A stretch of DNA of 37,257 nt from contig JAHFRE010000017.1 of the NCBI GenBank assembly GCA_023258955.1, forward strand, positions 1-37,257, read 5' to 3'. Source of the DNA: Sterolibacterium sp. (GTDB lineage: Bacteria; Pseudomonadota; Gammaproteobacteria; Burkholderiales; Rhodocyclaceae). The notes under the pieces were generated by a model that made no database searches, was not told where the DNA came from, and saw nothing but the letters and a program-made list of their open reading frames with translations. Position numbers and translations under genes: made by a program. Shown one piece after another: positions 1-37,257 of this stretch (position 1 is the first letter of the stretch; each line of letters opens with the position of its first letter).

Positions 1-876
1 CCGGATTCGCTGCTCGGCAACCTGATGATGGCCTTTGGCTCGGCGGTGGCCTTCGCCACCATCGTCGCGGTGGTAGCCGGTCTGGTGCTGGCCGCGGCTT
101 CGGCGATGGCGCACGACATCTACGTCGGCGTCATCCGCGAAGAACACGTGACCCAGGCCGAACAGGTTCGCGCGGCGCGCATCGCCACCGTCCTGGTCGG
201 CGCCATGGCCATCGTTATCGGCATCTCGGCCAAGGGACAGAACGTTGCCCACCTGGTGGCGCTGGCCTTCGCTGTTGCCTCCTCGGCCAACTTCCCCTGC
301 GTCCTGATGACCCTGTTCTGGAAGCGCTGCAACACCGGCGGCATCGTCCTGGGCATGATCGTTGGCACCCTGACGGCCATCGGCCTGGTGATGGTCTCGC
401 CCAACCTGACCTACCCGCTGGCGATCAAGGCGGCCAACGAGAAGATCATCAAGTCGGCCGATGAGCAACTCGTCAAGCTGAACGCCGCGCTCGCCGCAGC
501 GACGACGCCGCCGGCCGCACCGGCCGAGGCTGCTGCCGCTCCGGGTGCCGCTGTCGCCCCTGCGCCCATGGTCGCGGCCGCTGCCCCAGCCATCGACGTC
601 GACAAGACCAAGGCGGACATCGCCAAGGCCGAGAAGGCGAAGAAGGCCGCTGCCGACAAGATAGCCTCCTTCGGCAACGATACGACCAGCATCATGGGCC
701 TGGAGAAGCCCTGGTTCGAGCTGCGCAATCCGGGTCTCTACTCGATCCCGCTCGGCTTCCTCGCCGTCATCATCGGTTCGCTGCTGTATCGCGACAAGCG
801 CGCCGAAGACATGTGGGACGAGCTCTACGTCCGGCAAAACACCGGCATCCTGGCGGCCAAGGCCACGGCACACTGA
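1..876 (+). CDS. actP: Cation/acetate symporter ActP, C-terminal part (5' end outside window)
   Basis: This is the C-terminal ~291 residues of a sodium:solute symporter (SSS family). The reading frame is open from base 1, so the start lies upstream. The opening residues (DSLLGNLMMAFGSAVAFAT) and the end (DMWDELYVRQNTGI) are characteristic of ActP, which imports acetate and related short acids across the inner membrane with a cation. About five membrane helices are visible, the last just before the LLYRDKRAED segment. Between the last two helices is an unusually long Ala/Pro-rich stretch (about window residues 160-205) followed by a Lys/Ala-rich, probably helical segment. A hairpin terminator follows 16 bases after the stop, so the gene is the end of its transcript. 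The family call is firm; acetate as the substrate is by family. Confidence 0.93.
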   Translation, partial: PDSLLGNLMMAFGSAVAFATIVAVVAGLVLAAASAMAHDIYVGVIREEHVTQAEQVRAARIATVLVGAMAIVIGISAKGQNVAHLVALAFAVASSANFPCVLMTLFWKRCNTGGIVLGMIVGTLTAIGLVMVSPNLTYPLAIKAANEKIIKSADEQLVKLNAALAAATTPPAAPAEAAAAPGAAVAPAPMVAAAAPAIDVDKTKADIAKAEKAKKAAADKIASFGNDTTSIMGLEKPWFELRNPGLYSIPLGFLAVIIGSLLYRDKRAEDMWDELYVRQNTGILAAKATAH

Positions 877-892
877 GCTAGCAAGCACGGCC

Positions 893-922
893 AAAGCCCT
901 TCCCGAAACGGAAGGGCTTTTT
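893..922 (+). terminator. Rho-independent terminator of actP
   Basis: An 11-bp perfect stem (AAAGCCCTTCC at 893-903 with GGAAGGGCTTT at 910-920) has a 6-nt loop and a run of T. It lies directly behind the actP stop and ends just before the tRNA-Phe promoter. Confidence 0.92.
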
Positions 923-923
923 C

Positions 924-953
924 TTGGCCGCAGCGCGGATTCGCGGTTATAAT
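924..953 (+). promoter_or_regulatory. Promoter of tRNA-Phe
   Basis: A consensus -10 TATAAT lies at 948-953, with a TTGGCC -35-like box at 924-929 and an 18-bp spacer. Transcription would start near 960, leaving a leader of about 40 nt before the mature tRNA at 1002. The -35 box abuts the tail of the actP terminator. Confidence 0.75.
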
Positions 954-1001
954 TTCGCCCTTGTTGCGCCGGCGATTCGTCCGCCGGTAAGTGCGCAGAC
1001 T

Positions 1002-1082
<81 letters not shown>

Positions 1083-1102
1083 CTAGTAGTTCAAGTGCTT
1101 AG

Positions 1103-1134
1103 GCCATTGCCGAGTTCCCTCGGTGGTGGCTTTT
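1103..1134 (+). terminator. Terminator inside the element, serving the rebuilt tRNA-Phe
   Basis: A 12-position stem (1103-1114 with 1119-1130; nine Watson-Crick and three G-T pairs) has a TTCC loop and is followed by TTTT and a T-rich tail. It lies 26 nt beyond the tRNA 3' end and only 21 nt inside attL. It appears to replace the host terminator displaced to 13993-14025 and to shield the cassette from tRNA read-through. Confidence 0.75.
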
Positions 1135-1232
1135 GTGCTTTCTGGAGTCCGCGTGTCGGTGTAGGGTGCCGGCGGGGTCGGGATAGGTGCCTCGGACCAG
1201 GGATGGCCTCACAAGACAAGCCAAAGCTGGCG

Positions 1233-1261
1233 GTGACAAAATGTTTTGCGTTCTGGATAAA
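1233..1261 (+). promoter_or_regulatory. Candidate promoter of the regulator-methyltransferase operon
   Basis: GTGACA at 1233-1238 and GATAAA at 1256-1261 are separated by 17 bp, giving a predicted start near 1268. This is the best sigma70-like pair between the terminator and the first gene of the cassette. Confidence 0.45.
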
Positions 1262-1282
1262 GCTAGGGCAAAATTATGTGCT

Positions 1283-1304
1283 TTATGTAACATGACATAC
1301 ATAA
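1283..1304. promoter_or_regulatory. Inverted-repeat operator abutting the RHH gene start
   Basis: Arms TTATGTA (1283-1289) and TACATAA (1298-1304) are a perfect 7-bp inverted repeat around an 8-bp spacer that itself contains CATG. The repeat ends one base before the ATG at 1306, where a ribosome-binding site would normally be. It is well placed for binding by the dimeric ribbon-helix-helix protein encoded immediately downstream (inference). Confidence 0.5.
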
Positions 1305-1305
1305 C

Positions 1306-1494
1306 ATGGCCATTGGTGAGTCCGGTAGAATTGTCTTAGAGGTTGAGCCCGATCTCAAGCGAAAGCTTTACTCCATGCTTGCACTTGAGAACAAGACGCT
1401 AAAGCAGTGGTTTATCTCTATGGCTGAACAGCATATTGACGCACAGCAGCAGCCAAGTCTTTTTGGCTCAACTACCGAGAAAAAGGGCCAATGA
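1306..1494 (+). CDS. Small ribbon-helix-helix-like protein, probable autoregulator of the R-M cassette
   Basis: This 62-residue protein begins with a short beta-strand-like stretch (GRIVLEVEPDL) followed by two helices (KRKLYSMLALENKTLKQWFISMAEQHI), the pattern of Arc/CopG/MetJ-type ribbon-helix-helix proteins, which dimerise and bind inverted repeats through the strand. Its stop overlaps the methyltransferase start in an ATGA (1491-1494), so the two are translationally coupled. No clear Shine-Dalgarno precedes the ATG; the space is taken by the inverted repeat at 1283-1304, suggesting autorepression that also controls the methyltransferase. In the cassette it would play the part that C proteins play in many type II R-M systems. 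The fold is assigned from pattern alone; an antitoxin-like role is the main alternative. Confidence 0.7.
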   Translation: MAIGESGRIVLEVEPDLKRKLYSMLALENKTLKQWFISMAEQHIDAQQQPSLFGSTTEKKGQ

Positions 1495-3134
1495 ACTTCA
1501 TAATAAATGAGAGCGAACAGAAGCTTCGTGGCGGGTATTACACCCCGCCCGACTTGGCAACTTATATTTCTCGCTGGACTCTCGGAAAGAACCCACAGCA
1601 CATCCTCGAACCGAGTTGCGGCGATGGGGTCTTTATCCAGGCTGTCCAGGATGCAGGATTTGAGAATGAACTTTCACTGACGGGCTTTGAGCTCCTGCCG
1701 GAAGAAGCAGCAAAAGCTCGGAAGCGCGGTATGAACGAACGGCGCCTTAAGACAAATATTCACGGAGAAGACTTCCTACAGTGGGCTCTAGTACAACTCG
1801 GCAGTGGGAAACAGCTCTTTGACGGAGTTGTCGGAAATCCGCCATTCATTCGCTATCAGTACTTGCCAGGGGATGCCCAGATCAAGGCCGAACAAATTTT
1901 CAAGGTACTTGGCCTTCCCTTCACCAAGCATACAAATGCGTGGGTTCCATTTGTGCTTGCCTCGATTGCACTACTCAAACCCGGTGGTCGCTTAGGAATG
2001 ATTCTCCCGTCGGAGATTGTCCATGTCATGCATGCGCAAGCTCTTCGGACATATCTTGGCACAACTTGCAGTCGGATATTGATTATCGATCCAGAGGAAA
2101 TCTGGTTTGACGGTACGCTACAGGGTGCGGTCATCCTATTTGCGGAAAAGAAGGGAAATGTTAGTGACCATACCGAAGGTCTCGGTATCGTTAAAGTCAA
2201 AGGCCGCGAATTTATCCAAGAGAATTCTGAGGATTTGTTCAATCGAACGCTTCGCATTAACGGGAAAACTGTTGTCGGTAAATGGACACGAGCGCTGCTA
2301 AGTAGCAATGAGCGCGATCTGCTGGACACCTTGTGTGAACGCCCAGATGTTCACCTATTTAATGACATTGCTGAGGTGGACGTCGGCATTGTGACTGGCG
2401 CGAATAAGTTTTTCTTGGTCGACAACGAAACTGTTGAACGCTATAAGCTGCACGCATTTGCGCACCCCATGTTCGGAAGAAGTGAGCATTGCCCTGGCAT
2501 TATCTACGATGAAGGGCAGCACCTCGCAAATGCAGAGAAGGGTAATCCGACAAACTTCATTTGGTTTAAGGATGCTGTCAACAAGCCATCTAAAAGCGTG
2601 CGGGAATATATCGAGTGGGGAGAGCAGCAGGAACTCCACACGCGATATAAATGCAGAATTAGAAAACCTTGGTACAGCGTCCCCTCTGTCTACAGCACGG
2701 AAATAGGAATGCTCAAGCGGTCACACGATGTTCCAAGGCTCATTCACAATAAGATCGATGCCCTAACAACTGATACAGCATATCGAATCAGTTCGACGAA
2801 ATTCAGCCCGGAAATGCTTATTTATTGTTTCATGAATTCACTGACAGCCTTGAGCGCTGAACTTGAGGGGCGTCACTATGGCGGCGGAGTGCTTGAACTC
2901 GTGCCATCAGAGATCGAAAAACTATTGTTACCCATACCAGGGAAAATCCGACCAGATTTACGCACGTTAGATTCACTAGTAAGGCAGTCAAATGCCGAGA
3001 CAGTTTTAGAACGCCAAAATGCCGTCATTTTGGGTGCGCTTGGGCTATCGAAGGCGAAGCAAAGTGACCTACTATCTGCGTGGTTGCGTTTGAAGAACCG
3101 TCGCCAGCGCATCAGCAGCGATGGAGATACCTAG
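1491..3134 (+). CDS. N6-adenine DNA methyltransferase, TaqI/Eco57I-like (gamma class)
   Basis: The protein has 547 residues. Motif order is that of gamma-class amino-methyltransferases: GGYYTPP (14-20, motif X), LEPSCGDG (39-46, motif I, AdoMet binding), the acidic FE pair (66-67, motif II), and NPPF (116-119, catalytic motif IV). The region after about residue 290 (with VGIVTGANKFFLV) resembles the target-recognition domain of M.TaqI-like enzymes. It would methylate adenine in a specific site, protecting DNA from the nuclease encoded tail to tail with it. The start overlaps the stop of the RHH gene by four bases and is preceded by an A/G-rich Shine-Dalgarno region (AAAAAGGG). The TAG stop lies in the CTAG shared with the nuclease gene. 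Recognition sequence cannot be read. Base composition is clearly more A+T-rich than the host genes, a sign of transfer. Confidence 0.92.
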   Translation: MNFIINESEQKLRGGYYTPPDLATYISRWTLGKNPQHILEPSCGDGVFIQAVQDAGFENELSLTGFELLPEEAAKARKRGMNERRLKTNIHGEDFLQWALVQLGSGKQLFDGVVGNPPFIRYQYLPGDAQIKAEQIFKVLGLPFTKHTNAWVPFVLASIALLKPGGRLGMILPSEIVHVMHAQALRTYLGTTCSRILIIDPEEIWFDGTLQGAVILFAEKKGNVSDHTEGLGIVKVKGREFIQENSEDLFNRTLRINGKTVVGKWTRALLSSNERDLLDTLCERPDVHLFNDIAEVDVGIVTGANKFFLVDNETVERYKLHAFAHPMFGRSEHCPGIIYDEGQHLANAEKGNPTNFIWFKDAVNKPSKSVREYIEWGEQQELHTRYKCRIRKPWYSVPSVYSTEIGMLKRSHDVPRLIHNKIDALTTDTAYRISSTKFSPEMLIYCFMNSLTALSAELEGRHYGGGVLELVPSEIEKLLLPIPGKIRPDLRTLDSLVRQSNAETVLERQNAVILGALGLSKAKQSDLLSAWLRLKNRRQRISSDGDT

Positions 3135-4315
3135 TCGATCTCAATCATAAACTCGGGCGGGGTCGTGTCCTTACGGTAAAGATAAAGTCCTCGACCGAGC
3201 AAGTCATTCTTAGCGATCAGTGGCTTCGCATCTCCCCAATGAACCTGCGTCATGAAGTTACTTTGCTTGTACGTTGCAGATGATGTGTCGGTCTTGTGTG
3301 AAAGCTGCAATTTAAACTGACCATAACTAACATTTTTGATAACAAGTTCAAATGTTGCAACGGCACGCAGTGTCTTTGATCCAGGTGCGTCTGCCTTCCA
3401 CGTAAGGTCGGGGAATACCTCGTCATAGAAGTAATGCCTCTGGTCGATATGGTCGTACAAGCCCTTTTTCAGCCCCATTGAACCTGTTGGGGCCGTGTTT
3501 GCGCCAGTCGGAATACACAAATCACGTTCGCTGAGAGGCTTACTTTTCCAAACCAAGTATTTCAAACCCGTAGCTGCTGGAGTAGGTACATGCGGGACCG
3601 TCGCTGAGGTTGCCTTTACCGGTGCGGCAAGTTTTATGGGTTTGCCTTTTGCTTTTCCGGAATGAGGCGGAAGCACCTTATTTAGCTTCATTGGCGATAG
3701 ATCGTCGCTTTCCCCCTTCTTAACGTGACTGCCTGTGGCCGGAGCGACAATTACGTCTTCATCAGCAAGCCGCCCCTCATCAAAAAGTTTCTGCGCGTGC
3801 TTCTCGTTCTTGATTTTGAACACGTGATCTGGATGGGACGCTTGCATCGTATCGAATGCACTGACCACGCTATCGACGAATTCCTTATCCGCTTTGTTCC
3901 CGGCCAAATCCAACGCCATACGAGTGCTGACCTCAATGTTGTTGTGAAGGCCGCCAAATGTCATATTTGCGCTACCAATAATGGCGATCGCATCTGTCGC
4001 GTTAGCAGCCAGATATAGCTTCGGATGAAAGATGGTCATCCGGGAACCTGTGTCTACAGCAAACAGGTCGAGCTTAAGTGCCAGGAGTTGCTTGATCGCC
4101 TGAATTGACGTTATGTTGTTCCTGATTCCGACAAAGCATTTCGTCTTTGTAGCAAGCGGCTTTAGGCAGTCTTGGATTGAGTCCAAGCCCTTTGTTCTTG
4201 CAAAGGCTACGCTGACGAGAACTTGTGCGGCCATTGGAAGTTGAAGCAGCGCCCGAACCGATTCGGCGTGGTTAGCCTTTGTTACCGCTTGTAGGATGAA
4301 ACTTAAGTCGGCCAT
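3131..4315 (-). CDS. PLD-family restriction endonuclease, NgoFVII/BfiI-like
   Basis: The protein has 394 residues. The N-terminal ~165 residues form a phospholipase-D-type nuclease domain with a single HKD motif: H97-x-K99 (IFHPKLYL), then GSAN (114-117) and E128. Enzymes of this type dimerise so that two single motifs build one active site and cut DNA without metal. Residues ~195-245 are a Lys/Pro/Ala-rich linker. The C-terminal ~140 residues (PLSERDLCIPTG, then HWGDAKPL and GRGLYLYR near the end) look like the B3-type DNA-recognition domain of NgoFVII/BfiI relatives; that assignment is less sure. It is convergent with the methyltransferase, and both stop codons lie in one CTAG (3131-3134). 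It has its own promoter with a 12-bp palindrome. No good Shine-Dalgarno precedes the ATG, consistent with low expression. Confidence 0.85.
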   Translation of the reverse strand: MADLSFILQAVTKANHAESVRALLQLPMAAQVLVSVAFARTKGLDSIQDCLKPLATKTKCFVGIRNNITSIQAIKQLLALKLDLFAVDTGSRMTIFHPKLYLAANATDAIAIIGSANMTFGGLHNNIEVSTRMALDLAGNKADKEFVDSVVSAFDTMQASHPDHVFKIKNEKHAQKLFDEGRLADEDVIVAPATGSHVKKGESDDLSPMKLNKVLPPHSGKAKGKPIKLAAPVKATSATVPHVPTPAATGLKYLVWKSKPLSERDLCIPTGANTAPTGSMGLKKGLYDHIDQRHYFYDEVFPDLTWKADAPGSKTLRAVATFELVIKNVSYGQFKLQLSHKTDTSSATYKQSNFMTQVHWGDAKPLIAKNDLLGRGLYLYRKDTTPPEFMIEID

Positions 4316-4333
4316 TGATGTGTCGCCCGCTCA

Positions 4334-4385
4334 GTCTTATAAGACGGAAGCTGGAGACTATAGCCGCTCGGGTCATTGCGATCAA
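4334..4385 (-). promoter_or_regulatory. Promoter and palindromic operator of the PLD nuclease gene
   Basis: On the minus strand, TTGATC (4385-4380), a 17-bp spacer and TATAGT (4362-4357) form a good promoter with a start expected near 4350. Immediately downstream, at about +5 to +16, is the perfect 12-bp palindrome GTCTTATAAGAC (4334-4345). The nuclease ATG is at 4315. The position suits a repressor that delays nuclease expression. The palindrome does not match the inverted repeat at 1283-1304, so a different regulator, perhaps the XRE protein, may bind it. Confidence 0.6.
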
Positions 4386-4424
4386 GTCGTAGCACATGGG
4401 TTCAATGTCATCAAAATAATCTGA

Positions 4425-4520
4425 CTATGACCGATATTTTTCCTGCGTACGCTTCTTTGGCGGTCGCAACTGCTCCCGAACCCGATCAAATAGCTCAAAC
4501 ACGCTCAGCCGGCACAAATG
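4425..4520 (-). pseudogene. Relic of an XRE-regulator C-terminus (duplicate of the tail of 4843-5133)
   Basis: Read on the minus strand to a TAG at 4425, this stretch encodes LSVFELFDRVREQLRPPKKR and a further short tail. The intact XRE protein at 4843-5133 ends with LTMFELFDRVREKVPTAKKKR. Nine residues (FELFDRVRE) are identical, and the DNA is clearly alike over about 33 bp (near 4478-4510 and 4905-4937). No start or helix-turn-helix lies upstream of the relic. It is therefore a leftover 3' end of an XRE gene, separated from the living gene by the small 98-codon gene. Recombination between two XRE alleles or insertion of the small gene would explain it. Confidence 0.7.
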
Positions 4521-4541
4521 CGGCCCCGCTCTAGCCTCCAA

Positions 4542-4838
4542 TTATCGCTTCACTCGGCTCTGGAAAAGTTCGTCAGCTATGGCACCATACTCACTAATTA
4601 AGTCATCCATGCCGCCCTTCATTAGCTGGCTATATTCCGCCTGCTCGTCCTTCGTCAGCGTTCCATTCCCCGCCTTCTTCATGAGCTGCTTTGCGTGCTT
4701 TACCTTTGCATCCACTTCCTTGGTCCGTTCTCTTGCTTCTACCATTGCGGTTGCCTCTTCCATCGTCAATGGAGGCTGATCATTCGCTGATTCTCTGAGT
4801 AGGCGGGCTACCGCTAGTTCCTTCTTACTCTTCGCCAA
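4542..4838 (-). CDS. Hypothetical 98-residue helical protein downstream of XRE regulator
   Basis: The start is chosen as TTG at 4838, because a perfect GGAGGA (4851-4846) lies seven bases upstream; that Shine-Dalgarno is embedded in the last codons of the XRE gene, whose stop ends at 4843. A longer version starting inside the XRE gene is less likely. The protein is rich in charged residues and probably mostly helical (KELAVARLL, then TMEEATAMVEARERTKEVDAK and KDEQAEYSQLMKGGMDDL). No known domain is recognised and it has no membrane segment. It is co-transcribed with the XRE regulator and lies between that gene and the XRE relic at 4425-4520, so it may have arrived by recombination at the XRE 3' end. 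Confidence 0.6.
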   Translation of the reverse strand: MAKSKKELAVARLLRESANDQPPLTMEEATAMVEARERTKEVDAKVKHAKQLMKKAGNGTLTKDEQAEYSQLMKGGMDDLISEYGAIADELFQSRVKR

Positions 4839-4842
4839 AGCG

Positions 4843-5133
4843 TCATCCTCCACGTTGTTGTTGGCGGCGCAGTCTCTTCTTCTTCGCTGTTGGCACCTTC
4901 TCACGTACCCGATCAAACAGCTCAAACATGGTCAGCCCAAGCCCATTGGCAATTACCTCGATGGCATTGATGGTCGGATTCGCTTGCCCTCTCTCAACCC
5001 TGCTCAGGTACGTCTGGTAGAAGCCGCACCGTTCCCCAAACTCGACTTGGCTCTGTCCCGTCTGTAGTCGTAGTTCTCGGATACAGGCACCGAGCTGCTT
5101 TGCGATGGTTGATGGTAGAGGCGCAGATTTCAC
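4843..5133 (-). CDS. XRE-family helix-turn-helix transcriptional regulator
   Basis: The protein has 96 residues and starts with GTG at 5133; no other start is available in frame, and AGGGAG lies just upstream, though very close. The helix-turn-helix spans about residues 10-70: LGACIRELRLQTGQSQVEF, then FYQTYLSRVERGQANPT as the recognition helix, and INAIEVIANGLGL. The FELFDRV segment and a strongly basic tail follow. Proteins of this size act as dimeric repressors of phages, toxin-antitoxin pairs and type II R-M systems (C proteins). It is read divergently from the gene at 5266; the shared region holds a tandem 12-bp repeat that may be its operator. It lies on the same strand as, and upstream of, the PLD nuclease, so control of that gene is plausible but unproven. 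Confidence 0.88.
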   Translation of the reverse strand: MKSAPLPSTIAKQLGACIRELRLQTGQSQVEFGERCGFYQTYLSRVERGQANPTINAIEVIANGLGLTMFELFDRVREKVPTAKKKRLRRQQQRGG

Positions 5134-5157
5134 GCTCCCTACTGTCCGTCATATGCT

Positions 5158-5185
5158 CTAATTCACATACACACTAATTCATATA
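5158..5185. promoter_or_regulatory. Tandem repeat operator candidate between divergent genes
   Basis: CTAATTCACATA (5158-5169) and CTAATTCATATA (5174-5185) differ at one base and are spaced 16 bp apart, about 25-50 bp upstream of the XRE start. The A+T-rich block probably also holds promoter elements, and the repeats are natural candidate binding sites for the XRE protein. Confidence 0.45.
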
Positions 5186-5265
5186 TACTGTAGCCAACTG
5201 GAATAGCCAACGTTGCTGATGCGCCAAGTCCGACAGCCAAACTGCACCTATCCGAGATCGCCACC

Positions 5266-5691
5266 ATGACAAACAAACTGACTGAATTCGGCGCCAAGGC
5301 AAAGGATGCCGTAGAAAAGGGAATGGCTGATGAGCGTACCCAGGCTGCTATAGCGCAGGTGAAGGCGGCAGGAACCGCAATTGGCAATGAAGCCGCTAAG
5401 GTGGGCAAGGAGCTTTCTAAGTCCGCCATGGTAAAGGATGCAGCAGCAGGGGCGGCTGTTGGTGCTCTAATCGCGATACCGATTCCCGTGATTGGCCCGA
5501 TGGGAGGCGCTGCTGTCGGCGCTATGCTTGGCGTGTATCGAAACCTCACGAGGTCAAATGGCGATGGCGACCAGCCTATGACCCCGGATATGTATGCCGA
5601 ACTGACCAAGCTCGATGACCTTCGGCAGAAGGGCATACTCACTGATGCCGAATTTGATGTGCAAAAAAAGAAGATATTGAGCCAGGCCTAA
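5266..5691 (+). CDS. Glycine-zipper protein with C-terminal SHOCT domain
   Basis: The protein has 141 residues. The first ~60 residues are Ala/Lys-rich and helical. Residues ~65-88 form a hydrophobic glycine-rich segment (AAAGAAVGALIAIPIPVIG, then PMGGAAVGAMLG), typical of glycine-zipper membrane-inserting proteins. The last ~32 residues (YAELTKLDDLRQKGILTDAEF, then DVQKKKIL) are a SHOCT domain, a short C-terminal module found on many membrane-linked and phage proteins and thought to mediate protein contacts. There is no signal peptide. The upstream Shine-Dalgarno is weak. It is the first gene of the rightward small-gene group that starts opposite the XRE gene. Function is unknown; a role in membrane association or superinfection effects would be a guess. 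Confidence 0.75.
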   Translation: MTNKLTEFGAKAKDAVEKGMADERTQAAIAQVKAAGTAIGNEAAKVGKELSKSAMVKDAAAGAAVGALIAIPIPVIGPMGGAAVGAMLGVYRNLTRSNGDGDQPMTPDMYAELTKLDDLRQKGILTDAEFDVQKKKILSQA

Positions 5692-5760
5692 AGGTAACGG
5701 TTCCTCTGGCCCTCCAGAAATGCATGTCGGTCTCATCCTGACCCGGCTACATCGCTGCCG

Positions 5761-5967
5761 ATGAGCAAGGCTGGCGGCATTTTCCTCCTGGCGGGTGGGG
5801 CTGCGTTGGCCTACTGGGTAAAGAAGCGCCAATTCGAGCGAACGAACAATGCCGGCGGTAAGCCATTCAAGAACTATTCGAACATGGTCGCCGTTACTGC
5901 AGTCGAGAAGGCTGTCTGGTGGATCGGCCTTACTTGTGTCGTTTTGGGAGCAATTCTCCTGCTGTAG
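5761..5967 (+). CDS. Small membrane protein, 68 residues
   Basis: Two hydrophobic segments are separated by a polar loop: residues ~5-21 (GGIFLLAGGAALAYWV) followed at once by KKRQFERTN, and residues ~52-68 (WWIGLTCVVLGAILLL), which end the protein. By the positive-inside rule the loop should be cytoplasmic. No motif identifies a function. It follows the SHOCT protein by 69 bp on the same strand and is probably in the same transcript. No clear Shine-Dalgarno is seen, so the start is tentative; the two-helix pattern and coding-like composition support it. Confidence 0.55.
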   Translation: MSKAGGIFLLAGGAALAYWVKKRQFERTNNAGGKPFKNYSNMVAVTAVEKAVWWIGLTCVVLGAILLL

Positions 5968-6106
5968 GTATCCGGGGAGCTACAAATATTTCCGAGACTG
6001 TAGCGGGTCTCCTGGCCACACCAAGCACCCCTATGGGCAGCACAGCAGGTACGACGCTATATCTTCGTACAAATATACTTTCTGCGACACCACGAGGGAG
6101 AATCCG

Positions 6107-6376
6107 ATGTACATGAAGGCTGGATGCGTACTAGTGTTGGCAGTGGCAATGATGGGCTGCAGCAAGAAGCAAGAAGTTATATTTGAAGCACAGACAGTTT
6201 CATATCCGAAAAATATAGGTAGTTGGGCGATTGAGGAGGAATGCGCCAAATTGAGCAAAGACCTCAGCAGTTACATTAGCGATGGTTGGAAGGTCGTGGC
6301 CTCATCGGCAAAGGAGAGGATGGTATTTCATGACATGGGCAAGTGCATTGGAACGGAATACATTATCGAAAAGTAA
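6107..6376 (+). CDS. Small predicted lipoprotein, 89 residues
   Basis: The ATG at 6107 has a good Shine-Dalgarno (GAGGGAG at 6094-6100, six bases before it). The first ~18 residues are a signal sequence ending in a lipobox-like AMMGC, so the mature protein would begin at Cys with a lipid anchor; the following SKKQE suggests outer-membrane sorting. The mature part (EECAKLSKDLSSYISDGWKV, ending GTEYIIEK) resembles short periplasmic proteins with a GWKVV strand but is not assigned to a family. An inverted repeat (GTACGA 6049-6054, TCGTAC 6065-6070) and a TATACT box (6074-6079) precede it. A strong terminator follows at 6468-6501. Confidence 0.65.
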   Translation: MYMKAGCVLVLAVAMMGCSKKQEVIFEAQTVSYPKNIGSWAIEEECAKLSKDLSSYISDGWKVVASSAKERMVFHDMGKCIGTEYIIEK

Positions 6377-6467
6377 GGGCCGCCCCCTGCGTTGCTGAAT
6401 GGTATAGACAGCAATATGCCAGGGTACTCGTTGCACCGAGTGCCACCCTGCCAGTAGTTCTCCATAG

Positions 6468-6501
6468 AAGCCCCCTGCATCTTCGGATGTTCGGGGCTTT
6501 T
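6468..6501 (+). terminator. Rho-independent terminator with UUCG loop
   Basis: An outer stem AAGCCCC (6468-6474)/GGGGCTT (6493-6499) encloses an inner CATC-TTCG-GATG hairpin (6478-6489) and runs into TTTT. It ends the transcript of the lipoprotein gene, although the next small gene starts only 29 bp later. Confidence 0.75.
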
Positions 6502-6529
6502 GTCATTCTTTCCTACCGAAAAGGAGTAC

Positions 6530-6712
6530 ATGCAGATGTTTCTTTGGCCATCATTTGCAGCAACCGTAATAGCCCTCGCCTTCTTCCAACTGGGCGCCCT
6601 GTCAATATGGGTCGTTGTCCTCAAGGCCCTGTTGCTTGGAGCCTTCGGCATTGTCATTTGTGTTGGCCTCGCGTTGGTATGGCGACGATACAAGACGAAT
6701 AGCAGTCAGTAA
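6530..6712 (+). CDS. Small two-helix membrane protein
   Basis: The chosen ATG at 6530 lies three bases after AAGGAG (6521-6526); the second ATG at 6536 is spaced nine bases and is equally possible, giving 58-60 residues. The protein is almost all membrane: residues ~3-22 (FLWPSFAATVIALAFFQLGA) and ~27-50 (VVVLKALLLGAFGIVICVGLA), ending in a basic WRRYKTNSSQ tail that should stay in the cytoplasm. No family is recognised. It ends 51 bp before two minus-strand genes, so it is the last rightward gene of this group. Confidence 0.55.
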   Translation: MQMFLWPSFAATVIALAFFQLGALSIWVVVLKALLLGAFGIVICVGLALVWRRYKTNSSQ

Positions 6713-6763
6713 CGTCCACGGGCCAGTCGAGCCGATACCTATTCCGGTGCATTTTTTCGGCAG

Positions 6764-6991
6764 TCACGTACCTTCGACCAACCTCGCCACGTCCTTGTGG
6801 CATACGGCGCACTTGCCGACCAGCAACAGGTCACCTCTCCTTATGGTGCCTGAGAAGTTGGTAATCGTCGTACTCCCGCCGCACTTCCCACACCAGACAT
6901 TGGCAATGATCCGCTTGCGTGCCTCTTCGGGTATCGCACTCCAGAACTCGCGGGCAGGCGCTGTGAAGGTCGGGAAGGTCTCAATGCTCAT
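6764..6991 (-). CDS. Small zinc-ribbon protein
   Basis: The protein has 75 residues. Two CxxC knuckles, CGKC and CAVC, about 27 residues apart, form a zinc-ribbon; between them is a strand-rich segment with ITNFSGTIRRGDLLL. The N-terminal part is a short amphipathic region (EFWSAIPEEARKRIIANVW). Such stand-alone zinc ribbons occur in phages and mobile elements, where they may bind nucleic acid or protein; no role can be named. The start overlaps the 3' end of the next gene upstream (6981-7211) by 11 bases, indicating coupling if that gene is real. Confidence 0.7.
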   Translation of the reverse strand: MSIETFPTFTAPAREFWSAIPEEARKRIIANVWCGKCGGSTTITNFSGTIRRGDLLLVGKCAVCHKDVARLVEGT

Positions 6992-7211
6992 TTGGCAGTA
7001 ATCGTAGCAGCTTTAGGATCGTAGCAGTTCCACGGGCAAGGTAAGCCAGCCCAGACACAAGCTTTCCACGGCAGTGACCGGTGTCCTCGGAGAAGTCCCA
7101 GGGCGTCATTTTCTTTTCCCCATAGAGGAGGCACAAATGGTCATCACCGACCAGGATCACACTCGCCCTAACCCCAGGAGCCGCTACGGCAAGGATGCCC
7201 GTTATGGTCAT
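6981..7211 (-). CDS. Hypothetical 76-residue protein
   Basis: The open frame starts with ATG at 7211 and overlaps the zinc-ribbon gene by 11 bases. The N-terminus is hydrophobic (ITGILAVAAPGVRASVILVG), followed by DDHLCLLYGEKKMTPWDFSE, which reads like a real folded segment, and a basic C-terminus. The Shine-Dalgarno is poor (CAGG directly against the ATG). The only support is the overlap with its neighbour and plausible amino-acid content, so it could be spurious. No function is suggested. Confidence 0.35.
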   Translation of the reverse strand: MTITGILAVAAPGVRASVILVGDDHLCLLYGEKKMTPWDFSEDTGHCRGKLVSGLAYLARGTATILKLLRLLPNEH

Positions 7212-7238
7212 CCTGCGTAGTCCGGCTGATCTTCCGCA

Positions 7239-7898
7239 TTGCCAATCTACATCTCCGCCAAGCGTAACACTATCCCATCTGTACTCAGCAACACCTACAC
7301 CGGCCTAACCGATTTTTGGGAGGGCTATCTGTCTGAAAAGTCCACTGGAGATCCAATGGTCACAATTTTCAGCTTCGAGCATGCATACCATTTGTACCGC
7401 GAGGGAAGGATACCGCTTCGCCTCCTACAGGAGCAGGGCCTTGTCGTGGGGAACTACAGCGATACGGATTCATGGGCACCTTCTGCAGAGGTATCTACTA
7501 CTAGCCTAAAGGGTATCGCCGACGCATTTGACCTGGGCGATGGCGATATTGAGTCCCTGCTGGGACGGCCAGAAGCATCAGAAGGCTACAACGGATTGCT
7601 TGGCGGCGCTGTCCATGTCTGTCAAACGGAGGATGACCTAAAGCAGATCGAAGGCATGGATATGGAATGGGCCGAGACACACGGTGGTAAGTGGCCCAAC
7701 GTGACCGATAAGCCGATGTCGTGGGACCAATGCGACTACCTGAAGGAGAAGCGTGGCGATTCCCAGTGGGTTGTATTCCTACTCTGTTGGAATGATGCCG
7801 GTGGGCCTGTGTTCTATGTACCCCGCCACCTGTGGAAGCAGGCGAGGGTGCAAGAACATATTGAGGAGACGAATGGGTTCTGGAAAAGTGCACGATGA
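7239..7898 (+). CDS. Hypothetical 219-residue protein
   Basis: The longest form starts with TTG at 7239, directly after an in-frame stop; codon use is gene-like from the first codons, so this start is kept. An ATG at 7356 with CTGGAG five bases upstream is a serious alternative (180 residues). The protein is acidic, soluble and without signal or membrane segments. Visible features are a Trp-rich C-terminal half (MEWAETHGGKWPN, SQWVVFLLCWND, GGPVFYVPRHLWKQ), which suggests a small folded enzyme-like or binding domain. I do not recognise the family. The stop overlaps the next start (ATGA at 7895), so it is translated together with the 65-residue gene. Confidence 0.65.
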   Translation: MPIYISAKRNTIPSVLSNTYTGLTDFWEGYLSEKSTGDPMVTIFSFEHAYHLYREGRIPLRLLQEQGLVVGNYSDTDSWAPSAEVSTTSLKGIADAFDLGDGDIESLLGRPEASEGYNGLLGGAVHVCQTEDDLKQIEGMDMEWAETHGGKWPNVTDKPMSWDQCDYLKEKRGDSQWVVFLLCWNDAGGPVFYVPRHLWKQARVQEHIEETNGFWKSAR

Positions 7899-8092
7899 AG
7901 CCCGCAACAAATAACATTGATCCCGTTGTTGCCGATTTGTTGGATCGTCTGTTGGAAAATCTACGAGCGGAATTCGCACACCGTATCGAACAACTTGAGT
8001 TCAGGGCAGATTATCCGAATCGGTTGATCACGTGTCTCGGCCTGCTCGATGCCCTCCACCATAGCCTGATAACCCAAACACGGCGATGTTGA
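7895..8092 (+). CDS. Hypothetical 65-residue protein coupled to the upstream gene
   Basis: The ATG at 7895 overlaps the upstream stop as ATGA, a usual sign of translational coupling. The peptide is largely helical with a regular acidic/hydrophobic pattern (VVADLLDRLLENLRAEFAHR, then IEQLEFRADYPNRL), compatible with a coiled coil, and ends in a basic stretch. Nothing identifies its role. The coupling and coherent helix are the reasons for calling it. Confidence 0.45.
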   Translation: MKPATNNIDPVVADLLDRLLENLRAEFAHRIEQLEFRADYPNRLITCLGLLDALHHSLITQTRRC

Positions 8093-8138
8093 CCACGTTA
8101 GGGTAGTCCACCTGACGGACCTTCTGATTCGGGGAGGG

Positions 8139-8156
8139 TTGCTATTGGTATAGCAA
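8139..8156. promoter_or_regulatory. Perfect inverted repeat, operator candidate
   Basis: Arms TTGCTAT (8139-8145) and ATAGCAA (8150-8156) surround TGGT. It lies in the 213-bp gap between 8092 and the operon starting at 8306; it is not followed by a T-run, so a protein-binding site is more likely than a terminator. No convincing promoter pair was found in the gap; a lone TATAAG occurs at 8259-8264. Confidence 0.35.
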
Positions 8157-8305
8157 CGTCGCTGGTACCCATTTGGTTGACATCAGCGAGGACCAGTACG
8201 CCGGGACCGCAATGTTGGCGAATCTGGGCCGAAACAAACTGCGCAACCTGGTTAACCTTATAAGAATACCCTCGTCATAACGCGAACCGCATAGGAGAAG
8301 ACTGC

Positions 8306-8845
8306 ATGACCAGCACTAAAGATGCACCAAGTACAGTTGCCACCGACATCCGTGTTGCGCTTATCGCTAACGCCAACAGCCTCAGTGGTCTTTGTCAATT
8401 GGAATATCACATCGGGTACTTGGCCGGCGACAAGGGCTGCATATACATCCGGCTCTGGAAGAACTCAGGCAACGGCAAGTTTCCAAGAGACTGGCTGGCA
8501 CTTGCGGATATTGAGAAGGTGTTAGCGAAGGTTCCAGCAGAGGAAGCATTCACTGGTGCTGCCTTTGCGCCGTTGTTTGCTGGGCGCAGCGTGAACGGTC
8601 GCTACTTTGCCCTTGCGTGCATGCTACACGCCGGACTCCTGCGCCGCACAGAGGATGGCTATGTCCGCGATACGCCCACGGAATGGTGGACGAAGCTACA
8701 GGGCGCCATCGATGCAAGCAAGAACTTGCCAGTGGAGTCTATGGGCCAAGTCGCAGGAGATATGGCGGAACCGACGGCCAAGAAGTCCACAAAGAAGTCG
8801 AAGCCGACCGCTGCCATAGCTCCAACCACTGCCGCCGAATCCTAA
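8306..8845 (+). CDS. Hypothetical 179-residue protein with basic Ala-rich tail
   Basis: A good Shine-Dalgarno (AGGAG, 8293-8297) precedes the ATG by eight bases. The first ~130 residues look globular and mixed alpha/beta (ALIANANSLSGLCQLEYHIG, GCIYIRLWKNSGNGKF, TEWWTKLQGAID). The last ~35 residues are a low-complexity Lys/Ala/Thr tail (AKKSTKKSKPTAAIAPTTAA), like the tails of nucleic-acid-binding proteins. No family is recognised. It heads a tight three-gene group: its TAA shares a base with the next ATG (TAATG at 8843-8847). Confidence 0.75.
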   Translation: MTSTKDAPSTVATDIRVALIANANSLSGLCQLEYHIGYLAGDKGCIYIRLWKNSGNGKFPRDWLALADIEKVLAKVPAEEAFTGAAFAPLFAGRSVNGRYFALACMLHAGLLRRTEDGYVRDTPTEWWTKLQGAIDASKNLPVESMGQVAGDMAEPTAKKSTKKSKPTAAIAPTTAAES

Positions 8846-9033
8846 TGGCGGTAATTCTGGCGCTGATCGTCTGCACCGCTCTTGCCCTGTCCCTCACCTC
8901 AACCCGCGCCATTGGCATCCTTGGTACGGGAATTCTCATCATTTTGTTCCCCGCAGTCAGCACCGCGACCATCGTCATTGGTGGCGTCGTCGCATATCTC
9001 ATCCACCGTCACACAAAAGGAATCAAGTCATGA
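8845..9033 (+). CDS. Small two-helix membrane protein, 62 residues
   Basis: The start is set at the ATG at 8845, which overlaps the upstream stop by one base. Two hydrophobic helices are clear: residues ~2-18 (AVILALIVCTALALSL) and ~24-53 (ILGTGILIILFPAVSTATI with GGVVAYLI following), then a basic tail HRHTKGIKS. It is of the size and form of phage holin-like or superinfection-immunity small membrane proteins, but nothing specific supports such a role. The stop overlaps the next start as ATGA (9030-9033). Confidence 0.6.
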   Translation: MAVILALIVCTALALSLTSTRAIGILGTGILIILFPAVSTATIVIGGVVAYLIHRHTKGIKS

Positions 9034-9164
9034 ATGATATATTCGTATTGGACGCACTGTACTCGCTGCTGGACACGGACTTTGCCGATGCCCTCGATGG
9101 TCCAGCGTTTGTCGAGGCGGTGAGAGCGCAGGCAGCATACTTTGCCGGTGTAGCGCTGGAGTAA
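9030..9164 (+). CDS. Tiny acidic ORF, 44 residues, third gene of the coupled operon
   Basis: The ATG at 9030 overlaps the upstream stop as ATGA. The peptide is acidic and helical: MNDIFVLDALYSLLDTDFAD, a DGPAF turn, then VEAVRAQAAYFAGVALE. Coding-like codon use and the third successive stop/start overlap in a row support it. It is too short for usual gene-calling thresholds. Function unknown. Confidence 0.45.
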   Translation: MNDIFVLDALYSLLDTDFADALDGPAFVEAVRAQAAYFAGVALE

Positions 9165-9232
9165 TCGGCGGGCAACCTGACGATTCGACACCGGCCTTAG
9201 GCGACAGATTCCTTGGGGCACATAGGCGGCGA

Positions 9233-9410
9233 CAGGTCGTCGGGTGCGCCGGTTGCCGCCAGTGCGCGACACATAGAATGCCGGTGCCGTCCCTTGGCGG
9301 TTGATCGAGCCGTCCTGGCAAGTACAGCCACTCGTCGCACCCGACGACTCGACGCCAAGCATGTGTCACAAGGGCCTCTGAGGATTGAAAAGGGCGTCAG
9401 GTCGTCGGGT
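9233..9410. repeat. Iteron-like repeats upstream of the helicase gene (candidate origin)
   Basis: The 473-bp stretch 9165-9637 has no convincing gene. It holds three copies of GTCGTCGGGT: 9236-9245 (+), 9339-9348 (-) and 9401-9410 (+). The two direct copies extend to a 13-bp identity, CAGGTCGTCGGGT (9233-9245, 9398-9410). The first and middle copies form a 13-bp inverted pair (9236-9248 with 9336-9348). Such mixed direct and inverted repeats near a replicative helicase gene are what a small replicon origin looks like. Apart from the Shine-Dalgarno of the helicase gene, nothing else was identified in the gap. Confidence 0.5.
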
Positions 9411-9637
9411 ATCCGGAAATGGAAGATACCTGCCGCAAGCAGCCGAACCCGCCAAGGCACACGTTCTGCAGGAGGGGGTTGAAGTTAACCGCCGACATCT
9501 CATATACTGTCGAAACGGTGCGCATGATTTTTCGCCACACATGCAGATGGCACCGGAAGACGATGTAGTTCCCGCAAGCGCGCTGATGGGCAATTCGGCA
9601 TCCCCGTGGCAAGGCGTTTGCGCAAAGGAGCTATATC

Positions 9638-11230
9638 ATGGCGGAACAATGCCACATCGAGTCGACCGATGGTGTCGATTCGTCTTCCAAGCTATCCCCG
9701 GCTCAAGGGGAAATACATTCCGATATCTCAGCAAGTGCGGCCGTAAGTGACGGCGCTGTAGTTGTTCCGCCAACGATACAAGCTGTGCCGGAAGGGGTTG
9801 TTACGTCACCGCAGCAACTTCTGCGACTACTGCCGCGCAAAATTAGGCGTGTAGTTGCAAAGCATGGCGGTGTCTATGTCGTCATGGAGGGGCCAAGCCA
9901 ATACGCGGTCCTTCTTCGTAGTCCCAAGGGCAAGTTGGTCATCCGCTCGTTGGCTCAACATTATGGCATTGCTCTCCGTAGCTCTGATGTTGCGGACATC
10001 ATCGAGTACCTTCATGCAGATGCGGAAATGCATGCGCAAACTGTCGACGTTTGGCAGCGTGTGGCGGTGATCCCCGGTGGCGTAGAGATTGACCTAGGCG
10101 ACGAGAATCACAATCGTGTGCGAATCACACCCGGAATGGTCGAATTGGTGGCAGTAGGCTCGACAACCTTGTTTGCACGCAGTTCAACAATCCGTCCTAT
10201 GCCTGTTCCGGCAGCGGCGGGAAATATAAAACTCCTCAAGGGTTACCTCAACATCTATGACGATTCGTTCGTACTGCTGGTGGCGTACCTCACCTATACA
10301 TTGGCACATGCCAAGGTTTCAACATCGAAATTTCTCATCCTAGTCATCGGCGGCCACCAGGGAAGCGGCAAGACGTGGACCAACCGTGTTATCAAGAGAC
10401 TGATTGATCCGAGCGCCATTGAGGTTCAGTCGATGCCCGGAAACGGTAGAGATTTGGCTATTGCCGCACAGGGAGCCCATTTACTTTGCTACGACAATTT
10501 GCGCGCGCTTACACCAGCGGTTGCAGATCTGTTGTGTATTGCATCGACGGGAGGCTCCGTGGCGACGCGCCAGCTCTATACAGACGCCGAGCAGGCAATT
10601 CACGTTCTTCATGTTGCACTGGTGCTCAACGGCATTCACAGCTTTATCGATCAACCCGATCTCGCCCAGCGGTGCCTTCGGATCGACCAAAGGCCATTGG
10701 CCGAGGGCAGGCGAAGGACGGAAGAGGAAATGACGGCGCAACTTAACGCCGACATGCCGGTGATTCTTCGCGGCATATTTGAGCTGATCGCCAATATTTT
10801 GACGCACCTGCCTGAAGCCGAAGTTACCAATCCGGAGCGAATGCTTGATTTTGTCAGGTGGCTCGCCGCGATGGAAAAGGTCAATGCCGTACCGGCAGGC
10901 GTCTATCAAGCCGTGTACAGCGCCACCCTGCAGCAAGGCCAGCTAGATTCGCTGATGGAAAATCATCTTGCTGCCGTTGTCGTGGAGTTTGCCGAAACGC
11001 ATATGGACGGCAAATGGTCCGGCACGCCTGCTGAGTTGCTGGCGGAACTGAATGCGCACGTGGCGATAGCGGCACAGCGTACCAGTGATTGGCCCAAGAA
11101 CCCGATTTCACTATCGAAGCGCCTGAATTCGTTACAGGCCGGTCTGTCGTCGCAGGGCATCCGGGTGGAACTGACACGCGGCAAACAAAGGACGGTGACC
11201 ATTACCAAAATCGGGGGCTCACATGACTAA
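9638..11230 (+). CDS. Stand-alone SF3/D5-like replicative helicase (AAA+ ATPase)
   Basis: The protein has 530 residues. A strong Shine-Dalgarno (AAAGGAG, 9624-9630) lies seven bases before the ATG. The core has a Walker A loop GGHQGSGKT (~238-246), Walker B-like HLLCYDNL (~279-286), a sensor-like VALVLNGI (~328-335) and an arginine-finger-like RCLRID (~344-349), as in superfamily-3/D5-type helicases of phages and plasmids. The C-terminus (WPKNPISLSKRLNSLQAGLS, then a strand with KQRTVTITKI) resembles the winged-helix end of phage primase-helicases. The N-terminal ~150 residues show no zinc finger or primase catalytic motif. It probably unwinds the origin of the excised element and needs a host primase. 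It overlaps the next gene by eight bases. Helicase class is inferred from motifs. Confidence 0.72.
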   Translation: MAEQCHIESTDGVDSSSKLSPAQGEIHSDISASAAVSDGAVVVPPTIQAVPEGVVTSPQQLLRLLPRKIRRVVAKHGGVYVVMEGPSQYAVLLRSPKGKLVIRSLAQHYGIALRSSDVADIIEYLHADAEMHAQTVDVWQRVAVIPGGVEIDLGDENHNRVRITPGMVELVAVGSTTLFARSSTIRPMPVPAAAGNIKLLKGYLNIYDDSFVLLVAYLTYTLAHAKVSTSKFLILVIGGHQGSGKTWTNRVIKRLIDPSAIEVQSMPGNGRDLAIAAQGAHLLCYDNLRALTPAVADLLCIASTGGSVATRQLYTDAEQAIHVLHVALVLNGIHSFIDQPDLAQRCLRIDQRPLAEGRRRTEEEMTAQLNADMPVILRGIFELIANILTHLPEAEVTNPERMLDFVRWLAAMEKVNAVPAGVYQAVYSATLQQGQLDSLMENHLAAVVVEFAETHMDGKWSGTPAELLAELNAHVAIAAQRTSDWPKNPISLSKRLNSLQAGLSSQGIRVELTRGKQRTVTITKIGGSHD

Positions 11231-11684
11231 CCCTACGTATGTGGTAGCGCCTGACATGAAAATCAATGACATCAAATTTGACGGACGTGAAGCCCCCTCT
11301 GGCAAGCAGCTAGGCCTTGACATGCCGGGCGGTCACTGGGTCATGAAGAAAACCTTTCTGCACGCCTATCGATGCGTCCATAGCAATTGGGACAGTATCG
11401 ACTGGTCGAAAAAACAGACTGCCAAGAGCATGATCGGCACTGCGTGTTGGGGCAAGCCCGAGGAGCGCGGACTCAATCAGGCGCTCGGTCGTTGCGTGAA
11501 ATATTTCGCGACGCACGACATGCTGCCGCAGCCTGTAGAGGTTGCCAGGAAGCGCAACGGCAAACCCTACAAGGGCGGAAGCGTCAAGTATGTGTTGCGT
11601 GGCGCCATACCAACGGCGACCACTTCGGCAGCGAAGCCGGTAGCAGCTATACGGTTGCCAACGTCTACGGAAGTGACCAACTAA
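11223..11684 (+). CDS. Hypothetical 153-residue protein coupled to the helicase
   Basis: The start lies inside the end of the helicase gene (eight-base overlap), so the pair is translated together. The protein is basic, without membrane segments. Visible landmarks are WVMKKTFLHAYRCVHSNWD, SKKQTAKSMIGTACWGKPEE and a basic strand pair KRNGKPYKGGSVKYVLRG before a Thr/Ala-rich tail. The Cys/Trp-containing centre and basic C-terminal half would fit DNA binding. A replication accessory role is inferred only from position. I do not recognise the family. Confidence 0.65.
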   Translation: MTNPTYVVAPDMKINDIKFDGREAPSGKQLGLDMPGGHWVMKKTFLHAYRCVHSNWDSIDWSKKQTAKSMIGTACWGKPEERGLNQALGRCVKYFATHDMLPQPVEVARKRNGKPYKGGSVKYVLRGAIPTATTSAAKPVAAIRLPTSTEVTN

Positions 11685-11822
11685 ACCAAGTGGAACGCTG
11701 TGATCAGGTGCTGACCCTGATTGCCATAGCTCGAACGATCAGCATAGGCCGTGCAGGCCAACAAATAACTTGGTCAATCCACGCGCTCAGGTTACTGATC
11801 GCAAACCATTGGAGCATTACAA

Positions 11823-12152
11823 ATGGCATTTAAAAATTTCGTGAAGGTCCCAAAGAAGAGACTCGTAAAGATCGAGGGCTTACTGTCCTGCATTGCTGCG
11901 AACAGAAAATCAATCGACTTCGACTTTTTCCATGAAGTCATGGGACTGGTGTACGTCGAGACATGCGGTAGCGACGCGGGCTTCGTCCTGCTGAATGATT
12001 GGGCCCACAAGGTCAATGACCCCGACGAAGTTCCCATTGACGAAAAATTGTGGAGCATCTGGTGCATGTATGACGACGACGATCAGCGCTACTTTGGTAT
12101 GTCGCAATTGATAGACCTTGCTGAACAGCCGAAAAGGAAGCGTGGCAAGTAG
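11823..12152 (+). CDS. Hypothetical 109-residue acidic protein
   Basis: GGAG at 11811-11814 is eight bases before the ATG. The protein is mixed alpha/beta with an acidic middle (DWAHKVNDPDEVPIDEK, CMYDDDDQRYFG) and a short basic end PKRKRGK. There is no signal sequence or known motif. It stands alone, 138 bp after the replication pair and before a 250-bp gap (12153-12408) in which no gene or clear signal was seen. Function unknown. Confidence 0.6.
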   Translation: MAFKNFVKVPKKRLVKIEGLLSCIAANRKSIDFDFFHEVMGLVYVETCGSDAGFVLLNDWAHKVNDPDEVPIDEKLWSIWCMYDDDDQRYFGMSQLIDLAEQPKRKRGK

Positions 12153-12408
12153 CCAACCACATTGACCTAGGCGGCGGTGCCATCGCTTGGATTTCCGCTG
12201 CCAATATCCGCCTCCCCGAGTCGTGCTGGTCGTTGCCGGCCCCTTGGGTGCCCATAGCGGTCGCAGGAAGGGCAAACGCGGCGGCAGCATGGCCAGGGTA
12301 TCGGCCGACTTCCAGCGCCACACCCAGGACCAGGGTCGGGCAACCGTGAGCGACGACCATGAGGGCCATGGCGACGCACACACACGACTATCTATTTGGA
12401 GGAACGCG

Positions 12409-12465
12409 ATGATTACAGTAGACGAATATTTGCAGCAGCAGTATAAGGGAGCCGAATATGCCTGA
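12409..12465 (+). CDS. 18-residue leader peptide translationally coupled to the integrase
   Basis: ATG at 12409 follows an excellent Shine-Dalgarno (GGAGGA, 12398-12403, five-base spacing). The peptide is MITVDEYLQQQYKGAEYA. Its TGA at 12463-12465 overlaps the integrase ATG at 12458 by eight bases, and the integrase Shine-Dalgarno (AAGGGAG, 12445-12451) lies within it. It is either a control peptide that sets integrase translation or the stump of a once longer gene; it is too short to be an ordinary excisionase. Confidence 0.5.
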   Translation: MITVDEYLQQQYKGAEYA

Positions 12466-13696
12466 AAGGGAATTTACACCGGCCTTTATGGCAACAGGCC
12501 TGATCTGCCCTCCTGACAGCAAGCACATCGAGTACGGCGTTATGGGCGAGTCGCGGCTGTTCGCCGATTGCCGATCAGCTCCTAACTCGGTGCCAATGTG
12601 GAAAGTGCGCCTGGACAATGCGCAGGGTACCAATACATACAAGACTCTCGGCACCATAAAGGAACTGACGTTGGCGCAGGCACGAAAGCAAGCCCAACTA
12701 TTGAAGGCGGAAAATGCGATCGCCAAGCAAGCATGGAAGCAGAAGCCTCCTCAGGCTGAGATGACTCTGGATACGTTTATGGAGATTCACGCGTTGCCGC
12801 ACCTGCGCATGGTCAAACGATCGTTTGTCCGCGACGAGCAGCTCTATCGCCGTATTGCACCAAAGTTTGGCAGCTTGCACCTGAAGTCTATTACCCGTTA
12901 CCAGGCGGAACAGTTTAAGAGCGACTTGATGAAGGAGAAAATGAGCCCTGCCTCCGTCGATCACCATTTGAAATTGCTCCGCCACCTATTGAACCTTGCA
13001 GTCCAGTGGGATATGTTGGAAAAGAATCCCCTTAAGGGTTTCCAGTTGCTGAATGTTGACAATCAGGTTGAAAACTATCTGAAGGGTGACGATCTGCAGC
13101 GCTTTCTGGAAGTCCTGCGCACCGACGCCAATCGTTCTGTTTGTCTGATCCTGATGTACCTGCTCAGCACTGGTGCCCGGCTGAATGAGGCAGTGCAGGC
13201 CCGTTGGGACCAAATTGATGTGGAAGGAGGTGTGTGGCGTATTCCGGCCGCCAATAGCAAGAGTAAGCGCACAAGGTCTGTGCCGTTGAATGACTCTGCG
13301 CTGTGGGTACTGGAGCAGGCCAAACTGCGAGGTGACTTTGAGTATCCATTCGCCAATCCAGAAACGGGCAAGCCAATGGTGTCTCTGCGTGCTGTGTTCT
13401 ATCGTCTCTGCAAGAAGGCACAGGTAAAGCTACGCATCCACGACTTGCGCCACAGCTTTGCGAGCCTACTCGTTTCGGGTGGCAGGAGCCTTTACGAAGT
13501 GCAGCAGATCCTCGGCCATTCCGACCCAAAGGTGACGATGCGGTATGCCCACCTGTCCACCAAGGCATTGCAGGAGGCAGCAAGCTCGGCATCTGTTATT
13601 GTGCCTAAGACCAAGCAGCAGGAAGTTGCACCCGCTGAGGCAGTACCGGAGCCGAAGCCGACCGCCAACGTCGTCCAGTTTCCGAAGGCAGCATAG
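12458..13696 (+). CDS. Tyrosine recombinase (integrase) of the element
   Basis: The protein has 412 residues; AAGGGAG lies six bases before the ATG. The C-terminal catalytic domain has the complete set: R241 (STGARLNE), the beta-hairpin Lys (K268 or K270), H328-x-x-R331 (HDLRHSF), H354 (GHSDPKVT) and nucleophile Y363 (MRYAHLS). Residues ~100-200 are the core-binding SAM-like domain, and the N-terminal ~95 residues (KTLGTIKELTLAQARKQAQL) resemble arm-binding domains of P4-type integrases. The Pro/Ala tail after 385 is non-conserved. It catalyses insertion into and excision from the tRNA-Phe site. The gene runs toward attR, 244 bp away, rather than sitting beside the rebuilt tRNA. The last 15 bases of that gap include a GACAC/GTGTC inverted repeat (13926-13939) touching attR, a possible recombinase arm. 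No excisionase gene was recognised. Confidence 0.95.
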   Translation: MPEREFTPAFMATGLICPPDSKHIEYGVMGESRLFADCRSAPNSVPMWKVRLDNAQGTNTYKTLGTIKELTLAQARKQAQLLKAENAIAKQAWKQKPPQAEMTLDTFMEIHALPHLRMVKRSFVRDEQLYRRIAPKFGSLHLKSITRYQAEQFKSDLMKEKMSPASVDHHLKLLRHLLNLAVQWDMLEKNPLKGFQLLNVDNQVENYLKGDDLQRFLEVLRTDANRSVCLILMYLLSTGARLNEAVQARWDQIDVEGGVWRIPAANSKSKRTRSVPLNDSALWVLEQAKLRGDFEYPFANPETGKPMVSLRAVFYRLCKKAQVKLRIHDLRHSFASLLVSGGRSLYEVQQILGHSDPKVTMRYAHLSTKALQEAASSASVIVPKTKQQEVAPAEAVPEPKPTANVVQFPKAA

Positions 13697-13940
13697 AGGG
13701 GGCGGCCACTCGGACCAGTTCGTTCGGGTTCGCGTGGCTGCCATACCGAGGATCGTTCGAGGGTCGTCCGTCGTATACGCAGGGCATTGACCGGTTTCGA
13801 TATTCCAGCCAGTAGTTTCCGTATGCGGCAGTCTTCTTCGTACACTCCATCGTTCACTGGGCTACCGTAGCCGAAAAGGGGAGAAAGGCTGTTACAATTC
13901 TTCGAAGTATGGCCGGGACAAATTTGACACTGTCGTGTCT

Positions 13941-13989
13941 TGAAAATCCGCGTGTCGATGGTTCGAGTCCGTCCCTGGCCACCAAATTC
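13941..13989 (+). repeat. Right attachment site (attR), displaced 3' half of tRNA-Phe
   Basis: This is the 49-bp partner of attL, beginning in the anticodon loop and including CCA (13982-13984). G13967 replaces T1060. There is no 5' half, so it is not a second tRNA gene. It marks the original host 3' end. Confidence 0.92.
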
Positions 13990-13992
13990 ACG

Positions 13993-14025
13993 AAGCCCCA
14001 CAGGTGTGATGCCGCGTGGGGCTTT
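13993..14025 (+). terminator. Displaced terminator of the host tRNA-Phe
   Basis: A perfect 9-bp stem AAGCCCCAC (13993-14001)/GTGGGGCTT (14016-14024) with a short T-rich tail follows attR by three bases. Before insertion it would have ended the tRNA-Phe transcript. Confidence 0.8.
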
Positions 14026-14180
14026 GTCTTTGCGATACTCGGCATAGGGCCGGCGGTACCGGCATGGGCGGCAACGTGGCTCGAGTTCGGCGAGCGACGT
14101 CAACGGCCACAGCCCTGCCCCTGGCACGCAGATATGTTGTTGCGATCAGCGTCTCTATGACCGTAGTGCGGTATACATTC

Positions 14181-14235
14181 TGCAACGGTCCACTTATCAT
14201 CATCGGCATCAAGAACGTTGCACCTTCGTGCAACG
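14181..14235. promoter_or_regulatory. TGCAACG repeats upstream of the SpoIIAA/hemerythrin gene
   Basis: TGCAACG occurs at 14181-14187 and 14229-14235 and inverted at 14216-14222; the last two form an 8-bp hairpin (CGTTGCAC/GTGCAACG, loop CTTC, 14216-14235) without a T-run. It lies in the gene-free stretch 14026-14334, just after a TATACA box (14172-14177). It could be an operator or a structured leader; nothing else was seen in this stretch. Confidence 0.4.
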
Positions 14236-14334
14236 ACGGAGCAAAGACAGCGTTGCCGTTCGATCTTGCATTGCCTTGCACCGATACCAGACGATCGCAA
14301 ATGGCGCTGATCATGTGCACTTGGAGGCAATGTC

Positions 14335-15174
14335 GTGCCGTATGAAATCGCATGGGAACAGCACGGAGCCTGCAGAAGGTGTTGGGGATTCGTGTCGCAA
14401 GACGACATCAGTAAATCCTTTCGGGAACTTCACGAATATCCAAACTACGATCAACTTTGGTACATTCTGAACGACCACACGGAGATGACAGGGCGCGATT
14501 GGGGGCGGGGCGATCTATTGATGCTCTGGGCAAACCACTTGGGCGCATCGGTTGGCAATCCTGAACTAATCGATATCGTGGTTACTGCGGATAGGGAGCT
14601 AGCTGAAGACTTCCGTGGGAATGTCGCAATTCGACGCCTTCCAAATCCGATGGAGTTCTTTGAGACGCTTGCGGTCGCGACATCTCGTGTCGCAGAAATT
14701 GTGCAAATGCGCTGCGCTGGTTACGGCGCCGCCAAGCGGCATGGAGACGGAGTCGCGGAGAGCGGATCAGCAGACCCAGCGCGCGCCGAGACATCGAGCG
14801 CGGCAACGCAGGAGGACATGGTCTCCATCGCCGCTGAACACGAAAAGCTCGCGCGGCTGCTCAGGGCGACAGACAAAGACCTCGGCCGGGCTTGCACGGA
14901 TGGCAGGTTGATGAGCACCTGCAGCAGATTGCAGGTTGTGCTGACAGAATTGTTCGCGCGTGAAGAAGCTGTAATCAAACTGATCGGAATGCCTGACAGC
15001 GAACAGAGAAGGCACATTGTGGAGCATGACCGTCTGCTGGCGATGTTCAATGATTTGCATTTGGCTTCATTGCATAACGGCAACACGATGCTGTCTGAGT
15101 TCTATCAGAAGCTGAGAGGCGAGCTACAGAAGCACATCAGTGGAGGCAACGAGCACTTTGTACACGGCTGCTGA
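14335..15174 (+). CDS. SpoIIAA-like (STAS/SEC14-type) domain fused to a degenerate hemerythrin-like domain
   Basis: GTG at 14335 is chosen because GGAGG (14323-14327) is seven bases upstream. The protein has 279 residues. Residues 1-~118 begin MPYEIAWEQHGACRRCWGFV, the opening of SpoIIAA-like proteins, and continue with the alternating strand/helix pattern of that fold. A charged linker (~128-158) follows. Residues ~160-275 align with hemerythrin: AAEHEKL for the first His helix, FAREEAVIKLIG for the central helix, RRHIVEHDRLL for the H-x3-H pair, and LQKHISGGNEHF at the end. The His normally before FxxEE is Leu and the final Asp is Asn, so the di-iron site is probably incomplete. It is likely a soluble sensory or regulatory protein. 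It is the first host gene after the element. Confidence 0.6.
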   Translation: MPYEIAWEQHGACRRCWGFVSQDDISKSFRELHEYPNYDQLWYILNDHTEMTGRDWGRGDLLMLWANHLGASVGNPELIDIVVTADRELAEDFRGNVAIRRLPNPMEFFETLAVATSRVAEIVQMRCAGYGAAKRHGDGVAESGSADPARAETSSAATQEDMVSIAAEHEKLARLLRATDKDLGRACTDGRLMSTCSRLQVVLTELFAREEAVIKLIGMPDSEQRRHIVEHDRLLAMFNDLHLASLHNGNTMLSEFYQKLRGELQKHISGGNEHFVHGC

Positions 15175-15440
15175 GGCGCAATAGTTGCAGGGCTGTCTTT
15201 GGCATATTGCATCGATGCAACCATGCAGCTGTCCGACAAAGTGGCGGGTCAACGCGGGCGCCATTCTCAAGACGCGCTTCAAGGCTGCGTCGTCATAGGC
15301 TGACGGTTTGGCATAGGGGGCGGCCCGACCGGGGTACGCCTAGCAGCAGCGAATTGCCGTCCTTTACTCGCGCCAAGACGCGCAAGCTGTGACCTACTTC
15401 CTATTCCAAGTGGCTAATCCGCTCTACAGTCCTTCCAGCG

Positions 15441-15532
15441 CAAGTGAATTGGCAAACCTGTTGAAAGACAGGGTCGCAAAGCCACCGGGCTGACGGGAAT
15501 GTTTCCCAAGCTAGCGGGGTTGCCGGACCGGA
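15441..15532 (+). promoter_or_regulatory. Cyclic di-GMP-I (GEMM-I) riboswitch
   Basis: The aptamer core is directly readable: GGCAAACC (15451-15458), hairpin CCTGT/ACAGG capped by a GAAA tetraloop (15457-15472), the invariant GTCGCAAAGCC (15473-15483), CCGG, a second arm with GGGAA/TTCCC (15495-15507), then CTAGCGGGGTTGCCGG (15511-15526). These match the GEMM-I consensus. A TACAGT box at 15425-15430 could place the transcript start about 10 bases before the aptamer. The start codon of the Calx-beta/RTX gene is 63 bp downstream, after GAGAGG at 15582-15587; no unmistakable terminator is seen in between, so control may act on translation. The preceding 15175-15440 shows nothing else identifiable. 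Confidence 0.9.
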
Positions 15533-15595
15533 GAAGGGGTTCGCTAACATCGTTGTGTGGCTTCTTGAAAGATCAAATTTTGAGAGGCTAAGAAC

Positions 15596-17467
15596 ATGGC
15601 ATCGAGCGCATCAGCGGCAAGATCCAGCGGCAATTCAGGCAAGGGTTCACCCACCGTCTCCCTGGCGAGCGATGTCGATACGCTTGCCGACAACGGGATC
15701 GCCATCCTCAAATTCACCTTCTCCGACAAGCCGGTCGGCTTCGCCCTGGACGATATCAAGGTCAGCAACGGCACCGTGACGAATCTGATCCAGGATGCAA
15801 CCAACCCGAACATCTATACGGCCATCTTCATCGGCGGACTCAATGAGAAGTCGATGATGTCGACGATCCAACTGGATGGCGCGTACACCGATCTCCTGGG
15901 CAGGGACGGAACCCCGAGCAATACCGTCACCATCAAGAATCTGGAAACAAAAATTACGCCAACGGTCGGCTTTACCTCGAACAACGCGTCGATGCCCGAG
16001 GGAAATTCTGGCACCACGCCGTTCAACTTCACCGTCCAGTTGTCCTCGCCCGTGACCGAACCTGTGACCGTGTATTACAGCACCGACGCCAACAGCGGCG
16101 GCTCGGCAAAAGCCAACACCGACTATGTTCCGGTCACCAGCAGCGTCACCTTCGCCCCGGGTGAGACAAGCAAGACGATTGCAGTCAATGTGATCGGTGA
16201 TACGACCTACGAGGCGAATGAATACTTCTATCTGAGCCTGACCTCAGCCAAGAACGCCACCATCGTCACCAATGGCGCTGAGGGTTACCGGAATAGCTGG
16301 GTTGCGGCGACCATCAGCAACGACGATGCGGCGTCGACCCCGACGGTCGGCTTTACCTCCAACAACGCGTCGATGACCGAGGGAAATTCGGGAACGAAGG
16401 CTTTCAACTTTACGCTGCAGTTGTCGGCGGCCGCCAAAGAGCCGGTAACCGTGAACTACAGCACTGAGGCCAATACGGGTGGTTCAGCCAAGGCGACCAC
16501 CGACTACATTCCGGTGACCAGCAGCGTGACCTTCGCTCCGGGTGAAACGTCGAAAGTTGTCTCGGTCAATGTGATCGGCGACACGACCTACGAAGCAAAC
16601 GAATATTTTTACCTGAGCCTGACTTCGGCGACCAACGGCACCATCGTCACCAATGGCGCTGAGGGTTATCGGAGCAGCTGGGTAGCCGCCACCATCATCA
16701 ACGACGACGCACCATCGCTACCGACGGTGGGCTTCACCTCCAACAACGCTTCGATCACAGAAGGCAATTCAGGAACGAAGCCGTTCAACTTTACGCTGCA
16801 ACTGTCGGCAGCGTCAAAGGATCCGGTCACGGTGCATTACAGCACCGAAGCGAATACCGGCGGCTCGGCCAAAGCCAACACAGACTATGTTCCGGTCACC
16901 AGCAGTGTGACCTTCGCCCCGGGGGAGACAAGCAAGACAGTTGCCGTTGCTGTGATCGGTGATAGGGTCTACGAAGCAAATGAATACTTCTATCTGAGCC
17001 TGACCTCTGCCCAGAACGCCAACATCGTCACCAACGGCGCCGAGGGCTACAGAAACAGTTGGGTTGCGGCGACCATCAGCAACGACGACCTGCCCAGCAC
17101 GACTTTGGGGATCTTCGGCACGCCCGGCAAAGATACACTTGGCGGGAAATCGGGCGACGATTACCTGGACGGCAAAGGCGGCCCCGACCTGCTGACTGGC
17201 TACGCCGGCAGCGATACCTTCGTGCTTGCGAAAGCATACGCTGCCAAGACAGCTGACGCAGCCGCGCAGATCATGGACTTTGGCCACGGCGTCGACCACA
17301 TTGGTCTTCTCGGCGACCTGAGCTACAGCGGACTCAAGATCAGTCAAGGCAGCGCCGCTCATGCAGCTGATGCGATCGTGGCATTGCCATCCGGCGACGT
17401 TCTCGCCATTCTTGTCGGTGTGAATGCTGCGACGATTGGTGCTGCCGATTTTGTAGCGGTTGCCTGA
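15596..17467 (+). CDS. Calx-beta repeat RTX surface/secreted protein under c-di-GMP riboswitch control
   Basis: The protein has 623 residues; GAGAGG is eight bases before the ATG. Domains: an Ig-like module of the BapA type (~18-120, with FTFSDKPVGFALDDIKVSNG), three Calx-beta repeats of exactly 127 residues (~123-503, each with NASxTEGNSGT, DYxPVTSSVTFAPGETSK and YEANEYFYLSLTSA), then RTX-type calcium-binding nonapeptides (~508-545: GTPGKDTLGGKSGDDYLDG) and a C-terminal region ending DFVAVA. There is no N-terminal signal peptide; such proteins leave the cell by type I secretion through a C-terminal signal. The probable role is an extracellular adhesin or matrix protein, fitting the cyclic di-GMP riboswitch upstream. 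No type I secretion genes are in the window. A terminator follows at 17508. Confidence 0.88.
   Translation: MASSASAARSSGNSGKGSPTVSLASDVDTLADNGIAILKFTFSDKPVGFALDDIKVSNGTVTNLIQDATNPNIYTAIFIGGLNEKSMMSTIQLDGAYTDLLGRDGTPSNTVTIKNLETKITPTVGFTSNNASMPEGNSGTTPFNFTVQLSSPVTEPVTVYYSTDANSGGSAKANTDYVPVTSSVTFAPGETSKTIAVNVIGDTTYEANEYFYLSLTSAKNATIVTNGAEGYRNSWVAATISNDDAASTPTVGFTSNNASMTEGNSGTKAFNFTLQLSAAAKEPVTVNYSTEANTGGSAKATTDYIPVTSSVTFAPGETSKVVSVNVIGDTTYEANEYFYLSLTSATNGTIVTNGAEGYRSSWVAATIINDDAPSLPTVGFTSNNASITEGNSGTKPFNFTLQLSAASKDPVTVHYSTEANTGGSAKANTDYVPVTSSVTFAPGETSKTVAVAVIGDRVYEANEYFYLSLTSAQNANIVTNGAEGYRNSWVAATISNDDLPSTTLGIFGTPGKDTLGGKSGDDYLDGKGGPDLLTGYAGSDTFVLAKAYAAKTADAAAQIMDFGHGVDHIGLLGDLSYSGLKISQGSAAHAADAIVALPSGDVLAILVGVNAATIGAADFVAVA
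15962..17104 (+). repeat. Three tandem 381-bp repeats encoding Calx-beta domains
   Basis: Landmarks recur exactly 381 bp apart (15962, 16343, 16724), each beginning with ACGGTsGGCTTyACCTC-type sequence. The units stay in frame and are highly similar at both DNA and protein level, so unit number can change by recombination. Confidence 0.88.
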
Positions 17468-17507
17468 CGACCCTTGTAGCTTCGATTGCAGCAACGGGCG
17501 GACGCAC

Positions 17508-17535
17508 AGGCCACCCTTCGCGGTGGCCTCTTCAT
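17508..17535 (+). terminator. Rho-independent terminator after the Calx-beta gene
   Basis: An 8-bp perfect stem AGGCCACC (17508-17515)/GGTGGCCT (17522-17529) has loop CTTCGC and is followed by CTTCATTT. It lies 40 bases past the stop. Confidence 0.7.
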
Positions 17536-17573
17536 TTCGGACTCCGCGTGTGAGTTGCGCGCGGCGCGTTCGA

Positions 17574-17729
17574 TCAATTCGTGTGTTCGCGCGCCTCGTT
17601 CTTTATCGCCTGTCCCGCCTGCTGAATGTCCTTGCCCGCGCCCTCGACCGTATTGCAGCCGGCAACCGTTCCAAACAAACCCGCCAGCAATAGGCCGGTC
17701 AAAAGCGACGTGAATATTCTGCCTATCAT
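17574..17729 (-). CDS. Entericidin-family small lipoprotein
   Basis: The protein has 51 residues. The ATG at 17729 has GGGAG (17736-17740) seven bases upstream; longer in-frame extensions are unlikely. The N-terminal signal IFTSLLTGLLLAGLFGTVAG ends in a lipobox before Cys28, and the mature part (CNTVEGAGKDIQQAGQAIKN) is the standard entericidin A/B sequence. Entericidins are tiny outer-membrane-directed lipoproteins, in enterics linked to stationary-phase lysis as a toxin/antidote pair; here there is only one copy. It is convergent with the Calx-beta gene. Confidence 0.9.
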   Translation of the reverse strand: MIGRIFTSLLTGLLLAGLFGTVAGCNTVEGAGKDIQQAGQAIKNEAREHTN

Positions 17730-17998
17730 GATGAAGCTCCCGTGGTGACGACGCATTGCAGAACCAATCTCACGCAAGACAATGCGTCTGGAATGTCGCG
17801 CATTCCTATCATGCGCTAGCAACGGCAGAATCTCCGTGCGCCAGCGCACAGAGCCCATCCGGGTGCCGCCCGACCGCGGTGTGGTCGCCACGATTGGCGG
17901 CGGTGAGCCGGCCGCTCGGCGCGAGCGTTCGCTCAGCCAGCGGCGGTTATCCGACTATACTTGAGGTCAGCGCCAGTTCATATTACGGAGGCCTCAGC

Positions 17999-18364
17999 AT
18001 GCTACTCGGACTGCGTACCGCGATCTACCCGGCACCCGACCTCAACGCCGCCAAGCTTTGGTATTCACGGTTGCTTGACCAGGCACCGTACTTCGATCAA
18101 CCGTTCTACGTCGGCTTTGCTGTTGGCGGATTTGAATTGGGTCTGCTACCGGATGGGCAGCCTGGCACAGCCGGTGCGCAACCGCTGTGGGGTGTGGAGA
18201 ACATCGAATCGGCTTACGCTCGCCTGCTCGATCTGGGCGCCGCGCCGCTCGAACCGATCGCGGAGGTCGGCGAAGGCATCAAGGTTGCCGCTGTGCGCGA
18301 CCCCTTCGGCAACCGCCTGGGAATCATCGAAAATCCGCAATTTGATCCGCGTTCTGTGCGCTGA
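17999..18364 (+). CDS. VOC-superfamily (glyoxalase/bleomycin-resistance type) protein
   Basis: The protein has 121 residues. ATG at 17999 follows GGAGG (17987-17991) by seven bases; a TATACT box lies at 17956-17961. The pattern is that of a single VOC module of paired beta-alpha-beta-beta-beta units: LRTAIYPAPDLNAAKLWYSR at the start, FYVGFAVGGFELGLLPDG in the middle, and VAAVRDPFGNRLGIIENP at the end. Members bind a metal or small ligand between two modules and include glyoxalases, dioxygenases and antibiotic-binding proteins. The specific activity cannot be read. It is 45 bp before the pqi operon and could be co-transcribed. Confidence 0.88.
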   Translation: MLLGLRTAIYPAPDLNAAKLWYSRLLDQAPYFDQPFYVGFAVGGFELGLLPDGQPGTAGAQPLWGVENIESAYARLLDLGAAPLEPIAEVGEGIKVAAVRDPFGNRLGIIENPQFDPRSVR

Positions 18365-18409
18365 TCAATTGCATCCTGTCATGTCCATGGCGTGTTTGCG
18401 CGAGATGCG

Positions 18410-19048
18410 ATGAACCCGAGCCAGCGAATGCCGCCTGCCGTGAGTCCGAACGCCAAACTGATCGCCTGCCACGATTGCGATCTGCTGCAACGGGAGGCCC
18501 CCTTGCCGGCTGCCGGCGCGGCCATCTGCAGGCGCTGCGGCGCCGTGCTCTATCGCAGCAATCCGGGGAGCGTCGAGCGCACCCTGGCGTTGACCGTTGC
18601 GGCGGCGGTTCTGCTGGCGATCAGCAACGTTTCCCCCATCGTCGCCATCGAAAGCCAGGGCCAGCGCAACGCCAGCACGCTGTTCGGCGCCGTGCTCAGT
18701 CTGTGGAACGACGGGCTGATGCCGGTCGCCGCGTTGGTGTTCATGACGACGATATTGATCCCAGCCGTCGAACTGGGCACGATGATCTTTCTGCTGGCGA
18801 GCAGCCGGCCGCCGCCCAGATTGCTGCGCCTGTTGCTGGCGATCCGGCCCTGGGCCATGGTCGAGATCTTCATGCTCGGCTTGCTGGTGTCGATCCAAAA
18901 ACTCGCCCATCTGGCAACGATCATTCCGGGCGTGGCGCTGTGGTCGTTTGGGGCGCTGATGCTGGTCTTCGCTGCCCTCACGGCGACGTTCAACGTGCAC
19001 GAGCTCTGGCGCAACATGCCGCGCCAGAGCGTTGTCAGCGATGGCTGA
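18410..19048 (+). CDS. pqiA: PqiA-family inner-membrane protein (first module)
   Basis: The protein has 212 residues from ATG 18410 (a GTG six codons earlier is possible). It begins with a cytoplasmic zinc ribbon (ACHDCDLLQ and CRRCGAVL) followed by about four membrane helices, including LALTVAAAVLLAISNVSPIV and MVEIFMLGLLVSIQKLAHLA. This is one half of the two-module PqiA of Escherichia coli; here the halves are separate genes. PqiA works with the MCE protein PqiB in lipid movement between the inner and outer membrane. The 3' end overlaps the second module gene by eight bases (ATGGCTGA). Confidence 0.9.
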   Translation: MNPSQRMPPAVSPNAKLIACHDCDLLQREAPLPAAGAAICRRCGAVLYRSNPGSVERTLALTVAAAVLLAISNVSPIVAIESQGQRNASTLFGAVLSLWNDGLMPVAALVFMTTILIPAVELGTMIFLLASSRPPPRLLRLLLAIRPWAMVEIFMLGLLVSIQKLAHLATIIPGVALWSFGALMLVFAALTATFNVHELWRNMPRQSVVSDG

Positions 19049-19679
19049 GCAAAGCGCGGCCGAACTCGGCCTATACGCCTGCCGCGTCTGCGCGATGATC
19101 GCGCGACCGACGCCAGCGGCCGCCGACGACAGCTGTCCGCGCTGCGGCGCCGGGCTGCAGCGCCGCGCGCCGCACAGCGTCAGCCGCACCTGGGCCCTGC
19201 TGTGCGCCGCCGCCATCCTTTACGTCCCGGCCAATCTGCTGCCGGTGATGGAGACCGCCTCGCTGTTCGGCAAGCAGCAGGACACCATCATGAGCGGGGT
19301 GATCTACCTCTGGGCGAGCGGTTCCTGGCCCCTGGCGGCGCTGGTGTTCTTCGCCAGCATCGTCGTGCCGGCGGGCAAGCTGATCCTGCTCGGGCTGCTC
19401 GCGGCATCGGTGCAATGGCGGGCGCAATGGCTACCCTACGAGCGCACCCGACTGTATCGACTGGTGGAGTTTGTCGGCCGCTGGTCGATGCTCGATATCT
19501 ACGTGGTGACGCTGCTGGCGGCGCTGGTGCGCCTGCAATCGCTGGCCACGATCAAGGTCGGACCGGGTGCGGTGGCCTTCGGCGCGGTGGTGGTGATGAC
19601 CATGCTCGCCTCGATGGCCTTCGACCCGCGACTGATCTGGGATAACCTCAAGGACGACCGTGACCCTCGACCCGAGTGA
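19041..19679 (+). CDS. pqiA: PqiA-family inner-membrane protein (second module)
   Basis: The ATG at 19041, which overlaps the upstream stop, is preferred over a TTG at 19032. The protein has 212 residues. It again has a zinc ribbon (ACRVCAMIA and CPRCGAGL) and about four membrane helices (WALLCAAAILYVPANLLPVM, LAALVFFASIVVPAGKLIL, MLDIYVVTLLAALVRLQSLA, AFGAVVVMTMLASMAF). The PANLLPVM and IVVPAGKL motifs are typical of PqiA/YebS proteins. It is the membrane partner for the MCE protein that follows with a 20-base overlap. Confidence 0.9.
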   Translation: MAEQSAAELGLYACRVCAMIARPTPAAADDSCPRCGAGLQRRAPHSVSRTWALLCAAAILYVPANLLPVMETASLFGKQQDTIMSGVIYLWASGSWPLAALVFFASIVVPAGKLILLGLLAASVQWRAQWLPYERTRLYRLVEFVGRWSMLDIYVVTLLAALVRLQSLATIKVGPGAVAFGAVVVMTMLASMAFDPRLIWDNLKDDRDPRPE

Positions 19680-21288
19680 ATTTCCTGAAGCCACAGCGGT
19701 AGCCCGGCGCCGCCGCCTGCCGCAGCTGGTGTGGCTGGTTCCCTTCGTCGCTGCGGTCCTGGGCGGCTGGCTGTTGCTCGACTTTATGGCGCAGCGCGGA
19801 CCGACCGTGGTCATCAGCTTCCTCAGCGCCGAGGGCCTCGAGCCGGGCAAGACCCGCATCCGCTACAAGGACGTCGACATCGGTGAGGTCAAGCAGATCG
19901 CTCTGTCCCAGGACCGCAGCCGGGTCCTGGTGACCGCCAAACTGGTCAAGCAGGCCGAAGACTTCCTGGCGGCCGACACCCGCTTCTGGGTGGTGCGACC
20001 GCGCGTCTCCGGCGGCAGGATTTCGGGGCTGGGGACGCTGCTGTCCGGCGCCTACATCGGCCTCGACATCGGCAAGTCCGAAGAGACCAGCCGCGAGTTC
20101 GTCGGACTGGAAGTCGCACCCATCCTCGCCAGCGATTTGCCCGGACGCCAATTCGTGTTGCGGGCCGACGATATCGGCTCCCTCGACATCGGCTCGCCGG
20201 TCTATTACCGGCGCATGCAGGCGGGCGAGGTGGTGGCGCACGAGCTCGACCGGAGCGGTGGCAACGTCGCCATCAAGGTGTTCATCCACGCACCCTACGA
20301 CCGCTTTGTGTCGACCCGCACCCGCTTCTGGAACGCCAGCGGTGTCGACATTTCACTCGACGCCAACGGCGTGCGCCTGCAATCGCAGTCGCTGCTCTCG
20401 GTCATGCTTGGCGGCATCGCCTTCGAGACCCCCGGTGGCAGCTCGGGCGAAGCGGAGGCGCCGCTCAATGCAGCGTTCGTGCTGCATCCCGATCGCGCGC
20501 TGGCGCTCAAGGCACCCGACGGCGTGCCGATGCTGATGACCCTCAACTTTGGCGAGTCGATCCGCGGATTGACGCCGGGGGCTCCGGTCAATTTCCGCGG
20601 CATCGACGTCGGTGAAGTGCTCGGCGTCGGCGTCGAATACGAGCAGGGTCGCGACTGGTTCCATTTTCCGGTGCGCATCGCGGTATACACCGAGCGCTTC
20701 GGCTTGCGCGGCGACGGCAAGGGCCGCGGCAGGGAGAGCGGCGGCCGCGTCGAGCAGGGACTGCTCAAAGCCATGCGCGAACGCGGCCTGCGCGCACAGT
20801 TGCGCACCGGTAACCTGTTGACCGGACAGCTCTACGTGGCCCTGGATTTCTTCCCGGAGCTCAAGCAGAGCGGCGTCGACTGGAGCAAGCGGCCGCTGGA
20901 GTTGCCGACGGTGCGCGGCAATTTTGAGAACCTGCAGGACTCTCTGGCAAAAATTCTGGGAAAGCTGGAAAAGCTGCCACTCGATGAAATCGCCGGCGAT
21001 CTGCGCACCGTCCTCAAATCCCTGGACCACAGCGTGAACAGCCTGGACAAGCTGGCGCAGCGCGTCGAGGGCGAACTTGCCCCGGAGCTGGTCGCCGGCC
21101 TCAAGGACTTGCGCAGCACGCTGGGCTCGGTCGAGCGGCTGCTGGCGAGCGACGCACCCCTGCAGCAGGACATGCGCGAGGCGCTGCGCGAGGTCGCCCG
21201 TGCGGCCCAATCCTTCCGCACGCTGTCCGATACGCTCGAGCATCAGCCGAGCGCGATCATCTGGGGTAAATCCGAGGACAAGCGCTGA
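19660..21288 (+). CDS. pqiB: PqiB-like MCE-domain lipid-transport protein
   Basis: The protein has 542 residues from a GTG inside the preceding gene. It has one N-terminal membrane anchor (~22-44), then three MCE domains (~46-140, ~160-250, ~290-405), each opening with the GPTVVISFLSAEGLEPGKT-like strand pattern and RYKDVDIGEV/NFRGIDVGEVLG loops. A long helical region follows (~425-530, LEKLPLDEIAGDLRTVLKSL). In E. coli PqiB stacks MCE rings into a periplasmic tunnel whose C-terminal helices form a needle, reaching toward the outer membrane. The usual third partner, lipoprotein PqiC, is not encoded next to it; icd follows instead. Confidence 0.92.
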   Translation: MTLDPSEFPEATAVARRRRLPQLVWLVPFVAAVLGGWLLLDFMAQRGPTVVISFLSAEGLEPGKTRIRYKDVDIGEVKQIALSQDRSRVLVTAKLVKQAEDFLAADTRFWVVRPRVSGGRISGLGTLLSGAYIGLDIGKSEETSREFVGLEVAPILASDLPGRQFVLRADDIGSLDIGSPVYYRRMQAGEVVAHELDRSGGNVAIKVFIHAPYDRFVSTRTRFWNASGVDISLDANGVRLQSQSLLSVMLGGIAFETPGGSSGEAEAPLNAAFVLHPDRALALKAPDGVPMLMTLNFGESIRGLTPGAPVNFRGIDVGEVLGVGVEYEQGRDWFHFPVRIAVYTERFGLRGDGKGRGRESGGRVEQGLLKAMRERGLRAQLRTGNLLTGQLYVALDFFPELKQSGVDWSKRPLELPTVRGNFENLQDSLAKILGKLEKLPLDEIAGDLRTVLKSLDHSVNSLDKLAQRVEGELAPELVAGLKDLRSTLGSVERLLASDAPLQQDMREALREVARAAQSFRTLSDTLEHQPSAIIWGKSEDKR

Positions 21289-21419
21289 GCCGCCGCCGCG
21301 CCTCGGGCCGTCGCCAGCGCGCAGCGCAGCGGTTCTCGAGCCGCCGGAATCGGATAAAATAACAAGTTAAACCGCCGCTCCACGACCAGGGCAAACCAAC
21401 GAACCGCAAGGGGATCAGC

Positions 21420-23645
<2,226 letters not shown>

Positions 23646-23797
23646 CCCGGGAGCGCCACGCCCGGCCGCTCTCCGCCCGGTTCGATAGGCCCTAGCCCGC
23701 TGTGGCGACGGTCGTCAAGCGCAAGCCGCACACAAGCGGTATAGTTTGACGACCCAGCCGACCTGGCCGCAGTCGAGAACAGCGAAAGGAGACTATC

Positions 23798-24100
23798 GTG
23801 TTGCATCGATTCCGTGAACTCGGTTTGATCGCGGCGGTGGCGCTGCTCGCCACTTTGCTCTGCCCGGCAGCGGGCGCGGCGCAGAGGGCTGCGCCGACGC
23901 CCAAGCCGACGGCGGATCCGCTGCGGGACAGCGCGACGCCGGTGTACGGCCTGGCGAAGAGCGGCGGGCCGCGGGTCATCACGGTGCACGGTTTCATGGA
24001 CAACCTGAAGATGTGCCGGCAGATCGCGGGGCTGCTCAACCGGGACGAGTCGCGCGAAACGCTCTTTTCCTGCGTCAAGCTCAGCGACGGCGGCAAATGA
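23798..24100 (+). CDS. Small exported protein of unknown function
   Basis: The GTG at 23798 follows AAAGGAGA (23785-23792) by five bases; a TATAGT box (23740-23745) may serve as -10. The protein has 100 residues. Residues 1-28 form a signal peptide (LIAAVALLATLLCPAAGAAQ), so the mature ~72-residue protein is periplasmic. It has a Pro/Ala-rich start, then RVITVHGFMDNLKMCRQIAG, and two cysteines (in KMCRQ and FSCVK) about 22 residues apart that could form a disulphide. The family is not recognised. Confidence 0.75.
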   Translation: MLHRFRELGLIAAVALLATLLCPAAGAAQRAAPTPKPTADPLRDSATPVYGLAKSGGPRVITVHGFMDNLKMCRQIAGLLNRDESRETLFSCVKLSDGGK

Positions 24101-24140
24101 GCTGAGCGTGGCGTGGCCCCCCGCGCAGCGCTGCTTCCCG

Positions 24141-24197
24141 GCTAGCACCAGCTACCTGCTGGCACGTAGCCGGTGCCAGCACGTAACAGGTGCTAGC
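24141..24197. repeat. 57-bp nested hairpin between convergent genes
   Basis: The outer arms GCTAGCACC (24141-24149)/GGTGCTAGC (24189-24197) and inner arms GCTGGCAC (24158-24165)/GTGCCAGC (24173-24180) form a long imperfect stem around GTAGCCG. The right arm contains the TAG stop of the hybrid kinase. There is no T-run, so it may act as a bidirectional processing/stability hairpin or be a REP-like element rather than a classical terminator. Confidence 0.6.
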
Positions 24198-27100
24198 GGC
24201 TGCGGTCGCTGTAGCCCATGTCGGCGGCGAGAATGTGCTCGGTGAACCATTCGAGCAGATAGCGATGCATCTTGACCGCCTCTACCACGCCGCTGGCCGA
24301 GGCGATGGTGAAGCCGGCGATCTTCTCCAGAAACACGGCGTGTTCCGCCACGTGGGCCGGCAAGCGCGCGTAGCCGATGCTTTGCATGTGCTCCTCCTCC
24401 GCCTTGAAGTGGCGCCGCGTGTAATCGAAAAGTTCGGACAGCAGTTCGTGCACCGCGCCCGCCGGTTCTCGCTGGCTGGTGTGTGCCGCAGCGGTCGCGG
24501 CGGGCGCCGCGCTGCCGAGACGCGCGTAGGCCGCCAGGCGGTTGATCAGGGCGATCAGCTTCTTGTGCTGCTCGTCCAGTTCTGCCACGCCAACGCTGAA
24601 GGCGTCGCTCCAGTTGATCTCCGCCAGGCTCGCCGTGCCCGGCGAGTCCTTGACCTGGCCGCCCAAAACGCGGCGCAACTGTCCCTGCCATTGCCGAATC
24701 GACAACGCCAGTCCCGAGATCAGATGATCGGCGGCGGCTCCCTCACGCAGGGCGCGCTCCAGGGCCGCAGCGCTGGCGAACAGTTCGGTCAAGCCGAGCA
24801 TGCCGACGCGCCCCTTGAAGGCGTGCGCCGTCCTGGCTGCCTGCGCCGCATCGCCGCGCGCCAGCTCGCTGCGCAGCTGCTCGGGAATGGCATCGGCCCC
24901 GGCGACAAAATCGCCAAGCCAGTGCCGGTAGCGCTCGCAGTTGCCGTTGAAGCGTGCGAGGCCGGCAACGGCGTCGACGCCGGCCAGCGTGGCGAGCGAC
25001 TCGGCGAGCGTCGCTGGGCTGGTCGGCGCTGCGCTGGCGAGCGTCGGTGGCTGCGGTCCTTCCCGTTTTTCCTTGGCGATCCAGCGCGCCAGAACGCCGT
25101 AGAAGTTCGCCGTCTCGAACGGCTTGCCGATGTGGTCGTTGAGGCCGGCCGCGGCGCTGTTGGCTCTTTCGTGTTCCATGGTGTGCGCGGTCATGGCGAT
25201 GATCGGCAAATCCTTGAATTCCGGTCTTGCGCGCAGCGCGCGGGTCGCGCTCAGGCCGTCCATGACCGGCATCTGAATATCCATCAGTACCAGATCGAAG
25301 GCGCCGGGAACGGCGGCGGCGAGCAGATCCAAGGCCGCCTGCCCGTGTTCGGCGCTGCGCACCTCGATGCCGACGCTGGCCAGCAGCTCCTCTGCGATCT
25401 CCCGGTTCATCGCCTGATCATCGACCACCAGCACTCGCGCCGACCGGTAGCGCAGGCCCTGCGCCGGTGCCTCGGCCGGCGCTGACTCCGGCGCCAGATC
25501 GGCGGCATCGCCCCGGCCCAGCCAGAGCTTGACGCCGAAGGTGCTGCCGCTCCCGGGCAGGCTGTTGACGTCGATGTTGCCGTCCATCATCTGCGCCAGG
25601 CGTCGGCACAGCGCCAGGCCCAGCCCGGTGCCGCCGTACTTGCGCCCCATCGACGCGTCGGCCTGGGTGAACGGTTGGAAGAGGCGGCCGATTTCCTCCG
25701 CCTTGATGCCGATGCCGCTGTCTTCGACCTCGATCCGCAGGCAGACGCGCTCTTCCTGCTGCACGTCCAGGGTGATGCGCATCTCGATACGGCCGCGATC
25801 GGTGAACTTGACGGCGTTGCTGAGCAGGTTGAGCAGTAGCTGCTCTATCCGCAGACTGTCGCCGACGAGCAGATCGGGCACCGCGCTGTCCACCTTGTCG
25901 GTCAGCTGCAGACCCTTCTCCGAGACCTTGAACGACATGATGGAACAGACGCGGGAGAGCAGGTGGCGCAAGCTGAAGGTCGCCGGATCGAGCTCCATGC
26001 GACCGGCGGCGATCTTTGACAGATCGAGCAGATCATTGACCACGTTGGCCAGCGAATTGCCGGCGTTGCCTATCTTCAACAGGTAGTCGAGTTGCCTTTC
26101 CGGCGCGCAGCCGGGCCGTCGCGCCAGGTCGGCGAAGCCGATCACGGCGTTGAGCGGTGTGCGCAGTTCGTGGCTGACGTTGGCCAAGAAGGCGTCTTTC
26201 AGCTGATCGGCGCGCTGCGCCTCGGCCAGGGCCGCAGCGAGTTCGCTCGCCGTCTGTTTCGACTGTTGCAGCAAATGGTCCAGCGCGCTCGCCATCGCGT
26301 TGAAGCTCTCGCCCACCGTCACCAGTTCGTCGCGCCCCTCGAGCTGTATCCTCGCCCTCAGATCGCCGTTGGCCAGTCGCCCGGCACCCGCCGACAGCCG
26401 GCGCACCGACTCGATCACCGAGTGATAGGCGCCGACCGAGGCGTAGGTCAGCAACAACAGGAAGGTCAGCGCCAGCCCCACCTCGAGCAGCAGATAGGCG
26501 CGCAGCCTGGCGATGCGCGCTTCGAGCTGCTGGTTGAGGGTCGGCAGCAGGGTCGCGAACATTTCGCGGTAGCCGATATCGATCGCCTGGGTGAACCGCT
26601 CGAAAAACTCGCGCGGCGTCAGCGCGAAGGTTTCACCGAGGATGTCGCTGTCCAGCAAGCTCGCGGCGCGAGCCGTCGCGACGGCGATTTCCGTGGTCGA
26701 TCGTTGCACCGTGAGGGCGATGGCGGGAGATTCGCGGCCCACCTTGCCCAGTTCCTGGCGCAGCGACTGAAAGGCGTTGTCGAGCAGATTGGCGTGCACC
26801 GTGAGCTCGATGCGGTCGGCGACGCTCAGTCGCTTGTGCACCAGCACCTCGGTGCCTTTGGCGCGTATCTTGCCAAGGCGCTCCAGGATGTCGGGCAGGT
26901 TCTTGACCACGGTTCGACCGAGGTAGTAGGTGTGGAGCTCGCTATCGATGCTGAGCCCGCCGGCGTCGGCGATGGCTTCCTCGAAGCGCAGCAGGCGCAT
27001 GATCAACTGGGTGTGTTGCGCCAGCGCTGCGGCGGCCCGCATGTCCCGCAGGCCGGTGTTCAGGCGTTGCCAATCGGCGGCGATGTCGCGCCATTCGGCG

Positions 27101-27456
27101 CTGCTGCCGAGCAGCGCGACGTAGCCCGCTTCGTGCTCGGCGGCGCGTTTGTGCGCGGCGTCGACCTCGGCCCGTTTGGCTTCCTGGGTCGTCTGCAGCG
27201 AGGCGTCGCCGCTGAGGTAGGCCGCGGCGATACCGCGATGCTGCTGCGTGAGCTGGATCAGCTGCTGCAGGGGCAAGATCAACTCGGTCACCACCAACTC
27301 GCGCCGCGCCAGACGAATCGACTCGTACAGGTTGGTGGCCAGGGCGACCACCAGGATGGTGACGGAGACCAGCGCCAGAACGCCGATCAGCGCAAATTTG
27401 CCCGGATAGCTCAGGCGGTTCATCAAGCGCCTCGCGGGCGCGAGAACATCCTGCAT
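24193..27456 (-). CDS. NIT-domain hybrid histidine kinase with REC, HPt and bacteriohemerythrin domains
   Basis: ATG 27456 gives 1087 residues; a TTG (27471) and an ATG (27423, GAGG upstream) are alternatives. Order: TM1 (~20-41); periplasmic NIT sensor (~50-310; the LPLQQLIQLTQQHRGIAAAY segment is its signature); TM2 (~321-344); HAMP; HisKA with H429 (SHELRTP); HATPase with N-box (LLSNAVKF), DSGIG and GGTGLGL; receiver with D726 (LMDIQMPVMDG); HPt with H878 (AHAFKGR); and a C-terminal bacteriohemerythrin with all seven iron ligands in place (H964, H1016, E1020, H1035, H1039, H1074, D1079). NIT domains are linked to nitrate/nitrite, hemerythrins to O2 or NO. The protein thus carries a full internal phosphorelay plus two input modules. 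No separate response regulator gene adjoins it. Confidence 0.93.
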   Translation of the reverse strand: MQDVLAPARRLMNRLSYPGKFALIGVLALVSVTILVVALATNLYESIRLARRELVVTELILPLQQLIQLTQQHRGIAAAYLSGDASLQTTQEAKRAEVDAAHKRAAEHEAGYVALLGSSAEWRDIAADWQRLNTGLRDMRAAAALAQHTQLIMRLLRFEEAIADAGGLSIDSELHTYYLGRTVVKNLPDILERLGKIRAKGTEVLVHKRLSVADRIELTVHANLLDNAFQSLRQELGKVGRESPAIALTVQRSTTEIAVATARAASLLDSDILGETFALTPREFFERFTQAIDIGYREMFATLLPTLNQQLEARIARLRAYLLLEVGLALTFLLLLTYASVGAYHSVIESVRRLSAGAGRLANGDLRARIQLEGRDELVTVGESFNAMASALDHLLQQSKQTASELAAALAEAQRADQLKDAFLANVSHELRTPLNAVIGFADLARRPGCAPERQLDYLLKIGNAGNSLANVVNDLLDLSKIAAGRMELDPATFSLRHLLSRVCSIMSFKVSEKGLQLTDKVDSAVPDLLVGDSLRIEQLLLNLLSNAVKFTDRGRIEMRITLDVQQEERVCLRIEVEDSGIGIKAEEIGRLFQPFTQADASMGRKYGGTGLGLALCRRLAQMMDGNIDVNSLPGSGSTFGVKLWLGRGDAADLAPESAPAEAPAQGLRYRSARVLVVDDQAMNREIAEELLASVGIEVRSAEHGQAALDLLAAAVPGAFDLVLMDIQMPVMDGLSATRALRARPEFKDLPIIAMTAHTMEHERANSAAAGLNDHIGKPFETANFYGVLARWIAKEKREGPQPPTLASAAPTSPATLAESLATLAGVDAVAGLARFNGNCERYRHWLGDFVAGADAIPEQLRSELARGDAAQAARTAHAFKGRVGMLGLTELFASAAALERALREGAAADHLISGLALSIRQWQGQLRRVLGGQVKDSPGTASLAEINWSDAFSVGVAELDEQHKKLIALINRLAAYARLGSAAPAATAAAHTSQREPAGAVHELLSELFDYTRRHFKAEEEHMQSIGYARLPAHVAEHAVFLEKIAGFTIASASGVVEAVKMHRYLLEWFTEHILAADMGYSDRSR

Positions 27457-27700
27457 GGTCTGGATTCCCAATATCGCGTTTCGGGTTCCGGCGCCGAACG
27501 TTCAAGCGCAGGGTGGGCAGCCGGCCCGTCTGTTTCGCTCTGAGCAAGGGCTGCGAGCACCCCCCCCGGAGAGCGACTATACCCGAACGACCGGGAAGAG
27601 GAAGGTGGGCGCGGCGGCTCCAGGCAAAATGGAGAACAGGAGCAGAAGCCGCCGGCTATTCCCGCCTTATCGCCCGACGCCATCGGGCAAGCTGTCGCTC

Positions 27701-28042
27701 ATGCCACAGATGCAAAGACTCGCGCAGCGCCTGCAGCAAGCCATGGCGCTCGACATTTCGGCGGAACTGCTCACCGCCGTGGTGATGACCAGCCATCCCA
27801 GGCGCTTGCAGGAGCTGTTCGGCAAGTCATCCGAGCGTCTGCTCGGCGCCCATCGCGCGGCGCTGCAGCGGCCGAACTCGGCCGCGGCGGCCAGGGAGCG
27901 CTCGCGAGCCAAGGCGCTGCTCGATCTGGTGCGCGCGCGCATCGCGGCGATCGGCAGCCGCAAAGCGACGGTGGACAAATTGCTGGCGCTGATGGACGGC
28001 AAGCCGGCGCGCAACGTGGTCGACCTGCGCAAGGCGGCCTGA
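27701..28042 (+). CDS. Hypothetical 113-residue helical protein
   Basis: This lies between two divergent/convergent kinase genes, opposite in direction to both. From ATG 27701 it encodes a mostly helical, Ala/Leu/Arg-rich protein (MQRLAQRLQQAMALDISAEL, then RARIAAIGSRKATVDKLLAL). No motif and no good Shine-Dalgarno are seen; an ATG three codons later is an equally likely start. Because the region is GC-rich, open frames arise easily; the coherent heptad-like pattern and lack of any other gene here are the reasons to keep it at low confidence. Confidence 0.4.
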   Translation: MPQMQRLAQRLQQAMALDISAELLTAVVMTSHPRRLQELFGKSSERLLGAHRAALQRPNSAAAARERSRAKALLDLVRARIAAIGSRKATVDKLLALMDGKPARNVVDLRKAA

Positions 28043-28067
28043 CGCCGCGGCCGCGGGCGCCTCGGCG

Positions 28068-30944
28068 TCAGATGCGCCGCTCCGTCGCCTCCCTGATGAA
28101 GGCCAGCAAGGCCTCGAATTGCAGCGGCTTGTAATAGACGGCGATACCACGGTCGGCCATGGTGCGCACCAGGGCCGGATCGGTGTCGCCGGTGATCAGG
28201 ATCGCCGGCAGCCGCCTGCCGTATCGGTTGCGCGCCGCCTCGATCACGTCGAAGCCCGTCTCGATGGCGGCGAGGCGATAGTCGGCGATCAGGATATCGG
28301 GCACGTCCTCGCCCAGGCGCTCGAACAGGGATGCACCGCTGGTCGCTTCGATGACCTCGTGACCTGCGCCTTCGAGCGCCAGGATCAGGGCCTCGATCAC
28401 CATCGCGTTGTCCTCCACCAGGGCGATCCGCAGCGATCGCCAGGCGACTTCTGGCGCCAGCGCGTCGGCCGGCGCCTGGTCCAACGCCGGCTGCCCGGGC
28501 GGCAACTCGATCGCGAACATCGAGCCGCGTCCAGGACGCGAGCGCACCCGCAGCTCCAGATCGAGCAGCGCCGCGATCTTGGCGACGATGGCCAGACCAA
28601 GGCCGCTGCCGCGCGCTTCGTCCGCCAGTTGGCGAAATTCTTCGAAGATGATGCTGGTCTGGTGCGCGGCGATGCCGACGCCGCTGTCCCAGACCTCGGC
28701 CCAATGCCTGCCCCCGTGGCGCCGGCAGGCGATCAGCAGGCCGCCGGCGTCTGTGTAGCGAATCGCGTTGGCGACCAGATTGCCGAGCAGCCGCTGCAAC
28801 AATCGTGGATCGGTGCGCACGATGAAGCGGCAGGCGCGAACGCGCAGGCGCAGGCCTTTCGCCTCGGCTTCGGCGGCGTGGATCGAGGCGAGGGTGTTGA
28901 TCAGCTGAGCGATGGCGAAATCCTCGACCCTGGGCTTGACCACGCCGGCGTCGAGCTTGCTGACGTCGAGCAGATCGGTGAGCAGCTCTGATAGGTTCTC
29001 GACGCAGTCCTGGATGCTGGTCACCAGTTTGCCGCCGTCGGTGGTGGGGCGCTTTTTCAATATGCCGACGTAGAGCGACAGGGCCGCCAGCGGCTGGCGC
29101 AGGTCGTGGCTGGCCGAGGCCAGGAAGCGTGACTTGGCTTGGTCCGCGCTCTCGGCGGCGGCCTTGGCGGCGGCTAGTTGCTGCTCCGAGCGCTTGCGTT
29201 CGGAAATATCCTTCACCGTCGCCAGCAAGCCGACCGTCCGGCCCTGGCCATCTTTGACGTTGGACTGGCTGACGATCACCGGAAAGCGCTCGCCGCTCCT
29301 GCGCATGAAGTTCGATTCGAGATCCTCGGTTTCGCCGCGCAGCGTCCTGTCGAGGGAGGCTTCGATCTGCTGCTGTTCTTCCGGCGGCCAGTAGGGATGG
29401 GGTGGGCCGCGGCCGAGCAGCTCTTCTCGGGCGAAACCGGTCATCTGGCACAGGGCAGGGTTGACCTCGATGTGTACGCCGCTGGCGTCGAGCACCGACA
29501 AGCCATCCTGCATCGAGGCGAGCAGGTTGTGGCTGAAGGCGAGCGCGGCCTGCAATCCAGCCTGAGCCCGTTTCTGTTCCGTGACATCGTGGATGAAAGC
29601 AAAGAACAGCTCGCCGAGTTGGGCGACATACTGCGCGCTGACCTCGACCTCGAGCGTCTTGCCGTCGTGGCGCCGCAGCCGTGCCTCGAATCGTGCCTGA
29701 CCGGTCTCCATCAATTGCGCGCGGCGGGCGGCTGTCTCCACGGCGCTGGCCTTCGTCTCCAGGTCCTGCACCGCCATTGCCAGCAACTCCTCGCGGGAAT
29801 AGCCGAGCATGCGGCAGATCGCCGGATTGACGTCGAGGAAGCGGCCGTCGAAATCGGTCGCCCAGAAGCCGTCGAAGGAGGCCTGAATGAGGCGCTGGTA
29901 CCTTTCGGCGCTGCGCTCTTGCTCGGCCTGGTGCAGAGCGACAGCGCGGGCGACGTGAGCCTGGCGCCGCTGATAGCCGAACAGCCCGAACGCCGCCACC
30001 GTGACCAGCAGCGCGTAGGATGCGGCGTCGGTGTAGACCTGCAACCGCCAGCGCGCGAAGATGCCCGGCAGCGCCCGCGAGACGGCCAGCAGCAGCGGCT
30101 TGTCCATCGCCAGCTTGGCGGGCTTGATGCTGCGCTGGGCGACCATGCGCTCCTCACCCGTTGCGTAGCCGATGCCGGTCAGCAGCGTCGCCGTCAGGCC
30201 GCTGTCGCGATGGCGGCTGAAGAAGCTGCCGGGCACGGCCAGGTCGATGCCCTCGTTTCCCGGTCGCGGCGGCCGCATCAGAAACAGCCGGCCGTCGCCG
30301 TGGGCAAGCGCGGAGCGCATGTCCGGCGCGTAGCTGACCGAATCGAGCAGGGTGTTCAGAAATTGCGGATCCAGCGCCGCCACGATGACGCCGGCGTAGC
30401 GATCGGAATCGTCCCTGATCGGTTTTACCAGATTGATGGTGTAGACGCCGAGCGCATCGCGAAAGGGTGGCGTGAGGAGGAGCGTGTCGGGGTTTGCGCT
30501 GGCGCGCGCCGCCCCCGCATAATCCCACTGCGCGAGCTTGCGCCCGACCAGCTGTGCACGGCTGCTGGCGATTGCCCTGCCGTCGGCATCGAGGATCAAG
30601 AGCTCGAGCACCGCCGGCATCGCCTCGCCGAGTTGTTGCAGGCGGCGATTGAGCAGCGCCCGGTCCTTGTCTTGCGCTCTCAGCCCAGGCAGATCGGCGC
30701 GGATCGAGTCGAGCGCAAGATTGGTGGCGATCAACTGGTAGCTCAGGTTGTCGTCGATCACCTTGGCCTGGGTGGCCAGACGTTCGCGCTCGCTGGCGTC
30801 GAGGACCAGCCATTCGCGGTAGAGATTCCAGGCCTGGCTGCCGCCGAGGGTCAGCAGCGCCGCGGCGAGCATCACCCATTGCGCGACAAAGGCGCTGCCC
30901 TGGGCCGGGCGGCCAAGGCTGCTCGCTAGCCGAGGGGGATCCAC
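28068..30944 (-). CDS. Hybrid histidine kinase with periplasmic Cache-type sensor, two PAS domains and receiver
   Basis: The start is set at GTG 30944 (958 residues) because codons upstream to the ATG at 31058 are unlike the gene, and this leaves room for a promoter (TTGCAT/TAATTT-like, 31005-30975). Order: TM1 (~19-40); periplasmic double-Cache-like domain (~45-305, with LLILDADGRAIASS and VGVIVAALDPQFL-type strands); TM2 (~308-326); PAS (~346-460); PAS (~466-587); HisKA with H613 (SHDLRQP); HATPase with NLVANAIRYTD, DSGVG and GSGLGLAI; and a C-terminal receiver with D888 (ILIADYRL). The HDLRQP kinase box is shared by a group of hybrid kinases with a receiver at the end. The signal sensed is unknown. 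It is transcribed away from the GT9 gene. Confidence 0.9.
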   Translation of the reverse strand: MDPPRLASSLGRPAQGSAFVAQWVMLAAALLTLGGSQAWNLYREWLVLDASERERLATQAKVIDDNLSYQLIATNLALDSIRADLPGLRAQDKDRALLNRRLQQLGEAMPAVLELLILDADGRAIASSRAQLVGRKLAQWDYAGAARASANPDTLLLTPPFRDALGVYTINLVKPIRDDSDRYAGVIVAALDPQFLNTLLDSVSYAPDMRSALAHGDGRLFLMRPPRPGNEGIDLAVPGSFFSRHRDSGLTATLLTGIGYATGEERMVAQRSIKPAKLAMDKPLLLAVSRALPGIFARWRLQVYTDAASYALLVTVAAFGLFGYQRRQAHVARAVALHQAEQERSAERYQRLIQASFDGFWATDFDGRFLDVNPAICRMLGYSREELLAMAVQDLETKASAVETAARRAQLMETGQARFEARLRRHDGKTLEVEVSAQYVAQLGELFFAFIHDVTEQKRAQAGLQAALAFSHNLLASMQDGLSVLDASGVHIEVNPALCQMTGFAREELLGRGPPHPYWPPEEQQQIEASLDRTLRGETEDLESNFMRRSGERFPVIVSQSNVKDGQGRTVGLLATVKDISERKRSEQQLAAAKAAAESADQAKSRFLASASHDLRQPLAALSLYVGILKKRPTTDGGKLVTSIQDCVENLSELLTDLLDVSKLDAGVVKPRVEDFAIAQLINTLASIHAAEAEAKGLRLRVRACRFIVRTDPRLLQRLLGNLVANAIRYTDAGGLLIACRRHGGRHWAEVWDSGVGIAAHQTSIIFEEFRQLADEARGSGLGLAIVAKIAALLDLELRVRSRPGRGSMFAIELPPGQPALDQAPADALAPEVAWRSLRIALVEDNAMVIEALILALEGAGHEVIEATSGASLFERLGEDVPDILIADYRLAAIETGFDVIEAARNRYGRRLPAILITGDTDPALVRTMADRGIAVYYKPLQFEALLAFIREATERRI

Positions 30945-31108
30945 GCGGAATGTCCGTCCATCACTACGCCAGGAGAAATTATGCTCTTGTAATATAGTCG
31001 ATGCAAGATCGGAAGGTGCACACCGGCGCCGTGGCGAAGGTATACTGGCCTCCAACATTCGGTCGGGCGCAGGCGCCGACCCAAATCGTCGGGGAGTGAG
31101 CGCAGCGC

Positions 31109-32092
31109 ATGCGCATCTTGGTCATCCGCATCGATTTCCTCGGCGACATGCTGTGCACGACGCCGCTGCTGCACGCGCTGCGGCAGCGCTGGCCCGGCGC
31201 CGAGATCCACGTGCTGGGCAATCGCTACAACCTGCCCTTGCTCGAGCGCAATCCCGACGTGGCGGCGAGCCACGTCTACATCTACAGCAAGCAGTTCGAA
31301 CGCAACCCGCGGCCGGGATGGTTCGCCGCGGCGCAGGACCGGCTCGCCTTGCTGGCGCGCCTGCGGCGGCTGCGCTTCGACCTGCTGCTGGTACCCAACG
31401 GCGGCATGAACAAGAACAGCATCAGCTTCGCCCGCCAACTCGGCGTTGCCGACTGCCGCTGGCACACGACCGCGAGCGAGTTCGACGACCGGGTCGCGGC
31501 GCACGCCGCTAGCCGCCCGCTGCGCCACGAAGCGCTCGCCGGTTTTGCCCTGCTGCCCGAGCTCGGTGAGGTCGACGCCGACTCCCTGCGCCTGCGCGTC
31601 TATCCGGATGCGCGCCTGCAGGCCTTGTGGCGGGCGCGCCTGGGTGCGAAGAATCGCCCGCGAGTCGGCCTCTTCATCTCCAACAAGGCCGCCGCCAGGC
31701 GCTGGCCTTGGTCGCGCTGGTCTGCCCTGGCGGATCGTCTGCAGGAGCGGGTCGAGGTGCTGATATTCCAGGATCCGGCCGAGCCAGCGGTCGCCGCCGC
31801 GAAGCGGCTGGCGATCGCGACTCTGCCGGAGCTGGTGGCGGCGACCAGCGAGCTCGACCTGGTCGTGTCGGCCGACAGCCTGCCGGTGCACCTCGGCGCC
31901 GCCCTGCAGATTCCCGTGGTCGCCCTGTTCGAGGACCGGCCGGAGAAGTACCTTCGCTGGTATCCGTTGGGTGTGCCGCACGCCTTGCTCTACGCCGGAG
32001 CGCGCGTGGACGCCATCGCCCCCGATGCGGTGGAGCGGGCGGTGCACTGTCTGCTCGATGCCCAGCAACGGCCAGCGCGGCGGGTGGGCTGA
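31109..32092 (+). CDS. Glycosyltransferase family 9 (heptosyltransferase-like)
   Basis: The protein has 327 residues and starts MRILVIRIDFLGDMLCTTPL, the classic N-terminal Rossmann strand and GD of LPS heptosyltransferases. The C-terminal domain holds SADSLPVHLGAAL and PVVALFEDRPEKYLRWYPLG, matching the nucleotide-sugar-binding region; where the family usually has DSGPMH this protein has DSLPVH. It should transfer heptose or a similar sugar from ADP-sugar to the lipopolysaccharide core at the inner face of the inner membrane. GGGGAG occurs about 12 bases upstream of the ATG, and TATACT (31041-31046) is a candidate -10. It is followed after three bases by an outer-membrane protein gene, so the two likely form an envelope operon. 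Confidence 0.9.
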   Translation: MRILVIRIDFLGDMLCTTPLLHALRQRWPGAEIHVLGNRYNLPLLERNPDVAASHVYIYSKQFERNPRPGWFAAAQDRLALLARLRRLRFDLLLVPNGGMNKNSISFARQLGVADCRWHTTASEFDDRVAAHAASRPLRHEALAGFALLPELGEVDADSLRLRVYPDARLQALWRARLGAKNRPRVGLFISNKAAARRWPWSRWSALADRLQERVEVLIFQDPAEPAVAAAKRLAIATLPELVAATSELDLVVSADSLPVHLGAALQIPVVALFEDRPEKYLRWYPLGVPHALLYAGARVDAIAPDAVERAVHCLLDAQQRPARRVG

Positions 32093-32095
32093 ACC

Positions 32096-32587
32096 ATGTC
32101 GTCCAAGCGCTATTTCGCCCTCGCTCTGGCCGCCTGCCTGTGGCTCGTTTGCCCGATCTGCATCGCGACCGCGGCGGGAGCAGCGGAGCCCGAGGCGGTC
32201 GCGGTTTGGGTCAGCCCCGGTCTGTGGTCCTATCACTTCGACCGCAGCGCCGGTTACCGGGAGGACAATTGGGGCCCCGGTTTGCAGCTGGACCTGGGGC
32301 GCGAGACCGCCCTCGTCGGCGGCAGCTTCGTCAACAGCGACCGCGCCCGCTCGCACTACGCGGGGGTACTGTGGCAACCGTGGGCGCTCGGTCCGGTCCG
32401 TCTCGGTGCCTTCGGCCTGGCCATGGACGGTTACCCCTTGATGCGCAATGGCGGCTGGTTCGCCTTTCCCATTCCCGCGGCGAGCCTGCGCTACGATCGG
32501 GTCGGGGTGAACCTCACCGTGGTCCCCAGCTACGGCAAGCGCCTGCACGGCGCCGTCGCCGCCCAGTTCCTGCTGCGCGTCTGGTAG
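32096..32587 (+). CDS. PagP-like outer-membrane beta-barrel protein
   Basis: The protein has 163 residues. Residues 1-29 are a signal peptide (LALAACLWLVCPICIATAAG). The mature part is a small beta-barrel ending in aromatic W after LLRVW. The layout follows PagP, the outer-membrane enzyme that adds palmitate to lipid A: SYHFDR with a His early, then NWGPGLQL, SFVNSDR where E. coli PagP has the catalytic Asp-Ser pair, GAFGLAMDGYPL, and FPIPAASLRYDRVGVNL with VVPSYGK near the end. The Asp position is Asn here, so activity is uncertain. It starts three bases after the GT9 gene, which supports a lipopolysaccharide role. The relationship is judged by pattern only; a related small barrel of other function is possible. 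Confidence 0.6.
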   Translation: MSSKRYFALALAACLWLVCPICIATAAGAAEPEAVAVWVSPGLWSYHFDRSAGYREDNWGPGLQLDLGRETALVGGSFVNSDRARSHYAGVLWQPWALGPVRLGAFGLAMDGYPLMRNGGWFAFPIPAASLRYDRVGVNLTVVPSYGKRLHGAVAAQFLLRVW

Positions 32588-32669
32588 ACGTTCGAATCGG
32601 CACGGCGCAACAGAACGCCTCCGACAAGATCGCGGGGCCGCATCGAACGGCATCGGGGAGCAACGAGAA

Positions 32670-33443
32670 ATGCGAACAAACCAACTCTTGGCGCTGGCTC
32701 TGCTGTGCGCTGCGGCGCTCGCCAGGGCCGCCGACAGCCAACCCGCAGCCACGCCCTACCGTCCGTCGGTGTCGGCGCCGGCGGCCCTGCCCGAACCGGG
32801 CTGGCTCGACGTCGAGTTCGGCGCGCAGCGGATAAAGGGTGGCGGCGACAAGCTGCGCGATAGTCTGCCCTTCGCCGCCAAGCTGGCCTTCGACGCGGAC
32901 TGGGGCGTGGTGCTGGGCGGCGAGCTGGCGGTACACCGCAGCGATTGGAGCGGCCCGAGCTTCGACGGGCTCGGTGATACGACCCTGCTGCTCAAGCGAC
33001 GCATCGCCACCGCCGACGAGGGCACAGCCTGGGGCTTCAGTGTTGGTTTCAAGACGCCCACCGCCAAGGACAGCATCGGCAGCGGCAAGAGCGACGCCCT
33101 CCTCACCGGCATCTTCAGCAGCGACTTTGCCGGCGATCTGCACCTCGATGCCAACCTCGCCGTGACCCGCCTGGGCGCCAGCGGCCCGCGCGAGGGCCGC
33201 TCCCAATACGCCTGGGCGCTGGCCTTGTCGCGCAGCCTGAACGAGCGTTGGTCAATCTTCGCCGAGCCGAGCGGCGGCTCGCGCCGCGGCGTCGCCTCGA
33301 CCGCGCAGCTCATGGTGGGGGCGAGCTACAGCCTGAGCAAGCGGGTCGTCTTCGATTGCGCCGTGGCGCGCGGCCTGAACGGGGCCTCGCCCGATTGGCA
33401 ACTCCTGGCCGGGGTCACTCTGCTGCTGGGACGATTATGGTGA
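32670..33443 (+). CDS. Outer-membrane protein of the MetA-type (phenol degradation) transporter family
   Basis: The protein has 257 residues with a signal peptide (LLALALLCAAALARAADS). After a Pro/Ala-rich start, the sequence alternates as beta-strands: ELAVHRSDWSGPSFDGLGDT, WGFSVGFKTPTAKDSIGSGK, SNERWSIFAEPS-like segments, and a closing LLAGVTLLLGRLW. The SDWSGPSFDGLGDTTLLLKR and FKTPTAKD segments are typical of the family often labelled MetA-pathway of phenol degradation, which are outer-membrane channels or uptake proteins for hydrophobic compounds. The substrate cannot be told. It ends two bases from the convergent glutathione transferase gene. Confidence 0.8.
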   Translation: MRTNQLLALALLCAAALARAADSQPAATPYRPSVSAPAALPEPGWLDVEFGAQRIKGGGDKLRDSLPFAAKLAFDADWGVVLGGELAVHRSDWSGPSFDGLGDTTLLLKRRIATADEGTAWGFSVGFKTPTAKDSIGSGKSDALLTGIFSSDFAGDLHLDANLAVTRLGASGPREGRSQYAWALALSRSLNERWSIFAEPSGGSRRGVASTAQLMVGASYSLSKRVVFDCAVARGLNGASPDWQLLAGVTLLLGRLW

Positions 33444-33445
33444 GC

Positions 33446-34126
33446 CTACGCTGACGGCGGGGTACGCAGATCCTCGAGCAGGGTGCCGTAGAGCCTTATC
33501 TCCTCCTCGTGCGTCTGGTCGCGCCATGGTTCGCGCAGCGCTTCGGCGTACCAGCGCCGCATCGCCGGCAGGTTCAGCAAACGCTCGGCGTAGGCCTTCG
33601 CCGCAGCGCTGAGCGGTAGCGCATAGCTGCGCACGCGGAAGGCGACGGGGGCGAAGAAGGCATCGACGGCGCTGAAGTCTGCCCCGGCCAGATAGGGTCC
33701 GCCGAAGCGGTCGAGGCCCTCGCGCCACAGCGCGTCGATGCGCGCGATGTCCTCGCCCAGGGCGGCGCTGGTCTCGTGCAGGCGCACGCGCACGCCGCAG
33801 TTCATGCCGCAGTGGTTGCGCAGGTTGGCGAAGCCGGCGTGCATCTCCGCCGTCGCGCAGCGCGCCCAGGCCCGCGCCGTGGCGTCCGCCGGCCAAACGC
33901 CGGCGTGCCTCTCGGCGAGGTATTCGACGATGGCGAGCGAGTCCCAGACGACGGTGGCCGCGTCGTGCAGGCAGGGAACGCGGCCGCTCGGTGAAAAATC
34001 CTGGAAGACGCAAGAGCCGAAGGCGGTCAAGCGCTCGGTGAAGGGCAGCGCCAATTGCTGCATCAATAGCCAGGGGCGCAGCGACCAGGACGAATAGTTC
34101 TTGTTGCCGATGAACAGTATGTACAT
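33446..34126 (-). CDS. Glutathione S-transferase
   Basis: The protein has 226 residues from ATG 34126 (MYILFIGNKNYSSWSLRPWL); a longer N-terminus is improbable. The first ~80 residues are the thioredoxin-like glutathione-binding domain; NKNYSSWSLRPW holds the likely catalytic Ser, and VWDSLAIVEYLAER is the conserved helix with the Asp/Glu-Ser glutathione contact. The rest is the all-helical domain (GADFSAVDAFFAPVAFRV). It would conjugate or reduce electrophiles with glutathione in the cytoplasm. Monocistronic; convergent with the outer-membrane protein gene. Confidence 0.93.
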   Translation of the reverse strand: MYILFIGNKNYSSWSLRPWLLMQQLALPFTERLTAFGSCVFQDFSPSGRVPCLHDAATVVWDSLAIVEYLAERHAGVWPADATARAWARCATAEMHAGFANLRNHCGMNCGVRVRLHETSAALGEDIARIDALWREGLDRFGGPYLAGADFSAVDAFFAPVAFRVRSYALPLSAAAKAYAERLLNLPAMRRWYAEALREPWRDQTHEEEIRLYGTLLEDLRTPPSA

Positions 34127-34257
34127 GGAGTTGACCAAGCTCAAGGCGGTGGGCGATCGTAGATCCGATATTAGCGCAGATGGATAAACCTGCCGCAGCA
34201 TCTTCCATCCGGTACCCGCGGCGGAATATAAGAGCCATCTAGAGTTCGGGAGAAATC

Positions 34258-36240
34258 ATGCAGCGTTCCACCATCATGCAGCGCCTGGCGCTGCTGGCCG
34301 CGGTGCCTCTGATCGCCCTCACCATCGTTTCCGGCATGCAGGTCTGGCAGGCGCTGGCCGTGTTTCGCGAAGCGGGCCGGACCCAGCAGCTGATGGATCT
34401 TTCGGTGGCCATCGGCAATCTGGTGCACACCCTGCAGACCGAGCGCGGTGCCACCGCCGGCTTCGTCCAATCGAAGGGACAGCGCTTCGCCGAGATCCTG
34501 CCGGGCACGCGCGCCAAGACCGACGAGACGCTGCAGGCGCTGAAGCTGGCCCTGGCCCAACTCGACGCGATCGCCTTTCCCACCCTGGCACGGGCGATGC
34601 AGGCGGCCAACGCCAAGCTCGACGGGCTGGGCGAGCTGCGCGGGCGCGCCAGCCAGTTCGCTGTCACCGCCGCCGATACAACCGCCTACTACACCACCAC
34701 GATCGCGCAGCTGGTCGATGCCATCGGCGCCGGTGTCGAGTACAACAAGAACGCCGCGATCTCGCAGAAGCTGATCGCCTACATCGGTTTCGTCCGCGCC
34801 AAGGAGACCGCCGGACAGGAGCGGGCGCTGACCACGGCGATCTACGCGGCCGACAGGGTCGAGCCGGCGCAGCTGCGCGCGATCCTCGATCGCATCAGCC
34901 GGCAGGAGGCCCACCTCGGCGACTTTCGCAGCGTCGCCGGCGGCGAGGAGCAGGCTTCGCTGCAGGCCATCCTCGCTGCGCCGGCGGCGCAAGAGGTGGC
35001 GCGGATGCGCAACGTGCTGATCGAGCGCTCGCTCGAGGGCGGCTTCGGCATCGATCCGACCGCCTGGTTCAAGGCCGCCACCGCCAAGATCGATGCCATG
35101 CACGACACCGAGAACCTGGTCACCGGCAACATTCGCGCCGCCGCGAGCAGCCTGTACAGCGACAGCCGCAACGCCCTGCTGGGGTTCCTGGCGCTCGGCG
35201 TGCTTGCCATCGTGCTCACCGTCGCTGTCTCGGTGTGGGCGGCGCGCAGCGTCAGCGAACCGCTGCGCGCCGCCGTGGCTTTCGCCGAGCGGGCGATTCG
35301 CGACTGCGACTTCACCGGCACCATGGTCGAGACCGGCACCATGGAGGTGGCGCGAACGGCGCAGGCCTTCAATCAGTTGATGGGAAAATTTCGCGAGATC
35401 ATCGCCGGCACCAAGCGCTCGAGCCAGCAGATCACCGACGCGGCGCGCCTGATGACCGATTCCTCGCGCCAGGTGAACGAAGGTTCGGTGATCCAGGCCG
35501 GGGCGACCGCCTCGGTGGCCGCCGCCGTCGACGAGGCCTCGGCCAGCGTCAGCGAGACCGCCGCCAACGCCCAGGCCGCCGCGGCGACCGTGGCCGAGGC
35601 GCGCGAGGGCAACGAGCACGCGTTGCAGGTGATGCGCGACACCATCGCCCAGATGAACAGCATCGCCAAGATCATCAGCGACTCGGGCAGCAACGTCGAA
35701 AGCCTCGACGCCAGTTCGCAGAAGATCGGCGGCATCGTCAAGGTGATCAAGGAGATCGCCGACCAGACCAATCTGCTGGCGTTGAACGCCGCGATCGAGG
35801 CGGCGCGCGCCGGTGAGCAGGGACGGGGCTTCGCGGTGGTCGCCGACGAGGTGCGCAAGCTGGCCGAGCGCACCACCCAGGCGACCGGTGAAATCGCGGC
35901 GTTGATCGCCACCATCCAGTCCGGCATCGGCGGCACAGTCACCGCGATGCAGCAGGCCAACGTGCAGGCGAGCGCCAGCCTGGAACTGGTGGGCAGGACC
36001 GAGGCCGCCTTGCACAAGATCGACGAGGGTTCGCGCGCCGTCGCCGCCAACGTCGAGAGCATCTCCCACGCCCTGGCCGAGCAGGACACGGCGATTCGCC
36101 AGATCGCCGTCAGCGTCGAGCGGATCGCGCAGATGACCGAGAGCAACACCCGCGCCGCCGAAGGCAACACGCAGACCGCCAGCGGTCTCAACGATCTCTC
36201 GGCGCAACTGCGTACCGCCGTGGCGGTATTTACCGTCTAG
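34258..36240 (+). CDS. Methyl-accepting chemotaxis protein with NIT sensor domain
   Basis: GGGAG (34248-34252) is five bases before the ATG. The protein has 660 residues. Order: TM1 (~9-27); periplasmic NIT domain (~40-300) with signature [22 protein letters not shown]2 (~305-327); HAMP; and a cytoplasmic signalling helix pair with the hairpin tip (~493-540, [20 protein letters not shown], then [18 protein letters not shown]). The C-terminus ends AVAVFTV without a CheR-binding pentapeptide. It should relay a nitrate/nitrite-type signal to CheA/CheW. No other che gene is in the window. Confidence 0.95.
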
Positions 36241-36273
36241 CCGCGGCGCGCTGCGCGCACGGTCGCGTTCGTC

Positions 36274-36588
36274 TCAGGGCGCGACTTCGAGGTCGGCATC
36301 GCAGCCGCTGGCGACGGCGATGCGGCGAGCGAAGAAGCGGCCCGCCGCCGAGCGCAGCGCGACCGGCAGCCAGGGCAGGAATCTGCCCGGCGAGCGCACC
36401 ATGCCGCAGTCGTAGCGAGCCGCCTCGTCCCGCCAGAGCAGGGCCGGACAGGGTCCTTGCCAGCGCAGCAGGAACAGGCGCGCCACCGGGCAGGGTTCGA
36501 GCGCACAGCAGGCGCCGCAGCCGTTGCAGGGATCGCCCAGGGCCGGCTTGGCGGCTGCCCGGGAGTGCAGCGTGATCTGACGGATCAT
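36274..36588 (-). CDS. YkgJ-type cysteine-cluster protein
   Basis: The start is set at ATG 36588 (104 residues); upstream codons are Pro/Arg-rich and unlike a protein. A cysteine cluster CNGCGACC (C21, C24, C27, C28) followed by C33 in LEPCPV is the mark of the CxxCxxCC family, probably a zinc or iron-sulphur site. Further Cys residues occur in GPCPALLW, DCGMV and SGCDAD. Function is unknown. It lies beyond the hupB terminator on the same strand. Confidence 0.75.
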   Translation of the reverse strand: MIRQITLHSRAAAKPALGDPCNGCGACCALEPCPVARLFLLRWQGPCPALLWRDEAARYDCGMVRSPGRFLPWLPVALRSAAGRFFARRIAVASGCDADLEVAP

Positions 36589-36607
36589 CGCTGCCGCCAA
36601 CGGAAAC

Positions 36608-36641
36608 GGCCGGGCCCCACCGCTACTGGCGGGGCCCGGCC
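36608..36641 (-). terminator. Strong hairpin terminator after hupB
   Basis: A perfect 11-bp GC stem GGCCGGGCCCC (36608-36618)/GGGGCCCGGCC (36631-36641) with a 12-nt loop; on the minus strand it is followed by GTTTCCGTT. It is 30 bp past the hupB stop. Confidence 0.75.
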
Positions 36642-36670
36642 GGGGTCTTGTTGCCGCCTGTGGTTCAGGC

Positions 36671-36967
36671 TTATTTCTTCTTGGCGGCTTTCTTGCCGGC
36701 GACGGCGGCCTTGAAATTGGCACCGGCCTTGAACTTCGGCACCGTGGTCGCGGCGATCTTCAGTTCCTTGCCGGTCTGCGGATTGCGACCGGTGCGCGCG
36801 GCGCGCTTGGACGAGCTGAAGGTGCCGAAGCCGACCAAGGTGACGGTACCGCCCTTGGCGACAGCGCTGGTGATGGCTGCGGTGATGGCGTCAATGGCGC
36901 CGCCGGCGGCAGCCTTTGACACGTCGGCTTCCTTGGCAACAGCGTCGATGAGTTCAGCTTTGTTCAT
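36671..36967 (-). CDS. hupB: DNA-binding protein HU-beta
   Basis: The protein has 98 residues: [20 protein letters not shown] at the start and the DNA-binding arm [20 protein letters not shown] are canonical HU. It dimerises, bends DNA non-specifically and compacts the nucleoid. The C-terminus carries an extra Lys/Ala tail ([11 protein letters not shown]). An AGGGGGA sequence lies just before the ATG. The 5' leader is CA-rich on the coding strand (about 36980-37025), and a weak promoter (TTGCAC 37068-37063, TAGAAT 37042-37037, 20-bp spacer) lies upstream. Confidence 0.97.
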
Positions 36968-37146
36968 GGTTCCCCCTGAGTGGTGAGTTGGCTGGTGTGC
37001 TGGTGTATTGGCGGGTGAGTTGGCGCTCGCGGCGCAATTCTACATCGCTATTTTCGCTCTGTGTGCAATAGCCGCACATATTATGACAGTGCCGCCGGGC
37101 TGCGGCAACGCAGCATGGGGTCGGCTGCGACCCGCGCCAGTGCCTT

Positions 37147-37176
37147 GTGACAGAGGCGGTCGCAACAGATTACAAT
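37147..37176 (+). promoter_or_regulatory. Candidate promoter of yqgE
   Basis: GTGACA (37147-37152), an 18-bp spacer and TACAAT (37171-37176). The expected start is near 37183, almost on the GTG start codon at 37182. Confidence 0.5.
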
Positions 37177-37181
37177 GAAGC

Positions 37182-37257
37182 GTGATCGAAGATACCGCGA
37201 GCCTCGCCCACCAGTTCCTGATCGCCATGCCGGCCATGACGGACCCGAGCTTTTCCC
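37182..37257 (+). CDS. yqgE: YqgE/AlgH family protein, first 25 codons (3' end outside window)
   Basis: GTG 37182 is the first start after an in-frame TGA at 37176-37178. The visible residues include SLAHQFLIAMPAMTDPSFS, which match the conserved N-terminus of YqgE/AlgH (UPF0301) proteins (HxFLIAMP...DPxF). The family often precedes the Holliday-junction resolvase gene ruvX; the next gene is not in the window. Its function is poorly defined; AlgH was first tied to alginate control in Pseudomonas. No Shine-Dalgarno is visible. Confidence 0.8.
   Translation, partial: MIEDTASLAHQFLIAMPAMTDPSFS

What the first reader, a model, noticed from the sequence alone, without database searches (positions are those of the whole stretch)
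1306..4315. Three-gene R-M cassette: RHH regulator, TaqI-like adenine methyltransferase, BfiI/NgoFVII-like PLD nuclease
PLD-B3 restriction enzymes are rare. Pairing one with a single gamma-class adenine methyltransferase and a ribbon-helix-helix regulator instead of an XRE C protein is a combination I do not recognise as described. It may be a distinct type II-like family carried by integrative elements.
Basis: partly seen in the sequence, partly recalled or inferred. Interest (0 to 1): 0.72.

Follow-up and report, generated by a model that had tools for sequence, protein, structure and literature searches.

The report
PLD-nuclease restriction system with shared regulator
A mobile DNA element carries a restriction-modification defence built from an unusual kind of DNA cutter and a DNA-marking enzyme, and the tiny gene in front of them belongs to a family that also sits, with a very similar DNA switch, in front of several unrelated DNA-marking defence systems.

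Summary
The three genes are real and at the stated coordinates; the nuclease gene (3131-4315) is convergent with the other two. [quoted passage not shown] The methyltransferase is M.Eco57I family, not specifically TaqI-like. The pair is co-conserved: all 13 full-length nuclease relatives that nuclease searches found sit beside this methyltransferase family, 12 tail-to-tail, in several phyla. The window copy lies in a 12.9-kb tRNA-Phe element with 49-bp direct repeats. The same regulator-methyltransferase module elsewhere pairs with a Type IIG enzyme, so the nuclease is exchangeable. The main new point is the small regulator: its close family heads m6A/PLD-B3, m6A/IIG, phosphorothioation (Ssp), Alw26I-type, Dam-type and m5C systems, with a palindrome ATGTNACAT 21-51 nt upstream in 23 of 27 loci, against 0 of 13 regulator-less methyltransferase and 0 of 16 nuclease upstream regions. 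I read it as an autorepressor of modification operons. Its ribbon-helix-helix fold, the target site and all activities are untested. New variant of a known kind; a second class of R-M controller is the bold reading.

The parts
1306..1494 (+). small RHH-like regulator, 62 aa (MAIGESGRIVLEVEPDLKRKLY...)
   Evidence: fold not confirmed
1283..1304 (.). predicted operator: dyad TTATGT-N10-ACATAA holding the core ATGTAACAT at 1285-1293, 21 nt before the regulator start
   Evidence: sequence; conservation
1491..3134 (+). M.Eco57I-family N6-adenine DNA methyltransferase, 547 aa, with LEPSCGDG (motif I) and NPPF (motif IV)
   Evidence: motif names recalled
3131..4315 (-). PLD-B3 restriction endonuclease, 394 aa: PLD domain 1-188, linker 189-249, B3 domain 250-394; H97, K99, N117, E128
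4357..4385 (-). possible promoter of the nuclease gene (TTGATC-17-TATAGT, 9 of 12); weak, 5 sites found where 4.1 are expected
4843..5133 (-). XRE/HTH gene, 96 aa, same strand as and one gene before the nuclease; possible extra controller
1002..1077 (+). tRNA-Phe, insertion site of the element
1034..1082 (+). left copy of the 49-bp att-like direct repeat
13941..13989 (+). right copy of the direct repeat, 98% identical
12458..13696 (+). tyrosine integrase of the element

Best explanation
A Type II restriction-modification system carried by a 12.9-kb element inserted in tRNA-Phe. The 394-aa protein is the restriction enzyme: its B3 domain binds a specific site and its PLD domain, probably as a dimer with one shared active site and without metal as in BfiI, cuts near that site unless it carries N6-methyladenine. 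The M.Eco57I-family enzyme makes that mark. The small RHH-like protein, encoded in one operon with the methyltransferase, binds the ATGTNACAT palindrome just upstream of its own gene and most likely represses that operon but not the nuclease gene. On entry into a new cell no repressor is present, so the methyltransferase is made in a burst and the host is marked first; later the repressor damps it. Shown here by computation: layout, families, conserved active-site positions, predicted B3 fold, co-conservation, operator conservation, direct repeats. Inferred: cleavage, methylation, target site, repression, timing.
For: 13 of 13 full-length relatives found by nuclease searches have the methyltransferase beside them: 12 tail-to-tail, one (L022) in tandem with an XRE gene between. 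H97, K99, N117, E128 invariant in 14 of 14 rows, aligned to BfiI 105, 107, 125, 136 (that these are BfiI's catalytic residues is recalled). PLD domain against BfiI: Z 21.0, rmsd 2.3, 174 aligned. B3 domain alone, pLDDT 94.1: the 21 best VIA rows, Z 9.5 to 5.8, are plant B3 domains, EcoRII-N, BfiI, UbaLAI, NgoAVII and the LlaJI.R1 N-domain (B3-like by recall); the next row has Z 3.6. Operator core 8 of 10, 5 of 6 and 10 of 11 close-family upstreams; 0 of 13 and 0 of 16 in the two controls. Repeats and integrase.
Against: No activity, target or binding was measured. No significant profile hit for the RHH fold. Foldseek alone is weak for the B3 domain (0 hits at E 0.001 or better; best EcoRII-N 6.5e-3). 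The closest relative L013 and also L023, L080 and L115 lack the exact operator core; five more distant RHH-annotated or RHH-like genes have none. An XRE gene near the nuclease could be a further controller. Two relatives keep the methyltransferase with only a B3 remnant (L081, L082), so the nuclease is sometimes lost.
Confidence: 0.78

Rival explanations
1. The methyltransferase is the selected part (self-methylation of a mobile element) and the PLD-B3 protein is a decaying or inactive partner.
For: L081 and L082 keep the methyltransferase but only a B3 fragment or a B3-only ORF; Sphingobium L008 has a truncated methyltransferase beside an IS1380 element and only a fragment of the nuclease.
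Against: In the window and the aligned relatives the PLD residues are invariant in 14 of 14 rows over several phyla, which drift would not keep; stop-to-stop layout is kept in 12 of 13.
Confidence: 0.1
2. The nuclease is modification-dependent (Type IV-like, as SauUSI) and cuts methylated foreign DNA.
For: SauUSI is the second best PLD match.
Against: It is always found beside a methyltransferase in the 13 relatives, which would then mark the host for cutting; no ATPase domain; B3 in place of SauUSI's SRA domain (PMC12707154 passage).
Confidence: 0.04
3. The small gene is an antitoxin or partition-type RHH protein unrelated to control of the methyltransferase.
For: One of 16 members has a weak ParD hit, E 0.014; some relatives instead have ParG-like genes in front of the methyltransferase.
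Against: No toxin gene next to it; operon with the methyltransferase; in 14 of 14 plasmid records with a relative (9 of them Acinetobacter, not independent) it precedes the same methyltransferase; operator found at its own start only.
Confidence: 0.12
4. The XRE gene at 4843-5133 is the true controller of the nuclease and the small gene is secondary.
For: Same strand, one gene upstream, PADLOC control-protein hit 44 bits; L019 has an XRE gene ending right before the nuclease start.
Against: Among the loci scanned an XRE gene lies directly upstream of the nuclease only in L019; in the window a 127-aa ORF and over 200 bp lie between.
Confidence: 0.2

Closest known systems
BfiI / BmrI (Type IIS PLD-B3 restriction enzymes)
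   Same: N-terminal PLD domain with the same H/K/N/E positions, C-terminal B3 domain, similar size
   Different: B3 domain not detectable by the sequence searches made; long disordered linker; paired with one M.Eco57I-family methyltransferase and the small regulator; target unknown
R.NgoAVII / R.CglI
   Same: PLD plus B3 endonuclease
   Different: Those need an ATPase subunit and have m5C methyltransferases (PMC4267653, passages); no helicase family hit among the 9 window proteins scanned
Eco57I-type (Type IIG/IIC) systems
   Same: Methyltransferase family PF22837; on E. coli, Klebsiella and Acinetobacter plasmids the same small regulator, and tail-to-tail layout in those opened (L005, L006, L010)
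   Different: Restriction partner there is a fused protein of about 1000 aa
XRE C-protein controlled Type II systems
   Same: A small dedicated controller encoded with the system
   Different: Controller is RHH-like, sits with the methyltransferase and is predicted to repress it
SspBCD phosphorothioation systems
   Same: Small regulator of the same family, with the operator core, heads the operon in 3 genomes (L107-L109)
   Different: Sulfur backbone mark and unrelated enzymes
taqIIIRM of Thermus aquaticus
   Same: copG-like gene immediately before a Type IIC/IIG gene (PMC5587805, passages)
   Different: Described there as plasmid copy-number repressor family; no operator or controller family in the passages read

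Membership tests
BfiI-type PLD-B3 restriction endonuclease | Single-HxK PLD domain with BfiI active-site positions | tested here: met
   invariant in 14 of 14 rows
BfiI-type PLD-B3 restriction endonuclease | C-terminal B3 DNA-recognition domain | tested here: met
   predicted model only; Foldseek weak
BfiI-type PLD-B3 restriction endonuclease | Metal-independent site-specific cleavage by a dimer | not testable with these tools
   needs purified protein
NgoFVII family (PF09565) | Pfam gathering score 23.8 | tested here: not met
   window protein 14.6 bits; relative L019 reaches 25.4
NgoAVII/CglI three-gene system | m5C methyltransferase and ATPase/helicase partner | tested here: not met
   methyltransferase is N6 type; no helicase family among 9 window proteins scanned, not every ORF
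M.Eco57I methyltransferase family | PF22837 above cut-off | tested here: met
   342 bits against 27
Eco57I Type IIG system | Fused restriction-methyltransferase partner next to the methyltransferase | tested here: not met
   window partner is PLD-B3
DISARM | DrmC above NCBIfam cut-off 133 | tested here: not met
   13.6 bits
Ribbon-helix-helix (CopG/Arc/MetJ) regulators | RHH fold | tested here: inconclusive
   no RHH_1-type hit in 16 members, one ParD hit E 0.014; hhalign P 0.032 and 0.057 against RHH alignments; no model was made
XRE C-protein controlled R-M | XRE controller acting on the system | tested here: inconclusive
   XRE gene 4843-5133 one gene from the nuclease; action not testable

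The most novel reading that the evidence does not exclude
The small protein defines a second general class of controllers of DNA-modification defence besides XRE C proteins: RHH-like autorepressors of the modification operon, shared by m6A, m5C, mixed and phosphorothioate systems with one conserved operator. Because the operator is shared, a resident system's repressor could silence the methyltransferase of an incoming one, which would give incompatibility between chemically unrelated defence systems.
Probability: 0.6. Interest if true: 0.75.

Novelty: new variant of a known kind. Interest (0 to 1): 0.6.

Why it matters
R-M systems must mark the host before they cut. The known dedicated controllers discussed in the reviews read are XRE C proteins (2025 review PMC12707154, passages: 'ribbon-helix' 0 occurrences; 2013 review PMC3874152, passages: ribbon-helix-helix only for toxin-antitoxin regulators). 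A second controller family that rides in front of unrelated modification enzymes, with a common operator, would explain how nucleases and methyltransferases are exchanged without losing control, and predicts cross-talk between unrelated systems that can be tested with reporters. The PLD-B3 nuclease also gives a family spread over several phyla from which new, possibly metal-free restriction specificities could be taken.

Tried and rejected
Rejected: TaqI-like label (weak hit only). NgoFVII membership (below cut-off). DISARM. B3 domain by sequence: no Pfam hit for the window or Lysinibacillus domain and no B3 stretch in the PDB profile search.

Led nowhere or stayed open: single-sequence scan of genome contigs with the nuclease found no relative, a profile scan found 10. 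No phage record matched the nuclease. Of the 8 plasmid records only 2 are full length; of the six partial ones H3, H4 and H8 were opened, H5-H7 were not. Repeated exchange of PLD and IIG partners: the best methyltransferase tree needs 2 changes, but one single IIG clade is not rejected (p-AU 0.296), so only one exchange is safe. A pure B3 swap between L020 and L083 is not shown: their methyltransferases are alike throughout (60-92% in 40-aa windows), but the PLD part (35%) and the B3 part (31%) both differ. GC content does not mark the right edge of the element. Direct repeats around L021, L015, L082 were not found in the DNA held. RHH fold by profile: not significant. Literature: in the held open-licence library; nine papers seen as passages only. 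REBASE and the original Eco57I paper were not available, so a name already given to this family there cannot be excluded.

Weak points of the operator test: the 11-mer TATGTNACATA was derived from 10 loci and then tested on 5 others (3 exact, 2 with one mismatch; controls 0 of 13 and 0 of 13 at one mismatch or fewer). The shorter core ATGTNACAT was chosen after the other-system loci had been seen (11-mer exact in 3 of 11, one mismatch in 3, two in 5), so the 10 of 11 is not blind. Related loci are not independent. Of the four copies of TATGTNACAT in the 4.4-Mb genome one is the window's (reversed control: 1); the other three were not examined.
Full report
Layout. The window holds a 62-aa ORF (1306-1494, +), a 547-aa methyltransferase (1491-3134, +) and, convergent, a 394-aa PLD protein (3131-4315, -). 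They lie just inside an element: tRNA-Phe at 1002-1077, a 49-bp direct repeat that includes the tRNA 3' part at 1034-1082 and 13941-13989, 98% identical and 12,907 bp apart, and a tyrosine integrase at 12458-13696.

Nuclease. A profile of 14 relatives finds BfiI (E 3e-8), SauUSI (1e-7) and R.NgoAVII (1e-4) in the PDB, through the PLD part only. Positions H97, K99, N117 and E128 are invariant in 14 of 14 rows and align with BfiI 105, 107, 125 and 136 (their catalytic role in BfiI is recalled). The model (pLDDT 79.7, linker 189-249 under 50) matches BfiI over the PLD domain with Z 21.0, rmsd 2.3, 174 aligned. The last 145 residues modelled alone (pLDDT 94.1) give 21 leading VIA rows with Z 9.5 to 5.8: plant B3 domains, EcoRII N-domain (8.5), BfiI (8.2), UbaLAI (6.7), NgoAVII (5.8) and the LlaJI.R1 N-domain (7.7); then Z falls to 3.6. 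Foldseek by itself is weak here (best E 6.5e-3, EcoRII-N).

Co-conservation. Nuclease searches gave 13 full-length relatives: 2 of 8 matching plasmid records, 10 genome contigs, 1 viral contig. All 13 have a methyltransferase of this family beside them (35-70% identity class; L022 36%), 12 tail-to-tail; L022 has tandem genes with an XRE gene between. The 4-nt stop overlap of the window recurs in 7 of the 13 (L003, L004, L013, L014, L015, L017, L018). The small regulator is found by blastp in 7 of 13 (L013, L014, L015, L018, L019, L021, L023); L003, L004 and L017 have a ParG-like gene in front of the methyltransferase. Organism labels cover Acidobacteriota, Pseudomonadota, Myxococcota, Spirochaetota, Balneolota and Bacteroidota.

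Exchange of the nuclease. Searches with the methyltransferase add loci. In the 26-row tree of close methyltransferases 18 have a PLD-B3 partner, 6 a Type IIG enzyme (L005, L006, L007, L089, L090, L091; in L090 about 2.8 kb away) and 2 only a B3 remnant (L081, L082). IIG-paired rows and two PLD-paired rows (L021, L085) form one supported clade (100/100); the best tree needs 2 changes, but a single IIG clade is not rejected (p-AU 0.296). In the 369-genome class draw it is 3 genomes, all with PLD.

The small regulator. Its close family has the signature M-x-x-G-x-SGR-[IV]-V. By its own searches: 14 plasmid records, all 14 also in the methyltransferase list and with it directly downstream by coordinates (9 are Acinetobacter); 7 of 398 genomes, of which 3 head this methyltransferase, 3 head SspB-SspC-SspD phosphorothioation genes and 1 lies before polysaccharide genes (PADLOC scan for L108 only; L107 and L109 by tblastn); 10 viral contigs, of which 3 are PLD systems already seen (L080, and L116 and L119 on the contigs of L085 and L023), 1 ends at the contig end, and 6 head other methyltransferases. 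Those six: L114 and L117 a fused N6/C5 methyltransferase with a convergent ORF that in L114 is RE_Alw26IDE (620 bits; L117 not scanned); L115 two D12 methyltransferases; L118 two m5C methyltransferases and a divergent Vsr gene; L120 an Eco57I/IIG-like protein; L121 N4/N6 methyltransferase domains. A more distant relative (no SGR) precedes DUF499-DUF3780-DUF1156 genes on Pseudomonas-group plasmids (3 of 6 new records opened).

Operator. The core ATGTNACAT occurs within 120 nt upstream of the regulator in 8 of 10 loci of the derivation set, 5 of 6 further loci of the same methyltransferase and 10 of 11 loci of other contexts (one of these 11, L106, is not a modification system); shuffles expect 0.08, 0.04 and 0.05. 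It is absent from 13 of 13 methyltransferase upstreams without this regulator, 16 of 16 nuclease upstreams and 5 of 5 distant RHH genes. The stricter 11-mer was tested on 5 loci not used to derive it: 3 exact, 2 with one mismatch. All 14 exact copies of the 11-mer in 605 kb of held loci lie just upstream of a regulator start; two are the same DNA held twice and two are near-identical plasmids. One copy pointed to an unannotated regulator gene in the Sphingobium plasmid, which is there (L008, 3828-4004). The shorter core was chosen after the other contexts had been seen. In the window the dyad TTATGT-N10-ACATAA spans 1283-1304.

Mechanism. Regulator and methyltransferase overlap and form one operon; the operator lies between promoter region and start codon, which suits repression; no such site lies before the nuclease. 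The simplest reading is autorepression that lets methylation come first. This, the target site and both enzyme activities are inference.

Novelty. PLD-B3 enzymes are known (BfiI, NgoAVII, CglI; PMC4081073 and PMC4267653, passages). The pairing with an M.Eco57I-type methyltransferase and the regulator family were not found in searches of the held library; a copG-like gene before taqIIIRM is in print (PMC5587805, passages). REBASE could not be searched. I rate it a new variant of a known kind, with the controller family as the part of greatest interest.

Noticed in passing
L082:7587-8033, L085:8886-9326, L009:3441-3875: Stand-alone B3 proteins of 144-148 aa without PLD domain beside methyltransferases of this kind; the L082 one is 86% identical to the B3 part of the L083 nuclease, so it may be a remnant or a blocker.
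   Followed up: partly
L083:3353-4504, L087:6824-8059: Nucleases with a second B3 sequence class (GVLRLTQ...GQxNYTT); L083's methyltransferase is close to that of L020 although the nucleases differ throughout.
   Followed up: partly
L114, L115, L117, L118, L120, L121: Viral contigs where the same small regulator heads unrelated methyltransferases, with similar genes around (e.g. in L115, L117, L121): looks like a cargo site for modification systems.
   Followed up: partly
L106 (G240): A member of the regulator family with operator core lies before polysaccharide-export-like genes instead of a modification system.
   Followed up: no
window 4542-5133: XRE gene overlapping a 127-aa ORF of unknown family, between the R-M genes and the rest of the element; could be a separate two-gene module.
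   Followed up: no
L133 (G000:C220): The same genome bin holds a second copy of the window's first 1145 bp with tRNA-Phe (94% identical), followed by different DNA: a second strain, paralogue or another element in the same site.
   Followed up: partly
L008 (Sphingobium plasmid pl6): Unannotated regulator gene at 3828-4004; the methyltransferase is cut short beside an IS1380 element and only a fragment of the nuclease is seen.
   Followed up: partly
L015:571-661, L021:4422-4497, L082:5669-5743: tRNA genes close to the R-M genes in other loci (with an integrase in L021), suggesting repeated carriage at element ends; repeats were not found in the DNA held.
   Followed up: partly
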